From positions 1-64,000 of the forward strand of contig JAOMJV010000003.1 in assembly GCA_028351415.1 (NCBI GenBank): a stretch of 64,000 bases of DNA, in the 5' to 3' direction. This DNA is from Candidatus Nitrosopumilus sp. GTDB taxonomy: Archaea; Thermoproteota; Nitrososphaeria; Nitrososphaerales; Nitrosopumilaceae. The notes beneath the pieces were generated by a model. That model saw only the letters and a program-made list of their open reading frames with translations. It was not told the DNA's origin and ran no database searches. The translations under genes and the position numbers were made by a program. Shown piece by piece: positions 1-64,000 of this stretch. Each line of letters starts with the position of its first letter. Positions within the stretch are counted from its first letter, which is position 1.

Positions 1-569
1 ATATCGGGGGCGTTTTGATTAATTGGAAAGATGAGTGGCTATTTCAAGAAATATCTAAACAATTACAAATGCCATTTGAAAAAATAGAATCTAAATTCAA
101 TGCTAATCTTTGCAGTCTTTTTGAATCCAAAATTAACGAAAAAGAATTTTGGAATCTGGTTCTTGAACATGATAGTAAAATTGATCATAAAATAATCAGT
201 AAAACATTTTTAAAAATGTCTAGCATAAACTATGATTTTCTAAATTTTGCTAAATCATTAAAGACTGATGAAAATCATATTGGTATTTTATCTAATTTAA
301 CACCCGATACTTCTACATGTATTCCGCACTCTTTGTTAGATGACTTTGATTATTTATTTTATTCAAATTCTTTAAAGATGTCAAAACCTCATGCCGAGAT
401 ATATCAACATGTATGTAGCAAAATTCCTTCAAAGAATATTTTATTTATTGATGACAAGCAGGAAAATTTAGACGCCGCAAAATTATTTGGCATGGAAACT
501 ATCTTATTCACTCTTTCAGATTTTTCCACTAAAGTCATTCACAAAAAGATTTTAAATTTTTTAAAATAA
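1..569 (+). CDS. HAD-family hydrolase, 5'-truncated by window edge
   Basis: Frame is open to base 3 (IGGVLINWKDEW, HAD motif I region DxGGV); C-terminal part has SKPHAEIYQHV and FIDDKQENLDAAKLFGM HAD motifs. The TTG start at 15 is probably not the real start. Confidence 0.8.
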   Translation, partial: IGGVLINWKDEWLFQEISKQLQMPFEKIESKFNANLCSLFESKINEKEFWNLVLEHDSKIDHKIISKTFLKMSSINYDFLNFAKSLKTDENHIGILSNLTPDTSTCIPHSLLDDFDYLFYSNSLKMSKPHAEIYQHVCSKIPSKNILFIDDKQENLDAAKLFGMETILFTLSDFSTKVIHKKILNFLK

Positions 570-663
570 ATTTAATTTAAATTTTAAAAACTTGTTTCAA
601 AAAAATATAATATGATCCTAGATTCTTCTCTACTTTTAAAAAGATAAAAAAAGTAATAACTTC

Positions 664-969
664 ATGAGCGCTATAGAGACAAAACCTTGGGTTATCATCA
701 CTGTGTTTAAAGAAAATACAAACCCTCAAGATATTGAAAGAATAGGTCCTCAAATACAAGGTATTGTGGATGACTGGCAAAGTACCGGTAACATTATGTG
801 GTCAGGACCATTTAGTGACAATCTTACCGGGATGGCTGTTTTTGAGGCTACAAAAAATGATGCTGATAGTTTTTTCAAAAAATATGATAAAATTTGTTCT
901 GGAATTTTAGAATATTCTATGTACGAATGGGATGCAATGCCTATCCTATCTGTCCTATCTAACAAATAG
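664..969 (+). CDS. conserved hypothetical protein (about 101 aa)
   Basis: Intact ATG ORF with good codon bias; overlapping antisense ORFs look spurious. Confidence 0.6.
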   Translation: MSAIETKPWVIITVFKENTNPQDIERIGPQIQGIVDDWQSTGNIMWSGPFSDNLTGMAVFEATKNDADSFFKKYDKICSGILEYSMYEWDAMPILSVLSNK

Positions 970-992
970 GCTTTTTTTATTTTTCTGCTAAA

Positions 993-1154
993 ATGAATAA
1001 CAAACTTTGTCGAATTTGTGGTTGTGAGGTACGGGAACTTGATTTGTGTACGACATGCCGTTTGAGTATTACTTCAATTTGCAATTGCTGTAAAAATGTG
1101 GTGGATATACAAACTCATGCTCGTGGTATGTGTGATGCATGTCATGGCTTGTAA
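993..1154 (+). CDS. small Cys-rich putative zinc-binding protein (53 aa)
   Basis: Not in ORF track. ATG at 993 translates to MNNKLCRICGCEVRELDLCTTCRLSITSICNCCKNVVDIQTHARGMCDACHGL* with repeated CxxC motifs. Confidence 0.6.
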   Translation: MNNKLCRICGCEVRELDLCTTCRLSITSICNCCKNVVDIQTHARGMCDACHGL

Positions 1155-1350
1155 GGAAATTTGCCTTTCTCATAAGGCACAAACTAATGGAAGGGGCAGG
1201 TATTCCGATAATCAAAAACGATGTCAGACATGTGAAATATTCATCAAATGGGAGGGACTTTGGTGTCCTTGTTGTGGGTACATGTTGAGAACACATCCGC
1301 GAAATAGCATATCTAGAAAAAAATCTGAATCTGCAAAAAATAGATATTAA
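1144..1350 (+). CDS. small zinc-ribbon protein
   Basis: In frame with track ORF 1096..1350; more plausible ATG at 1144 (MACKEICLSHKAQTNGRGRYSDNQKRCQTCEIFIKWEGLWCPCCGYMLRTHPRN). Overlaps the end of 993..1154. Confidence 0.65.
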   Translation: MACKEICLSHKAQTNGRGRYSDNQKRCQTCEIFIKWEGLWCPCCGYMLRTHPRNSISRKKSESAKNRY

Positions 1351-1599
1351 AATTAGTTATTTCGTAATCTTTCCTTTCTTATGTAATTGAATTATGCAAT
1401 CCATGATCCTGAATTTGGCACTATGGATATGATGATTCTTGCAATTATCGGTTCAATTTTATTTGCATCCAGGAGCAAACTAATGACAATTAAATGATTC
1501 TAGATAAAAATTGTTTATTATTTTTTCTTTTTTTAATTTATCTTAGCACTATCATAATTTTTTATTTCTAGTTATATTCAATGTTCTTTAAAATAGAGC

Positions 1600-2568
1600 A
1601 TGTCAAATTTTGCCAGACCTGCTATCGGAGTTAGCAAATGCTTAGAGTTTGACATGTGCAGATATGACGGAAGTAGAATTAATAATAATTTTGTTAGAAA
1701 TATGAAAGAGTATGTGGATTTTATTACTGTCTGCCCTGAAGTCGGAATTGGTCTTGGTTCTCCGAGAAAACCAATTAGGTTAGTTACCATTGGTGGTGAA
1801 AAGAATCTCTACCAGCCATCTTCCAAAAAAAATCTAACCGAAGACATGCATGATTTTACTAAAAAATTTGTCACAGATAATTCTGTCCTTGATGGATTTA
1901 TCTTTAAACGGGATTCCCCTACCTGTGGAATTACAGATGTTAGATTGTATCACAAACTAGGCACGGATGTAGGTTACGGTAAGACATCTGGGATGTTTTC
2001 TGAAGGTGTATTGAAAGAATTTCCTAATCTTGTAAAAGAAGATGAAAAGAGATTGAATAATATTTCTATAAGGGAAACATTTCTAACAAGAATATTTGTT
2101 TTAGCTCACCTTAGAGAGTCATTAGAATTTAAAGACATTAAAAAATTAACTCAATTTCATTCAAAAAACATGTTACTATTTTTATGCCATGATGAAGAAC
2201 TAACTGCTAAACTTGGTTCAATTTTAAAAAGTAATAATGGTTTTAAAATAATTGCTGATGAATACAAGAACATTGCTTATTCAATTTTATCATCCATACC
2301 TGAAAAAAGTTCAATTATAGACACATTCAATTATATTTTTACTCCCATCCGCTCTAAATTATCTTCATCAGAACAATCACATTACTTTTCTTTAATTGAT
2401 GGATTTGATAATGATTTAATTTCACAGTCTGAGATTTCTACATTGTTGTATTCTTGGGCATTGCGATATGATTTGGAAAGTATTACTGATCAATCTTTGT
2501 TTAATCCATTCCCAAAAACTTTGCTGTTGGATCTAATTGAATCAAAAAAAGAATACTCAATTTTATAA
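1600..2568 (+). CDS. DUF523/DUF1722 domain protein (YbgA-like)
   Basis: N-terminal GVSKCLEFDMCRYDGSR..VCPEVGIGLGSPRKPIRL (DUF523) plus a DUF1722-like C-terminal half. Confidence 0.75.
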   Translation: MSNFARPAIGVSKCLEFDMCRYDGSRINNNFVRNMKEYVDFITVCPEVGIGLGSPRKPIRLVTIGGEKNLYQPSSKKNLTEDMHDFTKKFVTDNSVLDGFIFKRDSPTCGITDVRLYHKLGTDVGYGKTSGMFSEGVLKEFPNLVKEDEKRLNNISIRETFLTRIFVLAHLRESLEFKDIKKLTQFHSKNMLLFLCHDEELTAKLGSILKSNNGFKIIADEYKNIAYSILSSIPEKSSIIDTFNYIFTPIRSKLSSSEQSHYFSLIDGFDNDLISQSEISTLLYSWALRYDLESITDQSLFNPFPKTLLLDLIESKKEYSIL

Positions 2569-2841
2569 TCATTATTTTCACCTTAGATCAAACAACGCAA
2601 TTCAGATAAAACTTTGCAAGAATTATATTTTTAATTGTAAGAATTTTATCATTGTTTGTAATTATTACACAAAAAAAATTATACTTAATTACCATAATCC
2701 CCTAGCATTATCATTAGGAGCAAGTTCACCATTACCCCCTGAGTTTCATCACTCTAAAGGAAACCAAACGGGATTCTGCCCTGGGCTTGTTCACTTTTAT
2801 GAAATAGAAAGCATTAATTTGATATTTTTTTCATTCAAGTC

Positions 2842-3327
2842 ATGTCGTCTGAAATTGACTGGTACAGGGATTTTTTTAATATTTCATGGGCTCGTGAACA
2901 AAATAAACTTGTTTTACTAGTAGTTTTTGAAGATAAAAAAACAGCGATAAATGTTGCTAAAGAAATTGAAAATTGGAGTGAAAAATTCACTCGACTAACA
3001 ATTATAGAAAAAGATAATGATGAATATGCTATTTGCTGTTATGAGGATCCACAAATCTCAAAAAGTGACAAAAAAATTGGATTGTTTATGACTGGAATGA
3101 AACAGAGCACTGGATATGAATACACAAAAATCATCATCGAAGACAAGGCAACCCTTTTACAAATTACGTACGCTGAAGATTTTATAGATATTAAAACACA
3201 TGAAGAAATTTCAAAATTAGTACCACTAAGAAAATCTAGAATTATTTCTGAAAATGATTTAAAAAAACAGCAATATTATTTTGAAAGAACTGCAAATACT
3301 GGCAAAAAAATTAATGAAGATAAATAA
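2842..3327 (+). CDS. hypothetical protein (161 aa)
   Basis: Intact ORF MSSEIDWYRDFFNISWAREQNK... with normal codon bias. Confidence 0.5.
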   Translation: MSSEIDWYRDFFNISWAREQNKLVLLVVFEDKKTAINVAKEIENWSEKFTRLTIIEKDNDEYAICCYEDPQISKSDKKIGLFMTGMKQSTGYEYTKIIIEDKATLLQITYAEDFIDIKTHEEISKLVPLRKSRIISENDLKKQQYYFERTANTGKKINEDK

Positions 3328-3862
3328 AACACAATTGTGATCAATTATCCCTGATGGTTGAAAATCAATATAAAAAAATCACTACTAAATTATTCATAAT
3401 ACCACACTACTGATCAATCGTTCATATGTTTTAAATGCAAATTTGCTTTACTCTATCTATGAATGATAACGATAACTCTGCAACCTGGGAAGATGCAATA
3501 GGCTCATCCTGGTTAATATCTGAAGAATAATTGAATAATTTTGGCTAATTCTGCTTATCTTTGGATTAACTTTAATGATTGATTGTATGCTTCTTTTCTA
3601 CTTTTAAATTATTTTTATTTCTTGAAAATAATTAAAAACTAAATAATAATACGATGTCAACTTGACAAGTAAGTAGTACTCATCAAGCCAACAAAGAACA
3701 GTATTTCTAAAGGAATAAAAATCATTTGTGTCAAAGTATGACCGTAAATTATTTTATTATTGCGAATTTAATTTAATACTGCCCGACATACTTATTTTTT
3801 TTTACAATACTTCATTTTATAAATAATTAAATTTGACACTATATTGATGAGTGGCTATATTG

Positions 3863-3988
3863 ATGGTTGAACACACTAAAGAATGCAAATATCGGGTTGA
3901 CAATGATTTACGACATACAAATTGTTATTGTAAATGTCATAAAATTGTCATGATGGAATCTGCAAAAATGGAATCAAGAACTTTCTGA
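3863..3988 (+). CDS. very small Cys/His-rich protein (41 aa)
   Basis: Not in ORF track: MVEHTKECKYRVDNDLRHTNCYCKCHKIVMMESAKMESRTF*. Overlaps the 3' end of the convergent ORF 3974..4210. Confidence 0.35.
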   Translation: MVEHTKECKYRVDNDLRHTNCYCKCHKIVMMESAKMESRTF

Positions 3989-4210
3989 TTCTTTTTTAGG
4001 ATCAAAATTACTCACAATATCCTGAACCATTTTCATTATTTCTTCTTCAATCTGTTCTTGGTTCTTTCCTAATTTGTCCATTAGTTTTATTTGATCCATT
4101 AATGCAAAATGTACGCGACCTTGCAAATATTTATCAATATCATACGATCCTTTAGGAAATTCAGTAACAAAAAGATCATGATTTGATGAATCTTTAGATA
4201 ATTCTGCCAT
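3974..4210 (-). CDS. hypothetical protein (78 aa)
   Basis: Intact ORF, no overlapping competitor apart from its 3' tail. Confidence 0.5.
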   Translation of the reverse strand: MAELSKDSSNHDLFVTEFPKGSYDIDKYLQGRVHFALMDQIKLMDKLGKNQEQIEEEIMKMVQDIVSNFDPKKESESS

Positions 4211-4445
4211 GTTAGAAATTAAAAAAATGATATTATGTATTTTGTCAACCTTGCAAATATTTCAAATAATTTTGTGCCTAGGAAATCCTCCAAATATCTA
4301 ATACAGCACGTCTATAGAATTACTAAAATTTGGAATTGCAGAAAATGATGATAATGCATGATTAACACGTGCAAGATGCCTTGAAATCATTTCTCATAAA
4401 TTAAAAAATCTTTTTACGATACAGAGTATTGGAAAAAATTGAAAC

Positions 4446-6374
4446 TTGTCTGATTTTGAATTTATTCCAAATGACGAACAATTTCAAAATTCAAACATTT
4501 ACAAATTTATGCAAAAACATGACATATCATCATTAGATCAATTATGTATAAAATCAAAAAATAATTTAGAATGGTTTTGGGAATCAGTAGATAAGGATAT
4601 TGGGATAATATGGGATAAACCCTACACAAAAACATTAGATACTTCAAATGGAATTGCTTGGTCCAAATGGTTTGTTAACGGTAAAACTAATCTTTACAAA
4701 TCATCTGTAGAAAAATTTACAAAAACATCTCCAGAAAAAATTGCATATAATTTTATATCTGAAGATGGTATTGAAACAAAATTATCATACATTGAATTAA
4801 ATTCAAAAGTTTCAAAACTTGCAAATGGATTAAAATCATTAGGGGTAAAAAAAGGAGATGTAATTGCAATTTATTTACCTATGATAGAGGAAGCAATTGT
4901 ATCCATACTTGCAGCAGCTAAAATTGGTGCAATTCAAACAATTATTTTTTCAGGATACAGCTCAGAATCATTACAAATAAGATTACAAGATTGTCATGCA
5001 AAAATACTGTTAACTTCTGATGGGTTTCATAGAAAAGGAAAACCTGTGTCGCAAAAAACAACTGTTGAAACTGCAACTGAAAATACTGATATCGAAAAAA
5101 TAATTGTGGTTTCATACAAAGGAATTGATCAATATGAGAAATCAGAAAAAATTCAATTTTATGATGCACTGGTATTTGATCAAATGGATTCTTGTGATAC
5201 TGAAATTATGGATTCTGAGGATCCTCTATTCATCTTGTATACCTCTGGAACTACTGGAAAACCTAAAGGGGTTATTCACACACATGGTGGCTTTTCTGTC
5301 TTTGCAGGTCATCAGGCATCATATTTGGTAGACATTCATCAAAATGATGTACTGTTCTGGCCTGCAGACATTGGTTGGATTACGGGATTAGTTTGGAATG
5401 TCTATGGTTTATTGATCATGGGGGCAAGTGCCGTAATCTATGATGGTGCACTTGACTATCCCACTATGGATAGAATATGGGAAATCCTGTCAAAATACAA
5501 TGCAACAATATTTGGAATCTCACCCACTGCCGTAAGACTATTCAAGAAAAATAATGTTCAGCCGCTTGATAGATACACACTAGATACATTAAGAAATATT
5601 CCAACAACTGGTGAGCCGTTGGATGAAGATTCTTGGTGGTGGCTGTTTGAAAAAGTAGGAAATAAAAAAATACCTATAGTAAATTTATCCGGAGGGACAG
5701 AAATTGGCGGTGCAATGTTATCTGTATTTCCTGGAATGAAATTAAAACCATCTACTGTCGGCATTCCAGTACCTGGAATGGATTTGGACATTGTTGATGA
5801 CGAGGGTAATTCTGTACGTGGAACAAATGGATATTTGGTGATAAAATCACCATGGCCTGCAATGACTAGAGGATTATTGAATGACGATGACAGATATGTC
5901 AAAACATACTGGTCTAGATTTGAAAACATATGGTTTCATGGTGATTATGTATTTGCAGATGAAGACAATCTGTGGTACATGCAGGGTAGATCTGATGATG
6001 TGATTAATGTATCTGGTCACAGAATGAGTACTGCTGAAATTGAACATGCCGTAATTTCACATAACAAAATCTCCGATGCGGCTTCAATTTCTATTCCTGA
6101 TGAATTAACAGGAGAGGCAATTGTTGTATTTTTTGTACCTGATGATAACGCTGACATTGATTTAGAATCTGAAATCACGGAACATGTTTCTAACAAAATT
6201 GGAAAAATTGCAAAACCTAAACATATTTTTCAATTATCTGATCTACCGAAAACACGAACAGGTAAAATTATACGTAGATTGCTAAAAGCAAAATTAATGG
6301 GAACTGAGTTGGGTGATTTATCCTCTTTAGAAAATCCTGATATTTTGGATGAAATAAATAAATTAAATAAATAA
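4446..6374 (+). CDS. AMP-forming acyl-CoA synthetase (acetyl-/acetoacetyl-CoA synthetase family)
   Basis: LFILYTSGTTGKPKGVIHTHGG adenylate-forming signature, GWITG, GHRMSTAEIEHA, and PKTRTGKIIRRLLKA C-terminal motif. Confidence 0.88.
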   Translation: MSDFEFIPNDEQFQNSNIYKFMQKHDISSLDQLCIKSKNNLEWFWESVDKDIGIIWDKPYTKTLDTSNGIAWSKWFVNGKTNLYKSSVEKFTKTSPEKIAYNFISEDGIETKLSYIELNSKVSKLANGLKSLGVKKGDVIAIYLPMIEEAIVSILAAAKIGAIQTIIFSGYSSESLQIRLQDCHAKILLTSDGFHRKGKPVSQKTTVETATENTDIEKIIVVSYKGIDQYEKSEKIQFYDALVFDQMDSCDTEIMDSEDPLFILYTSGTTGKPKGVIHTHGGFSVFAGHQASYLVDIHQNDVLFWPADIGWITGLVWNVYGLLIMGASAVIYDGALDYPTMDRIWEILSKYNATIFGISPTAVRLFKKNNVQPLDRYTLDTLRNIPTTGEPLDEDSWWWLFEKVGNKKIPIVNLSGGTEIGGAMLSVFPGMKLKPSTVGIPVPGMDLDIVDDEGNSVRGTNGYLVIKSPWPAMTRGLLNDDDRYVKTYWSRFENIWFHGDYVFADEDNLWYMQGRSDDVINVSGHRMSTAEIEHAVISHNKISDAASISIPDELTGEAIVVFFVPDDNADIDLESEITEHVSNKIGKIAKPKHIFQLSDLPKTRTGKIIRRLLKAKLMGTELGDLSSLENPDILDEINKLNK

Positions 6375-6647
6375 TTTTTTTGATTTATTTTGTGCCTATT
6401 TAATGAATAATGTGATAGAAAGTCAAAACCACATGGTTACCGACAGGTAACTAAGCACCACACTAGTTTTACAACTTACTGCGCAATGTTTGGAATTAAT
6501 TGACTCCTATCTAATTATAGTATGAAATTATAGAATAAAAATATAATTTATTTATTTTTAACATTTGTCCAATTATTTCTTTTAAATTTAATATTTAAGT
6601 AATTTAATTGTCGTGGGGTTAATCAATGATTACGCATGATTTACTGT

Positions 6648-6791
6648 ATGTCTAATGAACAACAAAAAATTATGGACTTTCAAAAGAAAATTGAGTCATT
6701 GAATAACGTAAAACAATTAACTTTTCTAGAGCGAAAAGAATTGGTTTTGAAAGAAAATAATACTCTAAAACGACCTAGTTATCATTTGTAA
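6648..6791 (+). CDS. small hypothetical protein (47 aa)
   Basis: Below track length cutoff: MSNEQQKIMDFQKKIESLNNVKQLTFLERKELVLKENNTLKRPSYHL*. Confidence 0.4.
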   Translation: MSNEQQKIMDFQKKIESLNNVKQLTFLERKELVLKENNTLKRPSYHL

Positions 6792-6935
6792 CTAGTATTA
6801 CGTAATTTATCGTGTAGCACGAACTTATTGTATAATATCTTTAAAAAATATTGAATTTTGGTTTAGAAAATCTACCCCTTTGATATTTTCTGATTCACGT
6901 TTAATGGCTAAATGAAGCTAGGAAAAAAATGATTA

Positions 6936-8246
6936 TTGAAATTCATAGTTGATCAGCAAGTTGAAGACATTGAAATGCCTGAGAATCTTAAATTAAACAC
7001 ATTTTTACAAGAATTTCATTCTAGCTGTGACCAACCTGAATGCAGTTTTGGTTTCTACGGATTTGCTTTTGGTCAATCTCCATTCCCCGTACCTCAATTA
7101 ATTCAAAATGCATTAATTAAAAATGCGGATAAGGGTGCATATGCTGCAGTACCTGGTATTCCAGAATTACGAAGTGCCATATCTAAATACAACAAACATT
7201 ATTTTGAACTGGATGTAGCTCCTGAAAGAATCTATGTCGGTCCCGGAACTAAAGAATTAATATTTAATCTTTTAGAAATATTGCACGGCACAGTAATTTT
7301 GCCAACTCCTGCATGGCTGGGATACTTGCCACAAATTAGATTCTTGCAAAAAAATTACCACATGCTACCTACAAGAGCAAATAAAAAAATATCTCCGACT
7401 GATTTACAAAAATTATCACTAAGACTTCAAGACAGGCAAAAAATTCTGATTCTAAATAACCCCAATAACCCTACTGGATTATTATATGATAGATTGGAAT
7501 TAGAGGAAATCGCAGACATCTGTCGAGAACAAAATATTGTAGTTATTTCTGATGAGATTTATGCACAAACCACTTTTAATTTTTCAAAATTCGTTAGCAT
7601 GGGAAAAATTTACCCTGAGGGAACTTTTGTAACAAATGGATTATCCAAATCACATGCTGCTGGTGGATATCGATTAGGCTATGTTGTTTTTCCACAACAT
7701 GCATCTGACCTTAAATCTCAATTTAAAAAAATACTTGCAACTGAATACACCGCAGTATCCACTCCAATTCAACATGCTGCTGTTGAGGGGTTTGAAATTA
7801 GTAAAGACATGGATGAGTATTTTGAAATTACCCGTAACATACATCGCATAATGGGCGAGTATGTCTATAATTCATTATTAGAAATTGAGGGGGTTAAAGT
7901 AACAAAACCCGAGGCTACATTTTATCTGCTGGCAGATTTTAATGCATTTGCAACAGATTTACAAAAAGTAAAAATCAACACATCTCAAAAATTATCTGAG
8001 TCATTAATGGTTCATCCCTATCACACTGCAATAGTTGGAGGTGATAGTTTAGTTTTAGAACGAACTGATTTTAGTGCAAGAATTGCATATGTGGATTATG
8101 ACGGTGCAAAAGTTTATCAGAGTTATAAAAAACAAATACCTAAAACTCATTCTGAAAGAACTGAATTTGTAAAAAACAATGCACCAAAAATGGTTCAAGG
8201 TATTAAAATGATTGCAAAATTTTTTGAAGATATTAGAAATAAATAA
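6936..8246 (+). CDS. class I/II PLP-dependent aminotransferase
   Basis: ILNNPNNPTG, ISDEIYAQT, TNGLSKSHAAGGYRLGY (PLP lysine) motifs. Confidence 0.85.
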   Translation: MKFIVDQQVEDIEMPENLKLNTFLQEFHSSCDQPECSFGFYGFAFGQSPFPVPQLIQNALIKNADKGAYAAVPGIPELRSAISKYNKHYFELDVAPERIYVGPGTKELIFNLLEILHGTVILPTPAWLGYLPQIRFLQKNYHMLPTRANKKISPTDLQKLSLRLQDRQKILILNNPNNPTGLLYDRLELEEIADICREQNIVVISDEIYAQTTFNFSKFVSMGKIYPEGTFVTNGLSKSHAAGGYRLGYVVFPQHASDLKSQFKKILATEYTAVSTPIQHAAVEGFEISKDMDEYFEITRNIHRIMGEYVYNSLLEIEGVKVTKPEATFYLLADFNAFATDLQKVKINTSQKLSESLMVHPYHTAIVGGDSLVLERTDFSARIAYVDYDGAKVYQSYKKQIPKTHSERTEFVKNNAPKMVQGIKMIAKFFEDIRNK

Positions 8247-8342
8247 TTAATTTTATTATTTTTTTATCTACTTTAACAAAATATTGGAAACAATATTCTA
8301 CTATTCCACAATGTTCTTTAGTATCAAAAAATAGCAATTTTC

Positions 8343-8693
8343 ATGACAGAATTTGAACATAAACCATATGATAAAATTTATGTTCGAGATATGATCAAAC
8401 TCAGCCTTGATGATCTTATTGGTATGATGTCTTCATTAGAAGCAGCAAATGCCTATTGGGTTGATGGTGTATTGTTTGCCAGTTTTGCTATGACTGAATC
8501 TGAAGAATTGGCTAAAAAAGAAATGAATAATGAAATGTTTTTAGACAAAGTTATTTTTGCCGTATATGAAAATTATTCAAAAACAGTAAAATCTACAACC
8601 AATCTTGAAATTGGTGTTTTGAATATGCAAAAAAGTAGTCTGTATACTGATTTAATTAAATGGTTAAAGACCCAATCTATTTGGACTGAGTAA
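8343..8693 (+). CDS. conserved hypothetical protein
   Basis: Intact ATG ORF. Confidence 0.55.
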   Translation: MTEFEHKPYDKIYVRDMIKLSLDDLIGMMSSLEAANAYWVDGVLFASFAMTESEELAKKEMNNEMFLDKVIFAVYENYSKTVKSTTNLEIGVLNMQKSSLYTDLIKWLKTQSIWTE

Positions 8694-8761
8694 AGCCATC
8701 TACAGTTTCACCTGATTACTTTTGGTATAATCTTTTTATCATAACCAAACTGATTTAACAT

Positions 8762-9289
8762 ATGGCACTAAAATCTGAATCCTCGTTTAAAGAATATTTG
8801 AAAAAATTACCTGATCATACTATTATTGAATATTATTCTGATGTGGAATATTCCCCATTCCCAATAATACTAATTCAAGAGTATGCCCGAAGATTTCAGC
8901 AAAAAAGTAAAAATGAAATTATTGAGGATTTAAAATATCATACACAATTAGCTCGTAAAAAAACACAGGAAATTAGTAAAATGGCAAAAAAACATACATC
9001 TGTGGATGACTTGACAAAACAGAAAACTCAAAAAATTATTGAACAAGCTAAAAGAAAAGGATACCGAATAGGTGAGAAAATTAGCATTAAACATCATAAT
9101 TTAAGTTCAACATTAAAGAAGACTGCAAAATCAAAAATTCAAAAAACTGTTAATGCTGGAAAGAAATTGCAGGTATCTAAAAAAGAAAATTTAGAAATAT
9201 TAGAAAAATTAGCAAAATTAAAAGATTCTGGGATAATTACAGCAAAAGAGTTTCAAGAAAAGAAAAAGAAAATTCTTTCAAACATTTAG
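8762..9289 (+). CDS. Lys-rich protein with C-terminal SHOCT-like motif
   Basis: C-terminus LEKLAKLKDSGIITAKEFQEKKKKIL resembles the SHOCT short domain. Confidence 0.6.
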   Translation: MALKSESSFKEYLKKLPDHTIIEYYSDVEYSPFPIILIQEYARRFQQKSKNEIIEDLKYHTQLARKKTQEISKMAKKHTSVDDLTKQKTQKIIEQAKRKGYRIGEKISIKHHNLSSTLKKTAKSKIQKTVNAGKKLQVSKKENLEILEKLAKLKDSGIITAKEFQEKKKKILSNI

Positions 9290-9301
9290 TTTCTAATTGT
9301 T

Positions 9302-9775
9302 CTATTTGCCTAATACTTTTTTGAATTTATCCAGTTCTGATTTAGTTTTTACAAATTGATCTGTTAAAATTTTAAAAGAAATAATTTGATTCATTTGTTC
9401 ATCTATCAGAAAAATTTTTTCATTAAAAATTACTGTGTCAATAAATTCATCAGTTGGATATGAGGTATATTCAAAAATCTGATTACTAACTTGCATTCTT
9501 AATTTAAATCCCATCAGTAAACCTATTTCTTCATGTTTGTTTAGAAATCCGCTTAGACTTGCTTTTATTTCTGATTTTTTTTCTAATAAACTATATTTTG
9601 ATTTATTTTCAGATATTTCTTCTACAACACAAGCTACGGGATTGCCTTTGATGTGTAAAATTAAAGATTTATGGGTTTGAATGTATTTTTCAACATCCTG
9701 AATTTTATCCAAAGGCATATCCTGATTATTAAAAATTTCATTAATTAATTTTTGATATCCTGGTCTTAAATCCAC
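9302..9775 (-). CDS. hypothetical protein
   Basis: Intact 157-aa ORF. Confidence 0.5.
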   Translation of the reverse strand: MDLRPGYQKLINEIFNNQDMPLDKIQDVEKYIQTHKSLILHIKGNPVACVVEEISENKSKYSLLEKKSEIKASLSGFLNKHEEIGLLMGFKLRMQVSNQIFEYTSYPTDEFIDTVIFNEKIFLIDEQMNQIISFKILTDQFVKTKSELDKFKKVLGK

Positions 9776-10007
9776 ATTTTTAATAAAAAAGTCAGCCTCC
9801 CTCGTTATGGAGACTCTGTAATTGTATTAACTAGTTTATGTGAGCTTTGGGCTCTTCCAGCTAACACCGTAAGATGTCTCTGACTCGATGATCCTATTGG
9901 AATTATCTTTTTCTTAAAAATTACATTTAAAAAAAAATTACATATTGGTTTAATTTTTTTACTATTGATAGATCGCGTATTGTTAATTTTGCTATTAATT
10001 ATTTTTC

Positions 10008-10952
10008 TTATGCAATAATTCTATATTTTCCATAAATTATGTAGATATCTAATACAAGAAAGCCGATTGCTGAACCAATGAACCAATCACTAATTGTTGA
10101 TAATTCCGTTTCATATTCTATATTGGAACTTAATTCTAACACTATTTTATTTAGTGTCTGCTCATCTAATGATTTGAAATAACTGCCTCCAGTACTCTTT
10201 GAAATATTTTTTAGTGTATTTTCATCTAATTCTGCATATTGTGGTTCACCGTAGATGTCATCTCTAATGTAAACTGGTTTTTCAGAACCAATTCCTATTG
10301 TATGAACTTGTACATTGCTCATAATTGCATACTGTATGGATTGTTCTATTGAGACTAATCCTGAATTTTGTATCCCATCACTTAGCAGAATGATTACTCT
10401 TTTGCTATCTGGTATAGATGATACCATGTCTACCCCTAATGATAGTCCATCACCGATTGCTGTTGCTCCGTTGCCTTGCTGAATCAATGAAACTGAATTT
10501 AGTGTTTTTTCCTTTACTGGTGTAAGGTATGATATTGTACTTGCTCCCGTTTCAAATAAAACAACCCCCACATTATTTTTTTCACTAGTTTTTTCCACTA
10601 ACGAATTCACTGCATTTTTTGCAGCCTCAAGGCGTGTTGGTTTGTAATCTGAGGCAGCCATGCTCTCGGATCCATCTAAAACTATTCCTAAATTGATGCC
10701 TTTTTGCACTCCTATAGTCACTATTTGGGGATTTGCCAGTGCCATTATTGCCAAAGAAAGAATAATTATTCCTAGTAGAAACGGAAGGTGTTTTCTAATT
10801 GTATTTTTCTTTACATTCGTTTTTTTAATTATTTTTAACGAACTAAATTTTAAAATTGATTCTTTTTTATTTGAATTATATCTATAGTATATGAAAATTA
10901 AAAGTGGAATAAATAAAAAAAGAAATAATGCATTAATGAATCCAAACTCCAT
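10008..10952 (-). CDS. VWA-domain membrane protein (BatA/BatB-like)
   Basis: LGIVLDGSESMAASD (MIDAS DxSxS), flanking TM segments, adjacent DUF58 and MoxR genes. Confidence 0.85.
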   Translation of the reverse strand: MEFGFINALFLFLFIPLLIFIYYRYNSNKKESILKFSSLKIIKKTNVKKNTIRKHLPFLLGIIILSLAIMALANPQIVTIGVQKGINLGIVLDGSESMAASDYKPTRLEAAKNAVNSLVEKTSEKNNVGVVLFETGASTISYLTPVKEKTLNSVSLIQQGNGATAIGDGLSLGVDMVSSIPDSKRVIILLSDGIQNSGLVSIEQSIQYAIMSNVQVHTIGIGSEKPVYIRDDIYGEPQYAELDENTLKNISKSTGGSYFKSLDEQTLNKIVLELSSNIEYETELSTISDWFIGSAIGFLVLDIYIIYGKYRIIA

Positions 10953-11830
10953 TAGTTCCTCATCTTTCCTTTATTTCTGAAATACTTGTTAATTGTAATA
11001 TCAAATGACTCTTCATTATTGATATCAATCATATCTATTCCAATTCTGTTCATATCTTTTTTGCTATATTTTATTTTTTCACTAACGTGCTCAGCATATT
11101 GTTTTTGAAATTGCTTGTTTGATGTATTGACTAGTACTTGTTCACCTGTTTCAGCATCTTCCAGATATGCGTATCCTATTTCCGGCATTTCTTTTTCTCG
11201 TATGTCTGAAATGTTAATTAGAATAACTTTATGATGCAATTTTAAAATTTTTAATGGTTTTTCATATGAATCTGAAATAAAATCTGAAATGATGTATATT
11301 GTGCTCTTTCTTTTTAATTTATTATTTAATGTCGATAGTGATTTCATAATATCTGTTTTTTTACTTTTTGGTTCATGTTCTATCAATTGTTTGAGTATTC
11401 TTATCACTTGTTTTTTTCCTTTTTTAGATGGACTGAATTTTTCTAGGTCATCTGTAAATATACCTAGTCCTATTTTATCATTATTTCTTAATGCTAAAAA
11501 CATCAAGGACGCTGCAACTTCAAAACTTATGTCCCGTTTTGATTTTATAAATCCAAAATCATTACTTGCGGATAAATCTAATATGATGTAGACATTAAGC
11601 TCCTTTTCCTCTACAAATTCTTTAACAAATAGGCTGTTATGCCTAGCTGATACACTCCAATCAATTCTTTTGACATCATCTCCCGGTACGTACTCTCTAA
11701 CTTCTGAAAATTCTATTCCTCCTCCTCTAAATTTTGAATTATACGAGCCTGATTCTATTGACTCAACTGAATCTTTTGTTGGTATGCTTAGATTTTTTAT
11801 CTTTCTTAGCAGTTCTGAAATTTTACTCAT
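10952..11830 (-). CDS. DUF58 domain protein
   Basis: EFSEVREYVPGDDVKRIDWSVSARHNSLFVKEF signature of DUF58. Confidence 0.88.
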   Translation of the reverse strand: MSKISELLRKIKNLSIPTKDSVESIESGSYNSKFRGGGIEFSEVREYVPGDDVKRIDWSVSARHNSLFVKEFVEEKELNVYIILDLSASNDFGFIKSKRDISFEVAASLMFLALRNNDKIGLGIFTDDLEKFSPSKKGKKQVIRILKQLIEHEPKSKKTDIMKSLSTLNNKLKRKSTIYIISDFISDSYEKPLKILKLHHKVILINISDIREKEMPEIGYAYLEDAETGEQVLVNTSNKQFQKQYAEHVSEKIKYSKKDMNRIGIDMIDINNEESFDITINKYFRNKGKMRN

Positions 11831-11832
11831 TT

Positions 11833-12915
11833 TTATGGTGATGTGATTTTTTCAAGAATTCTATCAATTACTGTATCCGAATTAATTTCATCTGCTTCAG
11901 CTTCAAATGTTAGAATTAATCTGTGACGTAAAACATCATGAGCAACTTCTTTGACGTCTTCTGGAATTACATACCCCCTTCCATTTATCATTGCATTTGC
12001 TTTCGCTGTTTTTATTAGCCAAATTGATGCTCTTGGAGATGCGCCATATTCAATTATGTTCTCTAAGTCTAATTCGTATTTTTTTGGATTTCTTGTCGCA
12101 TCTATAATTTTTGCAACGTATTTTAAAATTATATTGTCTACATAAATTTTCTCATTGAATTCTTGCATTTCAGTTATTTCATTTAGTTTTACTATTGGAT
12201 TTATTTTGATTTGTATGTTGGATGTGTTCCTTTCCATAATTTTAATTTCCTGATCTATCGTGGGATAATTTATTAAAATTTTTACTGCAAATCTATCTAC
12301 CTGCGCTTCGGGAAGTTTGTATGTACCTTCATTTTCAATTGGATTTTGTGTTGCAAGCACTAGGAATGGTTTATCTAATTGAAAAGTTTCTCCATGAATA
12401 CTAACCTGCTTTTCTTGCATTGATTCTAATAATGCTGATTGAACTTTTGGAGGTGCGCGATTAATCTCATCTGCCAATACAAAATTATGAAAAATTGGCC
12501 CTTTTTGTATTTCAAATGTGCCTGTATTGTTTTTGTAAATTTTTGTACCCAGAATATCTGCCGGAAGTAAATCTGGTGTAAATTGAATTCGCACATTATT
12601 TACGCTAAATATGTCTGCCATTGTTTTTATCATTAGTGTTTTAGCCAATCCTGGAACACTTTCAAGTAATACGTGGCCGTCTGAAATTATGGAAATTATG
12701 ATTTTCTTGATTACTTCTTCTTGACCTACAATATTTTTCTGTGCTTCTTCCATTACGCTCAAAATTATTTTTGAATACTTTGTTGAAATTTCCGTTAATT
12801 CCTGAATGCTTGCATCTGAAATTGAAAAATTTTGATTTGTATTATTTGATGTCAACTGATATTTTTTTAAATTTTTTGAATTAATATTCTGTGGTATATT
12901 CGATGATTGTACCAA
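11833..12915 (-). CDS. MoxR-type AAA+ ATPase
   Basis: GHVLLESVPGLAKT (Walker A), FVLADEINRAPPKVQSALLESMQE, LATQNPIENEGTYKLPEAQVDRF. Confidence 0.92.
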   Translation of the reverse strand: MVQSSNIPQNINSKNLKKYQLTSNNTNQNFSISDASIQELTEISTKYSKIILSVMEEAQKNIVGQEEVIKKIIISIISDGHVLLESVPGLAKTLMIKTMADIFSVNNVRIQFTPDLLPADILGTKIYKNNTGTFEIQKGPIFHNFVLADEINRAPPKVQSALLESMQEKQVSIHGETFQLDKPFLVLATQNPIENEGTYKLPEAQVDRFAVKILINYPTIDQEIKIMERNTSNIQIKINPIVKLNEITEMQEFNEKIYVDNIILKYVAKIIDATRNPKKYELDLENIIEYGASPRASIWLIKTAKANAMINGRGYVIPEDVKEVAHDVLRHRLILTFEAEADEINSDTVIDRILEKITSP

Positions 12916-12953
12916 CTTTTATTTTACTGTTATTATTTTAAAAAAATTGAATA

Positions 12954-14276
12954 TTGGCATCTTATTGGTTTTTTATTTTAATTTTAACGTCTATTGTTTT
13001 TATAAATCCTGTTTTTAGTGATTCTACCGATATAGAAATTGATTGGTTAATTGAAGGTCAAATTCCAATTGTATCTTCTGAAATTAATGTTGAATCTGAT
13101 TCCGTAATGGGGGAGCAAATCAATGATATTATTTCTACTGAAAATAAAATTTTAGAGTATGTTGCAGAAGATTACATTACTGGTAGTCAATACATGATAG
13201 GTGATCATGAAATAACTATTGACTCTAAAGAAGGCCAATTACTTAATGAACTTTTAATTAAACAAAAACAGACTGACAAGGATAATTTTCATCACATGAT
13301 AAAATATCTTGATCGATACTCTGATGGATATGTTGAACTTGCAGAAGCCCTCATAGATCCTGTACGACAACAAAATTATCAACAAAATGGAGTTACGCGT
13401 GATTTTAACCTTAATTCTAATTTAGAATATTTTTTATTTGAACGTGGATATGATTTGAATAATTTAGAATCCATTCCCAACTATGCTTTTTCCCCTACAA
13501 AATATGATGCAGTACGTGCAGCAGCTGCAAGTTCCGGTGCTTCTTCAACAGATCTTAGAGAGTTTCTACCCAACTATGTGAAACCTGATTCAAAAGTAAT
13601 GAATGAGGAAATGATTCGTAAATTAACTGAACAGACAACAAATGTTTATGATTCAATTTTATCAAATGAATTTGATATCTCTGTTATACAAAGTCCTGAT
13701 TTGTCAAATAGCATTCCTGATAATTTATTTGATGATTTTCAATTTGCAAATACTAAATTTGATAGTGGCAAATTTGAAAACACTCAACATGTAATTGACA
13801 TATTGGATAAACCTCAAAACTTATTGGAGATTAATCCGCCATCAGAATACCCACTTTTAATTTTAATTGCTATCGCTATAGTTTTGGGATTGATTATCTT
13901 TGGTTATTTATTATATAGAAAATCTATTCTTAAACAAACAGTAAATCTTGTAACTGTGCCTACATCGATTAATTATCTAGAAAATACAAATAATATGATT
14001 GGATCCTCTAGAGACCTCTTTGCAAGCAATTCTCCTAAATACGCATTTGAGAAATTCAGTCAAGCAATTCGGTATTATTATTCTCACAGATTACAAATTA
14101 ACTTAGATTTAACAACTACTGAAATAATAGTTGAACTTAAAAAATCCAATATAGATAATTTTAATGACATAGAAAAATGGCTATTGCTATGCTCTCAGGT
14201 TGAATTCATAAAGCACAAATCCACAAAAAAAGAATTCCTGGATGCGTTGGATTCTTTTAGTAAGTCTATTTCTTAA
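12954..14276 (+). CDS. membrane-anchored protein, possibly DUF4129-like C-terminus
   Basis: N-terminal signal/TM, TM at LLILIAIAIVLGLIIFGYLLY, divergent from moxR. Confidence 0.55.
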   Translation: MASYWFFILILTSIVFINPVFSDSTDIEIDWLIEGQIPIVSSEINVESDSVMGEQINDIISTENKILEYVAEDYITGSQYMIGDHEITIDSKEGQLLNELLIKQKQTDKDNFHHMIKYLDRYSDGYVELAEALIDPVRQQNYQQNGVTRDFNLNSNLEYFLFERGYDLNNLESIPNYAFSPTKYDAVRAAAASSGASSTDLREFLPNYVKPDSKVMNEEMIRKLTEQTTNVYDSILSNEFDISVIQSPDLSNSIPDNLFDDFQFANTKFDSGKFENTQHVIDILDKPQNLLEINPPSEYPLLILIAIAIVLGLIIFGYLLYRKSILKQTVNLVTVPTSINYLENTNNMIGSSRDLFASNSPKYAFEKFSQAIRYYYSHRLQINLDLTTTEIIVELKKSNIDNFNDIEKWLLLCSQVEFIKHKSTKKEFLDALDSFSKSIS

Positions 14277-15394
14277 TCGAGTACTTTGATTGTGCACGTT
14301 GAAAATGATTCATCTATTTTTGTATTTCCTAGAAACCTTTTTGTTTCAAATTCACTTATGTCAAGTAAATTTGCTGTGTTTTTAAAAATAATGTTTTGTT
14401 CATAGTCTAAAAATAAAATTTCTAAGATAATTTTATCTTTTTTAATTTGGTTGTTATTAAATTGGCCTGAGATTGTAATTAATTTAAATTCATCTTTGAT
14501 ACACGAAAAGTTTTGAATTCCATATTTTTTATTTTTCTCTATGCCTAAGGCTTTGTTTTTCTTTTTTTCTTCATCTAAATTGTTACTGGACTCTGTTATT
14601 TTTTTATCATTTTCTTTTATTTCCACATTGAATTTTAGAATTTTATATAATTGATAATTATTTTTTACATCCTTATTTTTTTCAATATTTTTTAATATTT
14701 CTTCAACTACTCTTGTTGCCATCTCATTTTGATTCAGTTCTAGTTTTTCTGGACCTATTCTTAATTTATCATACATAAAATGTTCTTGATACTTATCAAA
14801 AATTATGCTTTGTATTAGATATTCATCTGTTTTACATATTGTTATCGCGCCCTCTTTAGAATAATTAAACATACAATCTATGCCTTCATTTGGTGTTCCT
14901 GATAGGTAGGCATTTTTAAAAATTTTTTCTATGCTTGAATTTGACACTTCATCCCAATAACTTTCCAATTCATACTTGTCATCATATTTGATAATTTTAA
15001 TTTGAATTGTTGAAACTTTGTATTTGTTTACTATTGGATCATAAACCCTAGTGATATCTTTGAGCAATGCAGTAGCTGTTTCAATATCTACTTCCTCCTC
15101 CAGAGTGGAATATTTGTCTGCATATTCCCAAATTATTCTATACGTGATTTCTTCTAGTCTTTTTTCTGTAGGCAATAATTTTATTAATTTACTTATTTTT
15201 TTCCTTACTTCTTTCTCTTTGACTTCTTTCTCTTCTGTTTTGTCCTCTTCATCATTGACTGTACATTCTCTTTGCAAAAAGCACTCGGAATCACCGTCAC
15301 TGTCAACTTTCTCTTCTATTTGTGCAAATGCTGTTTGCTGTAATGATAATATAATTAAAAATGAAAAAATTACAAACACGGCAAGTTTTTTCAT
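14273..15394 (-). CDS. secreted hypothetical protein
   Basis: Signal peptide MKKLAVFVIFSFLIILSLQQTAFA. Confidence 0.55.
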   Translation of the reverse strand: MKKLAVFVIFSFLIILSLQQTAFAQIEEKVDSDGDSECFLQRECTVNDEEDKTEEKEVKEKEVRKKISKLIKLLPTEKRLEEITYRIIWEYADKYSTLEEEVDIETATALLKDITRVYDPIVNKYKVSTIQIKIIKYDDKYELESYWDEVSNSSIEKIFKNAYLSGTPNEGIDCMFNYSKEGAITICKTDEYLIQSIIFDKYQEHFMYDKLRIGPEKLELNQNEMATRVVEEILKNIEKNKDVKNNYQLYKILKFNVEIKENDKKITESSNNLDEEKKKNKALGIEKNKKYGIQNFSCIKDEFKLITISGQFNNNQIKKDKIILEILFLDYEQNIIFKNTANLLDISEFETKRFLGNTKIDESFSTCTIKVLD

Positions 15395-15510
15395 AATTTT
15401 TTAATTATTTTTGAATATTAATATTAAATTGGTACATACGTCCAATGAACCATTTTATTTTTATTCATTCATTCTAATAATATGTAACATGAATAGATTT
15501 CAGGCAATTA

Positions 15511-15708
15511 CTAGTCTGTACGAGAACATCCGCATTTTACATACACCACTTTGAATTCCCCGCCTGTTTTGATGTTGTGAGACATTGGTTTGTTGCAATA
15601 TTGGCAATCTATTGCGCCGTGATATTCTTCCACTGGAACCATTTCGTATTCCCATGACTTTTTCTTCCTGTCCCAATACACTGAATTAATTTCAGTTGGC
15701 GTATCCAT
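15511..15708 (-). CDS. small zinc-ribbon protein
   Basis: IDCQYCNKPM..VKCGC. Confidence 0.6.
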   Translation of the reverse strand: MDTPTEINSVYWDRKKKSWEYEMVPVEEYHGAIDCQYCNKPMSHNIKTGGEFKVVYVKCGCSRTD

Positions 15709-16205
15709 ACTTTGAATTTACCATAAATTTGATTAATTAATTTTTAGAACCTGTTGTTTTCTAACCTAACTAGTGTTGAGTGATGAAAATATGCATACAA
15801 AAAAGATAATGCTAGGCGTGGGCTATTTCTAACTAAATCTATAATTCTTTGAAATATTCTGAATTAGAATGCATAAAGATTGAATTAATAAAAACTAGTG
15901 ATAGAATGAAAAGTGGTTTTAGTTAATGTGGTATTTACTTTAAATATTTTTAAAAATATAATAAAAATTAACAAATATTCATTTTTAAAAATTAAGTTTT
16001 ATTCTATGTTATGCAATAGTATTTGATAGAACACAAATAATTCCATACATTTCACGATGGCTATGATTACCGTGTAATGATTAGTTATCCTTGGATAACC
16101 CAGTGGTTTTGTCTTTCTATCTTTTTATAATACTTTATGGGATTATTTCATCTGATAACTTGTCGCAATAAAATAAAGATTAGAAATGAGAAATTATTCT
16201 CATAG

Positions 16206-16538
16206 TTAATCCTGTTTTTCCATTTGTTCTTTATCCCATTTATCTTCGTCTTCTTGTGACATTTCAATGAACGGTTCACTACTACCTGAATCAACTATCA
16301 TTTTGAATTCGATTTTTGAATTGGAACAAATTAATCCATAGTTAATTTTTTTCTTAAAAAGTCCCATTATTCCAGAATGGCGTTGATGTGTCAATACCAT
16401 CACTTTTCCATATTGTTTCCAACGTCTAACTTTAGTTTCATCACCTATCTTTTCAATACCTATTTTTTTGTCAAGTATTTCGAGAACCACTACCTTGACA
16501 TTTCTTTCACATTTTTGACAGTAAAACAGACGGTTCAC
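16206..16538 (-). CDS. hypothetical protein with N-terminal CxxC
   Basis: MNRLFYCQKCERNVK... Confidence 0.5.
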   Translation of the reverse strand: MNRLFYCQKCERNVKVVVLEILDKKIGIEKIGDETKVRRWKQYGKVMVLTHQRHSGIMGLFKKKINYGLICSNSKIEFKMIVDSGSSEPFIEMSQEDEDKWDKEQMEKQD

Positions 16539-16802
16539 GCTAAGTAATGTTAGAGATTACGTGGTTTAATGTTTCTCTAGTATTCATCTAAGACAGATTC
16601 AATGCTTGATTTGAGACATGATTAAAAACCCGTACTGTTCTGTTATGAGAAATACTCACATCAATGTGTGTTGTGGTTGTTCCCATGAAATACATCCTAC
16701 CTGATTATCTTTAATTCTGTCAGTCAAACACTGTTAACTTCTAAAGAAAAATACCTAAAACTATCTAATTACCCGTAAATAGGGCTATTCTAAAAACAGA
16801 TT

Positions 16803-17411
16803 ATGAAGGATATCTCAATTTCTGCAGTTTTAGATTCTATGAATGGCGACACTGCCTACATGACTGATATGTGGGAAAACTGCGTAGATGAAAAACGCAA
16901 AAGATACACCCGAAGTAAATTTTCTGATGCTCTTGACATAATGGAGAATTTAGGATACTTGAAAAAATATGGATACAAAACCGAATCATCTTATACAAAA
17001 CAAAAATTTATTGATACGGCAGATCAGATTGGTTTTATCAATAATATTATTTTTACAAATGAAAGTAAAATAAGAAAAGCACTAGTAAAACTTGACAGCA
17101 GGAAAATCTTTATTGTTATTTCTAAAGATCTTAATACTCATAAATTAAATAAACACGCCATTAAAGATTATGAGTTATTTTTAGAGGGTACACAAAGCAT
17201 GCTCGGATTGTCTTCATCTATTTTATTTACAATTGAAAATAGTTCTGACTCTGAATTAAAAAAAGAATTAAAATCTTGTCTTAGACAAATTAAATCTTAC
17301 TTGGATGAAACAAATGAAACGTTAATGAAATTCAGAGGTTCAAATGAGCGAATAGTACTACAGCGTATCATTAATAATAAAACCCCTGAACCTGGATTTT
17401 TAAAAATTTAA
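16803..17411 (+). CDS. hypothetical protein, wHTH-like N-terminus
   Basis: YTRSKFSDALDIMENLGYLKKYG helix-turn-helix-like stretch. Confidence 0.5.
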   Translation: MKDISISAVLDSMNGDTAYMTDMWENCVDEKRKRYTRSKFSDALDIMENLGYLKKYGYKTESSYTKQKFIDTADQIGFINNIIFTNESKIRKALVKLDSRKIFIVISKDLNTHKLNKHAIKDYELFLEGTQSMLGLSSSILFTIENSSDSELKKELKSCLRQIKSYLDETNETLMKFRGSNERIVLQRIINNKTPEPGFLKI

Positions 17412-17444
17412 ATTATTTTTTTATTTTAACATAAATTAAATTTT

Positions 17445-17630
17445 CTATTGCATAGAATGATGAACGTCACAAAATAAAACAATCGTGTTACTCAATGTTT
17501 TAGCTGTTATGCTGTAACCATCTGCCAATCCCTTTCCACAAATGTAACACTCTACCTTGGAAACAGATGATTGAACATCATGACGTATTTCTGCATTTTG
17601 CATCATTGTTCTGCTATTTCCTTTTATCAT
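17445..17630 (-). CDS. small Cys/His protein
   Basis: VECYICGKGLADGYSITAKTLSNTIVLFCDVHH. Confidence 0.5.
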   Translation of the reverse strand: MIKGNSRTMMQNAEIRHDVQSSVSKVECYICGKGLADGYSITAKTLSNTIVLFCDVHHSMQ

Positions 17631-17736
17631 GATTTTTTAGCGATCAACTATTGTATAAAGGTACCGTACTATACCGTAATTAAATTATGGGTAAAAATTA
17701 TCTTTAAATATTAAACAGTCAAGATTTTGTTAATGG

Positions 17737-19086
17737 GTGGACACCTTTGGAAATGCTCAAGCAAAAGTAATACCTCTAGATTTATCTGAAAATCAGTTTC
17801 AAATTTACAATAAAATATCTCGAAATTATTCTCATTCATTTCTCTTTGAATCTTTATCTGGACCTGAAGTTCTAGCTGAAACTTCTGTAATGGGATTTGA
17901 TCCTAAGATTATTTTTAAGGGATATTCTGACAGAGTTGAAATTATCGAAAACAAAAATACGACAATAATTAAAACCGATGACCCTTTTATTGAATTGAAA
18001 AAATTACTTGGAAAATCAGATGATCAAAAATATAGATATCTTGGTGGAGCCGTTGGAGTTGTAAATTATGATTCAATCAGATTAGTTGAAAATATTTCTG
18101 AGGAAAATGATTTGACTCAACCCATAATGGAGTTTGGAATTTATGATGATGGTTTATTGTATGATAATGTTGATAAAAAATTATTTTATTTTTATCATGA
18201 TGTAAATAGATTTAATGACTTTATTGTAAGTGATGATTCTTTTGATGAATTCCATTCTAGCGAAGTTATCCCTAACATGGACAAAGAAAAATTTTCAAAT
18301 ATAGTGAACAAAGCAAAACAATACATCCATGACGGCGATATTTTTCAAGTAGTATTATCTCGCAAATTTGCATTTGAAACTAGCGGTGATAATTTAACAT
18401 TATACAAAACATTGAGAAAATTAAATCCGTCACCATACATGTATCACTTAAAACAAGATTCAAAAACAATTATTGGTGCGTCTCCTGAAATGCTAGTTAG
18501 AATTACAGATGACAAAGTGGAAACTTTTCCAATTGCTGGAACTAGAAAAATTACAGACAATGAAGAAAAAAATAAAGCATTATCTGAGGAATTAATACAT
18601 GATGAAAAAGAACTAGCTGAGCATACGATGCTTGTTGATTTGGGTCGCAATGATATCGGCAGAGTTTGTAAATATGGTACAGTCCATCCTGAATCTTTAA
18701 TGCAAATTAAGCGATTTAGTCATGTTCAACATATTGTTAGTCACGTTGTGGGCAATTTAGATTCAAAAAATGACATGTTTGATGCGTTTCAAGCAGTATT
18801 CCCTGCTGGAACTGTTTCAGGTGCCCCCAAAGTTAGAGCAATGCAAATAATTGATGAATTGGAGACTGAAGAAAGAGGTCCATATGCTGGTGCCGTTGGC
18901 TATTTTTCATACAACGGGTGTTGTGATTTTGCAATTGCAATTAGAAGCATATTCATTGAAAATAACAAGGGATTTGTCCAATCTGGTGCTGGCATTGTTT
19001 CAGACTCTGTCGCTGAAAATGAATTTAAGGAAACAGAACACAAAGCAGGTGCGATGCTTCAAGCATTAAAGGAGGCATCTGATTGA
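17737..19086 (+). CDS. trpE: anthranilate synthase component I
   Basis: [59 protein letters not shown]; followed by trpG. Confidence 0.95.
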
Positions 19087-19673
19087 AATTTCTAATTATA
19101 GATAATTATGATTCCTTTGTTTACAACATAGCTCAATACCTCGGTGAGTTGGGAGTTGAATCTGATGTGATTAGAAATGACAAAATTACAATTTCGCAAA
19201 TTAAAGACAACAACTATGATGGAATAATAATTTCTCCTGGTCCTGGAACTCCTGAAGATAAAAAATATTTTGGAATTTGTAGCGATGTGATTAAAGATCT
19301 TGGCCCTACAACTCCTATTTTGGGAGTATGTCTTGGACATCAGGGTATAATTGCTGCATTTGGTGGTAAGGTAACTAATGCAGGATGTGTTAGACATGGA
19401 AAAACAAGTCCAGTTCAACATTCTGATTCAGAATTATTCAAAGATGTAAAAAATCCTTTCAGAGCTACTAGATACCATAGCTTAGTTGGAGACAAAACAA
19501 TAATTCCCGATGTTTTAGAAGTTATAGCTACTGCAAATGATGATGGTGAAATCATGGCAATTAGACATAAGGAATTTTTGATTCAGGGAGTACAATTTCA
19601 TCCCGAATCAATCATGACTGAAGACGGAAAAAAAATTCTAAGTAATTTTATCAGACAGGTTAATGAAAAATGA
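19083..19673 (+). CDS. trpG: anthranilate synthase component II (glutamine amidotransferase)
   Basis: IDNYDSFVYNIAQYLGELG, ISPGPGTPEDKK, LGVCLGHQGI, VQFHPESI. Confidence 0.95.
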   Translation: MKFLIIDNYDSFVYNIAQYLGELGVESDVIRNDKITISQIKDNNYDGIIISPGPGTPEDKKYFGICSDVIKDLGPTTPILGVCLGHQGIIAAFGGKVTNAGCVRHGKTSPVQHSDSELFKDVKNPFRATRYHSLVGDKTIIPDVLEVIATANDDGEIMAIRHKEFLIQGVQFHPESIMTEDGKKILSNFIRQVNEK

Positions 19674-20716
19674 TTTCAGAATATATTTCAAAATTAGAGC
19701 AAAAAATTAATCTAACTTATGATCAGATGGATGAAATCATGTCTGAGGTATTATCTGGCAAAACAAACGATGATCAAAATATGAGTATTTTATCTAATTT
19801 ATCTAAAAAAGGTGAGACTGATGATGAATTACTTGGAATGCTTGATAAAATGCAAGAATTATCTCTAAAAATTACGCCTAAAAATCAAGGAACTATTATT
19901 GACATGTGTGGTACTGGGGGGGACAAACTTCAAACATTCAATATTTCTACTACTGCGTCTTTTGTAGTTGCAGCTGCTGGGGGAATTGTAGCAAAACATG
20001 GGAATAGATCAAGCTCTGGAATTTCAGGAAGTGCAGATATTTTTGAATATTTTGGTTATGATCTAAATGCTGAACCTTCTGCTATTGCGGACATCTTGGA
20101 AAGTCATAGAATTTGTTTTATGTTTGCACAAAAATTTCATCCTGCAATGAAACATGTTTCTTTAGCAAGAAAAAAATTGGCAAGTCGAACTGCGTTTAAT
20201 TTACTTGGACCCTTATCTAATCCTGCCAATGTAAAAAATCAACTAATCGGTGTTTTTTCAAATGAGTTTCTTACTAGACTGCCTCAAATTCTTAAAAGAA
20301 AAGGAGTAGAGAATATAATGGCTGTTAGGTCTAATGATGGAATGGATGAATTTTCTACTAGTTCGACAAATAGCATATGCATTTTAAAAAATAACGTTGC
20401 ATCTGTTAATTCAATTGATCCTGAATTTCTTGGTTTGCATAAATCATCCTTAAAAGATATTCAAATCAAAACTAAACAAAATGCAATTGAATCTTTTGTC
20501 GGGGTGTTGAATAATACATCTAACCAATCCATGATTGAAACCACTGCATTAAATGCAGCTGGCGGATTACTGGTTGGAAATGTTGTGAATAGTTTTGAGG
20601 AAGGAGTTGAACTTGCACTAAATACTATTAATGACGGCAAGGCGATGAACTTATTGGAGAAATTTGTGGCTAATACTGGAGATATTGAAAAATTAAAGGA
20701 GATAACTAATGGCTGA
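19670..20716 (+). CDS. trpD: anthranilate phosphoribosyltransferase
   Basis: DMCGTGGDKLQTFNIST, AKHGNRSSSGISGSAD, FNLLGPLSNP. Confidence 0.95.
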   Translation: MISEYISKLEQKINLTYDQMDEIMSEVLSGKTNDDQNMSILSNLSKKGETDDELLGMLDKMQELSLKITPKNQGTIIDMCGTGGDKLQTFNISTTASFVVAAAGGIVAKHGNRSSSGISGSADIFEYFGYDLNAEPSAIADILESHRICFMFAQKFHPAMKHVSLARKKLASRTAFNLLGPLSNPANVKNQLIGVFSNEFLTRLPQILKRKGVENIMAVRSNDGMDEFSTSSTNSICILKNNVASVNSIDPEFLGLHKSSLKDIQIKTKQNAIESFVGVLNNTSNQSMIETTALNAAGGLLVGNVVNSFEEGVELALNTINDGKAMNLLEKFVANTGDIEKLKEITNG

Positions 20717-21485
20717 AAATATTTTAAAAAAATTAGTAAATAATTCTCAAATTGCAATTGATGATGGAGTTTATGATGTTGACGTAAATCTAAAAAAATC
20801 TAATCACGATTTTAAAGAAATCATTACATCCAATCCACGTGCAACATTGCTTACTGAGGTAAAATTTTCATCTCCATCATTAGGTAAAATTAGAACAATT
20901 GGGGATCCTACTGTTATTGCAAAACAAATGATTGCTGGTGGTTCCAAGGCATTGTCTATCTTGACCCAACCACACCTGTTTAACGGTTCTCCCGAATACT
21001 TCATCAAAGTAAGGCAAGAAGTAGACGTACCATTACTTATGAAGGATATCATGATTGATAAAATTCAGATTGACACTGCAAAAAAAATTGGTGCTGATTA
21101 CATGCTGGTAATTCAATCTCTCTTTGATCAAAAATTCCTTACAGACATTGACGACTTCATAGGTTATGGACATAAACAAGGTTTGAATATTTTACTTGAA
21201 GTTCATACTAGAGAAGAATTTCAAAATGCCTTAAAAACTGAAGCTGATATTATTGGAATCAATAATCGAAATTTAGATACTTTGGAAATTGATCTTAAAA
21301 CTACTGAATCAGTCTTATCTGGATATGATGATTCTAGACTTATCTTATCTGAAAGTGGAATTAATACCTCAGAAGACATTCAATACCTCAAAAAGTCTGG
21401 TGCTAACGCATTTTTGATAGGTTCAAGTATAATGAAAAGCGATAATATTGAAGAGCAAGTAAGAAAATTGGTGAACTCAATATGA
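20709..21485 (+). CDS. trpC: indole-3-glycerol phosphate synthase
   Basis: [45 protein letters not shown]. Confidence 0.93.
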
Positions 21486-22675
21486 AATATCCTAAAAACG
21501 GCAAATTTGGGGAATTTGGTGGACAATATATTCCAGAAACTTTAGTCCCTGCTATTGAGGAATTAGAAGAAAATTATTTAAAATTTAAAGACGATAGAAA
21601 ATTTAAAGAGGAATTAGATTATTACCTAAAAGTGTATGCTGGAAGACCTACTCCACTATACTATGCAAAGAATCTATCTGAAAAATTAGGCGGTGCTAAA
21701 ATCTATCTTAAACGGGAGGATCTATTGCACGGGGGAGCTCATAAAATTAACAATACATTAGGTCAGGCACTTTTAGCAAAAAAAATGAACAAGAAAAGAA
21801 TTATTGCAGAAACTGGTGCTGGACAACACGGTGTTGCAACTGCAATGGCATGTGCTGCATTGGGATTAAAGGCTGAAGTGTACATGGGGTACAAGGATAC
21901 AATTCGACAAAAACAAAATGTCTACCGCATGAACATGCTAGGTTCTAAAGTACATCCTGTAAAGTCCGGTTCCAAGACACTAAAAGACGCAATTAATGAA
22001 GCAATCAGAGATTGGATTACGAATGTGGAGAATACGTATTACTTGTTAGGTTCTGCAGTTGGACCACACCCGTACCCTGTAATGGTTAGAGATTTTCAAA
22101 GTGTAATTGGTAATGAAATTAAATCACAAATGAAAAAAATTAACAATAAGGAACCTGACGTTGTAATTGCATGTGTTGGAGGCGGTTCTAACGCTATTGG
22201 CACGTTCTATCCTTTGGTTGATACCAGTGCTGAAATTATTGGAGTTGAGGCAGCTGGTATGGGACTAAAATCAAAATTACATTCTGCAACATTATCCGCA
22301 GGAAGTAAAGGTGTGCTTCACGGAATGATGACCTATTTACTTCAAGATGGTGAGGGTCAAATCACTGAAACACATAGCATTTCAGCTGGATTGGACTATC
22401 CTGGCGTTGGACCTGAACATGCATACTACAAAGATACCAAGCGTGTAAAGTATCACTCAGCTACTGATGCTGAAGTGTTGGATGCATTTCTAACTCTAAC
22501 TAGAACTGAGGGTATCATTCCTGCTTTAGAATCCTCTCATGCGATATCAGAAGCAATGAAAGTTGCAAAAAAGGGAAAACCTTCTGAATCCATCGTTGTA
22601 ACACTTTCAGGTAGAGGTGATAAGGATGTTGAAGAAGTTCAAAAATATTTAGACGCAGGTGCTAAAACTAAATAA
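21482..22675 (+). CDS. trpB: tryptophan synthase beta chain
   Basis: [58 protein letters not shown]. Confidence 0.95.
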
Positions 22676-22696
22676 TAAATTAATATATTTCTGAGT

Positions 22697-23386
22697 TTAC
22701 TTTATTGACTTAACATAATCTTCAAGTTTTTGTTTCTTTTCTTCAGGTGATGCTGTTAGAAGTCCTTTCCACTTATCTTTCATTTCAAGTTTTTGTTGTT
22801 CCTTTTCTCCTTCAGACATTACATCCCATTGTAATTTCATTTGCATAAAGTGCATAATCATTGCAGCCTTGTCTGGAATCGATAATGATTTCCAGGCCTC
22901 TCCCATTTCTTTAAACTGCTTTTTCTTTTCAGCAATTTGTTCTGGGGTCATGTCCTTGTAATAATCTCTCATTTTTTTATCATGTTTATCATCACTATTG
23001 TTGTCACTGTGCTTTTTCTTTTTGTTGGAATCAAAAGATTTTGCATCTGTGACATAAAGTACGTCTCCACTACCTGCATCAACTAGAACTTTACTATATT
23101 CGTGGTCATCATTTGTCATGACTACTTTGTAAACCAGATATCCGTTAATTGAAGAAAGTTTTGCATACATGCTTTTGCTATCTGCTACATTATTTTCAGC
23201 GATGGTCATTGCATCTACTAATGTAATTTGAGTTAGATTTGAGTAATCTTCATTATTTCCAACTGGAATAGTTCCTTCAATATTTGGATATTTTGTTTTA
23301 TCCCAATCTGCAAATGCTGGTGACAATCCTATTGTACTAACTACTGCTACCGTTACCAATATTGCAATAATATTTTTTGAAACCAT
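22697..23386 (-). CDS. secreted PepSY-like domain protein
   Basis: Signal peptide; LVDAMTIAENNV...GYLVYKVVMTNDDHEYSKVLVDAGSGDVLYV pattern of PepSY. Confidence 0.65.
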   Translation of the reverse strand: MVSKNIIAILVTVAVVSTIGLSPAFADWDKTKYPNIEGTIPVGNNEDYSNLTQITLVDAMTIAENNVADSKSMYAKLSSINGYLVYKVVMTNDDHEYSKVLVDAGSGDVLYVTDAKSFDSNKKKKHSDNNSDDKHDKKMRDYYKDMTPEQIAEKKKQFKEMGEAWKSLSIPDKAAMIMHFMQMKLQWDVMSEGEKEQQKLEMKDKWKGLLTASPEEKKQKLEDYVKSIK

Positions 23387-23534
23387 TTAATTAAATTCAA
23401 TTTTACGAATATAAAAGATAATCGTATAATTTGTTCTAGTTTACAAAAATAATTGTCTGATACATGAAGTAATTTCTTTGCATCATAATTTTTACCACTA
23501 GTTTATTTTGTATGTAGATAATAATTTTATTTTT

Positions 23535-23735
23535 TTAACTCTGTTTTTTTAACAATGCCTCTTCTGGTGTTTTTTCATTATTTGACTCCCAATGCCAACT
23601 GTGATGTTTTTTCCAATGTGATTCTAATTCTTCAGTTGTTGGTTCTTTACCTAAGGGACTACCGCACATTTTACACTGTTTCATTTTTTTACATCTCCAT
23701 ATTTCTTTTTCTTTGGTATGATTATTGGATGGCAT
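23535..23735 (-). CDS. small C2H2-like zinc protein
   Basis: MKQCKMCGSPLGKEPTTEELESHWKKHHSWHW; true start probably internal ATG near 23684. Confidence 0.55.
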   Translation of the reverse strand: MPSNNHTKEKEIWRCKKMKQCKMCGSPLGKEPTTEELESHWKKHHSWHWESNNEKTPEEALLKKQS

Positions 23736-23786
23736 TGAACTGGAAAATTTTCTTCATCCATTACGTGTATCTGTTCTTATGATGAA

Positions 23787-24164
23787 TTAAGAGTTTTGTG
23801 TTTTATTATTTTCTTTTTTAATTGGTTTTTTATTTAATTTTACAGATGATTTTTTCTTATTTCTAAACCTGTCTCTGTTTCTAATTCTTTCTAATTCCAT
23901 TATCTGATATGTTTTTTCACATTCGCATAATTTCATATCTCCTGTATTTTGATCATGTATTGATTCTATGCTTCCATTAAATAATAACTCCCCAACCACT
24001 TCCCATGCTCTGCTTTCTGAAATTTCAAATTTAAAATTGATTGTAGAAACTTTTGTAAAATAGCCATTTTTTGAATTTCTTAAAATAAACTGCTCTATTT
24101 TTTGTTCTACAGTTAGAGTAGGTCCAGTGTTTCGAAATTTTCTAAATGGTTTTCTTTCAGACAT
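23787..24164 (-). CDS. hypothetical protein, wHTH-like
   Basis: Intact ORF with TVEQKIEQFILRNSKNGYFTKVSTINFKFEISESRAWEVVGELL. Confidence 0.5.
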   Translation of the reverse strand: MSERKPFRKFRNTGPTLTVEQKIEQFILRNSKNGYFTKVSTINFKFEISESRAWEVVGELLFNGSIESIHDQNTGDMKLCECEKTYQIMELERIRNRDRFRNKKKSSVKLNKKPIKKENNKTQNS

Positions 24165-24193
24165 GTTTACTTGATTATTTTCTCATATTTTAC

Positions 24194-24790
24194 CTAATCT
24201 TCTGCATTGATTGTGTCTGGATCATTGTTTCCTGGTAGATATGTGTCTCCAAGCATGCCTTTCATTTTTTCATCAAACTCTTCTTGTAATCTTGTCAAAT
24301 ACATCTCTGCCTCTGTCTGATCCTCTGGAATTCCTGTATCTGTATCATAATTGAACCCAGTTGCCAAATGGTAAAATTCTTCAAAAAATTCTTTGCAATC
24401 AATCACATCTGCATTTCTATCTATTGATATTACAAAACAATCCTTATCTTGTCTAAGATTAAGGCAAACCTCTTCCTCAATCATGGTGTCTACAATAGTT
24501 GCCATTAGATATGGGATAAATTTTGTATCTAGTTGTTTTTTACCCTTACTTGCTATCCATAATTCTTCACCTTCCAATAAATTATCAAATGTTCTAACAG
24601 CCACATCCCTGACATCTGAATCCAAATGTGTTGATTTTGATTCCCATAAACTTTCATCATATTTTCCTGGTTCTGCATAAAGCATATCAAAAGTTAGATT
24701 TTCATTAATCTCTTCAAATTCCCATACTTGTTTATTTGTCCACATTGGTGAAAACTCATTAATTATTTTTTTTGTTAATTGATTCAACAT
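24194..24790 (-). CDS. hypothetical acidic protein
   Basis: Intact 198-aa ORF. Confidence 0.55.
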   Translation of the reverse strand: MLNQLTKKIINEFSPMWTNKQVWEFEEINENLTFDMLYAEPGKYDESLWESKSTHLDSDVRDVAVRTFDNLLEGEELWIASKGKKQLDTKFIPYLMATIVDTMIEEEVCLNLRQDKDCFVISIDRNADVIDCKEFFEEFYHLATGFNYDTDTGIPEDQTEAEMYLTRLQEEFDEKMKGMLGDTYLPGNNDPDTINAED

Positions 24791-24818
24791 GTAGCCTATT
24801 ATTCTCTATTGTTTAATC

Positions 24819-25031
24819 TTATCTCAAACTATTATTTGCTGATTTTAAAAATTCTATTGTACATTCTGCTAATCCCTTATCCGAATGATCTTTAATTTCA
24901 TGTTTGCAGTTAGGACATGTACCTTTTTGCTCTTCTACAAATTCTTCTCCTACTTGCTTCATACAACATTCCATTAATTCTTCAGTTGAATGTGATTCCA
25001 TGGATAACTTACACGTTGGACATTCAGTCAT
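24819..25031 (-). CDS. small zinc protein with duplicated CxxC module
   Basis: CPTCKLSMESHSTEELMECCMKQV and CPNCKHEIKDHSDKGLAECTIEFL are two copies of the same approximately 24-aa motif. Confidence 0.6.
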   Translation of the reverse strand: MTECPTCKLSMESHSTEELMECCMKQVGEEFVEEQKGTCPNCKHEIKDHSDKGLAECTIEFLKSANNSLR

Positions 25032-25188
25032 TTTCTTAATTCTAATTTATTTTATGCCCCTAATAATATTTGATCTATTCTAAAATAATTACAAATATTG
25101 ATTTTTTTTAAAACAATTATAAGTTATTTTCAAATAAAGCAGAATGTCACTCTTGCATAATTCTCATATTTGGCCGCATTTTCTATTT

Positions 25189-25275
25189 TTATGCAAATAA
25201 TATTATTAACCCAACAGCTGATGCTGCTAGAGAAATTCCCATACATACATAAAATTTTATAAATTTTATATCCAT
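25189..25275 (-). CDS. candidate single-TM microprotein (28 aa)
   Basis: Not in ORF track: MDIKFIKFYVCMGISLAASAVGLIILFA*. Confidence 0.35.
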   Translation of the reverse strand: MDIKFIKFYVCMGISLAASAVGLIILFA

Positions 25276-25578
25276 GTTATATGCTAAAAACATCTAAAAT
25301 TAATACTTTAGAATTCTGGAAACAGGCAAATTTGAACATTTTGCATCGACTCTTTGGGAGTTACGGAAATGATCTAACTCGTTACCTCCTGCTTCCAATA
25401 TTCTAATGATTATAATTTTAAAAAATTGTTAAAATAAAAAATGTCATATGAATTCATCAAAATGGGTTGAAAAAATTATGTTATTTTTATAATTGAGCCT
25501 GTGTTTCATTCTTTTTATCATTTTTAGAAAATAAATAATTCCCAATAATTTTATTCTCACTTAACAATCGTTATAATT

Positions 25579-26115
25579 ATGAGTGAAAATCATGTTATTG
25601 CTTGGACAAGTGATTATTCTTTAAAATGGTCTGATTTTAAAGCCGAGTTGAACCCTGCAGTATTTGAGGATTCTCACAGCGCTATAAAATATGGGTTTAC
25701 GTGGACAGTTAACTCTGATAAAGTAAATGACGAAGTAGTTTTTTTAATTGATAGTATCAAAACTGTCACGGAATTTCATCCTTTATTGTCATGGGTTAGA
25801 GAATCTGAATCCAACGATAATTTATTAAAACATGAACAAGGTCATTTTGATTTGGCTGAAATGCTTAGGAGGGATCATAACGTTGTGTTTGAAAATAAAT
25901 TTTATCATAAAGTTTTTGAGACACGTGGCCAGAATGACGCGCAACGAAAACAATTCGCTAAATTAGATTCAGGTAAAATGATTTCAAATGAATTAGATGA
26001 ACTAAGTTTGATTTTAGCAAAAAATCGTAAAGAATATGATGCGGAAACCGAATATGGTCAAAATATTCCAAATCAATTAAAATTTACAAATATTTTTAAA
26101 AATCTACAACCTTAA
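25579..26115 (+). CDS. DUF922-like predicted zinc protease
   Basis: LKWSDFKAELNP... and KHEQGHFDLAEMLRRD (HExxH). Confidence 0.65.
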   Translation: MSENHVIAWTSDYSLKWSDFKAELNPAVFEDSHSAIKYGFTWTVNSDKVNDEVVFLIDSIKTVTEFHPLLSWVRESESNDNLLKHEQGHFDLAEMLRRDHNVVFENKFYHKVFETRGQNDAQRKQFAKLDSGKMISNELDELSLILAKNRKEYDAETEYGQNIPNQLKFTNIFKNLQP

Positions 26116-26457
26116 CCCCCAAAAACATTTTTCATATGTGATTTGTCATAATTTTATTTTTAATTATTGAGTTTATGTAATTTACAAAACTCCTATCGAT
26201 GTTTTGAATAAAAATTTATGTTCTTTTTCTAACTCAGGTTTAAAATTAATTTTACCTGTTTAATTAAAATCTGATATTTTTTATCAATTTTAATCATACA
26301 AAATAAACTGTCTATGACTTTATATTTTTGGAGTATTTTGTTGCAAGATTTGTCTGATGATAGTTCAATCTAGTCTGTACCAATTTTTATGCAACATTGT
26401 AAACTGGCTTAATTCTAAATTTTAGATTATTTTTTAGTTTGTACGATCAATTTTTGC

Positions 26458-26583
26458 TTACTTTTTTTGTCTATCCTTGTTTTCTTTCTTTCTTTCAGAA
26501 TCTGAATGAATTTCAGCATGCTGGAATAAATCTTCTTTTGAATCAAATATTTGCTCGCAATAGTAACATTGATGCATGAACAT
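26458..26583 (-). CDS. C2H2 zinc-finger mini-protein (41 aa)
   Basis: Not in ORF track: MFMHQCYYCEQIFDSKEDLFQHAEIHSDSERKKENKDRQKK*, classic CxxC...HxxxH. Confidence 0.6.
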   Translation of the reverse strand: MFMHQCYYCEQIFDSKEDLFQHAEIHSDSERKKENKDRQKK

Positions 26584-26723
26584 TGTTATGACACAATTGC
26601 TTTTATCACTTTGCTGTATTTAGCTTGAAAACTCAAATAAATGGAGATTTTGTTTATATTTTAATCTGGCAACTAGCGGTTCTACTTCTTTGTTCTATGA
26701 CGTAACAAAAAATAAATTAATTT

Positions 26724-27041
26724 TTAGGGTGTTTGAATTTTAATTTTATTGTTGCACTCGGGAAGTTTTCCTGTTTCATTTTTGAATTGTTCTATTACTT
26801 GTTTATGCTCTTCTTCATGATCATTTGTAAATATCCTTTGATATGATGAAGTTTTTTGCATGCATTCGTCTCCTTCAAATTCTGTATCGACATATTTTGT
26901 AAATGTGGTTTCTAAATTTTTTGTTTCACCGATAAAAATTGGTTCCTTCTTTCTGTTGTATAGTACGTAGACTCCTGATACGGCTTTTACTAATTTCGCA
27001 CTATCAATCCAAACCCTCATTTTATCGTCCAGTAATTCCAT
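26724..27041 (-). CDS. GIY-YIG-like domain protein
   Basis: SGVYVLYNRKKEPIFIGETKNLETTF resembles GIY-YIG N-terminal strand motif (GVYVLYN...IFIGET). Confidence 0.55.
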   Translation of the reverse strand: MELLDDKMRVWIDSAKLVKAVSGVYVLYNRKKEPIFIGETKNLETTFTKYVDTEFEGDECMQKTSSYQRIFTNDHEEEHKQVIEQFKNETGKLPECNNKIKIQTP

Positions 27042-27140
27042 AATCTATGGTAATTTGACTAGATATTAAACTAGGATGGTAAGTTCTGTATAGTACAAGA
27101 ACCTTCATGCTTTTAATACCCATAACCGAGATTATCGTGC

Positions 27141-28820
27141 TTGACTCTTTTAGAAAAATTCCCTGATCCCTTTAGTCCGCGCCAAATTCAAAAAGACATA
27201 CTGGATGAAATTGAAGTAAATATTCGATCAGGTTACAAAAAAATAGTTATTTGCGCCCCAACAGGAGTTGGGAAATCTCTAGTTGGCGCAACAATTTCAA
27301 ATTATTTTGATAGTTCTTTCACTGTAACTGCTTCTAAGCATTTGCAAGATCAGTACATCAAGGACATCCAATTTTTAAAACCAGTTAAAGGAAAACAAAA
27401 TTTTTTATGTTTGAAATTAATGAACGCTGAAAAAATAGATGATGATAAAGAGGCAATGCGGTGGGGATTGACTTGTGATAAGGGTCAATGCCAAGAAAGA
27501 ATAAACAAAAACGGAAAGGAGGTAGTTCAAGTCTGTAAATTCAAACCTACAATTAAACAAGTTGAAGATAAAACTCAAGATTCCCTTTCATGTCATTACT
27601 ATTTACAAAAATATGATGCTCTTGTTTCTAAGCACTCTTTATGGAATTACCATGCATTTTTTACCATTATGAAGTATAACAAAAAATTATTTGCTGACTA
27701 TCTTAATAGAAAGGTAACTGTATTTGACGAAGCTCATAAAATCGAAGATCAAATTATTCAATTTGTCGGATTTGATATTTTTGCTGGACAGGTGGACGAA
27801 TGTAATTTAAGCACTGACAGGTACAATTTCACGGATTTAGATTCCATGATTCAACTTACTGATGACATTGCATTTTCGTATGCTAAAAAGATTAAAGATA
27901 TCAAAGAGAGTACCCTATTTCAGAACAATCCTGATTTTGAATTAATTACGGGCTTGGAGCGACGTTACGATAAGGCTGCACAGGCAAAAATTGACATCAT
28001 TGCAGATAAGGATAATTTTGTAGTTAATGATCCCGTAAAAGATATCAATGGTAATTTTAGAACCATATCTGTAAAACCTATTGACATTTCAAAATTTGCA
28101 CATGAATTTTTTGAAACAGAGTATCAAATCTTTATGTCTGCAACAATACACAAATCCAGTTTTTGTGAAAATTTGGGTTTGGAAAAAGATGATGTCGCGT
28201 TTGTTGATACAGCTAAATCTCCATTCCCGTTGGAAAACAGGAAAATTGATCTTCTCAATGTTAGGCGATTAAGTTATGGCTCCACTGAAGAAGACGAGTT
28301 GGAAGTAATAAGGACAATTGATAAAATTTTGGATGACCACTCTGATGAACGTGGATTGATTCTAACTTCTTCAATTCCGAGATGCCATAAAATTATTCGA
28401 CACCTATCTCCAAAAAATACTAGGCGAATTAGACTTTGTCATAGTAAAAACAAAGAGGATAAAACACAAGATGAAGTAATCTCGGAACATTCTTCTGATC
28501 CTACTGGTGTTTTACTTTCGTCATCTCTTTGGGAGGGTGTGGATTTGAAAGATGATTTATCTAGATTTCAAATCATTGCAAAAGTACCCTACCCAAACTA
28601 TACTGAAAAAAGAACAAAAGCAAAAATGAATAAATTTCCTTTGTGGTACACTTCTCAAACACTGACTAAATTATTGCAGGGATTTGGTCGTTCCATAAGA
28701 AGTGACAATGATTGGGCAAGAACATATGTTCTTGACACGGCTGTAAATAATGTATTTTTTAAAGGTCAGCAAATGATACCTAAAGCTTACTATGATGTTT
28801 TAGAAATGGATGAATCTTAG
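27141..28820 (+). CDS. XPD/DinG-like superfamily 2 DNA helicase
   Basis: IVICAPTGVGKSLVGA, VFDEAHKIEDQ, FMSATI, SSLWEGVDLKDDLSRFQIIAKVPYPN, LLQGFGRSIRS. Confidence 0.88.
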   Translation: MTLLEKFPDPFSPRQIQKDILDEIEVNIRSGYKKIVICAPTGVGKSLVGATISNYFDSSFTVTASKHLQDQYIKDIQFLKPVKGKQNFLCLKLMNAEKIDDDKEAMRWGLTCDKGQCQERINKNGKEVVQVCKFKPTIKQVEDKTQDSLSCHYYLQKYDALVSKHSLWNYHAFFTIMKYNKKLFADYLNRKVTVFDEAHKIEDQIIQFVGFDIFAGQVDECNLSTDRYNFTDLDSMIQLTDDIAFSYAKKIKDIKESTLFQNNPDFELITGLERRYDKAAQAKIDIIADKDNFVVNDPVKDINGNFRTISVKPIDISKFAHEFFETEYQIFMSATIHKSSFCENLGLEKDDVAFVDTAKSPFPLENRKIDLLNVRRLSYGSTEEDELEVIRTIDKILDDHSDERGLILTSSIPRCHKIIRHLSPKNTRRIRLCHSKNKEDKTQDEVISEHSSDPTGVLLSSSLWEGVDLKDDLSRFQIIAKVPYPNYTEKRTKAKMNKFPLWYTSQTLTKLLQGFGRSIRSDNDWARTYVLDTAVNNVFFKGQQMIPKAYYDVLEMDES

Positions 28821-28844
28821 TTTACGTTTTTAATTTTTTATTAA

Positions 28845-29261
28845 CTACTTAATCAATTTTGTAGAGTGTCTATACAGATCATGAAGATTTTCTCCATCTA
28901 GGTCTGTATTGTGCAGTATGTCCTTAAAATTATAATTTGTTTCATCCTTGGTTGTAATTTCTTCATTCTTGATATTTTCAGGAATAACTTTTAGTTTTTT
29001 TAACTGCTCTAAAACATCATTGTTGCAATTATGCCATAAATTTAACGAATCATCTGGTCCTTTACCGCTGATAAATGTCGGCATCTTTTCAATCTTTTTG
29101 TTAGTTAAAGTTAAAATTTGTTTTGCTAAAAATAATGGCTGTGTAGATACGTTTGTGAATTCCGCATAACACTTGTTGCAAACTATTATGTTGCATTCAG
29201 ATTCAACTTTTCTTAGAGTTTTATTTTGATGCTCACACTCGTACACATCTAAATTATTCAA
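28845..29261 (-). CDS. hypothetical protein, N-terminal Cys/His zinc-like
   Basis: YECEHQNKTLRKVESECNIIVCNKCYAEF. Confidence 0.55.
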   Translation of the reverse strand: MNNLDVYECEHQNKTLRKVESECNIIVCNKCYAEFTNVSTQPLFLAKQILTLTNKKIEKMPTFISGKGPDDSLNLWHNCNNDVLEQLKKLKVIPENIKNEEITTKDETNYNFKDILHNTDLDGENLHDLYRHSTKLIK

Positions 29262-29399
29262 TACGTTTTGTTAATTTTACCTATCTTTATCTCCTTCTTA
29301 AATTATAAAAAAATATAATTTTACTATGATGTTTCCCAGGCGAGCAAACTTTTCATGATTAGTAAGATGTTTTTTTAAATTTGAATAAAAATAAAAAAA

Positions 29400-29498
29400 T
29401 TATGGGATCATCATAATTGATATGCCCATAATAATTAGAAATCCTACAAAAAGGACTGTTCGTTCTTTCTGATCCTGTAGAAGTTTCTTTTCATACAT
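29400..29498 (-). CDS. candidate single-TM microprotein (32 aa)
   Basis: Not in ORF track: MYEKKLLQDQKERTVLFVGFLIIMGISIMMIP*. Confidence 0.45.
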   Translation of the reverse strand: MYEKKLLQDQKERTVLFVGFLIIMGISIMMIP

Positions 29499-29623
29499 GT
29501 AATTTTTATTATTCAATTTAGATTTTAAAGAATGTATTTTATTTTTATAAATTTATGATATTGAATTTAATATAGTCTATTTTTAATCATTAGAACTTTT
29601 TAAAGAAAATAAAATAATCTTAA

Positions 29624-30316
29624 ATGGACATCTTACAATATCTTGACATGGGATTGTTTGGCTTTGGTAAATCTAAAATTGATAAGAGAAAAGAAGATTG
29701 GATTATTGAGGGTAAAAATTGGTATGACCAAGGCAATTCATTAGCCAAACTAGGCAAAGACGAGGAGGCCATTGCATGCTATGACAAAACAATTAGTTTA
29801 GACTCTACGAATTGTGGTGCCTGGAATAACAAAGGTCATTCATTATCTAAACTTGGCAAGGATGAAGAATCCATAGTATGTTATAGTCAAGCAATTAGAT
29901 TAAACCCTGAAGATCTGATAGCCTGGACTGGCAAGGGTTTCGTACTAAATAAACTAGAAAGATATGACGAATCAATCGCATGTTATAATCAGGTAATTAG
30001 ATTTAACTCTGAAGATTCTAATGCATGGTTTAGCCGAGGTAATGCATTAGCACACCTAAGAAAATTTGAAGAGGCTATTGCATGTTATGATAAAACAATT
30101 AGATTGAATCCTGAAGATCTCAGGGCATTGTTTAACAAAGGTAATTCATTAGCCAACTTAAAAAAATTTGAAGAATCTATTGGATGCTTTGATGATGTAA
30201 TTAAAAAGAATCCTGAATACCCCTCTGCATTTAGATACAAAGGTGTAGCATTAAAAAAATTAGGTAGAGATGAAGAAGCCGAATATTGTTTTACAAAAGA
30301 TAAAGAACTAGAATAG
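29624..30316 (+). CDS. TPR-repeat protein
   Basis: Tandem 34-aa repeats such as AWNNKGHSLSKLGKDEESIVCYSQAIRLNPEDLIAWTGKG. Confidence 0.88.
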   Translation: MDILQYLDMGLFGFGKSKIDKRKEDWIIEGKNWYDQGNSLAKLGKDEEAIACYDKTISLDSTNCGAWNNKGHSLSKLGKDEESIVCYSQAIRLNPEDLIAWTGKGFVLNKLERYDESIACYNQVIRFNSEDSNAWFSRGNALAHLRKFEEAIACYDKTIRLNPEDLRALFNKGNSLANLKKFEESIGCFDDVIKKNPEYPSAFRYKGVALKKLGRDEEAEYCFTKDKELE

Positions 30317-30805
30317 TTTTAGAAATACACTTAAAAAATTTAGTAAATGTTCTATGAAAAATAAATCATATCAACTAAAACTATTATTGGATATCTCAAA
30401 ACAATTTTGAACTTTAATTGTTAGTGACATGTTTGTTAGTTAAGAAATTTAAATAAAATTTTTTATTTTTTTAATTGATCACTAGCATAATGTTCTAGAA
30501 TGTTGGGAATCCATGCATGTATGAATAATGCAATACTGATTTTCATTGCTCTTTTCCAATGATATGCATATGATACGTTGTTCTCTTCTAAATGGTTCAC
30601 GATCAAATTACATTTTACTGGTATTTATCGATTTAGTTGTACTTAAGATTAGTATTATTATATTAAGTAATACTGTTTATTTAGTCGTACTTTAGAAAAA
30701 TTATTTTTAATATGTGGTACTAATTTAATGTAAAATAATTCAACTTTCTTTGTTATCATTTTTAGTAATTGTTTTTGATGGATTTTGGATATGATTTGAT
30801 TATTT

Positions 30806-32479
30806 TTATGGGTTAGCCGACGTAACTGCGCCATTTGCAGCTGAACCTACAAGAGTTGCAAATTTTGCAAGAGCGCCTGTTTTATAATTTGGTTCAGGTT
30901 TACTCCATTGCTTTCTTCTACTTTCTAACTCCTTTTCAGACACATGGATGTCCAGAGCATTTGTTTCAGTATCAATTGTAATTTTGTCACCGTTTTTGAC
31001 TAGTGCAATTGGTCCACCGACATATGCTTCTGGTGCAACATGTCCTACCATGAATCCTCTTGTACCTCCAGAAAATCTACCATCCGTTACCATTGCCACT
31101 TTCTTTCCTAACCCTTGACCCACTAGTGCTGCGGTGGTTGCCAGCATTTCCCTCATTCCTGGGCCTCCTTTTGGTCCTTCATATCTAATTACAACTACGT
31201 CGCCTTCATCAATTTCACCTTTGGATACTGCATCAAATGCGTATTCTTCTCTATCGTAAACTTTAGCACTGCCCGTAAATTTTGTCATCTCTACACCTGC
31301 TGTTTTAATTACGCCGCCTTCTGGAGCTAGACTTCCTTTTAGAATAACTGCAGTGCCAACTTCATGTAGCGGATTTTCAATTGATCTTACGACATGTTGT
31401 TCTTTATCTGGAAGTTTGATGGCGTCAAGATTTTCTTTAAGTGTTTTACCAGTAACTGTCATGCAATCTCCATGCAGTAATCCCTTTTCTAATAATTTTT
31501 TTAACACAAATGGTATGCCTCCAATTTTATCCAATGATTCCATTACGTAATTTCCTCCAGGCTTCATATCAGCTAAATGTGGTGTTTTCTTTCTAATTCT
31601 TTCAAAATCATCGTATGTCAAATCAATATTTACCTCATTTGCAAGTGCAAGCAAATGCAATATTCCGTTTGTTGAACCTCCAACTGAATTTAACATCATT
31701 ATTGCATTTTCAAATGCTTCAAAAGTTAAGATTTCTCTTGGTCTGATGTTCATCTCTAAAAGTTTAGCACATGCAACACCTGAATCATATACCATTGTAT
31801 TTCGTCTGTCATCTTCTGCTGGAGGGCTGGCACTACCAGGTAATGCCAAACCAATGGCTTCTGAAATTGATGCCATGGTGTTTGCAGTAAACATTCCTCC
31901 ACATGATCCTGCATTTGGACATGCTACATTTTCAATATTTTTTAAATCTTCTAGTGATAATTTTCCTGCATCGTAAGCTCCTACAGCTTCGTAAACGTCT
32001 ACAACTGTGAGTTCTTTTCCATCTAACATTCCTGGCTTAATTGTTCCGCCATAAACGAATACTGATGGAATGTTTAATCTTGCCATTGCCATCATAGTTC
32101 CAGGCAAACTTTTGTCACACCCTGCAATGCCGACTAGTGCATCATACTGATGTGCTCTCACCATTAATTCAATTGAATCTGCAATTACTTCTCTAGATAC
32201 CAGAGATGATTTCATACCTTCATGCCCCATTGCAATTCCGTCACTTACTGCAATTGTTGAAAATTCTCTAGGAGTTGCACCACCGTCTGAGACTCCACGT
32301 TTAGCTTCTAAAGCTAATTGTGGAAGATGGATGTTACACGGGGTTGCCTCGTTACCTGTATGACAAACTCCTATGAATTGTTTGGATAAATCATTATCTG
32401 TAAGTCCCATAGCCTTGTACATGGCTCTGTGTGGGGATCTAGCAGTACCCTCTACTACATTTCTGCTAGATATTTCCAT
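30806..32479 (-). CDS. ilvD: dihydroxy-acid dehydratase
   Basis: [71 protein letters not shown]. Confidence 0.95.
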
Positions 32480-32602
32480 AATAGATTATTTTTAAATCCG
32501 TATAATTTAGAGTTTTTTAAAATTATTTCAAAATGGTTTGCTTCTGGAATCTTTTTTTGTACATAGCATAACGCTTAAGTTAAAATAAAATTGCTAAATT
32601 TC

Positions 32603-32752
32603 ATGTTGTTTACGATTCATAAATTGAAATGTGATAATGGACATAGAACAAATGCTGTTGTATTGGATGGATATACTCTAGAAGAGACACTAGAAAAATT
32701 TCCACTTAGAAGTACATGTAAGAGCTGTTGTTTGCTATTACACAAATGTTAG
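32603..32752 (+). CDS. small Cys-rich protein (49 aa)
   Basis: Not in ORF track: MLFTIHKLKCDNGHRTNAVVLDGYTLEETLEKFPLRSTCKSCCLLLHKC*. Confidence 0.5.
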   Translation: MLFTIHKLKCDNGHRTNAVVLDGYTLEETLEKFPLRSTCKSCCLLLHKC

Positions 32753-32786
32753 TTTTTTTTATAAATTTCATTCATTTAAATTGTAA

Positions 32787-33023
32787 ATGCTAAATTATGT
32801 TCATATGAGCGATACGCCAAAAATTGAACAAAAAGCCCTTCAATGCCCTGTCTGCAAAAGTGACAAAGCAATGATTGTAGGTGAAAATGTAAAATTGGGT
32901 GGAAAATTTGAAGACAAAGAATTTCTAACTACCGAATTAACTGTTTTACGTTGCACTAAATGTGGATATTACATGCTATTTGATAAAATGGCACAGTTTA
33001 CTACCAAAGAAGAATCCAAATAA
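32787..33023 (+). CDS. small zinc-ribbon protein
   Basis: LQCPVCKSDKAM...LRCTKCGYYMLF. Confidence 0.65.
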   Translation: MLNYVHMSDTPKIEQKALQCPVCKSDKAMIVGENVKLGGKFEDKEFLTTELTVLRCTKCGYYMLFDKMAQFTTKEESK

Positions 33024-33033
33024 TTGATAATTT

Positions 33034-33180
33034 CTAGTTTACAGGTTGAATTCTTCTAACATTTTTCCTATATTCTTCATTTTGAAAATGCTCTTCACAT
33101 ACCAACCAAATTAACTCATTATCGTCTCTTTTTCTAAATTCTATAAAGTATTTTTCAGGATTGTCGCAACATCTTTTCAT
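33034..33180 (-). CDS. small Cys protein (48 aa)
   Basis: Not in ORF track: MKRCCDNPEKYFIEFRKRDDNELIWLVCEEHFQNEEYRKNVRRIQPVN*. Confidence 0.5.
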   Translation of the reverse strand: MKRCCDNPEKYFIEFRKRDDNELIWLVCEEHFQNEEYRKNVRRIQPVN

Positions 33181-33222
33181 CGTTATCACAATTGAATATA
33201 TTAGTCAGAATAAAAAATTTTC

Positions 33223-33819
33223 TTATTTCATAATCTCTTGATTATCTAACTGTGTCTGGTATTCTTGAATCTGCTCATCTGTTTCTCCGCCAAATGTTAT
33301 CAGAATTCTATCATCCTCCACAATGTTATAGTTTCTTATGTCTGACATAGCTTCCCCGTTGATGAAATACTTTAGTGAATACTCGTCAGTCGTACAAAAT
33401 GCCTTTCCATCAGGGAAAACATAGCATTGATCGTCTAATCCTATTGACAATGAATTAAAGAGATACTCCAAATCCACACCTGTTGCGTGTTTGTGAATAG
33501 TTGTACCGTCTCGAGATTCAAAATGTATCCATGGAGATTTAATTTGATAAGCTGGTGCTGAAAAATCAAATTCATCACCAAATATTTTTACTAAAATTGC
33601 TGCATGTGCGTGCTCACTTCCTAGTGCACCTGCATTCTCTGGGCCTCCTGGAGCTTCAACTGTCATGTTTAAAAATAGTATCACTGCATACCCTACAATT
33701 ACTGCAATTACTGATAACACTGCTATTGCAATTAACGTTTCTTTTTTCTTTGCAGCTGAGTGTTTCGTGGCATAATTGTCACGTTTAATTTCACGCTCTT
33801 TTCTATCTTTTCGACCCAT
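33223..33819 (-). CDS. membrane-anchored hypothetical protein
   Basis: N-terminal basic region plus TM (LIAIAVLSVIAVIVGYAVILFL) and extracellular domain. Confidence 0.6.
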   Translation of the reverse strand: MGRKDRKEREIKRDNYATKHSAAKKKETLIAIAVLSVIAVIVGYAVILFLNMTVEAPGGPENAGALGSEHAHAAILVKIFGDEFDFSAPAYQIKSPWIHFESRDGTTIHKHATGVDLEYLFNSLSIGLDDQCYVFPDGKAFCTTDEYSLKYFINGEAMSDIRNYNIVEDDRILITFGGETDEQIQEYQTQLDNQEIMK

Positions 33820-33897
33820 GAATGTTCAAACTGTGAAATTACCCCTATTAAAACACATAATAAAAACAATAAATAAAATTGAAAAACAGGATTTGGT

Positions 33898-34305
33898 ATG
33901 GCATGCATTTTTTGTGATATTTTAGATGGAAAACGAGATGGTCATCTTGTGTATGAGGATGAAGATCATATTGCCTTTTTAGATAAATATCCTATTGATG
34001 ATGGACATACGTTAGTAATTCCAAAAAAACACCATGGAAGAATTACGGATATGGATTCAGACAATGTTGGAAAAATCTTTTCAATAGTGCCTAAAATCGC
34101 AAAAGCCGTATTGATAGGATCTGGTGCAGATGCATTTAGTTTAGCTCAAAACAACGGCAAGGCTGCAAAACAAATTATCCCTCACGTACACATTCACATT
34201 ATTCCTAGATATAACAATAAAGGAACACAATGGACAAAGCGTCAAATTCCAACTGATGAGGTGTTGTCTAAACTTGCAGTAAAAATTCGTGCAGCCCTTA
34301 TTTAG
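33898..34305 (+). CDS. HIT-family protein
   Basis: CIFCDILDGK, TLVIPKKHH, HVHIHIIPR (HxHxH). Confidence 0.92.
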   Translation: MACIFCDILDGKRDGHLVYEDEDHIAFLDKYPIDDGHTLVIPKKHHGRITDMDSDNVGKIFSIVPKIAKAVLIGSGADAFSLAQNNGKAAKQIIPHVHIHIIPRYNNKGTQWTKRQIPTDEVLSKLAVKIRAALI

Positions 34306-35578
34306 AATGGCCAGGGTTATATCTTAAAATCGCTCCAACTTTTCCAAGACTTGCAAGCATACTTCCGTGCTCTGCACTTCCAGAAATAACTTCTAATTGT
34401 GATCCTGTTTTTGCTGCAATTATTTCCAAGTAATCCACAATATCTTGTTCGTTAACTTCCTTGTCCATCGCATTACATTCTGGACAAGGTTTGTTTTTGT
34501 ATTCTGTCTTTTTTGGAATTACCATTTGTCTTTCCACAATATCTTCTTCAATGTTTTTGCAGCGCTTACATTCTGCTTCCACTCTATGTAGATTGGTGTT
34601 ATCTGTAATCATTAAAATTTTAACCACATTATTTTTTAAATATCCTATGACTTCTTGTAATCCGTATGATCCTTTTCCCGTGTTAGTGTTTACTTCTCTG
34701 AATAGATTTTCTATCATTTTTTTCTCTTCGACCAGTCTAAAATTTCCTAAAATATCTCCTGATTTTGAAAATGCCTCTCTAATTCCTTCAGCACCTGCAT
34801 AACCCGAATCAATTGTATTGATGATGTTATTTTGCAATCTGTATTCCAAGTAATTGCCATTTATGAAATCCTCTTTTGTTGGTCCTGGACCTGAAATTAT
34901 TAGTCCTTTAACTGGATAGATATCGATAAAATATTCTCTTGTAGTTTGTGCAACTCTGTTGTAAAAATAACTTAATTCCATTTCTCTTAATTTTTGAAAT
35001 CTTTTTGCCGACTGACCTCCCTGTCTGTGTTTGCCTGCTACTCCTGAACCTGTTTGGGATAATACTTCAATCTTATCTCCGTACAATAATCCCCAACCTG
35101 CATCTTTTGCATCAATTGCTAAAAACCCAATAAGGTTGTCATCCTTTAGCATATCTTTTAAAATATCTACATGAAAATGATCATCGCATCTGTAGAGGTA
35201 CTGATTCAAATCTTTTGGCGGATCAATTTCCCATACTGTAACTACCTCGCTTCCCAATGGTCCTCCTTCTTCTGAAGGCAGTGCTCCGCAAAACATTACC
35301 AATCCCCTTTGAGGTGTTTTTTTGTATAGCTTTAATCTTTGAACAACTTTACCCAGAGAATCAACTACATGGGATCTTGTAAGATCAGACTTTATGTTGT
35401 CCGCAGTTCCTTGTTCTTGTTGAAGTGAACTGATAATTTCGTGAAGTTGTTTTCCCTTTGGAATGTATACTGTAATTAATTCTGTACCTCTACCTGATTT
35501 TTTAGATAATTCTTCTAATGTTTTTCTAATTTTATAGAGCTTAACTGAGTCCTGCTTTTCTATATTTATCTTAGCCAT
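34298..35578 (-). CDS. prf1: peptide chain release factor aRF1
   Basis: SLGKVVQRLKLYK, GGQSAKRFQKLRE (GGQ region), HGSMLASLGKVGAILRYNPGH. Confidence 0.93.
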   Translation of the reverse strand: MAKINIEKQDSVKLYKIRKTLEELSKKSGRGTELITVYIPKGKQLHEIISSLQQEQGTADNIKSDLTRSHVVDSLGKVVQRLKLYKKTPQRGLVMFCGALPSEEGGPLGSEVVTVWEIDPPKDLNQYLYRCDDHFHVDILKDMLKDDNLIGFLAIDAKDAGWGLLYGDKIEVLSQTGSGVAGKHRQGGQSAKRFQKLREMELSYFYNRVAQTTREYFIDIYPVKGLIISGPGPTKEDFINGNYLEYRLQNNIINTIDSGYAGAEGIREAFSKSGDILGNFRLVEEKKMIENLFREVNTNTGKGSYGLQEVIGYLKNNVVKILMITDNTNLHRVEAECKRCKNIEEDIVERQMVIPKKTEYKNKPCPECNAMDKEVNEQDIVDYLEIIAAKTGSQLEVISGSAEHGSMLASLGKVGAILRYNPGHSK

Positions 35579-35766
35579 TCACTGTTTATCCTTATTATCG
35601 GATATTAATCCATATGGATTTAATTTCTAATTTACACATTAGCACTCATTAAAATATAAAATAATATTCTTGAAATATCATTTTGATCTAAATTATATAA
35701 TTTTAGTCACAAATAATGATGTGATTTTAGGTGATAATCTTTTCAATCTACCATAATCGTGATTTC

Positions 35767-36072
35767 CTACTTTTGACACCTAGAACTTCCACATCTTATA
35801 CAATAATTCTTTTTTTTATCAAATCTTAATTCTCCACACTTGATACATTCACTAAAATCCATATCTAGAAATTCTTTCTGCAAACTGTCTGCTTTACTGT
35901 CTATTCTTTCTTTTCTTATTATCCAAATTGCACCCACAAATGTAACGGAGCCAAAAATTAACCATGCACTTCCCAAGGTTTGGATAAACAACATCATGAA
36001 CATCATTCCAAGTGAAACTAGTCCATAACCTATTATGATTAAACTAAAATTATGTACTTTCATAACTTGCAA
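35767..36072 (-). CDS. two-TM protein with C-terminal zinc ribbon
   Basis: DFSECIKCGELRFDKKKNYCIRCGSSRCQK. Confidence 0.6.
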   Translation of the reverse strand: MQVMKVHNFSLIIIGYGLVSLGMMFMMLFIQTLGSAWLIFGSVTFVGAIWIIRKERIDSKADSLQKEFLDMDFSECIKCGELRFDKKKNYCIRCGSSRCQK

Positions 36073-36154
36073 AGGGAGTATCTCTTGATAGTTGTTTCTC
36101 CATAAATCCTGGAAGAAAATTAGATAAACAATACTTGTATATCTAATACGGATA

Positions 36155-38026
36155 ATGATTTTGATGTTTACTAAAAAGAAACCCTTCTTTTTACTGGTAC
36201 TTGCTATTTCACTTGCATTTTATGGTTCTGTAATTCCTTCTTCATATTCCGATAATCATCCAACTGCTGCAATCACATATTCTGAATCGGGCCCTTACAA
36301 ATCTGGTGATGAAATAACTATCACTGCAACATTTAGCGAGGCAGTAGCTGACTCACCTGTTCCAAAAATTGCAATAACTGGTTCAAATGCAGTATCTGCA
36401 ACTGTAATGACAAAGACATCTACTACTGTGTACACATATGCTCATACTGTGGATCATGGTTCAGGTAATGCGTCTGTTGTAATGTCCGTAGCTAAAGATG
36501 TAGCAGGAAATGCAATAACTGCAACTCCAACATCTGGCGCAACATTTGTAGTTGATAATAAATCCTCATCTCAATATCAACATCCTCCTCACATTCATGA
36601 TGAAGTAACAGTATCAATTAATTCTGATGACACATTTGTTTTAGATGTCAAAGATACCGACATCACAAATATTTCTGCAAATGTTGGAGATATCATCAAG
36701 ATTACAATTAGTGTAGGTGATAATGAAATAGTAGAACAAATATCTCCAATCACCTTAGTTACAAATTTTGCAAAAAAACCTAGCGATATGAATAATTATT
36801 TTGGAACTAATACATTGAATGGTCAAACCGGACTCTCCGTTTATGAATTGAATCAAAATGAAACTGATCAAAGTTATTCATATGGCGAACTCTTGACTTG
36901 GAATGACTCAACTCAAATAATACGTGATAGAGTTTTAACCAATCATGATGATGTTGGACCACTATTAAAGAATGAACAGGAATTAGTCATAAAATATTCC
37001 GTGATTGCCAACAATGTATCCGAACAAACCCCTGTAATGGTAAAAATGATGGATGATGTTTACATGGAAACCATTATTGTTCTACCATTCACATTAGAAA
37101 TATTGCCAAACTTGAGTGAAAATTTAAGTGAAGGGGCAGCCCAAGAAATTGAATCTTCCGTAAATGACAAGTCAGAATTTTTTATAAAATCTGATAAATC
37201 AGCATATGTGCACGGAAACAAAGTTGTGATAACGGGTCAGATTCCAATAGATGATTTTGATCCAAAACAAGCACAACATATTGAATTTTCCCTTACGTCC
37301 CCTGAAAACCAAAGTATTGTCAAAGGCGAATTTGCACCTCAACTAGACGGGTCATTTGCATATGATACATTTGCAATGGATGCAATTTGGAAAACAGACG
37401 GGGATTACATTTTTAATTTTAATTTTGATTCAATTAACTCCAACTTAGTAATTTCATATGACAACACTGAATTTGAAATTTCTAACATAGAATCAGTTGT
37501 CACTCCGCCAGTTGTCACTCCGCCAGTTGTCACTCCGCCAGTTGTCACTCCGCCAGTTGTAGAAGAAAAAATGATTGAAAAAATATTGCCAACATGTGGA
37601 ACTGGAACTGAGGATGTAAATGGAATTTGCCAGGTGATACAAACTGAAGAGAAATCAAAAGGCGGCGGCTGTCTAATCGCAACTGCAGCATACGGCTCTG
37701 AAATGTCACCTCAAGTTCAGATGCTCAGAGAGATTCGTGACAACCATCTGATGAACACGGAATCCGGCTCGGCATTCATGAGCGCATTCAACAGCGTCTA
37801 TTACTCATTCTCACCGGCAATCGCCGACATGGAAAGACAAAGTCCGATGTTCAAGGAAGTTGTAAAGGTCGGACTGACACCGATGCTCTCGTTATTGACA
37901 ATCATGGAGAACGCAAACTCTGAGTCAGAGGTTCTGGGACTCGGACTGTCCGTAATCGCACTAAACCTTGGAATGTACCTTGCAGTTCCAGCTGCAGTGA
38001 TTGTCGGAATTAGAAAGAGAATCTGA
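36155..38026 (+). CDS. exported surface protein with Ig-like region, Pro-Val linker and CFI-box C-terminal domain
   Basis: Signal peptide; PVVTPPVVTPPVVTPPVV linker; GGGCLIATAAYGSEMSPQVQMLREIRD CFI-box-like motif; terminal TM. Confidence 0.75.
   Translation: MILMFTKKKPFFLLVLAISLAFYGSVIPSSYSDNHPTAAITYSESGPYKSGDEITITATFSEAVADSPVPKIAITGSNAVSATVMTKTSTTVYTYAHTVDHGSGNASVVMSVAKDVAGNAITATPTSGATFVVDNKSSSQYQHPPHIHDEVTVSINSDDTFVLDVKDTDITNISANVGDIIKITISVGDNEIVEQISPITLVTNFAKKPSDMNNYFGTNTLNGQTGLSVYELNQNETDQSYSYGELLTWNDSTQIIRDRVLTNHDDVGPLLKNEQELVIKYSVIANNVSEQTPVMVKMMDDVYMETIIVLPFTLEILPNLSENLSEGAAQEIESSVNDKSEFFIKSDKSAYVHGNKVVITGQIPIDDFDPKQAQHIEFSLTSPENQSIVKGEFAPQLDGSFAYDTFAMDAIWKTDGDYIFNFNFDSINSNLVISYDNTEFEISNIESVVTPPVVTPPVVTPPVVTPPVVEEKMIEKILPTCGTGTEDVNGICQVIQTEEKSKGGGCLIATAAYGSEMSPQVQMLREIRDNHLMNTESGSAFMSAFNSVYYSFSPAIADMERQSPMFKEVVKVGLTPMLSLLTIMENANSESEVLGLGLSVIALNLGMYLAVPAAVIVGIRKRI
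37496..37560 (+). repeat. 15-bp tandem repeat (gttgtcactccgcca), 4.3 copies, encoding VVTPP
   Basis: Exact direct repeats read from sequence. Confidence 0.95.
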
Positions 38027-38046
38027 ATATTTGGTCTACTATAAGA

Positions 38047-38184
38047 CTAACCCTGATACCCTTCACTACCGCAACTTCCGCAACGATTAACGTGTTTATC
38101 GAATCTTAATTCCCCGCATTTGACACATCTAGTAAAAACCATGTCATGTTTACAGCATACTTTGTAAAAAACATCTCTCTTCAT
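38047..38184 (-). CDS. small zinc-ribbon protein (45 aa), resembles C-terminus of 35767..36072 product
   Basis: Not in ORF track: MKRDVFYKVCCKHDMVFTRCVKCGELRFDKHVNRCGSCGSEGYQG*; compare CIKCGELRFDKKKNYCIRCGSSRC. Confidence 0.6.
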   Translation of the reverse strand: MKRDVFYKVCCKHDMVFTRCVKCGELRFDKHVNRCGSCGSEGYQG

Positions 38185-38269
38185 GTTATTTGCTGAAACA
38201 GAAATCTCTTTTTTTAAAATCAAGTTATGTTTTATAAAACAAAATTCAGCGTTATGTTGCTCAACTATC

Positions 38270-38923
38270 TTAACTTAGTTCATCAAAAGTTTTTAAAAAT
38301 ACTTCCAGTGGCTGATTTCCACGAATATTAATTATTTTTTGATCATTGAAGACTAAAAATGAAGGTGTTGCATCAATTCCAATCTGATTTCCAAACTCAT
38401 AAAGTGAGTTTACTTTACTTTGATACTTGTTATCATCCAGACATTTGTTAAATTTTTCTGTATCCAAATTTACTGTTACCGCAAATTCTGTTAATGCATC
38501 CCTTGTAATCCATCCCGTTCTCTCCCCGCCCCAATTTCTATAAAGTTCATCGTGGTACTGCCAGTATTTTTCTTGATCTTGTGCACAGTAAGATGCCTCC
38601 GCCGCTAATTTTGAATCAGGACCGTTTAGTGGATAATCCTTGAAAACAACTTTTACTTTTCCAGTTTTAATAAAATCCTCATTAATTATTTCCAGTGTAT
38701 TTTGATGAAATTTGTAGCAAAATGTGCACTGATAATCGCCCCACTCCAATATGGTTATTGGCGCATCAGGATTACCTAGAATCGGTGATCCGTTTTCAAT
38801 CAATTTTGCAGATGTTACCATTTCTGAATCATTAGAATTTATTCCATATGTCCCAAGAAAACCTCCAACTATTACTCCGATTATAATTGGAATTGACAAA
38901 TAATATAATTTCACAAATTTCAT
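38270..38923 (-). CDS. DsbA-family thioredoxin-fold oxidoreductase
   Basis: ITILEWGDYQCTFCYKFHQNTL, DATPSFLVFNDQKI (cis-Pro). Confidence 0.85.
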   Translation of the reverse strand: MKFVKLYYLSIPIIIGVIVGGFLGTYGINSNDSEMVTSAKLIENGSPILGNPDAPITILEWGDYQCTFCYKFHQNTLEIINEDFIKTGKVKVVFKDYPLNGPDSKLAAEASYCAQDQEKYWQYHDELYRNWGGERTGWITRDALTEFAVTVNLDTEKFNKCLDDNKYQSKVNSLYEFGNQIGIDATPSFLVFNDQKIINIRGNQPLEVFLKTFDELS

Positions 38924-39087
38924 TTCGTTTCTAAATTGTAAATATCTTCGTTAGTTTTAAGACTGTAAATTTGAGTTTTTGAACTCACTTGATATCTCGT
39001 ATGTCGATCAAAATAACACATTATCTTATTTTCTGAAATTGGACTCATATCAAAGAACATAAATACATTCAACAAAATGTATTTTTG

Positions 39088-39303
39088 ATGTCTAAAGTAC
39101 AACAACTTAGTGTATCTAAAACAAGTGTATCCAAAGTCGCAATATTGGTATTAGCAATAGTATTTGCAGCAGGATTATTTGTTGTAGGTTTTGATCAAGG
39201 ACACATCTTTAGTGTAGTATACGGTGAACAAGCATTTGTTGATCTAACTATCCATGAACTCACTCACGATATGAGACATGCAGCCGGATTTCCGTGTCAT
39301 TAA
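39088..39303 (+). CDS. cbtB: CbtB-like cobalt transporter subunit
   Basis: Single TM, C-terminal HELTHDMRHAAGFPCH His-rich tail; followed by CbtA. Confidence 0.7.
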   Translation: MSKVQQLSVSKTSVSKVAILVLAIVFAAGLFVVGFDQGHIFSVVYGEQAFVDLTIHELTHDMRHAAGFPCH

Positions 39304-39382
39304 GATTTAATTTTTCTAATTTTACAGTCTAATTTTTTATAATCAGGGTATTCTATTAATTGGTCTGATTTTTTAATATTTT

Positions 39383-40111
39383 ATGAAAAGTGTACTCTTT
39401 ATTGTAATTGTCATAGTTTCAGGTGCGCTTGCAGGAGCAATTCATGGGACTGTTAATTTTGCAATAGTTGAGCCCTATCTTGATCAGGCAATTGGAATTG
39501 AGAATGAGAATCTTTTTGCTTCTGGTGAGGAGGATGACAATCCCCAATTTTGGGCAGATTATGAGGAGTATAGGGTCTGGCAAAAAAGTGGACAGGTTTT
39601 AGCTGGAATAATTTTAGGGGTTGCCATGGGTTCCTTATTTGGAATCGTGTATGCGTTATCGAGAAATTCCTTACCTGGTAAAAATGATGTAACTAAAGCA
39701 GTAGTTCTTGCAGGAATAATGTGGATTACTGTCTATTTAATTCCGTTTTTAAAATATCCTGCAAACCCTCCAACTGTTGGTGAAACTGAAACTGTGGTTC
39801 TCAGATCAATTTTATACATTTTATTTATTGCAATTTCAGGATTTGGAGCATTTGCATTTTACAAACTATCGCAGAAATTACAAAGCAATAAAAAATATTT
39901 GGGATTAATTGGATATGTTATTTTTATTATTATCGCATTCTTTGTAATGCCTGAAAACCCTGATGAGATTACAGCCCCTATGAATTTAGTTAATGAATTT
40001 AGACTCATGTCTGTTCTTGGCGTCACTTCTTTTTGGATATCTGTTGGAATTATTCTGGGATTGTTATGGAATAAATTTGATAATTCAAAATTATCACCTG
40101 ATTATAGTTGA
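39383..40111 (+). CDS. cbtA: CbtA-like cobalt transporter subunit
   Basis: Multi-TM; GALAGAIHGTVNFAIVEPYLDQAIGIE typical N-terminus. Confidence 0.72.
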   Translation: MKSVLFIVIVIVSGALAGAIHGTVNFAIVEPYLDQAIGIENENLFASGEEDDNPQFWADYEEYRVWQKSGQVLAGIILGVAMGSLFGIVYALSRNSLPGKNDVTKAVVLAGIMWITVYLIPFLKYPANPPTVGETETVVLRSILYILFIAISGFGAFAFYKLSQKLQSNKKYLGLIGYVIFIIIAFFVMPENPDEITAPMNLVNEFRLMSVLGVTSFWISVGIILGLLWNKFDNSKLSPDYS

Positions 40112-40134
40112 TTCTTATTCTATAGAATGAGAAT
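40111..40134. promoter_or_regulatory. near-perfect palindrome, putative operator
   Basis: ATTCTTATTCTA/TAGAATGAGAAT; arms match at 11 of 12 positions; lies just upstream of TATA-like tttaaatata and the HTH gene. Confidence 0.7.
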
Positions 40135-40177
40135 ATGTATAGGATGTTTAAATATATGTATTATTTATTGAAATTAA

Positions 40178-40507
40178 ATGTCAAAGCGAATAACACTGCC
40201 ACAATTAAAAAAATATGACATTACTCAAAAAGTAATGGAAGCGCTGGCTGATTCAGAATCAAGGGCAATTTTATTTACAATTGTTAAAAAAGGCCGAACT
40301 GCTGCTGAACTTTCAGATAAGCTCAAAATACCTCTCAGTTCAGTTTACAAAAAACTATCTGATCTTGAAGAGCTCACCCTCATCAAGGTTGAACAGTGGA
40401 TGATATCTGACAAGGGGCGAAAATACAAGATATACCGAAGCAGGATCAAGCAGGCTGAAATATCGATAAAAAAGCCTGAGCCAGTTTTAATATTGGTATC
40501 AAATTAG
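40178..40507 (+). CDS. wHTH transcriptional regulator
   Basis: AAELSDKLKIPLSSVYKKLSDLEELTLIKVE helix-turn-helix. Confidence 0.8.
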   Translation: MSKRITLPQLKKYDITQKVMEALADSESRAILFTIVKKGRTAAELSDKLKIPLSSVYKKLSDLEELTLIKVEQWMISDKGRKYKIYRSRIKQAEISIKKPEPVLILVSN

Positions 40508-40514
40508 ATACTTT

Positions 40515-40865
40515 GTGTCCAAGCGTGGTATAATTCAATTATCTGAATTTGATATTAATCAAAAAATCATTGAATCCTTGAGCAATGTGTGTACCCGTTC
40601 AGTCTTGTTTTCTGTCAAGAAGGAATCAAAAGATGCGACTCAAATTGCAAACGAGCTAAAAATATCGCTTTCAACTGTCTACAAGACATTGTCCACACTT
40701 GAGGATCTTGCACTGGCTGAGGTTGACAAGTATGTGATTTCTACAGAGGGTAAAAAAATTAAACTTTACCGCAGCAGGATTGGAAAGGTCGAGATTACCT
40801 TGGAGAACATGGAGCCGACCCTTCTGTTGCATCCCAATGATTCTAACTCAAAAATACCTACTTAA
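40515..40865 (+). CDS. wHTH transcriptional regulator, paralogue of preceding gene
   Basis: ATQIANELKISLSTVYKTLSTLEDLALAEVDKYVIS...KLYRSRIGKVEI mirrors the upstream gene. Confidence 0.8.
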   Translation: MSKRGIIQLSEFDINQKIIESLSNVCTRSVLFSVKKESKDATQIANELKISLSTVYKTLSTLEDLALAEVDKYVISTEGKKIKLYRSRIGKVEITLENMEPTLLLHPNDSNSKIPT

Positions 40866-40878
40866 CTAAAACATGTTC

Positions 40879-40900
40879 TTATTCTATAGATTTAGAATAA
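40879..40900. promoter_or_regulatory. palindrome TTATTCTA-N6-TAGAATAA, putative operator
   Basis: Perfect 8-bp arms; shares TTCTTATTCTATAGA with 40111..40134; upstream of TATA-like ctttaaataa and phnD-like gene. Confidence 0.7.
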
Positions 40901-40958
40901 CCTGATAAAATTATCAAGTTCTTTAAATAATCTTAGCTAAAACTAATTTTCGAATTAA

Positions 40959-41957
40959 ATGAACCAAAACATAATTCTCGCATTAGTTGCTGTATTTGCA
41001 ATTGTTGGTGTTTCCACACTGGCTGTTTCTTCTACAATGATTGGTGCCCCGACAACAAATGAGGTTGAATATGTCACCGTTGATGCAAACGCAATCGACG
41101 TTGATTCCCTAACTATTGGATTTATCCCAGTTGAAAAAGCTGACGAATTAACTCCAAAAGCAGAAGTTCTAGAAAAATTCTTAGAATCTGAACTTGGAAT
41201 TGACGTTGAGATAGTTGTCCCAACAAACTATGAAACCATCATTGAAGGCATGAGATTTGGTCATATTGATGCTGCCTTTATGGACACTGGACCTGCATGG
41301 ATTACCCATGAAAGAACAGGTGCAGAAGCTGTATTGGCAGAGTTAGTCAAAGGTAAGGTAAACTATCAAGCAACAGTTTGGACTCTGGCAGAAAATGATT
41401 CCATTAACACATTGGAAGACACTGTTGGCAAACGTGTTGCATTTACTAGCATAACTGGTTCCTCAGGGTTTGTACGACCTATGGGAACCCTGGTAGCTGA
41501 TGGTCATATCAATATCGAAGGCAACGACATAGTTGCTTTAGAGCAAGCACTTGCAAACAACTTTGAAAGTTACACATTTGCAGGTGGATACAAAGCAGCA
41601 TTGAATTTACTGTTAAACGGTGATGTCGATGTTGCATTTGGCTCAGATATTGCTCCAAAGAAATACCTCGCCTTAGAGGATCAAGCAAAATTACGTCCAG
41701 TTACTACAATTGGACCTGTACCATCACATGTCTTTATGGTAAGTTCTAGCATGTCCGAACCAACTAAAGATAATTTAGTTAGCGCATTGATTGAACTCAA
41801 TTACGATGAGCACAACTCAATTCTAACTAATCTGTATGGCGCTGAAGCACTAGTTCCAACAACAACCACCATGCACATTGGTGAATTTGGAACTTTTATT
41901 GATTCATTGACTGGTCTTGATCAAAAAATCTTAGACAAATATGATAAGAGCAAATAA
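40959..41957 (+). CDS. phnD: phosphonate/phosphite/phosphate-type ABC transporter substrate-binding protein
   Basis: LTIGFIPVEKADELTPKAEVLEKFLESELGIDVEI...GHIDAAFMDTGPAW. Confidence 0.82.
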   Translation: MNQNIILALVAVFAIVGVSTLAVSSTMIGAPTTNEVEYVTVDANAIDVDSLTIGFIPVEKADELTPKAEVLEKFLESELGIDVEIVVPTNYETIIEGMRFGHIDAAFMDTGPAWITHERTGAEAVLAELVKGKVNYQATVWTLAENDSINTLEDTVGKRVAFTSITGSSGFVRPMGTLVADGHINIEGNDIVALEQALANNFESYTFAGGYKAALNLLLNGDVDVAFGSDIAPKKYLALEDQAKLRPVTTIGPVPSHVFMVSSSMSEPTKDNLVSALIELNYDEHNSILTNLYGAEALVPTTTTMHIGEFGTFIDSLTGLDQKILDKYDKSK

Positions 41958-41989
41958 AACCCGGCTCATTTGAAACTATACAAATTCAA

Positions 41990-42805
41990 ATGACCGAAAC
42001 CCCTTCTTTTTCATTAATTTCAACAAATAAAATAATCCAAATGAACGACGTATGGACCTCATATGATTCCAAAAATTTTGCTCTAAGTGGAGTTAGCTTG
42101 TCCATTGACAGGGGAACAAACTATGCAATTGTCGGTCAATCAGGTTCGGGAAAGTCAACACTGCTAAAATTGATGAACGGCATGATGACCCCCAGCAAGG
42201 GTACAATCAAAATGGACTATCAAACTCCAAACATGAACAACAAGACGTTCAAAAAAATGATGCACACAATAGGATACATTCCTCAAAGTCTGGGTCTTGT
42301 GAAAAACATCAGCGTCCTTGATAACATTTTGATTGGCGCATTGCCAAGACTTAGCACGATGCAATCGATACTAAAACAATTTCCTAAACATGAGATTCAA
42401 GAAGCCAAAAGAATTTTAAAATTAGTTGGCCTGTCCGGAAAGGAATCCCGCAAGGCATACATGATCAGTGGCGGGGAAAAAAGACGAGTTGCAATAGCTC
42501 GAGCACTGATGCAAAAGCCCACAATACTCTTGGCTGACGAAATAGTTTCAGAGTTGGACCATGTAACAGCAAGAGAAATTATGGATTTAATTTTAGATGC
42601 CCAAAAGAAAATGAACCTAACTGCAATCATGGTGCATCATGACATGACACTTGCACTGGAATATGCAAATCGGGTCGCAGTGATCAAGGAGGGTGAAAAG
42701 ATTTTAGAAATTGGCGTTGAGGGTGATAAAATAGTTGACTTTCAAACCGGCGATATGAGTATTGAAGAAATAATGGAGATGCATAACAATGACGCCAAAG
42801 AATAA
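41990..42805 (+). CDS. phnC: ABC transporter ATP-binding protein (PhnC-like)
   Basis: AIVGQSGSGKSTLLKLMNGM, ISGGEKRRVAIARALMQKPTILLADE. Confidence 0.85.
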   Translation: MTETPSFSLISTNKIIQMNDVWTSYDSKNFALSGVSLSIDRGTNYAIVGQSGSGKSTLLKLMNGMMTPSKGTIKMDYQTPNMNNKTFKKMMHTIGYIPQSLGLVKNISVLDNILIGALPRLSTMQSILKQFPKHEIQEAKRILKLVGLSGKESRKAYMISGGEKRRVAIARALMQKPTILLADEIVSELDHVTAREIMDLILDAQKKMNLTAIMVHHDMTLALEYANRVAVIKEGEKILEIGVEGDKIVDFQTGDMSIEEIMEMHNNDAKE

Positions 42806-43589
42806 CATCGTCATTGCAATAATTGTGGGCCTGGTCATAGTTGCGTCATACAATGTTGATGCAAACCCCGTTGACTTTGCAGAGGGGATACCAAACCTGG
42901 GAGTTATCGTTGCCGAAATATTTGTTCTAGAATCCCTGATTGATGATCTCAAATACATTCCGACTGCATTATGGGCAATGCTTGAAACTCTCCAAATGGC
43001 ATTTATCGGAACCGTAATTGGCGTGGTGATTGGTCTGCCTCTGAGCATGCTTGCTGCCAGAAATTTAAACAGCAAATTTGTCTACGCTCCAACCCGTGCA
43101 CTGTTGGCCGTAATTCGTACGTTCCCGTCCATTTTGTGGGCGTTACTGTTTGTAATCATGGTCGGATTAGGACCGTATGCAGGTGTTTTGGCAATTGTAA
43201 TGTATACGATAGGCTTTGTTACGAAACTGCAATACGAGTCAATTGAAACCATTGATTCAGACCCTATGGATGCCGTTAGTTCTATCGGTGTTAGCAAATT
43301 CCAGCTAATTCGTTACGTCGTACTTCCTGAATCTGCATCCCATCTGCTTGGCCAGATACTTTACATGTTTGATTACAACGTCCGTCAAACCAGCATTCTT
43401 GGAATTGTCGGTGCCGGAGGTATCGGATTTTTCATAATTAACTACATCAAGTTCTTTGAGTACGGAAAGGCCGCAATGTTTATGCTGGTTGTCTTGATTA
43501 CCGTCTTGGCAATTGACTGGATTAGCGTAAAGGTTCGAGACAAGTACATCATTAAATCCCAACACGGCATGGATGTTAAATCAAAATAA
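42789..43589 (+). CDS. phnE: ABC transporter permease (PhnE-like)
   Basis: IRTFPSILWALLFVIMVGLGPYAGVLA, QTSILGIVGAGGIGFFI. Confidence 0.85.
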   Translation: MTPKNNIVIAIIVGLVIVASYNVDANPVDFAEGIPNLGVIVAEIFVLESLIDDLKYIPTALWAMLETLQMAFIGTVIGVVIGLPLSMLAARNLNSKFVYAPTRALLAVIRTFPSILWALLFVIMVGLGPYAGVLAIVMYTIGFVTKLQYESIETIDSDPMDAVSSIGVSKFQLIRYVVLPESASHLLGQILYMFDYNVRQTSILGIVGAGGIGFFIINYIKFFEYGKAAMFMLVVLITVLAIDWISVKVRDKYIIKSQHGMDVKSK

Positions 43590-43618
43590 TTTATTTTTGG
43601 TCATCATGAATTATTGAG

Positions 43619-43708
43619 TCATTCAAACCAAAAATCTGTTTCATCGTCAACATCATCTAGATCGTCGTCGTGAAATTCTTTTTTAGTTTCTGTTTCCATA
43701 CATTGCAT
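43619..43708 (-). CDS. candidate acidic microprotein (29 aa)
   Basis: MQCMETETKKEFHDDDLDDVDDETDFWFE*. Confidence 0.3.
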   Translation of the reverse strand: MQCMETETKKEFHDDDLDDVDDETDFWFE

Positions 43709-44020
43709 ATTCCAAATTTTTACTTATGTTGACTCTGATTAGTTCATGTAGTGCATTGTATGCTATATAGAACTCAATAGAAATTTTCCAATCTGAGTAG
43801 ATGAGCAACGTGCAAAACACAAGACCTGTGACAATCATGTTGGTTTCTAACCCTTCTTTCATTGAGCGGCATTATCTTCTTGCACAAAGTGAATGGAACA
43901 AACACGAGACCACTGTTCTGATTTCGTTTAAGACAGACAGGTCATTCCCACAAATTTTTATGCCTAGAAACAGTGCAAAATATCATTATCTTTTAAAACT
44001 TCAATTCCTCACCATTCCAC

Positions 44021-44476
44021 ATGGTCAAACCCTTGTTTACACCTACAAGGTATTCCAAAGAACCCTTTCTCATCAATGGCAATGGCAGGTGCGGGGATTG
44101 CGAAAAGGAGAATGCGGATTATTTTTTTAACATTGATGATGATTGGAAAGTGGAGTATTGTCAAAGCTGTCTGATTGGCAACAAGGGCATCTATCCGCAA
44201 CCAATTTACCATGACCGGATAAAATGCGGTCACTGCAATTCCAATACTGACTCAAGTCTGTTCATCACGGTGGTTCGATATACTGGGGGCGGTGGCGCGT
44301 CGTTTTGTAAAAAATGTTCAAAAGAATTAGTGGATTTTATTGAAAATCTTGGCGGTACGTTGGAATCTACCGATGGCTGTATTGATGAATCTGCATACGT
44401 CTCAAAACAACAAATTAAAAATTGGATTGAAGATGACATGAAGTTTTCAGACGATGTTTTACAGAAAGGCAGATAG
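44021..44476 (+). CDS. zinc-ribbon protein with several CxxC motifs
   Basis: RCGDCEKENADYFF..EYCQSCLIGNKG..IKCGHCNSNTDSS..SFCKKCSKELVDF. Confidence 0.65.
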   Translation: MVKPLFTPTRYSKEPFLINGNGRCGDCEKENADYFFNIDDDWKVEYCQSCLIGNKGIYPQPIYHDRIKCGHCNSNTDSSLFITVVRYTGGGGASFCKKCSKELVDFIENLGGTLESTDGCIDESAYVSKQQIKNWIEDDMKFSDDVLQKGR

Positions 44477-44531
44477 ATGTTTCATGAATAGCATTGTGTC
44501 ATAACTGACCCGTCTTTAATTTAGAATTTTT

Positions 44532-44756
44532 TTAATTTTTCTTTTCAGAATCCAGCGGAATTTGATTGCAGCTGCCGCAGCCGTTCTTTCTTGTGCCAAA
44601 CCAAATCAGTGCGGATGGCAGCAATATGTAAAGCAGCATGGCGTTCTCAAACCCAAACAGTTCCTTGTTTTCCAGACCAATTCCTGCAGCTATTACTGCG
44701 GCTGATGAAATCAATCCGACTGCTGAAACTTTGTTAATTTTGTCCTTTAGTCCCAT
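44532..44756 (-). CDS. small two-TM protein with C-terminal CGSC
   Basis: Two hydrophobic segments; GCGSCNQIPLD. Confidence 0.55.
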   Translation of the reverse strand: MGLKDKINKVSAVGLISSAAVIAAGIGLENKELFGFENAMLLYILLPSALIWFGTRKNGCGSCNQIPLDSEKKN

Positions 44757-44769
44757 GTCACATCATACC

Positions 44770-45795
44770 CTATGTGGTAATCTTGTCCAGCTGGTTTTTC
44801 TCTGTTGCAATCTTTACCTCCCTTGCGATTCTCTTGCCCATGCTCATGTTCTCGTTGAACAGCAGCGAGTAGTACGGGGAGCCGTCCATGTAGATGTTGC
44901 TTCCTGCAACGATTCTTGCCGAGAACTCAAAGGATTTGAATTGAGCATTTTCATCATACACCCCTTCTATACAAAATGGTCCGTTCATTCCCGGAGCGAC
45001 GACTCTTTTTGCAGCCTCTACAAAATTCTCACCCATTTCATAAACTTGCTCTAATAGTGATTCTCGTAATACCAGTGGACTATTTCCAATCACGTTAAAT
45101 GATGGAACTTTAGTTAACTTTAGCTGTTGTTCTGCTGGGATTCTTGCCAATCCTTCAATGTCTGACTCGTGTCTTTGATCAGCGCCAAAGAATTCCAATT
45201 CTCCCGTTAATGGTGAGTAAAAGAATTGCAGGTATGCCAAGACGCCTGCGGCATATTCCTGAATGTATAGTGTTTCATCTTCAGACAAAACGCCTTCAGA
45301 AATTAGTTGTTCTCTTTTTGTATGGTATTGTTCAGGACTTGCTGCCATAAAGTACCCCTTACCACCAGCTGCTCCTTGTCTTTTTACAATTACCATTTTA
45401 TCAATATCTTTAGGATCAGAAATTGGTGCAGGCATTGGTAAACTGGCTTCTCGCATTAACTTCTCTTTCATTTCTCTGTCTGACTCCCATCTGAGAATCC
45501 ACTTGTTTCCAAACACCGGGGTCTTGATTGACTCGATTTCCCCGGAACTCATTTGCGCAATCAGAGTACCGTGTGGAATTAGTACGGCATTATTTTGCTC
45601 TAAGATTGATTGACATTTTTGATCTAAAACCTCTTTGAAGGAATCTACGATAATTAGTTCATCAATAAATGGAAATCTGCGGTATAATTTTTCGCGCTTT
45701 TTTTCACAAACCAGGATTGTCTTGAGGCCTTCGTCCTTTGCGCCCTTTAGAACCTGCAAGGAGCAGTGAGAACCCAAAGTTGCGATGGCCGTCAT
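44770..45795 (-). CDS. purP: formate-dependent FAICAR synthetase (ATP-grasp)
   Basis: IATLGSHCSLQVLKGAKDEG, IPHGTLIAQM, FGNKWILRWESDREMKEKLM, VKRQGAAGGKGYF. Confidence 0.9.
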   Translation of the reverse strand: MTAIATLGSHCSLQVLKGAKDEGLKTILVCEKKREKLYRRFPFIDELIIVDSFKEVLDQKCQSILEQNNAVLIPHGTLIAQMSSGEIESIKTPVFGNKWILRWESDREMKEKLMREASLPMPAPISDPKDIDKMVIVKRQGAAGGKGYFMAASPEQYHTKREQLISEGVLSEDETLYIQEYAAGVLAYLQFFYSPLTGELEFFGADQRHESDIEGLARIPAEQQLKLTKVPSFNVIGNSPLVLRESLLEQVYEMGENFVEAAKRVVAPGMNGPFCIEGVYDENAQFKSFEFSARIVAGSNIYMDGSPYYSLLFNENMSMGKRIAREVKIATEKNQLDKITT

Positions 45796-45882
45796 TTTCT
45801 TACTCTGGGTATGATTTTGTACTTTATGAACTATGCTTGCCCTCCAATTCCCTATTCTTAGGCATAAAAATGAACAAAATTT

Positions 45883-46611
45883 TCACAAATTTTTATTATT
45901 TTCTATTTGCCAATTGCTGTCTTTGTCTATAATTAACGCCATTTTTTGGCGTAATCCGTTATTCATTTGATTGTGTAAATTGAGATGTTTCTGAATTTCT
46001 TCAGAATTATTCTCTATTGTGTATAGTATGTCGTATTCTATTTTGTTATTTTTTATATCTGACCACAACCCATAGTAGATAGTATCTGTCTTTACAACAT
46101 CTTTGAGATATTTTCTAAATTTTGAAAAGTTATCTAAATTGTATTGTTGACGAGTAACTGAAATTAGGACAACGGAACTTTCTCCGATACCTGCATTATC
46201 GTGAATTTCTTTTAATGTGACTTTCTGAGCATGCTCATTCCAATACAGAGGCTCGCTGTTTTTAGTAAATGTTTTTTCATATTTTTTAAACTCATCTGCA
46301 ATTTTTTTATCAATTGGTTGCTCCACAATTATTCCACCGTCATAGCAATCCTTGCAAATCCAGTTTGGCTTCTCAGAACCCTTCTGCAACTTGCCCCACT
46401 GATTCTCATCCTTGATTTTCTCCCACCTGTTCTCAAGCAGAATTCTTTTTCCATCTATCAAATCATCCCACCCGCTTTGCAGTCTTGGTGTGAATCGAGG
46501 GTCATAGAAGATTAGGACGTTTGAAGAATTGCATTTTGGACAGTAGACAGGATACCCTGGAGATGTTGAGCATATCTGAACCTTTTTTCTACGATGAGAG
46601 TCTTGACTCAT
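45883..46611 (-). CDS. hypothetical protein with two CxxC pairs (island gene)
   Basis: YCPKCNSSNVLIFYD...WICKDCYDGG; overlaps the upstream gene. Confidence 0.6.
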   Translation of the reverse strand: MSQDSHRRKKVQICSTSPGYPVYCPKCNSSNVLIFYDPRFTPRLQSGWDDLIDGKRILLENRWEKIKDENQWGKLQKGSEKPNWICKDCYDGGIIVEQPIDKKIADEFKKYEKTFTKNSEPLYWNEHAQKVTLKEIHDNAGIGESSVVLISVTRQQYNLDNFSKFRKYLKDVVKTDTIYYGLWSDIKNNKIEYDILYTIENNSEEIQKHLNLHNQMNNGLRQKMALIIDKDSNWQIENNKNL

Positions 46612-47095
46612 TTTTTATTCCCTTTAATTTTCGGTTGTTGGCAAGCGTAATTCTAAACAAGAAAGTTACGTACTCTCTGCACTTGCCACTCCACAACATT
46701 GAACCGTGCATACCCCTGGTTACCGTGTCAAACAGTCGTATTTGGTTTGTATTGGAATTATCATACGCAATTCTGAATGCCCTATCAAAATTCTTGAGAA
46801 AATTATTGTCGCAATTTTCTATGGGACCTCTTATCTTTTCATTGAGTATGATTTCTCTATATGTGAAATACTGTTCAACTGAAAACGTTGTGCGTAGTTC
46901 CCTGATTGCCTCTATGTCTATGACCTCAGTCTTGCATCCTGCAGCATCTCTGCCTGCATAAAATCCATTTCGAAATTCACCGAGTTTGAGATATACAAAC
47001 ATCTCCAGTTCCTTTGCAATTATTTTCAAATACTTTGGAGGAAATGTCTCAATCCATTCTTCTGTACTTAGTTCGTCTAGTGTATCCACTATCAT
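46589..47095 (-). CDS. hypothetical protein (island gene)
   Basis: Intact ORF overlapping neighbours at both ends. Confidence 0.6.
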   Translation of the reverse strand: MIVDTLDELSTEEWIETFPPKYLKIIAKELEMFVYLKLGEFRNGFYAGRDAAGCKTEVIDIEAIRELRTTFSVEQYFTYREIILNEKIRGPIENCDNNFLKNFDRAFRIAYDNSNTNQIRLFDTVTRGMHGSMLWSGKCREYVTFLFRITLANNRKLKGIKNESRLSS

Positions 47096-47283
47096 TGTGA
47101 AATCTCCTCCCTAGTCTTGTAGATCTCATACGAGTTTCTGTTTAGGCCCTCCAGCAGCTCTGCAACTGTCTTGTGGTCCAAGAACAGGTGGGTATTGCCG
47201 CATGCAATTATGACGCCCTTTGCATGCTCTTCATTGCAGTCAAGCAGCGTGACGTATTTGCCCTCAAAGATAATGTCACTCAA
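47092..47283 (-). CDS. small hypothetical protein (island gene)
   Basis: MSDIIFEGKYVTLLDCNEEHAKGVIIACGNTHLFLDHKTVAELLEGLNRN; 4-nt overlap with next gene. Confidence 0.6.
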   Translation of the reverse strand: MSDIIFEGKYVTLLDCNEEHAKGVIIACGNTHLFLDHKTVAELLEGLNRNSYEIYKTREEISQ

Positions 47284-47872
47284 GACTCTTCTCCTCTTTG
47301 CAAATACCCAACCTGGTCAATTCATTGTCCTGCAAACCTGTACTGAGATTGTTTATCAATATCCTTTCTCTTAAATCCCAATTCCAACAATGAGACGGAT
47401 TTGTGAGAAAATCATTTTCGGCATTATCCGCATTATCAACTTTCACCCAGTGAATATAGTATGCAAGTTTAAGATAACGCAAAATATTCGCATCAAAACC
47501 AAAACCTGATAGCGTTCCATCTGTGTGACCCGTTGCACTACGGTAAGCATACCTGAATACAAGATAAAAATAATTGTCAAACTCTTGAATTATCTCCGAT
47601 GACAGGTTTTTCTTTTTAGCTGCGTTTCTTAGTTTTAGATATTCTTTATCCGTAAACGCAAGTTTTTTTCTTTCATATTTTTTTCTTGGAAAGTCTGGAT
47701 GTGTTTCACATAGATCATTTACTGCAACTTTATAATTTGCAATACCTATCCATTTGGAACTATCTTTTGATATGTTTCTGCCGATCTGATCTTGATTTGC
47801 ACGCCAAATACAATTCTCTCTTGCTTTTTTCAATATTTCAGGTGTCCACTCATAGGTTTGTTTCATGAACAA
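47276..47872 (-). CDS. hypothetical protein, first gene of four-gene overlapping operon
   Basis: Intact ORF; preferred ATG near 47866. Confidence 0.6.
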   Translation of the reverse strand: MFMKQTYEWTPEILKKARENCIWRANQDQIGRNISKDSSKWIGIANYKVAVNDLCETHPDFPRKKYERKKLAFTDKEYLKLRNAAKKKNLSSEIIQEFDNYFYLVFRYAYRSATGHTDGTLSGFGFDANILRYLKLAYYIHWVKVDNADNAENDFLTNPSHCWNWDLRERILINNLSTGLQDNELTRLGICKEEKSLE

Positions 47873-47897
47873 TGTATGTGATTATGATATTTACAGA

Positions 47898-47944
47898 TTT
47901 AACTATACTTAATATTTGTATTATGATGTTTAACTATACTTAAT
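47898..47944. promoter_or_regulatory. direct repeat tttaactatacttaat x2 (47898-47913, 47929-47944) upstream of 47276..47872
   Basis: Exact 16-bp repeat with 31-bp period; each preceded by attatgat. Confidence 0.7.
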
Positions 47945-47955
47945 TTCTAGGCGTG

Positions 47956-48360
47956 TCATCTTGAATGAAACTTTGCCAGTATCTTCCGTCTGCATTTCTC
48001 CGGATTCTTTTCAATGTCATGCTCCCACAGTCTGAGGACGGACCATCCGTCCCGTCTTAGCTTTCGGTTGTACCTCCTGTCGCGCCTCATGTTGTTCTCA
48101 ATCTTGTCGCGCCAGAACTTTTTTGCAAGCCTTTTTTTTTGGCCGTACCTGTACCCGTGCCAAAAGTCGCCGTCGCAGAATATCGCAATCCTCTTTCTTT
48201 TGTGAGCAAAGTCAGGATTGCCGTACATCTTTGGATACATTTCAAACCTGTACCCCGTGTCTTCAAGCATCTGCTTCATGATAAGATCAATCTTTGTGTT
48301 GCTTCCGCGTATCCTTGACATTACCCATGATCTTTTTTCAGGAGTGAAGATGTCCGTCAT
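47956..48360 (-). CDS. vsr: very short patch repair (Vsr-type) endonuclease
   Basis: DIFTPEKRSWVMSRIRGSNTKIDLIMKQMLEDTGYRFEMYPKMYGNPDFAHKRKRIAIFCDGDFWHGYRYG...RRYNRKLRRDGWSVLRLWEHDI. Confidence 0.92.
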   Translation of the reverse strand: MTDIFTPEKRSWVMSRIRGSNTKIDLIMKQMLEDTGYRFEMYPKMYGNPDFAHKRKRIAIFCDGDFWHGYRYGQKKRLAKKFWRDKIENNMRRDRRYNRKLRRDGWSVLRLWEHDIEKNPEKCRRKILAKFHSR

Positions 48361-48497
48361 GCAAAAAACCTACGCATATGTTTTATCAAACAGTACGTGC
48401 CAAAATTAATGTCTTTTGAACTCTAAAAATAGTGTCCAAATGGAAGTGTATGTGTTTGATGACAACAATTTTAACATAACATGTTTTAGAAATTTAC

Positions 48498-48707
48498 ATG
48501 GTTTCTGTATTAAACACTGAAATTTTAAGAGTACTGGGAACAAAAGACGAAGTAAAGTTAAATGAATTGTATGAAATAGTTGGCAAACATCCTGACTTTA
48601 CGTGGGATCTTTCAGTAAGAAAACACAGAGTCAGAAGCGCACTTGACAATCTAAAAAGGCAAAACAAGGTTGAGCGTTCTGCAGACAGAACCTACAAGTT
48701 AGTTTAA
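48498..48707 (+). CDS. small wHTH-like protein
   Basis: LRVLGTKDEVKLNELYEIVGKHPDFTWDLSVRKHRVRSALDNLKRQNKVERSADRTYKLV. Confidence 0.6.
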   Translation: MVSVLNTEILRVLGTKDEVKLNELYEIVGKHPDFTWDLSVRKHRVRSALDNLKRQNKVERSADRTYKLV

Positions 48708-48726
48708 TTTTTGTTGGATGAATAAT

Positions 48727-49827
48727 TTACTTTATTGTTTTATCATTGAATCTAAATTCAATATCATTGTACTTACATTCTATAATCAGATCTTGATACT
48801 TTCTTTTGACTTCTTCATCAGTTGCAACATCAGTTCCTGAAAGATAACAAACTAATTTTTTTGAATATTTTATTCCATCAATCGTAATATCAGATTTTTT
48901 AAAGATCATTAGTTTGAATAACGCGTCTAACACATCATTCTCATCTGGAAATTTTCCTTTTGTAGTGTGTTTGCCTTCTAGAATTTCAATTATCCTATTC
49001 TTTTTGTCTATGGAAACACTGTCTGCAGTTAAGAAAATTGTTTTTGAATTTCCCATGTCGACGTTGAACTTTCCTTTTTTACCTGGAACATTTTCTAGTT
49101 TTTGATCACTGGAAAATTCTCTGTGTTGAGCTTTTTCTGATTCCTTGTCTGAATCTAGTAAAAATTTTGGTATGTCTGTATGCCAAACTCCCAGTTTCTT
49201 TTCCAGGGATTTGAAACTTCTTACAAAGACCCCCAGTTCTTTCCCCAACCGCCTGTTATTTTCTATTGCAGTTTTTAACAAAGAAGGGATTCTAACTAGC
49301 TGCTTTTGATTCCAATCTTCTACTTTTGGACAATTTGATACTATCTCCTTCACTTGCTCTAGCAATTCATCATTTTCAAATTCAAAACTTGTGAAAACAG
49401 GCTCTCCTTGAGTGCTGGCTTTGCCTTTGCTGGCATTTGCAGCAGCTTTTCCCTTGGGTCTCATCTTTGCCTTTGTATACACGCCAACAATCACATAGAC
49501 TCCCAACCCTGACATCCATGAAATTGTACCTGGCTGAAGCTTGTTGTCATCACCATGTTTTCCATAACTTGCCTGAACTGGAATGATTGTGATCTTTTTT
49601 CCGTGATGACCTAGCGTACTGTAGACTCTTGGAAACGGATAAGTTTTGGTTCTTTTCGGTGTCGTCCACACACTGATGGCAACAACATCGTCTCCGATTT
49701 TAGATTTGAACGATGTGTTGTTTTCTGTCATTGCGTTGTTAAATTCCAATTCTTTTAATCCTGGATCTTTTGAAAAATTGTAAGACTCTCTTCCAAGTGT
49801 CACTTCAATAATTTCCGGTTCTACCAT
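48727..49827 (-). CDS. candidate restriction endonuclease partner of adjacent Dam-type methylase
   Basis: Follows the methylase gene with a 22-nt gap; RIIEILEGKHTTKG is a possible nuclease core. Assignment is by context. Confidence 0.4.
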   Translation of the reverse strand: MVEPEIIEVTLGRESYNFSKDPGLKELEFNNAMTENNTSFKSKIGDDVVAISVWTTPKRTKTYPFPRVYSTLGHHGKKITIIPVQASYGKHGDDNKLQPGTISWMSGLGVYVIVGVYTKAKMRPKGKAAANASKGKASTQGEPVFTSFEFENDELLEQVKEIVSNCPKVEDWNQKQLVRIPSLLKTAIENNRRLGKELGVFVRSFKSLEKKLGVWHTDIPKFLLDSDKESEKAQHREFSSDQKLENVPGKKGKFNVDMGNSKTIFLTADSVSIDKKNRIIEILEGKHTTKGKFPDENDVLDALFKLMIFKKSDITIDGIKYSKKLVCYLSGTDVATDEEVKRKYQDLIIECKYNDIEFRFNDKTIK

Positions 49828-49849
49828 AAGTAAAATCTGTTAGTCTTGG

Positions 49850-50713
49850 TTATATGTAAAATATTTTTTTAAGTTCACCATTTTTATCAAGATTAATTTT
49901 GATATCCTTGCTGAAAATTAATATCTCACGTGATTTTTTGTTATCGGACATTTTTTTATCAGTGGCCATTGAATACGACCACTTGGGTTCAAGAATAGTG
50001 TGACCCTTGTAGAGTTCCCTGATCGAATCTATGTTGTTGTAAGACATAATCCATTTTTTCTTTTTATCATTTTTTAGAATTTCAGCCAATCCTTTGTGAT
50101 CAAAATTTTTGTGAATCTTGCCATCATTCCCGTACAGTTGGCTTTCAATCAGATACGGAGGATCAAGGTACATCAAATCTTTTTTATGACTTTTAATTGA
50201 TTTTTTAAAATCAATGCATTTGATGGACAACAAGTTTTCCACTTTGAAGTTTCTAATTCTGTCAACTGATGACTCTGTAAATCTTGGATTTGTGTCAATT
50301 GTTCCGTTCGTCTTTTTCTCCCTTGCCATTCCAACTGCAAGTGGGTTTCCAGAATGTGACGTTCTGTTCAGAACATAAAATTCCGTAGCATTTGTCAATC
50401 TGTTTTTTGCCTTTGGGTGTTTTTTCTGCATTTTTTTGTAATCTTCCTCGGTAAATTTTCCGGGCTTGTGCTTCTCGACTTTCTTTGCAAGTCTTTGGGG
50501 GTTTTCAAGCATCTCCTGCCAAAAATCAACCAGCGGCTGAAACTTGTCGTATCCCGTAACCTTAATTCCCTGCTGGGCACAAAATATCTCCAAAGAACCC
50601 CCTCCAAAGAACGGTGAGCACAGAGTCTTTGGCTCTAGCGGCTCTATGTATTTCCAAATTGTCTTTACTGCTCTTGATTTACCCCCCGGATAGCGCAGTG
50701 GGGATTTTATCAT
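49850..50713 (-). CDS. Dam-family N6-adenine DNA methyltransferase
   Basis: KSPLRYPGGKSRAVKTIWKYI, SPFFGGGSLEIFCA, DLMYLDPPYL. Confidence 0.92.
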   Translation of the reverse strand: MIKSPLRYPGGKSRAVKTIWKYIEPLEPKTLCSPFFGGGSLEIFCAQQGIKVTGYDKFQPLVDFWQEMLENPQRLAKKVEKHKPGKFTEEDYKKMQKKHPKAKNRLTNATEFYVLNRTSHSGNPLAVGMAREKKTNGTIDTNPRFTESSVDRIRNFKVENLLSIKCIDFKKSIKSHKKDLMYLDPPYLIESQLYGNDGKIHKNFDHKGLAEILKNDKKKKWIMSYNNIDSIRELYKGHTILEPKWSYSMATDKKMSDNKKSREILIFSKDIKINLDKNGELKKIFYI

Positions 50714-50722
50714 GATTTTTGA

Positions 50723-51448
50723 TTAAATGTTGTGTTTTATAGTTCTACAATATCTGCAATAGGATTGAACAATAATTTTTTTATCCTTCATTTTTCTATA
50801 TCCAAACAGTCTTTCAATTTCATCATACCCTTTAGCTTCTTCCCCGCATCCTTTTCTTGCACAAAATGCCTCTTGAGGAAAATTATGGAATTTTTTTTCA
50901 AAGTTTAATTTTTCTTCATTTAAATAATTTATGAGATCTTTTATGTCATCTTTTACCCATATATCATTAAACAGTGGAGATTTTTTAGAATTTTCATTCC
51001 ACTTTCTAAGCTGAGAGCCCTCTACAATCATTATTAGATGATAAATATTTTTATATTCTTTTATGAATTTTCTATATTTTATGATATCTTCTTCTAATAA
51101 ATTTTCATGTGCTTCAACAATAATTTTTCTATCGTTAATACGAAATCCAAAAATCATCATATCTGGAATATACACGTAATTTTTTGAGTTTACTTCTAGG
51201 GGAAACTTTCTATGTTTAAATTCAATTTGGAATTCTTTGTCCTTCATATTATCTAAAATCTTTGTTTCCCATTTTGAAAAATCTCTATTTGGGTTAAAAT
51301 TTGTAAAATCTACTAAATCTAATTTTACTGCTTTCTTTTTTTTCTTTTTGTAATGTGAACTTTTATCCTTATTTTTTAAAATTTCAAATAATTCTCTAAA
51401 TGCGGAAGAACCAGAACCTAAAATTTTAAATTTTTTATTCGAACTCAA
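50723..51448 (-). CDS. PD-(D/E)XK-like protein with C-terminal zinc finger (island gene)
   Basis: YIPDMMIFGFRINDRKIIVEAHENL nuclease-like core; CARKGCGEEAKG...SYCRYCR. Confidence 0.45.
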   Translation of the reverse strand: MSSNKKFKILGSGSSAFRELFEILKNKDKSSHYKKKKKKAVKLDLVDFTNFNPNRDFSKWETKILDNMKDKEFQIEFKHRKFPLEVNSKNYVYIPDMMIFGFRINDRKIIVEAHENLLEEDIIKYRKFIKEYKNIYHLIMIVEGSQLRKWNENSKKSPLFNDIWVKDDIKDLINYLNEEKLNFEKKFHNFPQEAFCARKGCGEEAKGYDEIERLFGYRKMKDKKIIVQSYCRYCRTIKHNI

Positions 51449-52418
51449 TTTTATATATACACTCCTTATTTATTTTTAGATATTTTTGTTTTAAAAATAT
51501 TTCATCATACGGGTTACGAATTTCATCATATAGATATATTTCTGAAGAATCCACATTACACCATATCTGCAAATAATAGTTATTTCCTATTTCTTGAGAT
51601 ACTTTGATTTCATTTTTACTCCAAAAAATAATCGGTTTGCTATTTTTTGTACCCTTTACCTCGATGTATTTGTCATATTTTAAATCAGAATTATTTCCTG
51701 TGAATGAAATTATGTCGTATCCTAAATTTTCATCCAATGCGCTGACTCTCTTTACAGCAGAGCTAAGAATTCCTTCATTCATATTTAACAGTCTTTCTTT
51801 TTCCTTTTTTACACATTCAAGTTCAGCTAATTTCCCAATTTTCTTCTTTAATTCCTCCCTTTCATCAATATCTTCTTCTGTAACTGGGTGATTATTGCGT
51901 AATTTGGAAAGAATTTCTGATAATTTGTTGTCTATCAAAAATACACCTTTTTTAGCTTTGATTAAATTAATTTCTTGTAATAATTGCCTGTACATAGCTG
52001 GTATTTTGTACATTTCTTTAATTTCAATTTTATTTATTGCGTCTACATGCGCCCAATCAATTACTGATCTCGAAAAAACTTCTTTTACTATTGGGTTATC
52101 CCAAATTTTAGATTCTTTTATGATTTCTATTAATAGTTTTTTTTGTAATGAAAGTGATTTGTCTATCACTTGTTTTTTATTTTCTCCCAACATTATTGAA
52201 TCGTATAGTTTTTCTCCGTTCTTATTTATTGAAATTTCCTGATTATTTTTTTTAAAAATTTTTAATTCAAAACATGTTTGTAAAAGTTCATTAAAATTTA
52301 CATTATGTTCTGAATAATCCCTTTTGTATATGTCCTCAGTAAATTTTATTTTTAAATTGTTATTCACTCCAAATTGTTTAACTATGCATAATATCTGATT
52401 TATTTCAGACGTTATCAT
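51435..52418 (-). CDS. DUF3883-like domain protein (PD-(D/E)XK fold) C-terminus
   Basis: ENLGYDIISFTGNNSDLKYDKYIEVKGTKNSKPIIFWSKNEIKVSQEIGNNYYLQIW. Confidence 0.7.
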   Translation of the reverse strand: MITSEINQILCIVKQFGVNNNLKIKFTEDIYKRDYSEHNVNFNELLQTCFELKIFKKNNQEISINKNGEKLYDSIMLGENKKQVIDKSLSLQKKLLIEIIKESKIWDNPIVKEVFSRSVIDWAHVDAINKIEIKEMYKIPAMYRQLLQEINLIKAKKGVFLIDNKLSEILSKLRNNHPVTEEDIDEREELKKKIGKLAELECVKKEKERLLNMNEGILSSAVKRVSALDENLGYDIISFTGNNSDLKYDKYIEVKGTKNSKPIIFWSKNEIKVSQEIGNNYYLQIWCNVDSSEIYLYDEIRNPYDEIFLKQKYLKINKECIYKIEFE

Positions 52419-54318
52419 TTAGGTACTCTCTTATTCTGTTGATCACTCTGCCATACATTTCTAAATTTTCATGTGACATATTTGTAAAATTGTTATAATC
52501 TATATCCAATCCACCTACTTGGATATTATTTTCGTTTAACATTCTCATTAATTCTCTTTCCTTATTTTCTAAATTTAATTTTATATCTTCGTCAATAGTT
52601 TGTCTGGTGAAAAGAATGTCTATTTTTGTATCTCTTGCTTGTTCTTGTGTTAGCCCATATCTCCAAATTCTAAATTTACTTTGAATCCAATTTGCAGCAT
52701 TATACATTCTATCCACATAAATTGCATGGTGACATTCTCTGTGTAGGGACACAGATTCTGACAATGATGCAGGATTTGCAATTAAAATATTATGGTCATC
52801 CTTATGTTTAAAATCTTCAATAATTTTTTCTTTATTGTTTGTAGGATCGTCCTCATCTGATTGAGGAATTTTTCCATAAATAATATCTGAATTATATCCT
52901 AATTCTTGAGCAATATTTTGTACTTTTTCTATAGTTTTTCTAAAACTACACCAAATCAATAATTTTTCTGGAGGATTTTGTTCCATGGATTGTATTATCA
53001 TTTCTTTTAATACAATTAATTTTCCCGGTGTTTCATATTTCCAATAATCTTCAAGTATAGTTTCTAGTGGAACTCCTTCTGAATCAAAAACTTCGTTAGT
53101 GTATTGATTTTCAGATTGAAGCAATGATGGATCTGTTGCGGCTTCTAAAAGATACATAATGTGTCTATCAATGTCTGAAACCGCCGAATTTCGATCTTCA
53201 TTAAAAGTTGGAATCCCTCTGGCTAACATGTCATTTGCAATTGTTCTGTAAATTCTTGTTTGATCTTTTCCCATTGGACAATGAATGTAATTTGGTATTA
53301 CTGGTTCTAAATCTAAATCGTTTAATCCAATTCTCATCCAATATGGATTAATTTCTTCATAAATTCGTGTAAATTCTGCAGGGTTTTGTATCCGTCTCTC
53401 AAATTGCCCGTATTCTCCTAGTATGTTCTGTGCAGGGTTAAGAAATTCAAACTGTGTCCAAATATCTGCAAATTTATTTGGTAGCGGGGTTCCAGTTAAA
53501 ATCATTCTTCTAAATGCAAATGTTGCAAATTCACTAATTGCCATCCATGTCTCTGATGCTGGATCTTTAATGTGGTGAGCTTCATCCAGTATCACTAAGA
53601 ATCTATTCTGTCTTATGAAATTCTGAATTAATTCTGAATCTCTTCGTACTGTGTCATAATTAATTAGGAAAATTTCGTGACTTGTATCCCTTTCATAGAT
53701 ATGTATACGTTCTTCCTTAGTTCCTACAATTCTTTTAAATTTTTGAATGTTTTCACCCGTGATAATTTGATATTCTGTTTCCCATGTCTTGAATGCTGAT
53801 TTTGGACATATCACGAGTAATTTTTCAACATTGTTTTGTTCAGGTTTATCTTTTAATAAAAAATAACTTGCGTACGCTGTCCATGTTTTCCCACTTCCTG
53901 GAATTGAAAAATTTGCTACATTTTGAACAATTTCTCCATGTCTGACCACTCTATTCTGAAATGGAGTTAGTTCGTGTTGTGGCAAAAAGCCTGGAATTCT
54001 AATTGCTGGAATGTTATCCACATTCCTTTGCTTCATGTCTAATGCATTGTTTCTATTTTGTTGATATGTTATTCGTTGCTGTTGTAAATTATCCAGAATT
54101 GTTTGAATTTGGTTGTCATTTTCATGTTCTAAATTAAGATCGTCTAGAAATGATATCATGTCTTGTAATATTTGTGGGTTATCATTAATCACCTCAAAAT
54201 TATTTTCTGATTTCTTTGTTGCATTTCTTTTAAGATGACTTAACAGAAAAATATTTTTTTTGTTTTGATCATCGACTGATAGACTAAACCCCTTACTTAT
54301 TTTTGAAATGCCTATCAA
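52405..54318 (-). CDS. SNF2-family DEAD-like helicase
   Basis: NFSIPGSGKTWTAYASYFLL, FLVILDEAHHIKDPASETW, ILTGTPLPNKFADIWTQFEFLNP, NILIANPASLSESVSLHRECHHAIYVDRMYNAANWIQSKFRIWRYG. Confidence 0.88.
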   Translation of the reverse strand: MIGISKISKGFSLSVDDQNKKNIFLLSHLKRNATKKSENNFEVINDNPQILQDMISFLDDLNLEHENDNQIQTILDNLQQQRITYQQNRNNALDMKQRNVDNIPAIRIPGFLPQHELTPFQNRVVRHGEIVQNVANFSIPGSGKTWTAYASYFLLKDKPEQNNVEKLLVICPKSAFKTWETEYQIITGENIQKFKRIVGTKEERIHIYERDTSHEIFLINYDTVRRDSELIQNFIRQNRFLVILDEAHHIKDPASETWMAISEFATFAFRRMILTGTPLPNKFADIWTQFEFLNPAQNILGEYGQFERRIQNPAEFTRIYEEINPYWMRIGLNDLDLEPVIPNYIHCPMGKDQTRIYRTIANDMLARGIPTFNEDRNSAVSDIDRHIMYLLEAATDPSLLQSENQYTNEVFDSEGVPLETILEDYWKYETPGKLIVLKEMIIQSMEQNPPEKLLIWCSFRKTIEKVQNIAQELGYNSDIIYGKIPQSDEDDPTNNKEKIIEDFKHKDDHNILIANPASLSESVSLHRECHHAIYVDRMYNAANWIQSKFRIWRYGLTQEQARDTKIDILFTRQTIDEDIKLNLENKERELMRMLNENNIQVGGLDIDYNNFTNMSHENLEMYGRVINRIREYLNDNV

Positions 54319-54319
54319 T

Positions 54320-55624
54320 TTATTTATTTATCAGGTTACTAATTTTTTCAGTTATATCATTTAATGTTTCTATGAAATCTTCATCCTCTAAATTAGATGT
54401 AATTTTATTGGTATCTAATGCTAATAGAAAATCCTTGAATTTTTCAAACTCCATACCTGGGTCATCTGCAACACTGTCATATGCGTCTGCCACTGTCTCT
54501 AAATTCTTGTATGATTTTTCAATTTGACTTTCATCCATTTTTTTAATAAATGATACATCCCCTGTAGTTTTAACTTTTTGATAAACTTGATCATTCAGTA
54601 AGTATTCATTTGTTAATGTTGGATTTTTCTGAAAACACTTGTTTATTGATCTTATTTTACCATGTGATTTTTTTGGTTTAAGTGCAGTAGTCAATAATGC
54701 CCACTTTCTTGCTTCAATATCCACCTCAGATACCCCACTCCCTGGTTCTCTTAATGCAGTTAAAACATTTAAAATATTTTGAAAATATGTTAATCCTCCT
54801 GCATTTTCTTTATTTTGAATCAAGTTATATTTTCGAGGCTTGTCTAACACGTTGTTCAAAAAATCATCAATTAAATCTATGAGTTCTTTTTCCTTAATGA
54901 TTCCCTTCCAATTACCTTTTACTTTTGGAAATGCATTTTTCATATAATTTTTATCTTCATTTGTAGGATTTTGCCAATCCTTGATGTACTCTGTATCCAA
55001 TAATCTTTTTCTAATGTTCAAACATTCTGTAACTGCAGAATAGTTTTGCTTAAAATCTTCTTTTCTTTGTAATCTTGTTTCTAAATCCTCCAATTGTTTT
55101 ATGTTCATTTCAGGTAAAACTACCACTTCAACAAATCCATACTTGGCATCTTGTTCATCAATTTCTAAATGATATCTATTTGCAATCCTTCTATTCCCAT
55201 TCCAAATTATGCCCGTATTGCTAATTATTGCAGGATCATTTTGACCTATATTTATTAACTCTGATTTTAAATCTCCTGAACTTACATTAGAATAACTTTC
55301 AGCTGTTAATAGGATATTCCGTATTTTATCTTGATGTTTTAAGTTCTCATAATCCAATTCTTCCCCTGTTTGTTCCAGTTCATATTTGTAATCCTCTAAT
55401 TGATCTGTAATTCTCCCATTGTTATAATTTAATCTTAATTGTGTTATTGGTATTGTATACACCGGTAAATCTTTTACATCAGTATCGCTAAAAACTCCAA
55501 CGGGATATGTCTTCCATTTAGCATCTGTTGTTCCGTCTACTGTTATGCTTACCCCATGAGCATTTAGATCTTGAAACTGTTTAATTATCTCCTTTCTTGA
55601 TGTTGTCCAACTATTATTACTCAT
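54320..55624 (-). CDS. ParB N-terminal-like domain protein
   Basis: VYTIPITQLRLNYNNGR...ISNTGIIWNGNRRIANRYHLEI...GFVEVVVLPE (GNRR motif). Confidence 0.65.
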   Translation of the reverse strand: MSNNSWTTSRKEIIKQFQDLNAHGVSITVDGTTDAKWKTYPVGVFSDTDVKDLPVYTIPITQLRLNYNNGRITDQLEDYKYELEQTGEELDYENLKHQDKIRNILLTAESYSNVSSGDLKSELINIGQNDPAIISNTGIIWNGNRRIANRYHLEIDEQDAKYGFVEVVVLPEMNIKQLEDLETRLQRKEDFKQNYSAVTECLNIRKRLLDTEYIKDWQNPTNEDKNYMKNAFPKVKGNWKGIIKEKELIDLIDDFLNNVLDKPRKYNLIQNKENAGGLTYFQNILNVLTALREPGSGVSEVDIEARKWALLTTALKPKKSHGKIRSINKCFQKNPTLTNEYLLNDQVYQKVKTTGDVSFIKKMDESQIEKSYKNLETVADAYDSVADDPGMEFEKFKDFLLALDTNKITSNLEDEDFIETLNDITEKISNLINK

Positions 55625-55689
55625 TACATAGACCTCTCAAATTACAAAGTACATAACATTTTTTTATATCTTGTAGTGTAATAGTCATA

Positions 55690-58600
55690 TTATTCCTCCG
55701 TCACCTTTGCATCACAGATACTCTGGTACGAACAGAACATACATGCATTGTAGCTAGGTGTTGCCTCAAAGTTCTCTAGCAAAATCTCCTTTGTCATGCC
55801 AATGATTGTATCCACTGTCTCCTTAACTGACTCCTCGGTCACTGGATACTCTACCATCTTGTCTTTTTCCACATAAAACAGGGATGCTTTTACGGGCAGT
55901 TCCCCCTTTAGTTTCTCCACTGCCATTGCATAGATGTTCAGCTGCGGGTCTATCTTGGCCTTGTTTTTTGACTTTACGGTTTTGCCAGACTTGAAATCAA
56001 CCACCTCGTACTTTCCATCAGGATTCTTCTCCAACCTGTCTATCCTTCCAGTAAACGTAATCTCACCAATCTTCACATCAAATGGTACCTCCAAACCTAC
56101 AAGCTCGTTCTTTGTTTCTTTTTCCCATTTGACATACGTCTTGACCATTCCTTCAGCTCTCTCAGTTGCGGTGTCTTCCTCTGATTGACTTTGATAGGAG
56201 TTGAAAATCCACTTGTCCTTAATTTTTTCTAGCGCTTTTTCTTCAACTACTTCCTCTCCCTTCATTTTCTCATTTGCAACTTCTTCTGTGATTGCATGAA
56301 CTACGTTCCCAAGATCCAATGCGACACTGGATGGACTTGGAACGCGTAAAATTTTTTGAAACTTGAATTTTAGCGGGCAGTCTGAATATGCCGTAATACT
56401 ACTTGGAGACAGTGTAAAACTTTCTTTGTTGATCAACGGAATTTTATCTCCGGTTAGTTCCTCAGTTAAATTGACATCATCAATGTTTATCTTCAACACT
56501 TCTTGCGCGTCAAAATTATCAAAGCTCCCATGTTTTTCAAAATGTTTTACTCTTGCCAGTTCTACAATTCTGTGTATCGCAGTTTTTAGATTCAACTGAT
56601 TAATTGCACTTGCTGCTTCTTTTTGCAAGTCTGCCTTTACTCTGTCAATGATTTCCTCTGCCTGCATGTTCATGGAATCTGATTCCTTGAAATCAATCAA
56701 TTTGATCAGTGGATTTTTCTCATAATCTAATTCCGTCAAGAATTGGGATGGATCCTTTTCGTTTACATTTCCAGGATATTTCTTTGGATACAGCAAAAAT
56801 AGCATGTTCATGGCACGGGTCATCCCTACGTAAAAGAGCCTGCGCTCTTCTTCCAGGTGCAACTGGCTGGTCTCTATGGTTCTGTCTACTCCTCTCATTA
56901 GTTTTTGAGGCACGTGAAATGTTCTATCCTTGTATGACACTGGAAACCTTTTCTCAGCTAAATCCGTAATGAACACTACGGGAAACTCCTTTCCCTTGCT
57001 TTTGTGCAATGTCTGAACGTTTACCGCATCCTCAAAAAGTACGTCCTTAATCTCAATTTCAAATTCACCTAAAATAGAAACGTGGATTAAAAATTCTGAT
57101 AAGGGTTCATCAGAATAGATGTCCTGAAATTCTTGTGTTATCTCGTAAAATTTATTTAATAAAATAATATTTTTCTTGTCTTGTATTTTTTCTGAATATA
57201 TTGATTTTTTATAGATGTCCGAATACGACATCATAATTTTATACACAAGTTGTGAAATGGTGGCAGTACTGGAAAAAGTAATTATGTTGTCAATTTGTTC
57301 AATCAGTTCCTTGATTTCTTCTTTTTGAGTAATATCAAACTCGTCAAACTTGCGCAGTGTATCTAAAACATAGTCGTCTTGGCCGTCATAGACATGTCGA
57401 GCTTTCTTGTGTGCGGCATGTGTGATGACTGTAATATTTTTTTCTGCAACTCCCTGACTCTTTAGCAGTCTGAATACTTCTGCGCCAGATGATAGTGGGG
57501 AACTGGTAATTTTTAAAAATGAAATCAAATCCAGTATGCCCGGACTTGAAAATATGTTTGACTCTCCGGTAAACGTTGCAGGTATGCCAAATGATTTTAG
57601 TGTCTTTGCAAATTTCTGTCCTTCTGTCTTTCTTCTTGACAAGACTGTAATGTCGCTGTAGGCAATTGGCTTGGTAGTCCCGTCCCGTCTTTTTAGTGGC
57701 TTTCCAATAATTTTTTGAATTGTGTTGACTGTAAATTCCACTTCCCCGTTATCTGAGGCTGTTCGGATAACTTTGATTAGTTCCCCCTCCTCATGTGATG
57801 AAAACAGTGACTTTTTCACTCTGTTGGATATTGGATTTAGAAGCTGGTTTGCCAATTTGACAATGTTTTGATTGCTGCGATAGTTTTGGCTTAGTTCTAC
57901 CGTGTCACAGGTGTACGATGACTTGAAGTCATCAAATATTCCCGAATACGCTCCCTGAAATTTCATTATGCATTGATCATCGTCCCCTACTGCCGTGATG
58001 TTTCCGTGCTTTGCCAACAGTTTGAGAATTTCCATCTGTGAAAAATTGTTATCCTGAAACTCGTCAACCAAAATGTGTTGGAATTTTTTCTGATAATTTG
58101 ATAGAATTACAGGATCTTTTTGCAGCAACTCTACAGTTTTTGTAATCATGTCATCAAAGTCTATCAGTTGTTTTTCTTTTAGATGCGCTTGATACGCGTA
58201 ATACACCTTGTTGAACTCGTTTAATTTTTTAAAGAATTTGGTCTGCTCTTTTACCTCGTCTTCTTCGGGGTCTCTTGAATCCAATATTTTTAAATTTTCA
58301 TCAACATGCTGCTGAACCCTGTCGGGTGAGATCATCTCTTCCTTGAAATTACTTATTGCCTCTAAAATTGCAGAGTAAATTCTAACTTGGTTATTACCTA
58401 GCTCAAGATAGTTTGAATCAAAATTAAACTTGTCTGTGTTCCTGATACACCATACTGTCTGTGATGATTTTTTTAAAATTTTTGTATCCCTTCCCAGACC
58501 TGACTCCATAAAGTTTTCCTCCAGAATTTCTTTTGAAAAAGCATGAAACGTGCTAATTTTTGCGTCAATGATTCCGTGCTTTTCCAGTCTCTGCTTCATC

Positions 58601-58785
58601 TCCCCTGCAGCTTTGTCTGTGAATGTTAAGCACAAAATTGATGACTGCTCCACATCCGACTTTACTAGTTGGAGAATTTTTTCAATGATGACTCTGGTCT
58701 TTCCGCTTCCGGGACCTGCAATTACAAGCAACGGGCCTTTGGAGTGACTTGCAGCCTTTGCTTGCTGTTCGTTTAATTCAAACAT
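55690..58785 (-). CDS. UvrD/Rep-like SF1 helicase fused to C-terminal RecB-like nuclease with Fe-S-type cysteines
   Basis: GPLLVIAGPGSGKTRVI, ILVDEFQDNN, VQTLHKSKGKEFPVVF; C-terminal SDCPLKFKF, EVVDFKSGK, PQLNIYAM, CMFCSYQSIC (AddB/Cas4-like Cys arrangement). Confidence 0.9.
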   Translation of the reverse strand: MFELNEQQAKAASHSKGPLLVIAGPGSGKTRVIIEKILQLVKSDVEQSSILCLTFTDKAAGEMKQRLEKHGIIDAKISTFHAFSKEILEENFMESGLGRDTKILKKSSQTVWCIRNTDKFNFDSNYLELGNNQVRIYSAILEAISNFKEEMISPDRVQQHVDENLKILDSRDPEEDEVKEQTKFFKKLNEFNKVYYAYQAHLKEKQLIDFDDMITKTVELLQKDPVILSNYQKKFQHILVDEFQDNNFSQMEILKLLAKHGNITAVGDDDQCIMKFQGAYSGIFDDFKSSYTCDTVELSQNYRSNQNIVKLANQLLNPISNRVKKSLFSSHEEGELIKVIRTASDNGEVEFTVNTIQKIIGKPLKRRDGTTKPIAYSDITVLSRRKTEGQKFAKTLKSFGIPATFTGESNIFSSPGILDLISFLKITSSPLSSGAEVFRLLKSQGVAEKNITVITHAAHKKARHVYDGQDDYVLDTLRKFDEFDITQKEEIKELIEQIDNIITFSSTATISQLVYKIMMSYSDIYKKSIYSEKIQDKKNIILLNKFYEITQEFQDIYSDEPLSEFLIHVSILGEFEIEIKDVLFEDAVNVQTLHKSKGKEFPVVFITDLAEKRFPVSYKDRTFHVPQKLMRGVDRTIETSQLHLEEERRLFYVGMTRAMNMLFLLYPKKYPGNVNEKDPSQFLTELDYEKNPLIKLIDFKESDSMNMQAEEIIDRVKADLQKEAASAINQLNLKTAIHRIVELARVKHFEKHGSFDNFDAQEVLKINIDDVNLTEELTGDKIPLINKESFTLSPSSITAYSDCPLKFKFQKILRVPSPSSVALDLGNVVHAITEEVANEKMKGEEVVEEKALEKIKDKWIFNSYQSQSEEDTATERAEGMVKTYVKWEKETKNELVGLEVPFDVKIGEITFTGRIDRLEKNPDGKYEVVDFKSGKTVKSKNKAKIDPQLNIYAMAVEKLKGELPVKASLFYVEKDKMVEYPVTEESVKETVDTIIGMTKEILLENFEATPSYNACMFCSYQSICDAKVTEE

Positions 58786-59612
58786 TATGGAATCACCACG
58801 TACAAGGGAACGTTCATTGCAGACTTGTCTTTGATTGCTTCTCTAAAATCAGTTGTGTTGAAATTCACGCCGACAATTGAATTTAACGCATCAACACATG
58901 TTTCACTGTATGGTGATGTCATAAATTGCCTGAATCCTCTATACGCCAAAGGCTGACTGTCCATGAATTCATTGCAATATGGGTTCAAGTCCAGATCGAA
59001 TCCTATCCTTGGTTCTCCTGGTAATCTGTTTGATATTTTCAAATTTTTTCTTGCCACGTTGGCATTGCAAATTGACTCATCCCATAGAATTCCCTGTATT
59101 TGTCTCTCTGCCCTGAACTGATGATACTCATTGCTGTTCATTGTGTTGCACTGAGTCAACGAATAATCAATTGCATAGTGACCCAACTCATGACGCAACA
59201 ATACTTTTTTTGCAATGTTGTTCATATCTCTATGAATTTCCTGTGACGTCTTTTGACCGTTTGGCATGTTCATGAAAATACTTCCATTTGGATCATTAAT
59301 GATTTTATTTTCAAAATATGATGCAAGCCAATTGATTCCACTTTCAAGGAAGTAAATCCCCCAGTCTGCCGGAGACACGTGCGGTGATACGTAATATGCC
59401 AACACGTCAATGTCTGCAATCTCGTTTCCTTCCATCACGCTGTCAAATTGAATTTGTCTTTGGTTGCCATGATCTGTTTCCGGTTGATATCGGTTGAACT
59501 GTTGATGTGACATTCTTTGTATGTGTCCGTCAAAAAAATCGATGTCTCCCTCAAATGGCCGATTTAAATCCATTAATCTTATCTGCAATGGATTTAGTCT
59601 CTCGTGCATCAT
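58785..59612 (-). CDS. predicted zinc metalloprotease (HExxH)
   Basis: KKVLLRHELGHYAIDYSLTQ (HELGH) with downstream ERQIQGILWDESICNA candidate third ligand; overlaps both operon neighbours. Confidence 0.65.
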   Translation of the reverse strand: MMHERLNPLQIRLMDLNRPFEGDIDFFDGHIQRMSHQQFNRYQPETDHGNQRQIQFDSVMEGNEIADIDVLAYYVSPHVSPADWGIYFLESGINWLASYFENKIINDPNGSIFMNMPNGQKTSQEIHRDMNNIAKKVLLRHELGHYAIDYSLTQCNTMNSNEYHQFRAERQIQGILWDESICNANVARKNLKISNRLPGEPRIGFDLDLNPYCNEFMDSQPLAYRGFRQFMTSPYSETCVDALNSIVGVNFNTTDFREAIKDKSAMNVPLYVVIP

Positions 59613-60358
59613 CTTCTTCTTGCCTCCAAAACAGATAGCGGCTTTTCAATTCCATTTTTGTTATTGGAACAAGTCGTTTGGTAGTTGCACAGTTTGCAAA
59701 ACGAGTTCACCTGACCGTCTGGCATCTCTTTGGACTTTATTGCATTTTCAATTGCTGTTACCTTGCTGATAATCCAGTTTGACATGTCCTCTTTTTGTAT
59801 TTCAAATGATACGACGTCATTCATGTCAAGATAGACTATCGTCAGTTTCTCCACTGGAATTATGTTCTCAAATATTGTTCCATAGATTTGAATCTGCTTG
59901 ATGTGTGAGTCAAACGGCAATAGTCCTTCGCTTGTACTTTTGGAAACATTATCCATTGTTTTAAACTCGATAATGTTCTTCTCTTCTGGATCGTAGCAAT
60001 CCAGCCTTCCAAAGACCGGAATGTCTTCCCCGTTTATGCTTACTGTGTATTTTCCTTCAAGCTCGTTCCAGCTGTATGCCTGAGTTATCTGGTGAAGAAA
60101 GTTACCCCTGGTTGTCCTCCATATGTTGTCCTCCACCTGTGTCAGGTCTATTTTTTCAAAGGATGTCCTGGTTTTTTGAAAAAATGCCTTTCTTGGACAG
60201 CCTAGAAGGGCACTGACAGAGTACCCCATTGTATTTCTGGCAGGATAAATCCTGTTCTCCCTTCCCAGAAACTCTATGATTTTGTCTGGTGTTTTGATTT
60301 GTTGTGTTCTTCTCATGACAACCTTAGTCGGCAAATCTATTGATGCATGCAAATGCAA
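59609..60358 (-). CDS. Cas4/RecB-like nuclease; likely start ATG at 60316
   Basis: ALLGCPRKAFFQKTR, VFGRLDCYDPEEKNIIEFKTM, HIKQIQIYGTIF, FCKLCNYQTTC. MRRTQQ start at 60316 avoids overlap with the operator. Confidence 0.75.
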   Translation of the reverse strand: MHLHASIDLPTKVVMRRTQQIKTPDKIIEFLGRENRIYPARNTMGYSVSALLGCPRKAFFQKTRTSFEKIDLTQVEDNIWRTTRGNFLHQITQAYSWNELEGKYTVSINGEDIPVFGRLDCYDPEEKNIIEFKTMDNVSKSTSEGLLPFDSHIKQIQIYGTIFENIIPVEKLTIVYLDMNDVVSFEIQKEDMSNWIISKVTAIENAIKSKEMPDGQVNSFCKLCNYQTTCSNNKNGIEKPLSVLEARRR

Positions 60359-60383
60359 AGTGCAGAAAAAATCTGCAACTTTA
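60348..60383. repeat. 36-bp inverted-repeat element, left copy; contains palindrome TGCAGA-AAAAA-TCTGCA (60361-60377), putative operator
   Basis: tgcaaatgcaaagtgcagaaaaaatctgcaacttta is the exact reverse complement of 63682..63717. Confidence 0.92.
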
Positions 60384-60426
60384 GATTTGCGTGATCCATA
60401 AATAGAAAGTTATTTTGAATTACTAC

Positions 60427-61341
60427 ATGGCTAGCCCAAAAATTACTGTCTTGATTGCTTTAATTGGCAAGCATCCACAACATGTTGAACATTTCATCCG
60501 GGAAAGGGGGTCACAATTAAAGAGAATTCACTTGCTGCATACATGTGACAATGATCAACCTCCCAGCAGAGATGGAAGTGATGGAACATCTGAATGCAAA
60601 TGTTGTGGGATGGGAGGGCTAATTGATTATGGAGAACTATCAAACAAGTTTGTAAAAAAACTACAACGAAAATACAAACCAGAGAAAGGAAAACCCAAAT
60701 CAGGCATAACGATAATTCCTGAACCTTATGATGAAGCTCATGACCTTTGGGAGGTGCAGGATAGAATTTTAGAAATAGTTGGAAATGAACGAGAGGATGA
60801 TAGTGTACAGCTAAATAATATTGCATTGGAAATTAGCGGGGGAACCAACATTGCTGCAGCTGCACAAATATTTGCAATTTACAATTCAGAAATTGTTCCA
60901 TTCTATGTGGATAACAAACCAGATGAGAATGGAAATTGGGTTAGAGACATCATTGTACCTGAGAACTTTGGAAAAAAGTTAACCGCAAAAGCAAAAAATG
61001 TTTTGAAAGTCATTGCAGAATCTGAATTTACAGTAAAACCTAACGGACATTCAGAAACACCTGACGGTGAAGATCCACATCCGGTGAAAGGACAAATTAC
61101 TCGCATAGATCTTGAAAGAAAACTTGATGTGCGAAGAGCTCCGGATGGAATACTGAAGAAACTTGAACAATTCAAACTAATTGAAACTATTTCGCCCTAC
61201 GATGTTTACACGAATACATCTGATGAAGAGGATGACCCTACATGGGAGTTGGTTCCATATTCCTACAATGCCTACAAGATAACAAAAGCTGGAATAATAG
61301 CTGCAAGACGTTTTAAAATATCTGAACAAGTGCAGAAGTGA
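60427..61341 (+). CDS. CARF-like sensor with C-terminal wHTH (Csa3/HFX_2341-like regulator)
   Basis: ITVLIALIGKHPQHVEHFI, ITIIPEPYDEAHDLWEVQDRILEIVG, ALEISGGTNIAAAAQIFAIY (CARF-like nucleotide-binding fold), RIDLERKLDVRRAPDGILKKLEQFKLIET...YKITKAGIIAARRF wHTH. Track start is TTG 60415; ATG at 60427 preferred. Confidence 0.65.
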   Translation: MASPKITVLIALIGKHPQHVEHFIRERGSQLKRIHLLHTCDNDQPPSRDGSDGTSECKCCGMGGLIDYGELSNKFVKKLQRKYKPEKGKPKSGITIIPEPYDEAHDLWEVQDRILEIVGNEREDDSVQLNNIALEISGGTNIAAAAQIFAIYNSEIVPFYVDNKPDENGNWVRDIIVPENFGKKLTAKAKNVLKVIAESEFTVKPNGHSETPDGEDPHPVKGQITRIDLERKLDVRRAPDGILKKLEQFKLIETISPYDVYTNTSDEEDDPTWELVPYSYNAYKITKAGIIAARRFKISEQVQK

Positions 61342-61357
61342 TCTGCACTTTGCATTT
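61331..61357 (+). promoter_or_regulatory. third copy of palindromic element TGCAGA-AGTGA-TCTGCA + CTTTGCATTT
   Basis: Same arms and downstream CTTTGCATTT as the 63.7 kb copy, different 5-nt spacer; overlaps the 3' end of the CARF-like gene. Confidence 0.9.
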
Positions 61358-61391
61358 AAAATCTAATTTGTTTTGATTGCGTGTTAACTGT

Positions 61392-62354
61392 ATGTTAATT
61401 TTTAAAAATTATTTACCTTCTGCAAACTGTTTTAAAATTTATTATAAATGCAATGAGGAATTAGATATCATGGGTTTTGAAGATCATTACAATCCTGAAA
61501 ATGAATCTGACATTATTGATAAACAAACTAAGTTTTTTATCCATTTGAAAAATCATAACATTAAATCATCACCTAATAAGGCTGAATTTATAATATTATT
61601 TGGTTCACTGTTAGAATCAAAAATTAGAAATAAAATTATCAAAGAAATAAACAGTCATCCAATTAGTTATTTGGATGAATTACCAACATTAATCGTTCGT
61701 AGTAAACCCTATGACAGAATTGAAAAAAATAGTTACAATCCATTTGAGCAACTGTCAAGTTTGATTTCACATAATGAAAGAGTGGAAGAGGAAGTGATTG
61801 AGTCGCAATGGTCACATTTGACTGAATCTATAAAGAAATTACCTCCAATAAGTCTTGGTGAATTTGTTTCAAAATGTTATAGTTACAATTCTCCTGGTCC
61901 CATTTTTAAAATGTTGAGTGACTTTGCATTATTTGAAAATTGGGAAAAAAATAACCCAAAAAAAAGAAATTTTGATTTGCATGATAAACAATTTACTATG
62001 TACCTTTTACAAAGAAATAATGTTGTACATGAACTACTTAATACAGAAATAAGTAATACTGAATATATTAAACAAAATTTAGAAAATATTTTAAAAAGTA
62101 TTGTTAGAATGGTGGAAACAGCATTAGAAGTTAGAAGAATTTCTATTGATAGTTTTAAATCCGCTGAAAAAACTAATGTTGATTTTCAATTATCTTGGCT
62201 AAAAAAAATTAAAGGTGATTGTAACAAAAATAAAATGAAAAATTGGAACAAACATGGGTATTCTAAATTGTTTACTACAGAAACAACTGTCAATAAATTA
62301 GATTCAGAATCAGAATATCTGATCAAAAAATTGGGAGGGGATTTAAATGTATGA
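61392..62354 (+). CDS. HEPN-like domain protein, candidate ribonuclease
   Basis: FTMYLLQRNNVVHELLN contains RNxxxH in an alpha-helical C-terminal domain (YIKQNLENILKSIVRMVETALEVRRI). Track start is TTG 61377; ATG 61392 preferred. Confidence 0.55.
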   Translation: MLIFKNYLPSANCFKIYYKCNEELDIMGFEDHYNPENESDIIDKQTKFFIHLKNHNIKSSPNKAEFIILFGSLLESKIRNKIIKEINSHPISYLDELPTLIVRSKPYDRIEKNSYNPFEQLSSLISHNERVEEEVIESQWSHLTESIKKLPPISLGEFVSKCYSYNSPGPIFKMLSDFALFENWEKNNPKKRNFDLHDKQFTMYLLQRNNVVHELLNTEISNTEYIKQNLENILKSIVRMVETALEVRRISIDSFKSAEKTNVDFQLSWLKKIKGDCNKNKMKNWNKHGYSKLFTTETTVNKLDSESEYLIKKLGGDLNV

Positions 62355-63684
62355 TGAAACAAATTTGAAGACATTTATTTATTTAAAAAAAAGTAAAAGA
62401 ATTTCCATCAGAAAACTAGAACAAAAAATTAAAGAGTTACATTTTGACGATGTTCAGGATGAGACTTTTAAAGAAATCCTTGAACAAATTCATTCGTTGT
62501 GCGGGGATGTTTATTTTTCAAAAAATAGATTTGGTGCGGCAATAAAACAGTATGAGTTATGCCTGAAATATAATTCTGGAAACATTCACGCAATAGTCGG
62601 ACTTGCAAACTCATTTCAATCTTTAGGCCTGGATAGCTTGTCTGGGGAAAAATTTACTAAATCTGAGAGTTTTTACGTCTGGAAAAGGACATTTCTTGGC
62701 AATACTTTAGATAATGAACGGGATTTTGTCCCCGAAAATCCCGATGATGCGGGTAATGATGAATTTCAATGCATTCCCAAAAGCCTTCTTTTCAATATTG
62801 CAATACTTGAAAAATCTAAACGCATATTTGAATATCTTGGTAGAGTAGAGCCATCTGCAGATTTTTCAGAATCGTATATTTTTATTGATGATGATTTGTC
62901 CATTGAACAAAATATTGGAGACGATGTTGACAATATGGTTTCTAAATTAGTAAATAATTTTCCACAACTCGAAAAGATTAAAAAATATAATAAAACTCAA
63001 TTCAAAATAGATTCAAAACCATACAAAATTAACTCAAAAAATATTTCACGTACAACAACCCTGTACAGCTGCATTCCAAACGAGACATTGAAATCTAAAA
63101 AAATTAGCTCGTTATACTTTTCATATCTCTTATCTGGTTTTACTGAAAATTCAATTTTAGATAAAATTAGAGACGAATTAAAAATAATTATTAAATCAGA
63201 AAATTATTACATGCGAGAAGATTTCAAAAAAATAATCTTCAAACATTGGTTGGAATGTGTAGGAGATAAAAAATCCCTTCTGTCTATGAATATATCCGAT
63301 GAGACACTAAGCTTAAAACAAATTATTGACGGCACAATAGCTACGGGTCAGATAATCAAAGCTCTCAATCAACAACGGGATAGATTCAATCCTGAAACAA
63401 TTTGTCATAATATTACTAGCAAAAATATTGCAAAGATTTTGACTGAATCAGTAGAAGATTATGTTAAACTATGTGATTCAAATAAAAAAATAAAGGATAG
63501 CACTAATTTTCATTTAGATTCCGGGCCTGGATCTTTATTAGAAATGTTGCAAGATAAATTGCAACAAATGAGTGTGGCTGAAAAACCTCATAAGACCAGC
63601 AAAAACAAGCCTAAAAACACGAGAAAAGATCCTATAACTTACGCCAAATTATATGCTAAAATTAAAAAACTTAGAACTGATTAA
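62347..63684 (+). CDS. TPR-like protein, partner of HEPN-like gene
   Basis: DVYFSKNRFGAAIKQYELCLKYNSGNIHAIVGLANSFQSLG TPR-like; 8-nt overlap with HEPN-like gene. Confidence 0.6.
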   Translation: MYDETNLKTFIYLKKSKRISIRKLEQKIKELHFDDVQDETFKEILEQIHSLCGDVYFSKNRFGAAIKQYELCLKYNSGNIHAIVGLANSFQSLGLDSLSGEKFTKSESFYVWKRTFLGNTLDNERDFVPENPDDAGNDEFQCIPKSLLFNIAILEKSKRIFEYLGRVEPSADFSESYIFIDDDLSIEQNIGDDVDNMVSKLVNNFPQLEKIKKYNKTQFKIDSKPYKINSKNISRTTTLYSCIPNETLKSKKISSLYFSYLLSGFTENSILDKIRDELKIIIKSENYYMREDFKKIIFKHWLECVGDKKSLLSMNISDETLSLKQIIDGTIATGQIIKALNQQRDRFNPETICHNITSKNIAKILTESVEDYVKLCDSNKKIKDSTNFHLDSGPGSLLEMLQDKLQQMSVAEKPHKTSKNKPKNTRKDPITYAKLYAKIKKLRTD

Positions 63685-63717
63685 AGTTGCAGATTTTTTC
63701 TGCACTTTGCATTTGCA
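63682..63717. repeat. 36-bp inverted-repeat element, right copy; palindrome TGCAGA-TTTTT-TCTGCA (63688-63704), putative operator
   Basis: Exact reverse complement of 60348..60383; starts in the stop codon of the TPR-like gene. Confidence 0.92.
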
Positions 63718-63739
63718 CCCACCAATAGTCTTGCTGCCT

Positions 63740-64000
63740 ATGGTTAACATGAACAACAAAAAAAGATTAACCCAAGGGGATTTTGAAACTCTGATGGGGT
63801 TGTTTGGAACAATCCTTGAAAGCTGCGACAGATCAACTGCAAAGCAGATACGTGAGGTACTAGTGGACATAGAACATACGCTTTTTGATTACAATGAGGA
63901 GCATGAAATAAACCAATGCGAATGCCCCACATGTGAAGCTGACAGAAAAAAAGATAGAAAAGAGGGCAAACTTGTCACAAGAGAATTAACTCCAGAGGAC
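63740..64000 (+). CDS. hypothetical protein, 3'-truncated by window edge
   Basis: Not in ORF track: MVNMNNKKRLTQGDFETLMGLFGTILESCDRSTAKQIREVLVDIEHTLFDYNEEHEINQCECPTCEADRKKDRKEGKLVTRELTPED..., open to window end. Confidence 0.65.
   Translation, partial: MVNMNNKKRLTQGDFETLMGLFGTILESCDRSTAKQIREVLVDIEHTLFDYNEEHEINQCECPTCEADRKKDRKEGKLVTRELTPED

Follow-up and report, generated by a model that had tools for sequence, protein, structure and literature searches.

Do the six closely packed genes at positions 48727-55624 of a contig of Candidatus Nitrosopumilus sp. form a restriction system of their own, and which of them belong together? The locus lies in a 64,000-nt stretch of DNA (the window) from an incomplete MAG (78%). 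The original prediction, made from the letters of this stretch, had proposed a distinct multi-gene system; a restriction-type system is indeed supported, but the conserved unit is an ordered ParB-SNF2-DUF3883 triad and not the six genes, and the methylase, the Type II restriction endonuclease (REase) and a 241-aa protein are exchangeable partners varying by locus. This three-gene core adjoins DNA methylases in about 100 other bacteria and archaea and is, therefore, probably a widespread DNA-defence module. As the best explanation, the locus would be a DNA-defence operon gained by horizontal transfer and exerting methylation-gated, ATP-driven restriction, in which a ParB-type clamp would recruit both an SNF2 motor and a nuclease of the PD-(D/E)XK type, and to this reading as a whole we assign a probability of about 0.6. 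If it is correct, a common means of defence has gone unnoticed behind its annotations (partition protein for the ParB-like gene, DUF3883 for the nuclease); the ParB clamp fold would enter restriction, DUF3883 nucleases would gain a role and, with one restriction machine standing beside methylases of every class, the discrimination between marked and unmarked DNA would become directly testable.

Gene Layout and Island Setting

The six ORFs lie on the minus strand with spacings, in the order of transcription, of 1, -14, -14, 9 and 22 nt, as had been described (leftward genes with 14-nt overlaps or gaps of 1-22 nt). Pfam, PADLOC and NCBIfam scans covered ten genes, between 46.6 and 58.8 kb, and the features of the region, from upstream to downstream, are:

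55690..60358, minus strand: Cas4-like gene (249 aa), 275-aa gene and UvrD-PDDEXK gene (1031 aa); upstream neighbours, outside the conserved core
54320..55624, minus strand: ParB-like gene, 434 aa; predicted NTPase (CTPase) fold of the ParB/Srx kind with GNRR phosphate motif, HTH in the centre, C-terminus helical
52405..54318, minus strand: SNF2-family SF2 ATPase/translocase, 637 aa; PF00176 2.5e-28, Helicase_C 1.5e-8
51435..52418, minus strand: DUF3883/NOV_C PD-(D/E)XK nuclease, 327 aa; PF13020 1.3e-13
50723..51448, minus strand: 241-aa protein; PD...ExH nuclease-like core and a zinc ribbon at the C-terminus; fourth gene of the module in archaea
49850..50713, minus strand: D12-class (Dam-like) DNA methyltransferase, 287 aa; PF02086 1.5e-30, PADLOC MTase_II 4.2e-48
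48727..49827, minus strand: Type II restriction endonuclease, 366 aa; PADLOC REase_II PDLC03572 1.8e-46 over 19-362
47956..48360, minus strand: Vsr-type endonuclease, 134 aa; TIGR00632 1.5e-29; 366 nt downstream of the six-gene run

These six ORFs are genes and not chance frames, since four of them match curated models or PADLOC profiles, the ParB-like protein has about 100 homologues at the same position and the 241-aa protein has one, in another archaeal locus. The earlier domain assignments hold for the ParB-like fold, SNF2, DUF3883, the D12 methylase and the restriction enzyme, and the nuclease call for the 241-aa protein comes down to a PD...ExH motif. The gene regarded as a candidate restriction enzyme can be assigned to a known Type II REase family and lies 22 nt from the D12 methylase gene, in the adjacency typical of Type II restriction-modification (R-M), so that the window contains an ordinary-looking Type II R-M pair together with the triad. 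The same-strand run begins upstream of the ParB-like gene: the UvrD-PDDEXK (55690-58785), 275-aa and Cas4-like genes form a tight series 65 nt away, possibly co-transcribed with the six genes.

From 45.9 kb to the end of the window no counterpart was found beside purP in four relatives, and the triad DNA has a G+C content of 30-32%, against 36-38% in neighbouring genes; the 45.9-64 kb segment is, therefore, an accessory island. No tRNA was found at the island edge within the window.

A Conserved ParB-SNF2-DUF3883 Triad

A tblastn search with the ParB-like protein against plasmids identified the whole triad in Kozakia, Mesorhizobium, Azospirillum and Rhizobium; in Lactiplantibacillus and Exiguobacterium the ParB-SNF2 pair is followed by other genes. 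Cytosine methylases and Vsr are often close to these plasmid loci. Because the ParB sequences diverge too much to be scanned as a pattern, the search relied on the SNF2 alignment, which gave 564 relatives in the genome scan, 80 of which were kept, plus 20 viral contigs; neighbour profiles were built from the first few members and some loci are duplicated between collections (e.g., L053/L105). SNF2 adjoins ParB and/or DUF3883 in 107 of 110 loci, and in 99 of the 102 chosen by SNF2 similarity only. The one-strand order ParB>SNF2>DUF3883 is found with 89 of 106 full-length SNF2 homologues, with median spacings of 0 and -26 nt. The neighbourhood check suggested for these modules thus finds them together in about 100 other loci, in archaea (Thaumarchaeota, Nanoarchaeota, Micrarchaeota, Thermoplasmata, Methanoperedens and an Asgard MAG), in bacteria (Bacillota, Bacteroidota, Actinomycetota, Pseudomonadota, Elusimicrobia and others) and also in plasmid, prophage and viral-contig DNA. 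Single-protein pattern scans of viral contigs for ParB, the 241-aa gene and the REase gave no matches.

Within the phylum of the window, searches of 398 genomes with the ParB profile and with SNF2 independently matched the same four genomes at adjacent positions, indicating a module that is rare but real in these archaea. In the SNF2 tree the window groups, with strong support, with L022 and with a Nitrosopelagicus locus (L023). An accessory segment that is not beside purP in relatives would also suit a defence island in which unrelated genes cluster with no joint function, but this explanation is hardly credible: it is contradicted by the order and the overlapping stops and starts conserved in 89/106 homologues, by the triad linkage in about 100 loci and by the adjacency in four genomes of 398.

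Some variants of the arrangement were also observed. The ParB search gave one further weak match (G059 C1:584442-585344), in a congener that lacks the SNF2 gene; this match has two internal stops and is possibly a remnant of the module. In L114, L117, L119 and L120, Type III Mod and Res genes stand immediately before ParB and SNF2, and DUF3883 is missing, as though the ParB-SNF2 pair had been borrowed by Type III restriction. In the Bacillota loci L009 and L010, by-eye assignment gives the SNF2 protein a PLD-like domain at its N-terminus, and L009 has a MutH/Sau3AI-like protein where DUF3883 would stand.

The ParB-Like Protein

By itself, the ParB-like gene gave no useful match in the Pfam, PADLOC and NCBIfam scans, and PADLOC 2023 has no model for it; its plasmid homologues carry the annotation ParB/RepB/Spo0J. 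A profile of 45 homologues weakly aligns the GQxxP, GNRR and HTH segments with Myxococcus ParB (E 0.003); matches of the ParB profile to PDB entries of designed helical repeats were discounted as effects of composition. The strongest evidence comes from the AlphaFold (AF2) model (pLDDT 84.7, pTM 0.83), for which Foldseek ranks pNOB8 ParB first. In VIA-align the first 17 rows are Noc, KorB, ParB (including pNOB8), PadC or sulfiredoxin (Srx), with Z from 10.2 to 6.2 and an alignment covering the NTPase fold and the HTH, and unrelated helical proteins score Z <5. The gene product is, thus, predicted to have the ParB-CTPase fold.

The invariant residues are Q127, N143, R145 and R324 (numbered without Met1), and G[NE]RR or a close variant occurs in 91 of 101 homologues, with GNRR in 86 of those 91 (GxRR). 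The canonical ParB motif is GERR, whose glutamate is needed for CTP hydrolysis; with asparagine in its place, hydrolysis may be slow or different in this protein. ParB-fold proteins can bind ATP, GTP or CTP and their nucleotide specificity is not predictable (PMC12704722). A protein with this predicted fold may bind a nucleotide and close as a clamp.

The N-terminal NTPase fold and the HTH are shared with the Noc/KorB/ParB CTPases (Z 8-10), from which the protein differs in GNRR for GERR, in the absence of ParA and in its fixed linkage to SNF2 and a nuclease. It is improbable that the gene is a plasmid-partition relic or an operon regulator of the Noc/KorB kind, standing outside the cutting machine. 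The fold is, in fact, closest to Noc and to KorB, which is a repressor, and several copies are plasmid-borne; but ParA is absent among the window neighbours of the gene, which is thus not in a ParABS arrangement, chromosomes of distant phyla preserve the order of the genes, and three Type III-linked loci (L114, L117 and L120) retain ParB and SNF2 though they have no DUF3883.

The SNF2, DUF3883 and 241-aa Proteins

Walker A and DExH motifs are present in all 106 full-length SNF2 homologues. The DUF3883 protein has a region of about 190 aa N-terminal to its NOV_C domain and bears the D...ExK catalytic residues of the PD-(D/E)XK nucleases: E198, E205, D234, E252 and K254 (numbered without Met1) are invariant in 36 aligned homologues, and the G[YFW]D...ExK pattern occurs in 90 of 96, the remainder being partly truncated or outside the pattern. 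In PADLOC the DUF3883 members only cross-match PDC-S36, PD-T4-1 and TmtA, presumably by their common domain; in the relevant papers DUF3883 is treated as a presumed Type II REase or as an SNF2-fused REase (PMC10609329, PMC3710099).

No match to the 241-aa protein was found in Pfam, PADLOC or NCBIfam, and its AF2 model (pLDDT 41.6) is too poor to use. A homologue occupies the same position in the archaeal locus L022, and P95, D96, E112 and H114 are kept in both; with histidine for lysine, the PD...ExH core is nuclease-like but may be inactive or altered. Its C-terminal zinc-ribbon segment is common to another nuclease-like protein of a congener. The ribbon, I-E-x-x-F-G-Y-R ... Q-S-x-C-x-x-C-R (window 50723-50900, L123, L022 13490-15142), recurs at the end of that nuclease-like protein and in one unrelated protein from these archaea, and it is present on HTH proteins of small enterobacterial plasmids.

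Exchangeable Methylases and Restriction Enzymes

A DNA methyltransferase (MTase) is encoded within seven genes of the triad in 50 of 53 well-flanked loci (C5 in 29, N4/N6 in 12, D12 in 6 and Type III Mod in 3), and the class switches at least eight times on the SNF2 tree; Vsr is a recurrent neighbour (18/53). Separate partner REases are of different families: BanI/DpnII-like, BglII, HaeIII and Mrr. In archaea, L022 has a D12 methylase, a HaeIII-family REase, ParB, SNF2, DUF3883 and the 241-aa homologue, and G202 has ParB, SNF2 and DUF3883 with an SPPY methylase and a different gene that, by eye, is REase-like. At the other end of the range, L035 is a bare four-gene cassette, D12+ParB+SNF2+DUF3883, amid housekeeping genes (LD-carboxypeptidase/secreted-protein genes on one side, purH/mreB on the other), and L028 resembles it. 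The minimal type met most often has a C5 methylase with a conserved C-terminal extension of about 200 aa, which might hold another activity.

Homologues of the window REase were found in four to five other archaeal genomes or loci (300 genomes searched), directly beside an SPPY-type methylase in all three loci examined in full; a tblastn search of plasmids and phages gave no match. One of these genomes is taken to be that of S. acidocaldarius DSM 639, the source of SuaI, and its homologue is likely SuaI itself. SuaI acts on GGCC, with m4C as the modification (PMC5809426). The D12 class of the window MTase suggests an m6A mark. A D12 methylase also lies 2 nt upstream of the HaeIII-family REase in L022 (6828-8599). 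D12 methylases normally make m6A, and the HaeIII-family site GGCC contains no adenine; for D12 with a HaeIII-family enzyme (L022) or with a SuaI-type enzyme (the window), either the site specificity or the modified base departs from expectation.

A complete Type II R-M pair, present in many loci including the window, could suffice for restriction, and the triad may therefore assist and not be the cutter. On this account, which we consider rather unlikely, the Type II enzyme would cut first and the triad would only process ends, degrade the cut DNA or suppress repair. Type II REase families do share the operon in the window, in L022, in the RA (BanI/DpnII-like) loci and in the BglII loci, and MTase and REase classes vary as the triad stays the same, so that the triad would not have to recognise the site itself; against this, operons of methylase and triad with no recognisable REase occur in L035, in L028 and among the C5 loci (e.g., L052, L058 and L062). 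With the triad beside methylases of every class, recognition likely lies in a varying part (the ParB HTH or the partner enzymes) or follows a first Type II cut, and the loci lacking a recognisable Type II enzyme favour the varying part.

The co-occurrence of several nucleases with one methylase also bears on a guard or abortive function, in which the triad would be silent until the partner R-M is inhibited or phage DNA is modified and would then destroy DNA without selection. PD-lambda-5, described as a compacted R-M+Abi system, has the same MTase class; but the triad has no toxin-type domain, and its motor and nuclease resemble ordinary restriction parts, which makes this function improbable.

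Comparison With Known Systems

With Type II R-M the locus shares an adjacent methylase and a recognised Type II REase, which has a homologue in the genome of S. acidocaldarius, and differs by the added translocase, ParB-like protein and second nuclease; in addition, the SuaI-type relatives pair with SPPY methylases, whereas that of the window pairs with D12. The logic of methylase, SNF2 and nuclease recalls DISARM, but DrmC is missing and, in the ten scanned genes, no DrmB (DUF1998) was found and the DrmA helicase and DrmD gave only weak cross-matches through the helicase domain (DrmD 5.4e-7 at best). Likewise, BREX PglZ and BrxC were not found in the Pfam, PADLOC and NCBIfam scans of the ten genes; the original prediction, which had recognised no DrmB, PglZ or BrxC, agrees with these results. 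BREX-related (BR) systems (PMC12839542) have a DNA methylase, a Swi2/Snf2 helicase and a PD-(D/E)XK nuclease, and the triad locus L086 has a DUF1156 MTase, in a further likeness to them; in BR systems the nuclease is fused to the helicase, whereas here the DUF3883 nuclease is separate and a ParB-like protein leads. DUF499 has been linked to BR systems (PMC12839542), and no DUF499-type ATPase was matched by Pfam among the ten genes. Operons of the Ava_2192 type (PMC3710099) place SNF2 and a DUF3883 predicted REase in an R-M operon, but as a fusion and with a HEPN-AAA+ (DUF499) protein, whereas here the genes are separate and led by ParB.

The SNF2 domain of the window is most like ZorD of Zorya I in PADLOC (1.7e-22); the likeness is confined to this domain, and the ZorA/ZorB motor was not found in the scans. 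Dpd and Dnd have ParB-superfamily proteins (DpdB, DndB) and Dpd has the SNF2 protein DpdE, but here methylation stands in the place of deazaguanine or phosphorothioate enzymes; the ten-gene scans gave no match to the DpdA transglycosylase and weak DpdE matches by the SNF2 domain only. Membership in DISARM, BREX, Zorya and Dpd was rejected, their signature genes being missing from the scans. As the check proposed with the original prediction, a search for an exactly matching named system found no name for the triad in PADLOC-DB 2023, NCBIfam, Pfam or the open-access literature, and the triad may be named elsewhere; a 2025 survey of the ParB fold mentions helicases in passing and no SNF2 (PMC12704722).

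Proposed Mechanism

The gene linkage, folds, catalytic motifs and methylase association described above were obtained by computation, and from them we infer the working of the system. The conserved three-gene restriction module would be coupled to a modification/restriction cassette that can be exchanged, here the D12 methylase, the Type II endonuclease and the nuclease-like 241-aa protein. Judging from its family, the methylase would mark self DNA. On unmarked invader DNA the ParB-like protein would load through its HTH and close with an NTP, and the clamp would recruit the SNF2 motor, which, as is known for its family, would track along DNA; the DUF3883 nuclease, with its conserved catalytic residues, would then cut. 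The Type II endonuclease, absent from minimal loci, would act where present as a parallel first strike. A bolder proposition, advanced tentatively, is that these loci, distributed in many bacterial phyla and in archaea, are a separate, unnamed class of methylation-dependent restriction. A nucleotide-gated DNA clamp of the ParB type would here act as sensor and would load the SNF2 motor and the DUF3883 nuclease, and almost any methylase (m5C, m4C, m6A, even Type III) would provide the self mark.

Other Genes of the Island

The Vsr gene (47956-48360) is found in a genome in which a PF00145 search detected no C5 cytosine methylase (MAG 78% complete), and the normal role of Vsr is the repair of m5C deamination. 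The UvrD-PDDEXK gene is missing from most relatives, is present in G009 and lies about 2 kb from the triad also in L022; it was rejected as a part of the system, since its position is not conserved and its G+C is 0.38, against 0.30-0.32 for the triad. Together with the 275-aa and Cas4-like genes (55690-60358) it perhaps forms a separate accessory operon of repair or defence.

Follow-up and report, generated by a model that had tools for sequence, protein, structure and literature searches.

An orphan gene for a putative HELGH metallopeptidase between Cas4-like and helicase-nuclease genes in Candidatus Nitrosopumilus

In the window (the whole 64,000-nucleotide stretch of a Candidatus Nitrosopumilus contig that was analysed), an orphan gene for a putative zincin-type metallopeptidase overlaps two nuclease genes, and this arrangement is real. 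The region is probably one of virus defence in this marine archaeon. A firmer lead than the protease itself is the robust observation that, in Nitrosopumilaceae, genes for CARF-wHTH and Cas4-like proteins form a pair attached to varying defence genes. The window locus is a variant of this CARF/Cas4-like module, carrying a UvrD gene and the orphan gene. We tentatively prefer to read the genes as a three-gene defence cassette with an accessory zinc peptidase that would act in the manner of PprI or CapP, a reading that falls somewhat short of probable.

Results

Three minus-strand genes, in the order Cas4-like, HELGH and helicase-nuclease, are followed by a defence block, and a CARF-wHTH-like gene diverges from them at a distance of 56 nt from the Cas4-like gene:

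60415-61341, plus strand: CARF-wHTH-like protein (PADLOC CARF3, 7.5e-11; likely start ATG at 60427)
60359-60414, no strand: divergent intergenic region with TGCAGA-N5-TCTGCA, a possible operator (repeat search)
59609-60358, minus strand: Cas4-like Fe-S PD-(D/E)XK nuclease (Pfam Cas_Cas4, 3.5e-7; possible true start ATG at 60316)
58785-59612, minus strand: putative zincin-type metallopeptidase, orphan, 275 aa (ORF, coding potential)
59178-59192, minus strand: HELGH, residues 141-145, predicted zinc-binding/catalytic motif (sequence motif)
59064-59078, minus strand: ExxCN (ESICN: E179-S-I-C182-N183) with E179 as candidate third zinc ligand (motif comparison, post hoc)
55690-58785, minus strand: UvrD-like SF1 helicase fused to a PD-(D/E)XK nuclease with CxxCx5C (Pfam)
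47956-55624, minus strand: adjoining defence block (Pfam, PADLOC and PHROGs matches)

The overlaps of the HELGH gene with both nuclease neighbours, as claimed in the original prediction, proved exact: it shares 4 nt (ATGA) with the Cas4-like gene, and at TAATG a single nucleotide (1 nt) belongs to both it and the helicase-nuclease gene. These start/stop overlaps on either side bear out the proposed translational coupling with two DNA-processing enzymes. The HELGH frame scores +0.205 bits/codon for coding potential and the remaining five frames between -0.49 and -0.58, and the plus-strand reading of the same interval contains 14 stops. With a peak 19-residue hydropathy of 0.56, the protein is predicted to be without a membrane segment.

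The motif lies in the context LLRHELGHYA, which agrees with the zincin consensus. A loose HExxH alone is weak evidence, because 1.5% of shuffles of the protein contain one. The strict zincin-like form (LxHELGH) is beyond chance, since only 0.05% of the shuffles have it. Among the fetched ORFs of at least 150 aa, 5 of 477 carry the strict motif; besides the HELGH protein, two of these carriers look like peptidases in Pfam, one being M48 above the cut-off and one M50B below it. In several Nitrosopumilaceae M78 proteases the catalytic region closes with ERWCN, EKWCN, ELLCN or similar, and ESICN resembles these endings. Its E179 is 34 residues past the second H of HELGH, compared with a gap of about 22-27 residues in two M78 relatives. 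ExxCN follows HELGH in 0.46% of shuffles, having been picked post hoc, and Exx[AC]N in 1.3%, also post hoc and with a spacing longer than in M78. HELGH and E179 may be regarded as candidate zinc ligands, and the protease activity as putative, given a short motif and its neighbours.

Placement in a family was sought widely. Searches of Pfam (up to E 10), NCBIfam and PADLOC gave no match to the protein; its best PHROGs hit (E 0.06, families of unknown function) is not above chance. Relatives numbered zero in 250 family, 400 class and 398 phylum genomes, and zero among viral contigs, GTDB contigs, phages, plasmids and PDB sequences. Weak genome matches to about residues 102-181 were rejected, all being without HExxH and chance-like in alignment. 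The families that had been suggested at the outset, ImmA/IrrE and DUF922, were not recovered: neither PF06114 (M78/ImmA-IrrE) nor DUF922 matches the protein in Pfam up to E 10, nor do SprT, M48, Peptidase U49 (Lit) or DUF2201. A DUF2201-type metallopeptidase was dropped for want of a match in relatives, and PF06114 found no match in the source draft genome. A local profile built from nine M78 segments of related archaea gives 2.7 bits, a score reached by 86 of 1000 HELGH-keeping shuffles; because of this the protein is not classed as M78. M78/ImmA-IrrE is the best motif lead (HELGH plus the downstream ExxCN), and the protein may work like an M78 protease without being assigned as a member. AlphaFold models made without relatives are of low confidence, with a pLDDT of 36 over the full length and 53 over residues 60-200, and with them Foldseek and VIA-align found no meaningful fold match (best Z 4.9, unrelated).

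These results bear on the possibility that the gene does not encode a protease at all, but instead an orphan or fast-evolving accessory protein with a coincidental HELGH, or one that serves the helicase-nuclease as a structural subunit. The frequency of loose HExxH in shuffles, the lack of a family match and the M78 score within the range of shuffled controls are all consistent with it. However, the much greater rarity of the strict form and the presence of ExxCN at a plausible spacing downstream argue against it, and we regard it as unlikely. Elsewhere in the window, positions 25579-26115 encode a HEQGH-containing protein of 178 aa that looks DUF922-like by eye and matches no Pfam family up to E 10.

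Both nuclease labels in the original prediction were upheld by domain matches and by key residues, which are kept in both enzymes. The Cas4-like protein scores below the TIGR00372 cut-off. It has the four cysteines and the RecB-type nuclease residues; C54, C221, C224, C230, H89, D120, K133, Q157 and Y159 are invariant in nine sequences. In the genomes sampled it has eight close relatives (36-43% identity) and further, more distant ones; the named relatives come from Nitrosopumilaceae and their kin. Neither Cas1 nor a convincing Cas10 was found in the source draft genome (1.07 Mb, 50 contigs, 78% complete), and the gene is without CRISPR-associated cas1/cas2 neighbours. The helicase-nuclease combines UvrD-helicase (6.6e-68), UvrD_C (1.4e-47) and a C-terminal PDDEXK_1 (2.1e-39) in one protein. 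Of 300 class genomes, 51 contain a match to it; about 20 matches are full length, and their contexts vary. At one of these loci, L033, the UvrD relative lies near a block of methylase, ParB-like, SNF2, NOV_C and endonuclease genes, and Cas4-like and HELGH genes are absent.

Conservation of the neighbourhood did not extend to the HELGH gene. A gene of this kind is beside none of the roughly 20 full-length helicase-nuclease relatives and is absent beside all 9-11 Cas4-like relatives examined. That the protein belongs to a recognisable family of proteases, in an arrangement with nucleases that is conserved, was not supported: the searches found no homologue of it, and the relatives of its neighbours are without the gene.

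The same comparison touches on a second explanation, a DNA-end-clearing protease that strips bound or covalently attached proteins (terminal proteins, relaxases, crosslinks) and thereby lets the nucleases enter and degrade the DNA. Translational coupling with the helicase-nuclease and the Cas4-like nuclease fits such a role. There is also a precedent in SPRTN, described in excerpts of PMC5127644 as a metalloprotease that depends on DNA and resolves crosslinks between DNA and protein. Yet no SprT-family Pfam match is present, the relatives of both nucleases manage without a HELGH gene, and the acidic character of the protein (net charge -11) is unfavourable to direct DNA binding. We consider this role doubtful.

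The Cas4-like, HELGH and helicase-nuclease genes have a G+C content of 0.39-0.40 (GC3 0.41-0.46), compared with 0.318 in the next block and 0.324 in the remaining window. Since this composition is common to the three and above the rest of the window, they probably arrived together as one unit. The nuclease relatives at other loci mostly have the composition of their own locus (the value for L038 is that of a neighbouring gene, not the helicase). A gap of 65 nt and a lower G+C mark off the adjoining defence block from the trio. Its genes come in the order weakly ParB-like, SNF2 helicase, NOV_C, endonuclease-like, D12-class (Dam-like) methylase and type II restriction endonuclease, with Vsr farther on; the first four have a G+C of 0.25-0.31. 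The core of the block is found again in L033, with another restriction enzyme.

Defence genes around the HELGH gene are also what a third explanation would lead one to expect. A peptidase may serve as an abortive-infection effector that cuts a host protein on infection, with the operon gating its expression or activity. Lit, for example, cuts EF-Tu. A lineage-specific, fast-changing gene would be expected of an effector. Moreover, an M48 metallopeptidase has been placed in an E. coli defence island with type I R-M and DarTG, according to excerpts of PMC12255303. On the other hand, the protein has neither a match to Peptidase_U49 (Lit) nor a homologue, no gene for an antitoxin or inhibitor is evident, and an effector of this type does not seem likely.

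The CARF assignment itself is weak in Pfam (HFX_2341_N, 0.083), and a PF19810 search of the source draft genome gave no match. The protein aligns with clear CARF-wHTH relatives and has the GGT motif. All seven other Nitrosopumilaceae genomes with a close Cas4-like gene also have an HFX_2341_N CARF gene no more than about 6 kb from a Cas4-like gene. The CARF genes near Cas4-like genes are the weaker-scoring HFX_2341_N ones, and in some of these genomes strongly scoring CARF copies are elsewhere. An eighth locus, L080, has the same adjacent, divergent pair, and the combination recurs at L065, L067, L068, L069, L070, L071, L072 and L080. What adjoins the pair varies. Type I R-M genes are beside it in L068, L071 and L072 (HsdM by Pfam), and L070 is alike by eye; in L065 an MZB-domain DEAD helicase (COG1205/MrfA-type) adjoins the Cas4-like gene, and in L067 a MoxR and a VWA protein are found there. 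As the pair exists elsewhere without a HELGH gene, it needs no protease.

Downstream of the Cas4-like gene in L067 (9777-13237) are a MoxR-like ATPase, a 596-aa VWA protein that has a HELGH of its own, and a protein with a DnaJ-like end. The MoxR and VWA/HELGH pair was rejected as a parallel, the VWA protein having no phmmer link to the HELGH protein of the window.

Discussion

Under the tentatively preferred reading, the divergent CARF-wHTH-like protein probably controls a cassette from which the Cas4-like nuclease, a cytosolic zinc peptidase and the UvrD/PD-(D/E)XK helicase-nuclease would be made jointly. Of this reading, gene order, overlaps, motifs, common composition and the recurrent CARF/Cas4 pairing elsewhere are directly observed. 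The peptidase would be a lineage-specific accessory, in a slot holding other genes at other loci, and may act on a protein target once the helicase-nuclease encounters invading or broken DNA. The most likely mode would be PprI/CapP-like: ssDNA or DNA ends from the helicase-nuclease would activate the peptidase, which would then cut a regulator or an infection-related protein. Excerpts of PMC10904395 describe PprI and CapP as ssDNA-activated HExxH proteases that cut regulators. We infer zinc binding, activity, trigger and substrate of the HELGH protein. Several points stand against the preferred reading. First, no homologue in which the motif might be conserved was found. Second, there is no significant profile or fold match, and the CARF call is weak in Pfam (0.083). 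Third, no adjacent CI-like repressor is present at the locus as a CapP-type substrate. CapP-like cleavage of the CARF-wHTH protein is conceivable and not favoured, being weakened by the existence of the CARF/Cas4 pair without a protease at other loci.

Comparison with known systems provides some clues. The M78/ImmA-IrrE proteases (PprI-DdrO, CapP-CapH) resemble the HELGH protein in an HExxH within a hydrophobic helix, followed at a distance by a candidate third-ligand ExxCN like that of Nitrosopumilaceae M78 proteins, and in a genomic tie to DNA damage or defence; ssDNA-triggered members exist (PMC10904395, in excerpts). They differ in the shorter gap noted above, and the HELGH protein is without a significant profile match, an adjacent CI-like repressor or a detected HTH domain. 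Fusions of UvrD to a pfam12705 (Cas4-like) nuclease have been reported in R-M and Vsr defence settings, and from mesophilic archaea, in excerpts of Hudaiberdiev et al. 2017 (PMC5704561), and the descriptions there mention no protease. The window operon differs in adding a separate Cas4-like gene and the orphan HELGH gene. Excerpts of the same paper also describe Cas4 with a COG1205 helicase; L065 corresponds to this, its Cas4-like gene being of the same family and adjoined by the DEAD helicase with MZB, whereas the window has an SF1 UvrD helicase. CARF-Lon (CalpL) systems likewise have a protease-like gene close to a CARF protein. Here, however, the motif is HExxH and not Lon, the CARF domain belongs to another protein, together with a winged helix, and neither CRISPR cas1 nor a convincing Cas10 was found in the source draft genome. 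The CARF-Cas4-HELGH-UvrD arrangement was not described in the excerpts of open-licence literature examined.

A bolder version is improbable: a new archaeal zincin family would supply proteolysis to a helicase-nuclease defence under CARF control, and would either be activated by ssDNA or DNA ends or strip invader DNA of its proteins.

If the HELGH protein is a true protease, a defence operon built on nucleases would gain a proteolytic step in ammonia-oxidising archaea, whose immunity has been little studied. Whether or not it is, the association of the CARF-wHTH/Cas4-like pair with varying defence modules would bear on the role of many non-CRISPR Cas4 genes; the Cas4 literature, in the excerpts of PMC5704561, leaves the function of many Cas4 genes outside CRISPR undecided.

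Downstream, the CARF-like gene is followed by two genes of low G+C (61377-63684 in the window) that have no PADLOC match and, where tested, no convincing Pfam, NCBIfam or PHROGs match. The TGCAGA-N5-TCTGCA repeat in the window is not significant alone, such a repeat being present in 32% of shuffles. Finally, the divergent CARF/Cas4 regions of L067 (8828-8848) and L080 (5649-5669), two different loci, have in common the palindrome ACTACAAA-N5-TTTGTAGT, which adjoins the CARF start in both and is a candidate operator.

Follow-up and report, generated by a model that had tools for sequence, protein, structure and literature searches.

The 64,000-nucleotide stretch of Candidatus Nitrosopumilus sp. 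DNA analysed here (the window) carries a palindrome repeated beside a gene encoding a predicted CARF-wHTH regulator. The question raised by this locus is whether the palindrome is the operator of that protein and, if so, in which direction the genes next to it are controlled. The likely answer is that it is the CARF-wHTH operator and that it activates a defence-type regulon. The operator sites, their spacing, their coordinated change within genomes and their gene linkage are shown below; binding, activation and autorepression are inferred.

Operator copies and promoter layout

The window belongs to a 73.8-kb contig in a 1.07-Mb, 78%-complete assembly. Three copies of TGCAGA-N5-TCTGCA with invariant arms (chance expectation in the pattern search: 0.00) are present in it, exactly where the first-pass annotation had placed them:

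60361..60377, no strand: operator 1, TGCAGA-N5-TCTGCA, lying where the Cas4-like and CARF genes diverge
61331..61347, no strand: operator 2, which overlaps the CARF gene at its end
63688..63704, no strand: operator 3, from the pattern search

The accompanying claim that the window holds no further copy also held, and two more (operators 4 and 5) lie just beyond its edge. The whole assembly contains five exact copies (C23:60361, 61331, 63688, 65649 and 71194), all within 11 kb (60361 to 71210 of one contig) beside the CARF gene, and the reversed control pattern has no match genome-wide. Many genome-wide copies without a link to these genes would have refuted the regulon; this outcome was not met.

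The centres of the two half-sites are 11 bp apart, about one helical turn. A box, CTTTGCATTT, flanks all five copies on one side. A longer block, CTTTGCATTTnCAnnnAnCAATAGnnTTGC, is common to four of the five and absent at 61331, which has the dyad and the box in common with the other copies and nothing more; over a 62-nt block, identity between copies is 77-92%. At many targets a third half-site is found 3 bp past the dyad (TAA-TACAAA, TAA-TACGAA, CTT-TGCATT). It is possible, by inference only, that this half-site accounts for the invariant CTTTGCATTT.

With start codons picked by conservation and refined, all five operators end 43-45 nt before a start codon. The copies in the window are 44, 44 and 44 nt from the starts at 60316 (minus strand), 61392 and 63749. 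Operator 4 is 45 nt from a start at 65711 and, on the other strand, 43 nt from the ATG at 65605 of a TFB-like gene; operator 5 is 44 nt from a start at 71255 and 44 nt from a GTG at 71149 on the other strand. The spacing first proposed was about 35-44 nt, with the third start placed at 63740. The second ATG, at 63749, is preferred because the first is unconserved in the other copies and the second restores equal spacing. The start of target gene 2 at 61392 is uncertain, and an alternative at 61471 has a TATA-like sequence of its own. The promoter features are as follows:

60317..60360, minus strand: 44-nt spacer of the Cas4-like operon, with CTTTGCATTT, a probable third half-site, at 60351-60360
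61348..61391, plus strand: 44-nt spacer of target 2, with CTTTGCATTT at 61348-61357
63705..63748, plus strand: 44-nt spacer of target 3, with CTTTGCATTT at 63705-63714
60397..60405, plus strand: TATA-like box of the CARF gene, CATAAATAG, with ATAAAT 23 nt before the ATG at 60427

Operator 1 is separated from the CARF start (60427) by 49 nt. The spacer of the Cas4-like operon is TATA-less and has CAATAG near the TATA position. In the genes of these loci a TATA peak lies about 25 nt before the start codons, from which it is inferred, without mapped starts, that the messages are probably leaderless, which would place the dyad at approximately -61 to -45. A TATA-like hexamer is found at the expected place in 0 of 31 target promoters versus 30 of 168 other genes (p=0.006), a test that relied on a hand-made hexamer list.

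Target genes

The genes downstream of the operators, together with two TFB-family genes of the same cluster, are:

59609..60316, minus strand: Cas4-like PD-(D/E)XK nuclease that heads target operon 1 (Pfam Cas_Cas4, 3e-7; PADLOC Cas4, 5e-15)
58785..59612, minus strand: target operon 1, putative metalloprotease-like gene without a family match, its translation containing the motif HELGH
55690..58785, minus strand: UvrD-type helicase with a C-terminal Cas4-like nuclease, target operon 1 (PADLOC GajB, 2e-86)
61392..62354, plus strand: target gene 2, 320 aa (no family match)
62347..63684, plus strand: second gene of target operon 2, encoding a TPR-like protein (the TPR match is weak)
63749..64000, plus strand: target gene 3, 138 aa, running on past the window to contig position 64165
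contig 64646-65605 and 72577-73479: TFB-family genes, the first divergent from operator 4

Target gene 1 is called Cas4-like because it exceeds the Pfam Cas_Cas4 cut-off (31.1 bits; cut-off 22.7) and misses that of NCBIfam cas4 (44.4; cut-off 65). The UvrD-type helicase matches NCBIfam cas4 over residues 892-1025 (1e-18). The product of 61392 has no match in Pfam, PADLOC or NCBIfam, and its first-pass description as HEPN-like is not confirmed.

As a separate observation, many target proteins carry a common, unexplained N-terminal peptide, MKQxxSxQMGDGH, and some targets have the same first codons.

The operator in relatives

The exact operator has no match in IMG/VR or in GTDB species contigs, because the arms differ between lineages. 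Even with one mismatch permitted, TCTGCACTTTGCATTTG gives only two single matches in 100 relatives. When a CARF profile and the Cas4-like protein were used to search 401 genomes of the order, relatives of the Cas4-like gene proved to be linked to CARF: most genomes with a close Cas4-like relative also have a nearby CARF gene. In ten relatives, the CARF-wHTH loci, usually with a Cas4-like gene, carry a 6-N5-6 dyad with altered arms (TACAAA in eight genomes, TACGAA in G002 and TGTAGA-like in the nearest relative, L030). The arms differ between genomes and agree inside each, being TGCAGA in the window genome, TGTAGA-like in L030, TACGAA at 3/3 sites in G002 and TACAAA elsewhere.

GTDB contigs yielded a single close relative of the CARF gene, with 72-75% identity across the aligned portion, and it lies in L030, a Candidatus Nitrosopelagicus MAG. 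L030 retains the divergent Cas4-like/CARF arrangement, and region 60378-60426 of the window is 92% identical to it. Its operator, GGTAGAAAAAATCTACA, has a symmetric C/G to T/A change in the arms plus one outer base altered on a single side; CTTTGCATTT is conserved at 10/10 positions, and the operator lies 44 nt from the Cas4-like start.

The dyad TACAAA-N5-TTTGTA occurs at the CARF and Cas4-like promoters of the other genomes with the same 6-N5-6 geometry and two transitions per arm. The exact TACAAA word occurs 0-5 times in the whole genome of each relative and is mostly clustered at the CARF locus (G102, 4/5 sites; G241, 2/2; G321, 2/3; G006, 2/3; G029, 4/5; G058, 1/1; G146, 1/1; G269, 2/4). 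G002 has no TACAAA word and has TACGAA-N5-TTCGTA-type sites in three places: one shared by the CARF and Cas4-like genes (one arm base off), one at HsdM and one at a 147-aa gene. In the relatives the dyad lies 44-45 nt before Cas4-like, HsdM, AAA-ATPase, zinc-ribbon-like and small-protein genes. An orthologous zinc-ribbon gene (MKQRVSKLIPKGKG..., 85% identical) is preceded by TGCAGA in the window genome (45 nt) and by TACAAA in G006 (44 nt); at this promoter the arms changed while the gene and the position of the site stayed.

The CARF gene itself has a different layout. Eight relatives (G321, G269, G102, G241, G146, G058, G029 and G002) have a dyad 3-4 nt before the CARF ATG. The window genome and L030 have no site there and have a shared site 48-49 nt upstream, so autoregulation must differ in these two.

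As a control for the spacing, every perfect 6-N5-6 palindrome was collected from the CARF loci, giving 185 in 244 kb. ATG-initiated ORFs begin at 43-45 nt in 20 cases from the 17 TACAAA and 5 TGCAGA sites, versus 4 from the other 163 sites; with a background of 0.012 per side, p is about 1e-18 and 5e-10. Some circularity enters this test through the Cas4-like and CARF sites, which had pointed to TACAAA; the HsdM, AAA, 145-aa and zinc-ribbon sites were found only after that word was set. Loss of the operator in relatives that keep the genes, the other outcome that would have refuted a CARF-controlled regulon, was not met either: the operator is kept with coordinated arm changes. The regulon is supported by this comparison, without binding data.

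Two rival explanations bear on these observations. In the first, the palindrome acts as RNA, either as a terminator or as a 5'-leader hairpin. The arms could pair, symmetry is retained in L030, and operators 2 and 3 come after stop codons (operator 2 overlapping one). However, operators 1, 4 and 5 sit between divergent genes, the 43-45 nt spacing holds in both directions at operators 4 and 5, and in relatives a dyad sits only 3-4 nt ahead of the CARF ATG. The sequence of the loop is also unconstrained. The hairpin terminator is rejected on these grounds, and an RNA role of either kind is very unlikely. In the second, the block is a mobile promoter cassette spread by recombination. The resemblance among copies over 62 nt (77-92%) and the shared first codons of some targets are in its favour. 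Against it, the relatives keep the dyad and spacing and not the downstream sequence, copy 61331 shares only dyad and box, and the arms co-vary by genome. A bare cassette is rejected for these reasons, and little credence can be given to it.

The CARF-wHTH protein

The candidate binder is encoded beside operators 1 and 2:

60427..61341, plus strand: CARF-wHTH regulator, 304 aa, predicted operator binder (PADLOC CARF3, E=7e-11)

A CARF domain is identified in this protein by PADLOC CARF3 (E=7.2e-11). All 12 aligned members match both HFX_2341_N (best 3.9e-13) and CARF3, and the best PDB profile matches of the family are CARF proteins such as Card1. The window protein itself scores only 13.8 bits against HFX_2341_N (PF19810), below the Pfam gathering cut-off of 30; its relatives score far better. 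The winged helix is weakly supported, by weak HTH_20, MarR and DUF6293_C matches in relatives and by a conserved ITxxG pattern. An AlphaFold model (pLDDT 45 on a two-row alignment) is too poor for use. The protein was not found in plasmids, phages or viral contigs.

When all ORFs are compared, CARF is the sole family present at 10/10 loci (Cas4-like, 8/10; TFB, 2/10). The loci were chosen by CARF or Cas4-like homology, so this figure is partly ascertainment; as 7/9 of the relatives' loci were also recovered by the Cas4-like search, it is not ascertainment alone. That the CARF-wHTH protein binds the operator is very likely, a judgement resting on sequence comparison only and not on binding data.

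A rival candidate for this role is TFB: the block could be a non-canonical promoter read by cluster-encoded TFBs, with the palindrome as a special B-recognition element. Two TFB-family genes are present in the cluster, one of them divergent from operator 4. However, a TFB gene is found at only 2/10 operator-bearing loci versus 10/10 for CARF, a perfect inverted repeat is not expected as a need of TFB binding, and the site is upstream of the expected BRE position. A TFB-specific promoter is rejected on these three points and is highly improbable.

Direction of control

The mechanism favoured for the CARF-wHTH protein is inferred throughout. A dimer would bind both half-sites at -61 to -45, just upstream of a TATA-less core, and contact basal factors, switching on the target genes. 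A position immediately upstream of a weak BRE/TATA core is the usual one for activators in archaea (PMC7408454). The regulon here would comprise the Cas4-like/metalloprotease-like/UvrD-Cas4 operon, the operon of an unknown and a TPR gene, small zinc-ribbon-type and TPR genes, a DnaJ cluster and the two TFB genes; in relatives it would comprise Cas4-like genes, HsdM and an AAA ATPase. Where the site is 3-4 nt ahead of the CARF start, as in eight relatives, binding would block the gene's own transcription. Because the target promoters are TATA-less and the site is just upstream, activation is the likely direction of control at the targets. The favoured, inferred picture is that of a dual regulator: an activator of its targets and, in most relatives, an autorepressor.

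The same operator and regulator could instead form a ligand-released repressor of the targets. The relatives' site 3-4 nt before the CARF gene's own start is a repressor position, and some archaeal regulators both activate and repress (PMC7408454). At the targets, however, a site at -61 to -45 leaves the core promoter and start free, the absence of a TATA-like box from all 31 promoters weighs against repression, and the fixed 43-45 nt fits contact with the basal machinery rather than blocking. Target repression is considered unlikely.

Signal

CARF regulators are usually treated as readers of type III CRISPR signals, and cyclic oligoadenylate had been suggested as the ligand here. In a search of ten genomes, of which six are 97-99% complete, neither of two Cas10 models recovered a Cas10; all that matched were a few short fragments with scores under the cut-off. 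For the incomplete assembly that holds the window, a negative result carries less weight. As no Cas10 was found in the ten genomes, a type III cyclic oligoadenylate ligand is an unsupported guess. Through the operator, the promoter geometry and the natural variants, a CARF regulator is linked with defence-type genes, solo-Cas4 and restriction-modification genes among them, in lineages for which the Cas10 search was negative. With the operator as reporter and the arm variants as built-in specificity controls, CRISPR-free CARF sensing becomes testable.

A bolder reading is a CRISPR-independent CARF pathway in ammonia-oxidising archaea. A non-Cas10 signal would act through the CARF-wHTH activator to turn the whole defence island on at once, operator specificity would have shifted between lineages, and MKQxxSxQMGDGH would mark many island proteins for a shared partner. 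Taken jointly, these claims are tentative and a little more apt to fail than to hold.

Comparison with known regulators

CARF-wHTH regulators are of a known kind (Csa3, MM_0565). The operator, the spacing rule and the CARF-Cas4-HsdM regulon in this order are undescribed in the open-access literature searched, most subscription literature being outside the search; the regulon is a rare inferred one for ammonia-oxidising archaea, an assignment deduced from the named relative, L030.

The crenarchaeal CRISPR-Cas regulator Csa3 has a CARF domain, as does the window protein, plus a C-terminal winged helix, for which support in the window protein's family is weak, and is reported to bind a pseudopalindrome at promoters including that of a cas4 gene (PMC8844856). 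In contrast to Csa3, the inferred targets here comprise solo Cas4-like genes, type I restriction genes and others, no Cas10 was recovered from the genomes searched, the 43-45-nt spacing is fixed and the arms are lineage-specific; only 3/12 members match Pfam Csa3_N, and weakly. MM_0565, a CARF protein of the archaeon Methanosarcina mazei, binds at its own promoter and acts on genes beyond the cas operon, with no distinct binding motif found (PMC7465815), whereas the operator here is sharply defined. WYL-domain regulators of the BrxR/CapW type combine a ligand sensor with a wHTH at clustered bacterial defence genes (PMC9122601, PMC9122589, PMC9122588); they differ in sensor domain and in domain of life. 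Regulators of this type mostly repress. The HFX_2341/DUF6293 CARF-wHTH family (PADLOC CARF3), for which no operator is described in the papers searched, is the one whose models are matched by 12/12 members.

Targets with a common N-terminal peptide

Operator targets of unrelated kinds, which comprise zinc-ribbon-like, Cas4-like and AAA ATPase proteins as well as proteins of 50-145 aa, have in common a peptide at the N terminus that resembles MKQQISKQMGDGH or MxxxxSNLMGDD. The operator lies 44-45 nt upstream of every peptide-bearing ORF found in the scanned loci (15/15). Targets with the peptide include:

Contig C23 65711 and 71149: window genome
L025:2316; L024:13941; L084:9601 and 13764; L028:16284; L082:10003; L090:16259: relatives' loci

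The shared stretch may serve as a tag on the protein or as a signal at the nucleotide level.

Other genes and sequence elements

Contig C23 64646-65605 and 72577-73479: a pair of genes of the TFB family, both within the regulon
Contig C23 68392-71149; L024:11061-13941: conserved block of genes, one of which encodes a DnaJ-domain protein
Window 47956-50713: genes for a Vsr-like nuclease, a type II restriction enzyme and a DNA methyltransferase, adjoining the regulon
L024:3495-3541 and 7377-7423; L091 upstream of 2717: palindrome of a different CARF subfamily
Window 61437-61471: TTTATTATAAATG

One TFB-family gene is divergent from operator 4 (C23 65649) and the other is downstream of operator 5 (C23 71194). 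The window genome and the relative G006 share the DnaJ-containing block at 64-93% identity, despite their differing regulators. No operator copy is present at the Vsr-like, restriction and methyltransferase genes.

In a different CARF subfamily, whose proteins are about 254 aa long, the start is immediately preceded by another palindrome, which reads AGTATCCATACT or AGTATGGATACT. A second copy of this palindrome is present in G006, and it could represent a second operator class.

Finally, TTTATTATAAATG lies about 26 nt 5' of ATG 61471 and may provide target gene 2 (61392..62354, + strand) with a second promoter of the ordinary leaderless type.

Follow-up and report, generated by a model that had tools for sequence, protein, structure and literature searches.

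A probable, very divergent HEPN ribonuclease gene between a CARF regulator gene and a TPR-like gene in a marine ammonia-oxidising archaeon

Organization of the locus

The window, by which we mean the whole 64,000-nucleotide stretch of DNA analysed here, lies on contig C23 of a 1.07-Mb, 78% complete Nitrosopumilus assembly, for which the nearest named relative found is the Marine Group I thaumarchaeote AG-319-O22. The features relevant to the probable HEPN ribonuclease gene are as follows.

47956-60319 (about), minus strand: probable defence operon; no named system matches the whole
59609-60319, minus strand: Cas4-like PD-(D/E)XK nuclease, divergent from the CARF gene (Pfam Cas_Cas4 3e-7, PADLOC Cas4 5e-15)
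60313-60383, minus strand: inverted copy of a 71-nt leader repeat (operator, promoter and 5' end), 86% complementary to 63682-63752
60361-60377: first copy of the putative operator TGCAGA-N5-TCTGCA, between the Cas4-like gene (53 nt to its ATG by the offset used) and the CARF gene (58 nt to its ATG)
60427-61341, plus strand: CARF protein of 304 aa with a probable C-terminal winged helix (Csa3-like layout; PADLOC CARF3, E 7e-11)
61331-61347: second operator copy, overlapping the CARF stop codon, 53 nt before the HEPN ATG
61377 (TTG) and 61470 (ATG), plus strand: possible other starts of the HEPN gene
61392-62354, plus strand: probable HEPN RNase gene, 320 aa, reading frame open
61965-61982, plus strand: second RNxxxH, RNFDLH (residues 192-197), unaligned to the family motif
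62013-62030, plus strand: RNNVVH (residues 208-213), an Rx4H motif aligned to the invariant R and H of the HEPN family
62347-63684, plus strand: TPR-like protein of 445 aa, overlapping the HEPN gene by 8 nt
63682-63752, plus strand: second copy of the 71-nt leader repeat
63688-63704: third operator copy, 53 nt before ATG 63749 of the next gene
63749-64000, plus strand: third plus-strand gene preceded by an operator, 138 aa, continuing beyond the window end

The minus-strand operon combines the Cas4-like gene, the CARF gene's usual partner in related loci, with genes for an HExxH protein, a UvrD helicase–PD-(D/E)XK fusion, a 434-aa protein, an SNF2 helicase, a NO-VEIN/DUF3883-type protein, a 241-aa protein, a D12 DNA methyltransferase, a 366-aa protein and a Vsr endonuclease. 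The CARF gene lies directly upstream of the HEPN gene on the same strand. There are five copies of the palindrome on the contig (60361, 61331, 63688, 65649 and 71194), three of them in the window, and the 71-nt inverted repeat brackets the CARF–HEPN–TPR block. Partial leader copies are present beyond the window at contig positions 65660 and 71205 and none is found elsewhere in the assembly; the leaders common within this one locus may be recent duplications. The choice of ATG 61392 as the HEPN start is supported by its spacing of 53 nt from the operator centre. The gene had been described from sequence as a stand-alone effector, a description that does not hold: it carries the operator of its neighbours and directly follows a regulator gene.

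Beyond the window, the operators at 65649 and 71194 (locus L002) each precede a small ORF of zinc type; the two ORFs are related (MKQRVSKLIPKGKGYN...), a stop codon breaks the second, and a similar protein is encoded beside the CARF gene of genome G029 (L015:11306-11635). Two TFB-like genes, L002:2647-3606 (contig 64646-65605) and L013:16020-16934, have the CARF-locus operator upstream at 52 nt and 139 nt, respectively, and possibly encode an island-specific TFB.

Relationship of the 320-residue protein to HEPN ribonucleases

The sequence-only reading based its HEPN assignment on an RNxxxH motif in LLQRNNVVHELLN. That segment is indeed present, with RNNVVH at residues 208-213, and the protein has an additional RNxxxH that escaped the earlier reading (RNFDLH, residues 192-197). 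In composition-preserving shuffles, one RNxxxH arises in 2.5% of cases, two in 0.03% and Rx4H alone in 22%; because 2.5% of shuffles yield one, an RNxxxH is by itself weak evidence. Direct searches with the protein find no homologues in its own genome, 61 relatives or a 398-genome phylum sample, nor in plasmids, phages, viral contigs or the PDB, and no Pfam HEPN model matches it at E≤1.

A route to relatives is provided by the CARF gene, which leads to RNxxxH proteins in genomes G006 and G029 that are homologous to one another (E 1e-14). Together with ten more members (n = 12), these define a Nitrosopumilaceae HEPN family in which the columns for L, E, W, R and H do not vary, R and H being identical in 12 of 12 proteins. 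Five of the 12 match Pfam HEPN_RiboL-PSP (best 6e-7) and two match HEPN_Apea. When the window protein is aligned to the family profile, three collinear blocks are matched, FIILFGSLLESKIRN, ISLGEFVSKCYSYNSPGPIFKMLSD and RNNVVHELLN, corresponding to the SxxE helix, the IS-G-V---Y-N segment and RNxxxH. The alignment score exceeds those of all 400 shuffles and of 160 of 161 natural proteins from outside the family, the one exception spanning a shorter stretch. The profile link is weak (P 0.008): the window protein scores above all 3000 shuffles with a four-member HMM, its score is reached by 20 of 3000 with the 12-member HMM, and the family's invariant W is missing. The HEPN-like claim is thus backed indirectly, through a three-block alignment with a family whose R and H do not vary.

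AlphaFold2 predictions made without homologues have a pLDDT of 37 for the window protein and 39 for its G029 relative, low in both cases because the input carried no alignment. The model of the window protein is mostly helical, which agrees, at this low confidence, with the helical C-terminal region that had been proposed. HEPN membership is likely rather than proven, because the alignment beats shuffles but the structure models are of low confidence.

Could the protein instead be alpha-helical but outside HEPN, perhaps serving the TPR protein as a structural partner, and carry RNxxxH by chance? The shuffle frequency of the motif, the lack of a Pfam HEPN match, the two low pLDDT values and the missing W would all fit this explanation. 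We consider it unlikely, since the collinear match is to a true HEPN family and goes beyond shuffles, and since the equivalent position in G029 is occupied by a recognisable member of that family, whose gene is preceded by an operator of the same kind.

Among known groups, the closest likeness is to the RiboL-PSP-HEPN and ApeA-like HEPN proteins (PF18735, PF18739; PMC3710099), which have in common with the window protein the Rx4H motif and the SxxE first helix. The relatives of the window protein match these models, whereas the window protein itself is too divergent to do so. It is probably a very divergent member of this already known RiboL-PSP/ApeA type, and the most likely role of the gene product in this marine ammonia oxidiser is defence through RNA cleavage.

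Membership of the HEPN family does not in itself imply a link to CARF. A co-occurrence of the two was considered and dropped, because the seeds had been chosen beside CARF genes and, of nine further HEPN relatives located without reference to CARF, just one comes from a genome with a CARF gene. Viral scans with the HEPN alignment and with the CARF alignment returned no relatives.

The G006 protein (L013:17053-18030) ends in a cold-shock domain (Pfam CSD 8e-16), a nucleic-acid-binding addition. A second family of R(N/H)xxxH proteins is also encoded beside CARF genes (L041:8184-8936, L042:9682-10797, L043:10382-11548 and L037:12361-13218). Three members have the form R(N/H)HxxHW, and in three loci the gene is divergent from CARF and starts 114–120 nt from a common operator; this may be another HEPN-like effector.

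The TPR-like partner

The overlap of 8 nt reported between the HEPN and TPR-like genes is exact (62347-62354). The description of the downstream product as TPR-like is right for one or two TPR-like repeats, while most of the protein is not recognisable as TPR; the Pfam TPR_11 match (E 0.003) falls short of the curated cut-off. A similar pairing recurs in two other genomes. In G029 the gene order is CARF, RNxxxH protein, TPR, TPR, so that the order CARF–HEPN–TPR is common to G029 and the window, and in G006 an RNxxxH gene is followed by a TPR gene about 4 kb from CARF. There is also a published precedent in the LA2681 HEPN family, which is fused to, or in an operon with, TPR (PMC3710099). As in LA2681, the window has a TPR gene beside the HEPN gene, but no similarity to a HEPN model was detected in its protein and the pair is preceded by a CARF-locus operator. 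These adjacencies support the proposal that the TPR protein is a partner of the HEPN protein.

Because of the overlap, translation of the two genes may be coupled, and they are probably co-translated. HEPN toxins are established components of toxin–antitoxin pairs, and the coupled translation together with the recurrence of the adjacency in G006 and G029 would also suit a pair in which an overlapping TPR antitoxin holds a HEPN toxin and the operator does no more than control its own locus. Several observations make such a pair improbable: (i) the operator upstream of the HEPN gene is not private to it, being common to CARF, Cas4-like and other genes; (ii) HEPN relatives in G073 and G002 have no TPR neighbour and (iii) the TPR gene comes second in the order and is bigger than typical antitoxin genes.

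CARF proteins, operators and a proposed defence regulon

Homologues of the CARF protein occur in 16 of 250 Nitrosopumilaceae genomes; a CARF scan of the genome collection returned only the G029 contig. All 11 homologues match CARF3 models and 10 match HFX_2341_N, and a GGT(N/K) motif is seen in the CARF domain. Pfam recognises no HTH domain in the window protein itself; weak matches of the homologues to MarR (0.003) and DUF6293_C (0.018), as well as a conserved, wing-like ITxxG end, are the source of support for a probable C-terminal wHTH.

Ten related Nitrosopumilaceae CARF loci were compared with the window. The neighbours of CARF in these loci include type I R-M-like, Cas4-like nuclease, AAA/VWA and HEPN-like genes. 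Palindromes, mostly TACAAA-N5-TTTGTA and otherwise of a TACGAA type, recur in nine of the ten; in the tenth (L039) a leader some 80 nt long recurs instead. The ten CARF loci, totalling 199 kb, contain 17 exact operators and control loci totalling 103 kb contain none, whereas shuffles give a mean of 0.9 and a maximum of 3. Two spacings stand out. On 21 operator sides an ORF opens with ATG 52–54 nt from the operator centre, the genes concerned being Cas4-like, HsdM, AAA and others. In 9 of the 11 loci an operator lies 12–13 nt before the CARF ATG, unlike the 58 nt seen in the window. In G029 there is an operator before CARF and another before HEPN (at 12837), where the ATG at 53 nt opens a short frame preceding the HEPN start. 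In G006 an imperfect operator lies 13 nt before the CARF ATG.

Unrelated genes in L037, L040, L042, L043 and L044 (Cas4-like and 145–147 aa proteins) begin with MKQ(Q/T)xSxQM behind the operator, as though an operator–promoter–start cassette had been copied onto different genes.

Where an archaeal transcript is leaderless, a site whose centre is about 53 nt from the start falls just upstream of BRE/TATA. The 52–54 nt spacing is therefore suggestive of activation from just upstream of BRE/TATA in a leaderless promoter, and the operator 12–13 nt before the CARF ATG is suggestive of autorepression. The published CAPPa/Csa3a site likewise lies just upstream of BRE/TATA (PMC8699464). An alternative is that the palindromes act as terminators, mark the ends of mobile elements or stem from recent duplication of promoters, with no regulator involved and HEPN just a neighbour of CARF. 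The 71-nt leader copies have clearly arisen by duplication and the palindrome could form a hairpin, but we judge this alternative very unlikely: the same fixed spacings (53–54 and 13 nt) are found in independent loci with differing operator sequences, no T-run follows the palindrome, in divergent gene pairs the operator serves both members and control loci have none.

CARF sensors are known mainly as receivers of type III CRISPR cyclic oligoadenylate. A Cas10 palm domain was not found in any of the 11 CARF genomes, six of which are >90% complete and the window genome 78%, so the CARF ligand is probably not a type III cyclic oligoadenylate. A search for a SMODS cyclase gave weak matches in 10 of the 11 genomes, all to one protein of about 450 aa, which is probably a housekeeping nucleotidyltransferase and not a messenger synthase.

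Comparison with Csa3a of Sulfolobales reveals a common layout of CARF plus wHTH, the latter being probable here, and its CAPPa motif resembles the present operators in being a palindrome upstream of the BRE/TATA of a Cas4-family gene with promoter-associated copies (PMC8699464, PMC8844856). Published work connects Csa3 with CRISPR genes and with the binding of cA4 supplied by type III systems (PMC8699464, PMC8844856), whereas the targets here would be R-M, Cas4-like, HEPN and AAA genes with no Cas10 found, and the operator is of the TACAAA-N5-TTTGTA type rather than the TCCC-N8-GGGA of CAPPa. Csm6 and Csx1 also couple CARF sensing to HEPN output, but in the present locus the two domains reside in different proteins, and their coupling would be through transcription, not allostery. 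The BrxR-type WYL regulators (PMC9122601, PMC9122589) are likewise a family with a ligand-binding domain that travels with varied defence systems, differing in being WYL rather than CARF and bacterial rather than archaeal.

Gene order, the operator copies with their spacing and the sequence relationships are observed, as is the lack of a Cas10 match. We infer that the CARF protein binds the operator, and likewise the direction of regulation, the ligand, the RNase activity and the role of the TPR protein. The reading that we favour, with moderate confidence, is that infection induces a HEPN RNase, which has a TPR partner, and that this enzyme is among the outputs of a CARF regulon independent of CRISPR. 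The CARF–wHTH protein, probably self-repressing, would sense an infection-linked ligand and act on the palindromic operator, switching on defence genes when the ligand changes. A divergent RiboL-PSP/ApeA-type HEPN ribonuclease and the TPR protein would be made from one transcript; the induced enzyme would cut cellular or viral RNA, such that growth or virus production stops, and the TPR protein may dock, restrain or target it.

For a broader proposal we see roughly even chances: a CRISPR-free CARF–wHTH master switch would run whole defence islands of ammonia-oxidising archaea, responding to a signal of nucleotide type produced independently of Cas10, with its genes (Cas4-like, HEPN–TPR, R-M and AAA/VWA) wired by a transferable operator–promoter–start cassette of fixed 53–54 nt geometry. 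No description of this regulon was found in the literature searched, and an earlier mention, e.g. in the 2020 CARF classification paper, is possible. The proposed regulon would be a novel variant of CARF-based control, with a role comparable to that of WYL/BrxR in bacteria (PMC9122601). Defence islands seem to be under the control of this CARF family in genomes that gave no Cas10 match, which raises the question of which ligand the CARF domain senses. Little is known of antiviral regulation in marine ammonia-oxidising archaea, and the readable operator code provides a list of predicted infection-response genes in these organisms.
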